A stretch of 8,154 bases of DNA, taken from Verrucomicrobiia bacterium (GTDB lineage: Bacteria; Verrucomicrobiota; Verrucomicrobiae; Limisphaerales; UBA11358). Location of the stretch: NCBI GenBank assembly GCA_030042375.1, contig JASHZU010000105.1:1-8154 (forward strand), given 5' to 3'. The notes beneath the pieces are model-generated. The model was not told the DNA's origin and did not search any database. It saw only the letters and a program-made list of their open reading frames with translations. Below are positions 1 to 8,154 of the stretch, piece by piece (position 1 is the stretch's first letter; the number at the start of each line of letters is the position of its first letter). Made by a program: the position numbers and the translations under genes.

Positions 1-356
1 CATAAGCGGACTCCGGAATATAAGTCCAGCGTCACAGTTTCCCGTGTTTCACCGCCGGGCGGCAAACTGTTGGGACCGGAGTAGGCGGCGTGGAATGCCG
101 GATACCCTTGAACGATGACCGTGTTTTGCGCATGGAAATTCCAGTTTTGCTGTGGCGACTCGAGATCTCCTTTAACAGGCGCTTCCGTGCCCGCGACGGG
201 CGCAACGGGGAAGTTCGTGGACACCCCAGTTGCGCCGGCAGGATTTTGGGCCCACGCTACGGGACTGCCGACCGCCAACGGAAATACGATCCACATTAAG
301 CCGCGAACCGGCACTCCGACCGTTGCCATGGCTTCAATATGTTGTTTTATATCCAT
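1..356 (-). CDS. OprB-like outer-membrane porin, N-terminal part (cut by window edge)
   Basis: This is the first 118 codons of a porin gene that continues beyond position 1. Reading back from the ATG at 356-354, the protein has a secretion signal (hydrophobic run LMWIVFPLAVG ending in VAWA before Gln), a Pro/Ala-rich linker and then the start of a beta-barrel domain with QNWNFHAQNTVIVQGYP and SGPNSLPPGGETRE. The last 50 visible residues match the porin at 522-1970 at 37 of 50 positions by my count, so the two are tandem paralogues. The start is uncertain. An ATG at 329-327 gives a cleaner signal peptide beginning MATVGVPVRGLMW and leaves room for a 5' leader. The upstream ATG at 356 directly abuts a palindrome and would make the mRNA nearly leaderless. 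OprB-family porins admit sugars, but the solute here cannot be read from the sequence. Confidence 0.85.
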   Translation of the reverse strand, partial: MDIKQHIEAMATVGVPVRGLMWIVFPLAVGSPVAWAQNPAGATGVSTNFPVAPVAGTEAPVKGDLESPQQNWNFHAQNTVIVQGYPAFHAAYSGPNSLPPGGETRETVTLDLYSGVRL

Positions 357-357
357 A

Positions 358-375
358 ATGTAGCATAGGCTACAT
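358..375. promoter_or_regulatory. Palindromic operator candidate before the second porin
   Basis: A perfect inverted repeat has 7-base arms ATGTAGC and GCTACAT separated by ATAG. It covers the predicted -10 and start region of the minus-strand promoter at 367-395 and ends one base before the porin ATG at 356, so a bound protein would block initiation. The AGC-N4-GCT core resembles the layout of enterobacterial MntR boxes (TAGC-N4-GCTA). That likeness is only suggestive, because no MntR/DtxR-family gene is in the window. Confidence 0.45.
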
Positions 376-395
376 AAATACTGCGGGGCTGTCAA
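367..395 (-). promoter_or_regulatory. Predicted sigma70-type promoter of the second porin
   Basis: On the minus strand TTGACA (395-390), a perfect -35 box, is followed after 17 bases by TAGCCT (372-367), which keeps the three most conserved -10 positions (T, A and final T). The predicted transcript start is near 360, just ahead of the ATG at 356 and about 31 bases ahead of the alternative ATG at 329. This suggests that porin 2 can be transcribed independently of the mgtC-porin 1 unit. The surrounding gap (357-521) otherwise holds only a weak imperfect hairpin (468-486). Confidence 0.5.
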
Positions 396-521
396 CTTTT
401 TGTTACGATAAAAAATCCCGACGGCAGCTTAGGGGCGAACCAAAACAGAGTGCAGTTTAAGCAAGAAGAGGCCTTTTAGGGGTCTCGCAAAGGATCCGGT
501 GGTTAATCCTCTTTGAGGTGA

Positions 522-1970
522 TTAAAATTCCCAATGGAGACGGCCCGAAATAAAGGAAACCGGGCCGCGAGCGCGATTGAAGGCGGGGTTGTCCACAAAT
601 TGATAATCCCCCGCGCCGTGGAGATTCTTGTAGATTTTGAAGTCGTAATACGTTTCAACGATTTTTTCCAGGCCGTAATTCAAATTGCCATCGCCCGCGA
701 GAATGCCGGTGCCGCCGTACTGGAAAAATTCCTGCGCATGCTTGGAGATACCATTCATCACCCCCGCCAGGCCGTAGGTATCGTCGGGCCGATGCCAAAT
801 TGCGCCACTGATACTTAAGCCGACCGAGCCGGCGTAGCCGACATCGCTGAACATATACCCCTCCTCCTGATCATCATTCCAACCGAGACGCGAAAACACG
901 CCGACGTTCGAGGCGATTTCCTGTTCCCAATTTAAACCGAAGCCGTATTTGAGGCGATAGGAGCGCGTTGCCTGCCAATCGGCATCCGGGCCGCCGGCCT
1001 GCAAAATGGCGGCGGCCTGTGAGTATTCGGCCATGTTCGCGCGGTTCAAAAAAGCAAGAAACCGGATAGTGCCAGGATGCTCGTCGAGGGAGTAACGGCG
1101 CTCGAATTCCGAGACCATAGCCCAGGTTTCGAGAAACGGGCCATCCGCCGGCGAATTGTTATAGGGCCACAAGAGGAACTTGTCTTCCCAGGTCAAGCCG
1201 TTCTGTTCTGCCGGCACCTGAAAAAATCCGTAGCGCAAGGTCCACTTTGGCTGGTTCAGTTCCAGGGAAAGCCCAGTCGTAAATCCAATGGAATCGGCGG
1301 GGTAATCCCAGGCCTCGTTGGCGCCTAATCCCCAATTCATGAACTGCGTGCGGGCATCGTTGGCGTAGGCGTTGTTGTCGAAAATGTCCTTGGCGCTGTA
1401 GCGGCCAACGGTAATGGTAAGCCTTGAAATGTCCCTGGTACCGGCGAGATCCAGAGCATCGTCCGGGACAGTTTCCTGCTCGCCGCCAAAGCCGATGGTT
1501 TGGCGGATGAACAGGCGCGAGATAGAACCGTTGGGAACATCGGTGCCAATACGAAACGCTTCGCCGCTGGGAAAACCTTCGACTCCGAGAGTATTTGCTA
1601 CGCCAAATCCCTGCCACATCAAGCCGTCCACATGCGCCTCCGCGCCGCGCCAGAGGCGCAGCCCGCCCATCAAATCCACCGAAATGGATTCGCGCGTCTC
1701 GCCGCCGGACGGCAGGCTGTTGGGGCCGGAGTACTGGGCGCTAAAGCCGGGATACCCCTGGACAATGACGGTGCTTTGGGCGTGAAAATTCCAGTTTTGC
1801 GGCTGAACCTGGCTGGACGTTTCCAGCGGCGGGACTGAATTCGCTGCCGGCGCGGCGGGGGTGGCAACCGAATTGGTGGAAACATCGGCCGCGTTCAAAG
1901 CCGTGGCGGCGCAGGCAAGGGCGGCGGTGGCGCCCAGGTTTTTAAAATGACCCTTGGTTTTCCGTTTCAT
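522..1970 (-). CDS. OprB-family carbohydrate-selective-type porin (complete)
   Basis: The product is a 482-residue outer-membrane beta-barrel porin. From the ATG at 1970 it starts with a typical signal peptide: basic MKRKTKGHFK, then a hydrophobic Ala-rich stretch, with cleavage likely after ALNA (residues 24-27). A Pro/Ala/Ser linker follows to about residue 55, then the barrel. The C-terminal third carries OprB hallmarks: YGFGLNWEQEI, the turn around GDGNLNYGLEKIVETYY, DYQFVDNPAFNRARGPVS, and a terminal GRLHWEF ending in Phe, the usual outer-membrane assembly signal. The mature protein has no cysteine. A TTG two codons upstream (1976) is less likely as the start. Only 9 bases separate it from the mgtC stop, so the two are almost certainly co-transcribed. 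The family transports sugars in Pseudomonas, but the operon partner here suggests a role in Mg2+ limitation. That role is inference. Confidence 0.9.
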   Translation of the reverse strand: MKRKTKGHFKNLGATAALACAATALNAADVSTNSVATPAAPAANSVPPLETSSQVQPQNWNFHAQSTVIVQGYPGFSAQYSGPNSLPSGGETRESISVDLMGGLRLWRGAEAHVDGLMWQGFGVANTLGVEGFPSGEAFRIGTDVPNGSISRLFIRQTIGFGGEQETVPDDALDLAGTRDISRLTITVGRYSAKDIFDNNAYANDARTQFMNWGLGANEAWDYPADSIGFTTGLSLELNQPKWTLRYGFFQVPAEQNGLTWEDKFLLWPYNNSPADGPFLETWAMVSEFERRYSLDEHPGTIRFLAFLNRANMAEYSQAAAILQAGGPDADWQATRSYRLKYGFGLNWEQEIASNVGVFSRLGWNDDQEEGYMFSDVGYAGSVGLSISGAIWHRPDDTYGLAGVMNGISKHAQEFFQYGGTGILAGDGNLNYGLEKIVETYYDFKIYKNLHGAGDYQFVDNPAFNRARGPVSFISGRLHWEF

Positions 1971-1979
1971 GGACAATGA

Positions 1980-2675
1980 TTATTCACTCTTACCGGGCAG
2001 CAATTGCCAGCTCAGTCCCACCACGTTTTTTTCGAGGCTCAGCCGGCTGACGAGTTGTTCCACCTGGGCGTCCATGCGTTCCGGGCTGGTCAGGATAGCT
2101 TTAAGGACGACATGCGTTTGAGTTTTGCCCACGACACTTTCGAGTTCCTGCAGCGCGAGCGGGGAAACGCTGGTCAATTGCACCAGTAAAGTCCGAAGCT
2201 GTATTTCCTCCCGTCCCTGGCAAGTTAACTGGAGGGAATACCGAAACTCCTGTTCAGTGGGGTCCACGGGCTGGCGATTGATAAATGAAACGACGGGGCG
2301 CAACAAGGTATTGACGGCAAGCACGAACGCCGTGCCGACGGCGGCGAAGGCATAGAATCCGAAGCCGGCCAGCACGCCGATGGCCGATGAGCACCAAATG
2401 GTCGCGGCGGTGTTGATGCCGCGGACATTCAGGCCAGAGCGCATGATAACGCCCGCTCCCAGGAAACCGACGCCGGAAACGACATAGGACGCAATGCGCG
2501 TGCGACTGGGGTCATCAATAACACAGCCGACGACAATGAATAACGCGGAACCGACGGCCACCAGGGTGTAGGTCCGCAACCCGGCAGAGCGCTGACGCCA
2601 TTGGCGCTCGACACCAATGGCCGCGCCGCAGAGCAGGGCGCAAGCGAGGCGCGAACAAAAATCGAGGAGATCCAT
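1980..2675 (-). CDS. mgtC: MgtC-family magnesium-limitation membrane protein
   Basis: MgtC is an inner-membrane protein induced by low Mg2+. In Salmonella it restrains the F1Fo ATP synthase and supports survival at low Mg2+; it is not itself a proven transporter. The conserved N-terminal membrane domain is clear: GVERQWRQRSAGLRT near residue 21, then VSGVGFLGAGVIMRSGLNVRG, INTAATIWCSSAIGVLAG and a last membrane segment ending near NTLLRPV. A soluble C-terminal domain of about 85 residues follows, as in true MgtC and unlike the short SapB-type relatives. The ATG at 2675 gives 231 residues, the length of Salmonella MgtC, and puts ERQW where the family has it. An in-frame ATG at 2714 would add 13 polar residues. 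Neither start has a good Shine-Dalgarno site. The gene is divergent from the regulator-mgtA operon and leads into the porin gene. Confidence 0.93.
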   Translation of the reverse strand: MDLLDFCSRLACALLCGAAIGVERQWRQRSAGLRTYTLVAVGSALFIVVGCVIDDPSRTRIASYVVSGVGFLGAGVIMRSGLNVRGINTAATIWCSSAIGVLAGFGFYAFAAVGTAFVLAVNTLLRPVVSFINRQPVDPTEQEFRYSLQLTCQGREEIQLRTLLVQLTSVSPLALQELESVVGKTQTHVVLKAILTSPERMDAQVEQLVSRLSLEKNVVGLSWQLLPGKSE

Positions 2676-2721
2676 AGCGACAAAAAACCGAGATGATTGC
2701 CCACCATTTTCCAAATAATGA

Positions 2722-2748
2722 TTGACAAAAACCCGAGAACGGTATACC
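2722..2748 (+). promoter_or_regulatory. Predicted promoter for the regulator and mgtA
   Basis: A perfect -35 box TTGACA (2722-2727) is followed by TATACC (2743-2748) at a short 15-base spacing. The alternative -10 at 17 bases, TACCCC, is poorer. A third option is TATACA at 2758-2763 with no good -35. Whichever is used, the -10 falls inside the operator at 2742-2762. The suboptimal spacing is reminiscent of promoters whose strength depends on a bound regulator, but this is speculative. Confidence 0.45.
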
Positions 2749-2769
2749 CCTATCCCCTATACAGGTCAA
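2741..2769 (-). promoter_or_regulatory. Predicted promoter for mgtC and porin
   Basis: On the minus strand TTGACC (2769-2764) is followed by exactly 17 bases and TATACC (2746-2741), a strong sigma70-like pair. The predicted transcript start is near 2734, giving leaders of about 20 or 59 bases to the two possible mgtC starts. The 17-base spacer and the -10 box lie almost entirely within the C-rich operator at 2742-2762, so repression by occlusion is expected. Confidence 0.6.
2742..2762. promoter_or_regulatory. CsoR/RcnR/FrmR-type operator in the divergent control region
   Basis: A 21-base site has perfect inverted arms GTATA (2742-2746) and TATAC (2758-2762) around a C-rich core CCCCTATCCCC. 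A/T-rich palindromic ends flanking a run of C or G are the known operator style of this regulator family (for example FrmR and RcnR sites). It lies between the divergent mgtC and regulator genes, 56 bases upstream of the regulator ATG, and overlaps promoter elements in both directions. The natural reading is autoregulation plus control of mgtC, mgtA and the porin by the adjacent regulator. Confidence 0.65.
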
Positions 2770-2818
2770 GCGTCAATTTGCAGTGGCGCATAAAGAAAAA
2801 GGTGCTAAGTATTATTCC

Positions 2819-3103
2819 ATGAAAGTAAAACACGTCCGGCCCGGACTTGAAAAAAGGGCATTGGTGGTTCGTTTGCGGCGGATTAAAGGACAAATCGAAG
2901 GCATCGAAAAAATGGTGGAGATGGACACAGACAGTTCCGATGTGTTGATGCAGGTGGTCTCGGCGCGCCGGGCGCTTAAATCATTCAGCGAAGAGGTGAT
3001 CGAATCGCAGCTTCGGGCCTACGTGGAGAGCGCGGGAAACAAGCCAGAGGGGCGACAGAATTTGCAGTCGTTATTAACGATTTTGGAACGCTACGTCGGC
3101 TAA
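2819..3103 (+). CDS. CsoR/RcnR/FrmR-family transcriptional repressor lacking the metal-binding cysteine and histidine
   Basis: This is a small all-helical DNA-binding regulator (94 residues) of the family once called DUF156. The core EKRALVVRLRRIKGQIEGIEKMVE (residues 11-34) is the signature first helix, followed by DVLMQVVSARRALKS and the third helix. An ungapped alignment to M. tuberculosis CsoR from memory places Ser39, Gln64 and Tyr68 at the Cu(I) ligands Cys36, His61 and Cys65. The protein has no Cys at all; its only His is His5 (one more if translation starts upstream). It should therefore not sense Cu, Ni/Co, persulfide or formaldehyde by the known chemistry. It is followed 10 bases later by mgtA and preceded by a family-type operator, so it likely controls Mg2+ genes; the ligand is unknown. 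An in-frame GTG at 2783 would add 12 residues. I prefer the ATG because it gives a family-like N-terminus, but no ideal Shine-Dalgarno site supports either. Confidence 0.88.
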   Translation: MKVKHVRPGLEKRALVVRLRRIKGQIEGIEKMVEMDTDSSDVLMQVVSARRALKSFSEEVIESQLRAYVESAGNKPEGRQNLQSLLTILERYVG

Positions 3104-3104
3104 T

Positions 3105-3110
3105 AAAGGA
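3105..3110 (+). promoter_or_regulatory. Ribosome binding site of mgtA
   Basis: AAAGGA lies between the regulator stop codon (3101-3103) and the mgtA ATG (3114). The 3-base gap to the ATG is short. It is still the clearest Shine-Dalgarno-like site among the genes here and fixes the mgtA start. Confidence 0.5.
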
Positions 3111-3113
3111 ATT

Positions 3114-5786
3114 ATGACTGGCGAAAAAAAAACGAACGGCCAGCGGGCTGCCGAACTGATGCACGACGCGGCGACCTGCCAAACCGCCGAGCTTTTGCAA
3201 CGGCTGAACTCATCAACGAACGGGTTAAGCGAAGAAGAGGCGGCGGAGCGGCTGGAAATTTTCGGGCCGAATGAAGTGGGGCAGGAGAAACAGCACGGAT
3301 GGTTTTATCGCCTCTGGGTGGCCATCCGCAATCCGCTAGTGATTTTGCTGGCGGTCATCGCCACCATTACTTTTGCGACGGCGGGAGGGACAAGCGATTA
3401 TGTCGGCGGCTCGATCATGGTGGCGATGATTGTGCTGGCGGTTTTATTGCGACTGGTCCAGGAAACCAGGGCGGACAACGCGGCGGCCAAACTGAAGGCG
3501 ATGATTAAAGTCACCGCGACGGTGGTCCGCGACGGCCAGCCGAAGGAGATACCGTTGCAACAATTGGTGCCAGGCGACATTGTGAAGCTTTGCGCCGGCG
3601 ATATGATTCCGGGGGACGTGCGGCTGATGACGGCAAAGGATTTATTCATTATCCAGGCAACGCTCACCGGCGAATCGCTGCCGGTGGAAAAACACGACGC
3701 GCCGGATCCGCGCCCCAATATCCAGCCGATTGAACATAGCAACCTTTGCTTCCTGGGCACGAGCGTGGAAAGCGGCTCGGCCACTGCGGTGATTGCGGCG
3801 ACAGGCTCGCAAACCTACTTCGGGAAAATGGCCAGCAGCCTCGCCGGGCAGCAGGTGGACACGGCGTTCGACAAAGGCGTGAAAAAATTTGTGTGGTTGA
3901 TGATTACGTTCATGGCGTTCATGGCGCCGGCGTCATTTTTAATCAATGGTTTCACAAAACATAGCTGGGGCAAGGACACGTTTCTTTTTGCGCTGGCGAT
4001 TGCGGTGGGGCTGACGCCGGAAATGCTGCCGATGATTGTCTCGGTCTGTCTTTCCAAGGGCGCGCTGGCAATGTCGCGCAAGAAAGTCATTGTGAAGCGG
4101 CTGAACTCGATTCAAAACTTCGGCGCGATGGACGTGCTCTGCACGGACAAGACAGGAACGCTCACGATTGACCACGTCATTTTGGAAATCCATTGCGATG
4201 TTTTTAAAAACGAGAGCGAAGAGGTTTTGCGGGACGCCTATCTCATCAGCCATTTTCAAACGGGGTTGAAAAACGTGCTGGATCGCGCCGTCCTGAAATA
4301 CTCAGAATTGCACAAGGAATTGTCGGTGGAGAAATACAGCAAGGTGGACGAAATCCCGTTTGATTTTTCACGGCGCATGATGTCGGTGGCGGTGCAAGGA
4401 CCGGACGGGGAGCGGCAGCTTTTGACAAAAGGCGCGCCGGAAGCCGTATTCACACGCTGCACCCAATTTGCCAGCGATGGGGAAATTTTCCCGATGGAGC
4501 CGATCCTGGTGGGCAATTTGATTGAGCAGGTCAATTCATTGAGCGAAGACGGTTTTCGAGTGCTGGCTGTGGCGACCAAGAAGCTGGGCACGCAGACGAC
4601 GTTTACCAAGGCGGACGAATGCGAGTTATGCCTGACGGGTTACCTGGCATTCCTGGATCCGCCCAAAGAGTCGGCATCGAAGGCGATTGCGGCGCTGCGA
4701 CAGCATGGTGTGATGGTGAAAGTTTTAACGGGTGACAATGATTTGGTGACGCGCAAGGTCTGTTCGGAAGTGGGCATCCATGCGGAAAAAATCCTGCTGG
4801 GCAATGACGTGGAAAAGATGTCTGACGAGCAATTGGCGGAAGCGATTGACACGATTGACGTTTACGCGCGCCTTTCGCCCGCGCACAAAAAGCGCGTGGT
4901 GCAAGCGCTGCAAAAGAAGAAGCACGTCGTTGGTTTCATGGGCGACGGCATCAATGACGCGCCGGCGTTGCGGCAGGCAGACGTGGGCATATCGGTGGAT
5001 AATGCGGTGGACATCGCCAAGGAATCCGCCGACATGATTTTGCTGGAAAAGAATTTGATGGTACTGGAAGAGGGGGTCATTGAAGGGCGGAAGATTTTTG
5101 CGAACATCCTGAAATATATCCGAATGGGCGCCAGTTCCAATTTTGGAAATATGTTCAGCGTGCTGGGCGCGAGCGCGTGGTTTCCCTTTTTGCCGATGCA
5201 GGCGCTGCAAATTTTGACGAACAATTTGCTTTACGATTTTTCGCAGGTGCCGATTCCGACGGATAACGTCAGCGAACAATACACGGCCAAGCCGCGTCCC
5301 TGGCATTTTGGCGAAATTACCAAATTTATTTTATTCCTCGGGCCGGTCAGTTCCATTTTCGATTATACGACATTTTGTTTCATGTGGTTTTATTGGAAGT
5401 GCAACAATCTCAATCTAGTGCCGCCGACGCCGGATTTGATTGCACGATTTGCGGGTCCGCATGACGACCCGAACAGCACCTACGCGGCCGCGCTGTTTAA
5501 CACCGGCTGGTTTGTGGAATCGTTGATGACCCAAACGCTTATTATCCATGTCATTCGCACAAACCTGGTGCCGTTTGTTCAATCGCGCGCCAGCTGGCAA
5601 CTAACGATGACGAGCATCCTAATCATGGTTATTGGCGCAATCCTGCCGTTTTCGCCGCTGGCCAGACCATTGGGAATGGTGCCGCTGCCGTGGCAATTCT
5701 GGCCGGTCCTCGCGGCGACGCTGCTTTGCTATGTTGGGTTGACGCAAATCATCAAGATGTGGCTGGTACGGCGGGGCTGGATTTAA
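3114..5786 (+). CDS. mgtA: Magnesium-translocating P-type ATPase (P3B type)
   Basis: MgtA is an inner-membrane pump that uses ATP to bring Mg2+ into the cytoplasm. The 890 residues match the usual length of about 900. Domains in order: cation-ATPase N-terminal segment (about 20-65), membrane helices 1-2 (about 73-115), actuator domain with TGES at 185-188, helices 3-4 (about 259-313) with the MgtA-type ion-site motif TPEMLP at 301-306, and phosphorylation loop CTDKTGT with phospho-acceptor Asp345. The nucleotide domain has KGAPE at 439-443; then come TGDN (539-542) and the hinge GDGIND (610-615). Six C-terminal helices follow, including SNFGNMFSVL and NNLLYDFSQ (703-711) with the conserved Asn and Asp708 of the family. 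IVKRLNSIQNFGAMD before the phosphorylation site is specific to MgtA/MgtB rather than Ca2+ or heavy-metal pumps. All catalytic residues are intact. It is the second gene of an operon with the cysteine-free regulator and converges on erpA. Confidence 0.96.
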   Translation: MTGEKKTNGQRAAELMHDAATCQTAELLQRLNSSTNGLSEEEAAERLEIFGPNEVGQEKQHGWFYRLWVAIRNPLVILLAVIATITFATAGGTSDYVGGSIMVAMIVLAVLLRLVQETRADNAAAKLKAMIKVTATVVRDGQPKEIPLQQLVPGDIVKLCAGDMIPGDVRLMTAKDLFIIQATLTGESLPVEKHDAPDPRPNIQPIEHSNLCFLGTSVESGSATAVIAATGSQTYFGKMASSLAGQQVDTAFDKGVKKFVWLMITFMAFMAPASFLINGFTKHSWGKDTFLFALAIAVGLTPEMLPMIVSVCLSKGALAMSRKKVIVKRLNSIQNFGAMDVLCTDKTGTLTIDHVILEIHCDVFKNESEEVLRDAYLISHFQTGLKNVLDRAVLKYSELHKELSVEKYSKVDEIPFDFSRRMMSVAVQGPDGERQLLTKGAPEAVFTRCTQFASDGEIFPMEPILVGNLIEQVNSLSEDGFRVLAVATKKLGTQTTFTKADECELCLTGYLAFLDPPKESASKAIAALRQHGVMVKVLTGDNDLVTRKVCSEVGIHAEKILLGNDVEKMSDEQLAEAIDTIDVYARLSPAHKKRVVQALQKKKHVVGFMGDGINDAPALRQADVGISVDNAVDIAKESADMILLEKNLMVLEEGVIEGRKIFANILKYIRMGASSNFGNMFSVLGASAWFPFLPMQALQILTNNLLYDFSQVPIPTDNVSEQYTAKPRPWHFGEITKFILFLGPVSSIFDYTTFCFMWFYWKCNNLNLVPPTPDLIARFAGPHDDPNSTYAAALFNTGWFVESLMTQTLIIHVIRTNLVPFVQSRASWQLTMTSILIMVIGAILPFSPLARPLGMVPLPWQFWPVLAATLLCYVGLTQIIKMWLVRRGWI

Positions 5787-5789
5787 GAC

Positions 5790-5823
5790 AAAAAATAAGC
5801 CGTTCCGCATCTCACGGAACGGC
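5790..5823 (-). terminator. Rho-independent terminator of erpA, shared at the convergent junction with mgtA
   Basis: A perfect 9-base-pair stem (GCCGTTCCG at 5799-5807 and CGGAACGGC at 5815-5823) encloses a 7-base loop. On the minus strand it is followed by TTATTTTTT (5798-5790), a proper U-tract, 33 bases after the erpA stop. On the plus strand the hairpin sits 12 bases after the mgtA stop but is followed only by ATTATAAGG, so termination of mgtA there is likely weaker. Confidence 0.82.
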
Positions 5824-5856
5824 ATTATAAGGCTTGATCCGGTTGATCGGTCCGGT

Positions 5857-6204
5857 TCAGGCCTGAAAGGATTTTCCGCAACCGCAACTTTGTTTGGCGT
5901 TGGGATTGGTGATTTTAAAACCGCCAGCGGTCATGGAATCGCTGAAATCCACGACGGCACCGCGCAGGTAGTTCGCGCTGATGGGGTCAATGAGGACGCT
6001 AACGCCGCCCCTTTCGGAAACGAGGTCCCCATCGCGTTTTTCATCAAAGACCATGCCGTATTGCATGCCGGAACAACCGCCCTCCTCAATGTAGAGGCGG
6101 AGATTCTTACCGGCATTTTCTGACTTGTTGAGAAGGGACTTAATTTCGTCCACAGCATTTTGAGTCAGATTGACGGTCGTTTCCGCTGAAACTATTTCGC
6201 TCAT
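5857..6204 (-). CDS. erpA: A-type iron-sulfur cluster carrier (ErpA/IscA family)
   Basis: This is a cytoplasmic carrier that receives Fe-S clusters from the assembly scaffold and inserts them into target enzymes. The 115 residues fit the HesB/IscA/SufA fold. The three cluster-binding cysteines are present: Cys44 in EGGCSGMQYG and Cys107 and Cys109 in QSCGCGKSF near the C-terminus. The combination ITNPNAKQSCGCGKSF, GMQYGMVFDE and IDPISANYL is closest in my memory to ErpA rather than IscA or SufA; the assignment within the family is less sure than the family itself. The ATG at 6204 is the only sensible start and has no Shine-Dalgarno sequence. No isc or suf genes adjoin it, as is common for stand-alone erpA. 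Confidence 0.9.
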   Translation of the reverse strand: MSEIVSAETTVNLTQNAVDEIKSLLNKSENAGKNLRLYIEEGGCSGMQYGMVFDEKRDGDLVSERGGVSVLIDPISANYLRGAVVDFSDSMTAGGFKITNPNAKQSCGCGKSFQA

Positions 6205-6213
6205 TTGTATTTA

Positions 6214-6242
6214 ACGCTAAACTGCTTGCGGACGCGTGTCAA
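6214..6242 (-). promoter_or_regulatory. Predicted promoter of erpA
   Basis: On the minus strand TTGACA (6242-6237) is followed after 17 bases by TAGCGT (6219-6214), then only 9 bases to the ATG. The predicted transcript start is within two or three bases of the start codon, which fits the missing Shine-Dalgarno site and suggests a leaderless or near-leaderless mRNA. A perfect -10 TATAAT also lies upstream at 6274-6269 but lacks a convincing -35; it could give a longer transcript. Confidence 0.45.
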
Positions 6243-6303
6243 ATAGAGGGTATTTAAATTTAGCGAGGATTATAGAGCGGCGTGGGACCCGCAGACATCC
6301 TAA

Positions 6304-8154
6304 TTATGGACCTTTAGCGTGGGAAAGTTCGAGCCGCTTTTTTTCGAGGTAATCTTTCAATTGCGGGAGAACCGTTTCCATTTGATCAATGAATTTATTG
6401 GCGTCGCCGACACCCAACTGCTGAACCAGGGGCAGCGCCTGCAGGCCAGCTTGTTGGACCCAGTAGGGATCGGCGCTTTCGCCGTCGCGAAGATTTTTCC
6501 CAAAGAAGACGTCGAGATAGTTGTTTAGCGCGGATTGAAGGAGCGCGGTTTGGTTTACGGGATCGAGGGCGGCACGTTTCTCATAAACCAGACCGATGCC
6601 GACCTGAGCCTGGCTGCGCTCGGTAACAGCGGCGGCTGACGAATTGGTGACCTGGCCATAGGCGTCTGCGGCATTGGTATAATAGCTAGGCGACTGGGCG
6701 GCGAGCTGCATATAACAATTGCCGATTTCGCCCCAGGCGAGAGCTGCCTGTTCACTGCCAGGGTAGAGCTGGCAAACTCCTTCCTGAAAAATGGTAATGG
6801 CCTGTTTGTAATTGGCGAAAGGATTGTTGGTATCCGATGAAGGCTGCAGCATTTGGACGTCGCCATAGGCGAACCAGGCCTGCGCGCTCAAGGTGTCCCA
6901 ATCCTGCGGATCCGTGGCATAAATCGGCGGAGTATTGGTTATTTCAATTATTTTTGCAAAATAGTCTTTCGCATCATCATAGCCTTGCCATCCCATGGCG
7001 GCACGGCCGGCCATGAGCATGGCTGGATAGGCGAGGGTGGAGTCAGGCCAGTTTTGAAAGACCATCTCATAATTTTGCTCGGCGATCGCCCAATCACCCT
7101 GGCCCGAATAATAATCTCCCAGCCACCACTGAACGACGGGTGTCAGGACGGCATTGGAGGGGTATTCTGCAAGAAAGTTTGTGAACAGGAGGAAGGAGGC
7201 TGTTTCCCGTCCCCCTTTGAAATTGGCCCAGGCACGGGCGTATTTAACTGCCGGCAACAGCTTGGCGTTATCCTTGAACCGTTCAATCCACGAATCATAA
7301 ATGGAAACGGCCGTGGTCCAATTGGTTTCCTGTTCGTAGGTCCGGGCAATGGCCAATTCTACATCCGGCGATTGTTCGGAGTTCGGAAAATCCTGCTCAA
7401 ATTGCTGGAAAAGCGCGCGAGCCGCCAGGGGGTCGTTCCAGTCTGACAGCGCCTCGCCTTCAATCAAGAGGCTGCTTTCCGCGACGGGGCTCATCGGATA
7501 AATTTTCAGGATTTTAGCGACCGCATTGGTGGCGCCTGAATGATCCTGCTCCTGGATAGAAATACGGAGCATCTGGTAAAGCGCCTGGGGCACGAGGGTT
7601 TGTTGCACAACAGGATAACCGGCAAAATCGTCCGCCACCGACTGATAATTCGTATAGGCGGCGGGCAAATTTGCCTGGCGAAATTGGGCGTCACCCAGCT
7701 TGAAATCCGCCACGGCCAAATCCACGGATGGCGGCAGCTTTTCTGTGGCGGCCTGAAAATCGGTGGCGCTATCAAGCCAGTTTGACTGGATCCAGAAGCA
7801 CCAGCCACGGTCCAAATAAGCCCGGCCCAGGAGCGGGCTGTTTGTAAAAGTGCCAATAAACTCATTGAAATACGATTGCGCCTGTACCAAATCATCATTT
7901 GTGGCTGAGCGCAGTTTGGCATAGTTCTTCAAGCACAACTCGCCCAGCGCCAGAACCACAGAGTCCATGGCCGGCGAATTGGTGAAACGGGATTGAAAGT
8001 TTTCGAGGGAAATTATCGCATTCGAGAAATTGTTTTGGCGGGCGGACAGTTCGGCAATTTTCAAGACGGCCTGCCGCTGCCAGCTTTCGGGGACGTTATT
8101 AGTGAGGTTTTCCCCATAAACGGAAACGGCGTCAGAAAGAGAGCCGTTTGTTTC
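6304..8154 (-). CDS. Large tetratricopeptide-repeat (TPR) protein, N-terminus outside the window
   Basis: The reading frame is open to the right edge, so 616 C-terminal residues are visible. The in-frame TTG at 8064 is not the start, because upstream codons continue without a stop (ending QRQAVLKIAEL). The protein is a chain of degenerate helix pairs with TPR spacing and the small/aromatic pattern of the family: AYLDRGWCFWIQSNWLDSA, FKLGDAQFRQANLPAAYTNYQ, AIARTYEQETNWTTAVSIY, WWLGDYYSGQGDWAIAEQNY, AMLMAGRAAMGWQGYDDA and AWGEIGNCYMQLA. Helix pairs are joined by Pro-Asn-Ser-type turns such as FPNSEQSPDVEL and WPDSTLAYPAM, the arrangement seen in YbgF/BamD-like outer-membrane-associated TPR proteins. 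The C-terminus is a charged helix (DYLEKKRLELSHAKGP). Function cannot be read from the sequence. A role as a periplasmic scaffold is plausible, but any signal peptide would be in the missing part. Confidence 0.85.
   Translation of the reverse strand, partial: ETNGSLSDAVSVYGENLTNNVPESWQRQAVLKIAELSARQNNFSNAIISLENFQSRFTNSPAMDSVVLALGELCLKNYAKLRSATNDDLVQAQSYFNEFIGTFTNSPLLGRAYLDRGWCFWIQSNWLDSATDFQAATEKLPPSVDLAVADFKLGDAQFRQANLPAAYTNYQSVADDFAGYPVVQQTLVPQALYQMLRISIQEQDHSGATNAVAKILKIYPMSPVAESSLLIEGEALSDWNDPLAARALFQQFEQDFPNSEQSPDVELAIARTYEQETNWTTAVSIYDSWIERFKDNAKLLPAVKYARAWANFKGGRETASFLLFTNFLAEYPSNAVLTPVVQWWLGDYYSGQGDWAIAEQNYEMVFQNWPDSTLAYPAMLMAGRAAMGWQGYDDAKDYFAKIIEITNTPPIYATDPQDWDTLSAQAWFAYGDVQMLQPSSDTNNPFANYKQAITIFQEGVCQLYPGSEQAALAWGEIGNCYMQLAAQSPSYYTNAADAYGQVTNSSAAAVTERSQAQVGIGLVYEKRAALDPVNQTALLQSALNNYLDVFFGKNLRDGESADPYWVQQAGLQALPLVQQLGVGDANKFIDQMETVLPQLKDYLEKKRLELSHAKGP

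Follow-up and report, generated by a model that had tools for sequence, protein, structure and literature searches.

A cysteine-free CsoR/RcnR-like regulator ahead of mgtA in Verrucomicrobiota: probable loss of the sensor site in a repressor lineage tied to Mg2+ transporters

Overview

The stretch of DNA analysed here (8,154 nucleotides, hereafter the window) carries a cysteine-free regulator gene directly ahead of mgtA, and comparison with its relatives reveals a real lineage of RcnR/InrS-like repressors tied to Mg2+ transporters (mgtA, and mgtE at two loci). Within this lineage the sensor site has been lost in the window protein and in one relative (locus L008), while both the gene and the DNA site that it presumably binds have been kept. 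We give about even credence to the window protein being a self-limiting repressor, either blind to metals or re-tuned, of the operon it would form with mgtA, descended from Ni/Co-sensor-like ancestors. The features of the window on which the argument rests are as follows:

522..1976, − strand: OprB-family porin, 3 bp after mgtC
1980..2714, − strand: MgtC-family protein (PF02308), divergent from the regulator
2722..2727, + strand: TTGACA, possible promoter element found by eye, 15 bp before the TATACC that begins the operator-like site
2743..2761, + strand: operator-like site TATACCCCTATCCCCTATA; a site of this type also precedes the regulator in mgtA-linked and in many rcnA-linked relatives
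2819..3103, + strand: gene of a CsoR/RcnR-like (PF02583) repressor lacking Cys, 94 aa counted from the ATG, ligand columns W-X-Y-Z = Arg7, Ser39, Gln64, Tyr68
3114..5786, + strand: mgtA, P-type Mg2+-translocating ATPase (1093 bits to TIGR01524), starting 10 bp past the regulator stop

By eye, the start of a second OprB-like protein, resembling the porin at 522–1976, lies at 3–395 (− strand) and is cut at the window end; Pfam found no domain in this partial piece. An ErpA-like Fe-S protein (5857–6204, − strand) is convergent with mgtA, likewise in L003 and L008, and such a gene is also present at five regulator-less loci (L128, L131, L141, L144, and L147).

The regulator and its ligand columns

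In a profile search the window protein matches PF02583 with 73.5 bits, against a curated cut-off of 22.8. Its length is counted from the ATG, a putative start, the same reading frame also opening at an upstream GTG (2783). Protomers of this family consist of three helices, and the AlphaFold2 monomer of the window protein is all-helical too (helices 10–34, 39–71, and 75–93; pLDDT 86.7; an earlier model from 14 rows, with pLDDT 60, was set aside). The ligand site of CsoR sits between protomers, so that a monomer model cannot reveal it.

The protein does not contain a single cysteine. A first, sequence-only reading had placed Ser39, Gln64, and Tyr68 at the Cys-His-Cys columns of CsoR, and both the pairing with solved CsoR chains and the profile alignment bear this out, free of gaps. 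Cysteine occupies X in 83 of 91 distinct PF02583 matches (window included, the sample not being random), and the window has Ser39 there. Serine at this column is also seen in two PF02583-like proteins from other phyla (L028, 4932–5210; L036, 4986–5351), with thioredoxin-like neighbours by eye. As L008, from a separate assembly, has Ser39 as well, a reading error in the window record cannot account for the missing cysteine. Neither known set of sensor residues is present: where a Cu(I) sensor like CsoR has Cys-His-Cys and a second shell of Tyr (A) and Glu (B), the window has Ser-Gln-Tyr, Asp38, and Ser84, and where the Ni/Co sensors RcnR and InrS have His at W, Cys at X, and His at Y, it has Arg7, Ser39, and Gln64. 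It is scarcely probable that transition-metal sensing continues through other residues (His5, Asp36/38, and Tyr68), for although His5 is present in both the window and L008, it is replaced by Tyr, Pro, Ser, or Arg elsewhere in the clade, and the excerpted text of PMC5146963 describes the X cysteine as absolutely conserved and required by FrmR for its response.

Relatives beside mgtA

The scan of genome contigs yielded 36 loci, 14 of them (L001–L014) with close relatives of the regulator (66–78% identity), and 12 of these 14 belong to groups of Verrucomicrobiota. In each of the 14, mgtA follows on the regulator's strand (the contig of L010 ends inside mgtA). Among 320 genomes of the order of G008, 26 match the alignment at E ≤1e-15, the sole new close relative being L108 (genome G512), whose regulator also precedes mgtA, which makes the association complete for the close relatives (15 of 15). 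Of 387 evenly sampled Verrucomicrobiota genomes, 101 matched at E 0.001 and only one exceeded 111 bits (G002), indicating that the close group is rare. Exactly one PF02583 match was found in each of the 14 close-group genomes tested (MAGs, which may be incomplete), and viral contigs yielded none.

The position ahead of mgtA and facing mgtC, as first described, is confirmed for the window (10 bp to mgtA, mgtC on the − strand). As a general link to Mg2+ genes, the mgtA part holds throughout the close relatives; the mgtC part does not, this gene adjoining none of the 15 in the flanks examined (in L001, L008, and L010 only ~0.4–2.1 kb upstream). Other neighbours recur, such as a divergent oprB upstream of the regulator in half of L001–L014 (7/14), or an EIIA-like gene between regulator and mgtA in L007, L010, L011, and L012 (PF00359 by Pfam for L011). 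An EIIA-like gene was also seen by eye before mgtA in L140 and L142, where there is no regulator. In L009 the regulator has mgtE upstream (of 3434) and mgtA downstream. One further locus, L121, with Thr39, lies upstream of mgtA (59% identity over 18–80), but its regulator and mgtA are broken in frame, and it was left out of the tree and of all counts.

The frameshifted L014 was excluded from the ligand counts and the regulator tree. Cys39-His64-Cys68 is retained in 12 of the 14 non-frameshifted mgtA-linked relatives; the other two are L005 (Cys-Arg-Tyr) and L008 (Ser-His-Phe), the latter being the only Cys-free one. At W, Arg7 is found in all 15 proteins of the mgtA lineage, and the W histidine of RcnR is absent.

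These counts bear directly on the idea of a Cys-free, Mg2+-responsive branch, which the sequence-only reading had put forward. Cys/His-bearing close homologues beside mgtA, which that reading itself had named as evidence against the idea, turned out to be the rule, and the ligand-less form does not track mgtA across genomes, as only L008 is Cys-free and L005 retains Cys39. The acidic first-ligand region, which it had taken as a sign of Mg2+, does not discriminate either, given that D36/D38 are common to rcnA-facing relatives and L008 has Asn36; the argument for an acid pocket was set aside. We consider direct sensing of Mg2+ (or Mn2+/Ca2+) with oxygen ligands quite unlikely: the operon-like order with mgtA and mgtC opposite, the lineage members beside mgtA and mgtE, and the retention of the gene on two branches that lost the soft ligands would suit it, but it has to face the predominant Cys-His-Cys, the aspartates shared with rcnA-linked proteins, the serine at X away from mgtA (L028 and L036), and an allostery that in characterised members has the wrong sign. 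According to the excerpted text of PMC4235346, metal binding releases InrS and CsoR from DNA, so that a Mg2+ sensor of this kind would raise the importer when Mg2+ is plentiful, and the idea needs a reversed sign. This leads us to prefer an operator-binding, self-limiting repressor with no metal switch or with some other effector. A more specific version, in which the Cys-free lineage kept its operator and its Mg2+-pump operon, replaced the transition-metal site, and now answers Mg2+ (as co-repressor) or another hard ligand, seems to us very unlikely; if true, it would be the first alkaline-earth sensor of the CsoR/RcnR superfamily.

Sister clade and ancestry

The sister group comprises 18 loci from 16 genomes (L109–L120 and L122–L127, with two each in G471 and G472), including L122, which has a broken N-terminus and does not figure in the tree. 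In the regulator tree the mgtA-linked clade makes up one side of a branch with support 99/98, against 17 sister rows. The rcnA/NicO genes form a nickel/cobalt exporter family, and an rcnA/NicO-like gene, in some cases in fragments, is divergent from and adjoins the regulator in 14 of the 18 sister loci (NicO by Pfam in the three tested, L114, L115, and L125), with W-X-Y-Z mostly His-Cys-His-Cys in this clade. The rcnA-linked protein of L125 (5933–6199) was seen to have Val at the X Cys column, with the His and Cys retained. Elsewhere in the sister clade mgtA is divergent (L112 and L124, in the latter ~0.7 kb off), a P1B-like ATPase is found (L126), or mgtE, which encodes a Mg2+ transporter of a family other than that of mgtA, is followed by oprB downstream of the regulator (L117, 4238–5962, − strand; MgtE by Pfam). 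Ten further loci, from the order of G009, have rcnA at eight and mgtA at L191, while none of the neighbour queries matched the flank of L189. The distant L015–L025 have a CDF-family match downstream in 9 of 11 cases, at 25–29% identity. NicO gave no match in 11 of the 16 genomes searched, one of the 11 (G610) being without such a regulator.

Judging by the neighbours of the sister loci, the lineage looks like one of Ni/Co sensors, with members beside Mg2+ transporters on several branches. Ancestry from a Cu(I) sensor was set aside, as there is no Tyr/Glu second shell (D38 and S84); this pair (A/B) is the criterion for Cu(I) sensors in the excerpted text of PMC4235346, and by it the missing second-shell Tyr speaks against Cu(I).

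Operator-like site and putative promoter

Upstream of the regulator, TATACCCCTATCCCCTATA is the sole match in the window at ≤3 mismatches, with none in 200 shuffles. The site lies 26–58 bp before the start in 16 mgtA-linked loci (window included), 14 of which score above every one of 200 shuffles of the upstream DNA of the locus concerned (L007 ties and L108 falls below), in a test that is not independent for these regions because the pattern was derived from them. Among the sister loci, 13 of 17 likewise exceed the whole set of 200 upstream shuffles (L110, L112, and L125 tie, and L120 falls below). The 20-bp site is identical between the window and L008, scoring 19/20 in both and above all 200 shuffles of each. 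Across 15 genomes, 16 sites in total were found at ≤2 mismatches, one or two in each of 14 genomes, and none with the reversed control. In 13 of the 15 the site is at the regulator (the match of G007 is elsewhere and G512 has none at this threshold), which suggests that the target is probably local.

The TTGACA-15 bp-TATACC arrangement is shared by 7 of the 16 loci (window, L001, L003, L004, L005, L006, and L008); a promoter scan with a 16–18 bp spacer found none. A bound repressor would possibly cover this putative promoter.

Selection versus decay

The regulator genes of the window and of L008 differ at 23 of 26 fourfold sites; 42 codons have changed silently and 24 with a change of residue. 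The proteins remain 74.5% identical, against a mean of ~2% expected under a simple neutral model, and this identity despite saturated silent change means that both genes have been maintained by purifying selection. The mgtA products of the same pair are 86.5% identical, and dN is 2.1 times as high in csoR as in mgtA, a ratio that ranks third among 78 pairs, behind two that involve L013.

The possibility that nothing replaced the lost sensor site and that this lineage is now shedding the regulator gene is therefore a serious rival, if on balance an unlikely one: it draws on the faster divergence of the regulator, its patchy presence among mgtA loci, the frameshift of L014, and the loss of His64 and Cys68 in L005 on a separate branch, but the 94-codon frame has been kept in both window and L008 through saturated silent change, with an identical operator-like site. 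As for the patchiness, the nearest mgtA (L128, 91% identity) has no regulator gene in the 1.5 kb upstream, regulator presence on the mgtA tree (33 rows) requires 10 changes compared with ~11 in shuffles, and 18 of the best 30 mgtA loci are without such a regulator in the flank examined (the contig of L150 begins 130 bp before mgtA). Upstream of mgtA in L128 there are divergent genes, by eye a two-component pair.

Proposed mechanism and its meaning

We propose that a CsoR/RcnR-superfamily repressor from Ni/Co-sensor-like stock came to serve the operon of a Mg2+ pump. Bound at 2743–2761, it would overlap the operon's putative promoter and so keep csoR-mgtA, and perhaps also mgtC-oprB in the opposite direction, repressed. 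The Cys-His-Cys relatives may still bind a transition metal, in which case a competing metal (Ni, Co, or similar) would turn Mg2+ uptake up, although their Ni/Co sensing is itself presumptive since they have Arg7 and no W His. The excerpted text of PMC5069749 reports, for mutants of a single bacterium, that metal resistance changes when MgtA/MgtB are deleted; its authors place these two proteins nearer to a Ca2+ pump. In the lineage of the window and L008 the metal site is lost, and this loss makes it most likely that what is left is a metal-blind, self-limiting repressor setting the level of MgtA, or one re-tuned to another effector. A repressor relieved by nothing would be costly to keep, which favours some other effector.

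The lineage connects Ni/Co-sensor-like repressors with Mg2+ uptake (mgtA and mgtE). This link is unreported in the titles and abstract starts of the open-licence papers that our searches listed, among which neither a CsoR/RcnR-family regulator of mgtA nor a Cys-free member of the family appeared. The lineage also provides a natural series, from H-C-H-C at rcnA to R-C-H-C at mgtA and then R-S-H-F and R-S-Q-Y at mgtA, that lets one ask what a repressor does after losing its sensor site.

Comparison with known systems

The control of Salmonella mgtA by PhoPQ and a leader (excerpted text of PMC8264917) also acts on mgtA, but by an unrelated mechanism, and a search of six sources found no Mg2+ leader RNA family at gathering score, the sole match being a TPP riboswitch in L011. 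The solved chains nearest in sequence to the window protein are those of CsoR, the Cu(I) sensor (4adz and 4m1p), with which the mgtA-linked relatives share Cys-His-Cys, whereas the second-shell Tyr and Glu are missing from the window (D38 and S84). The resemblance to RcnR, the Ni/Co sensor of rcnA, lies in the divergent rcnA/NicO-like gene of most sister loci; unlike RcnR, the window protein has neither the W His nor the X Cys, and NicO went unmatched in most of the genomes searched. The system of chain 5fmn belongs to the same superfamily (54 bits by profile) and has the H-C-H-C that is also usual in the sister clade, but the window differs in its R-S-Q-Y, in Ser84 at B, and in its neighbour, mgtA instead of nrsD.
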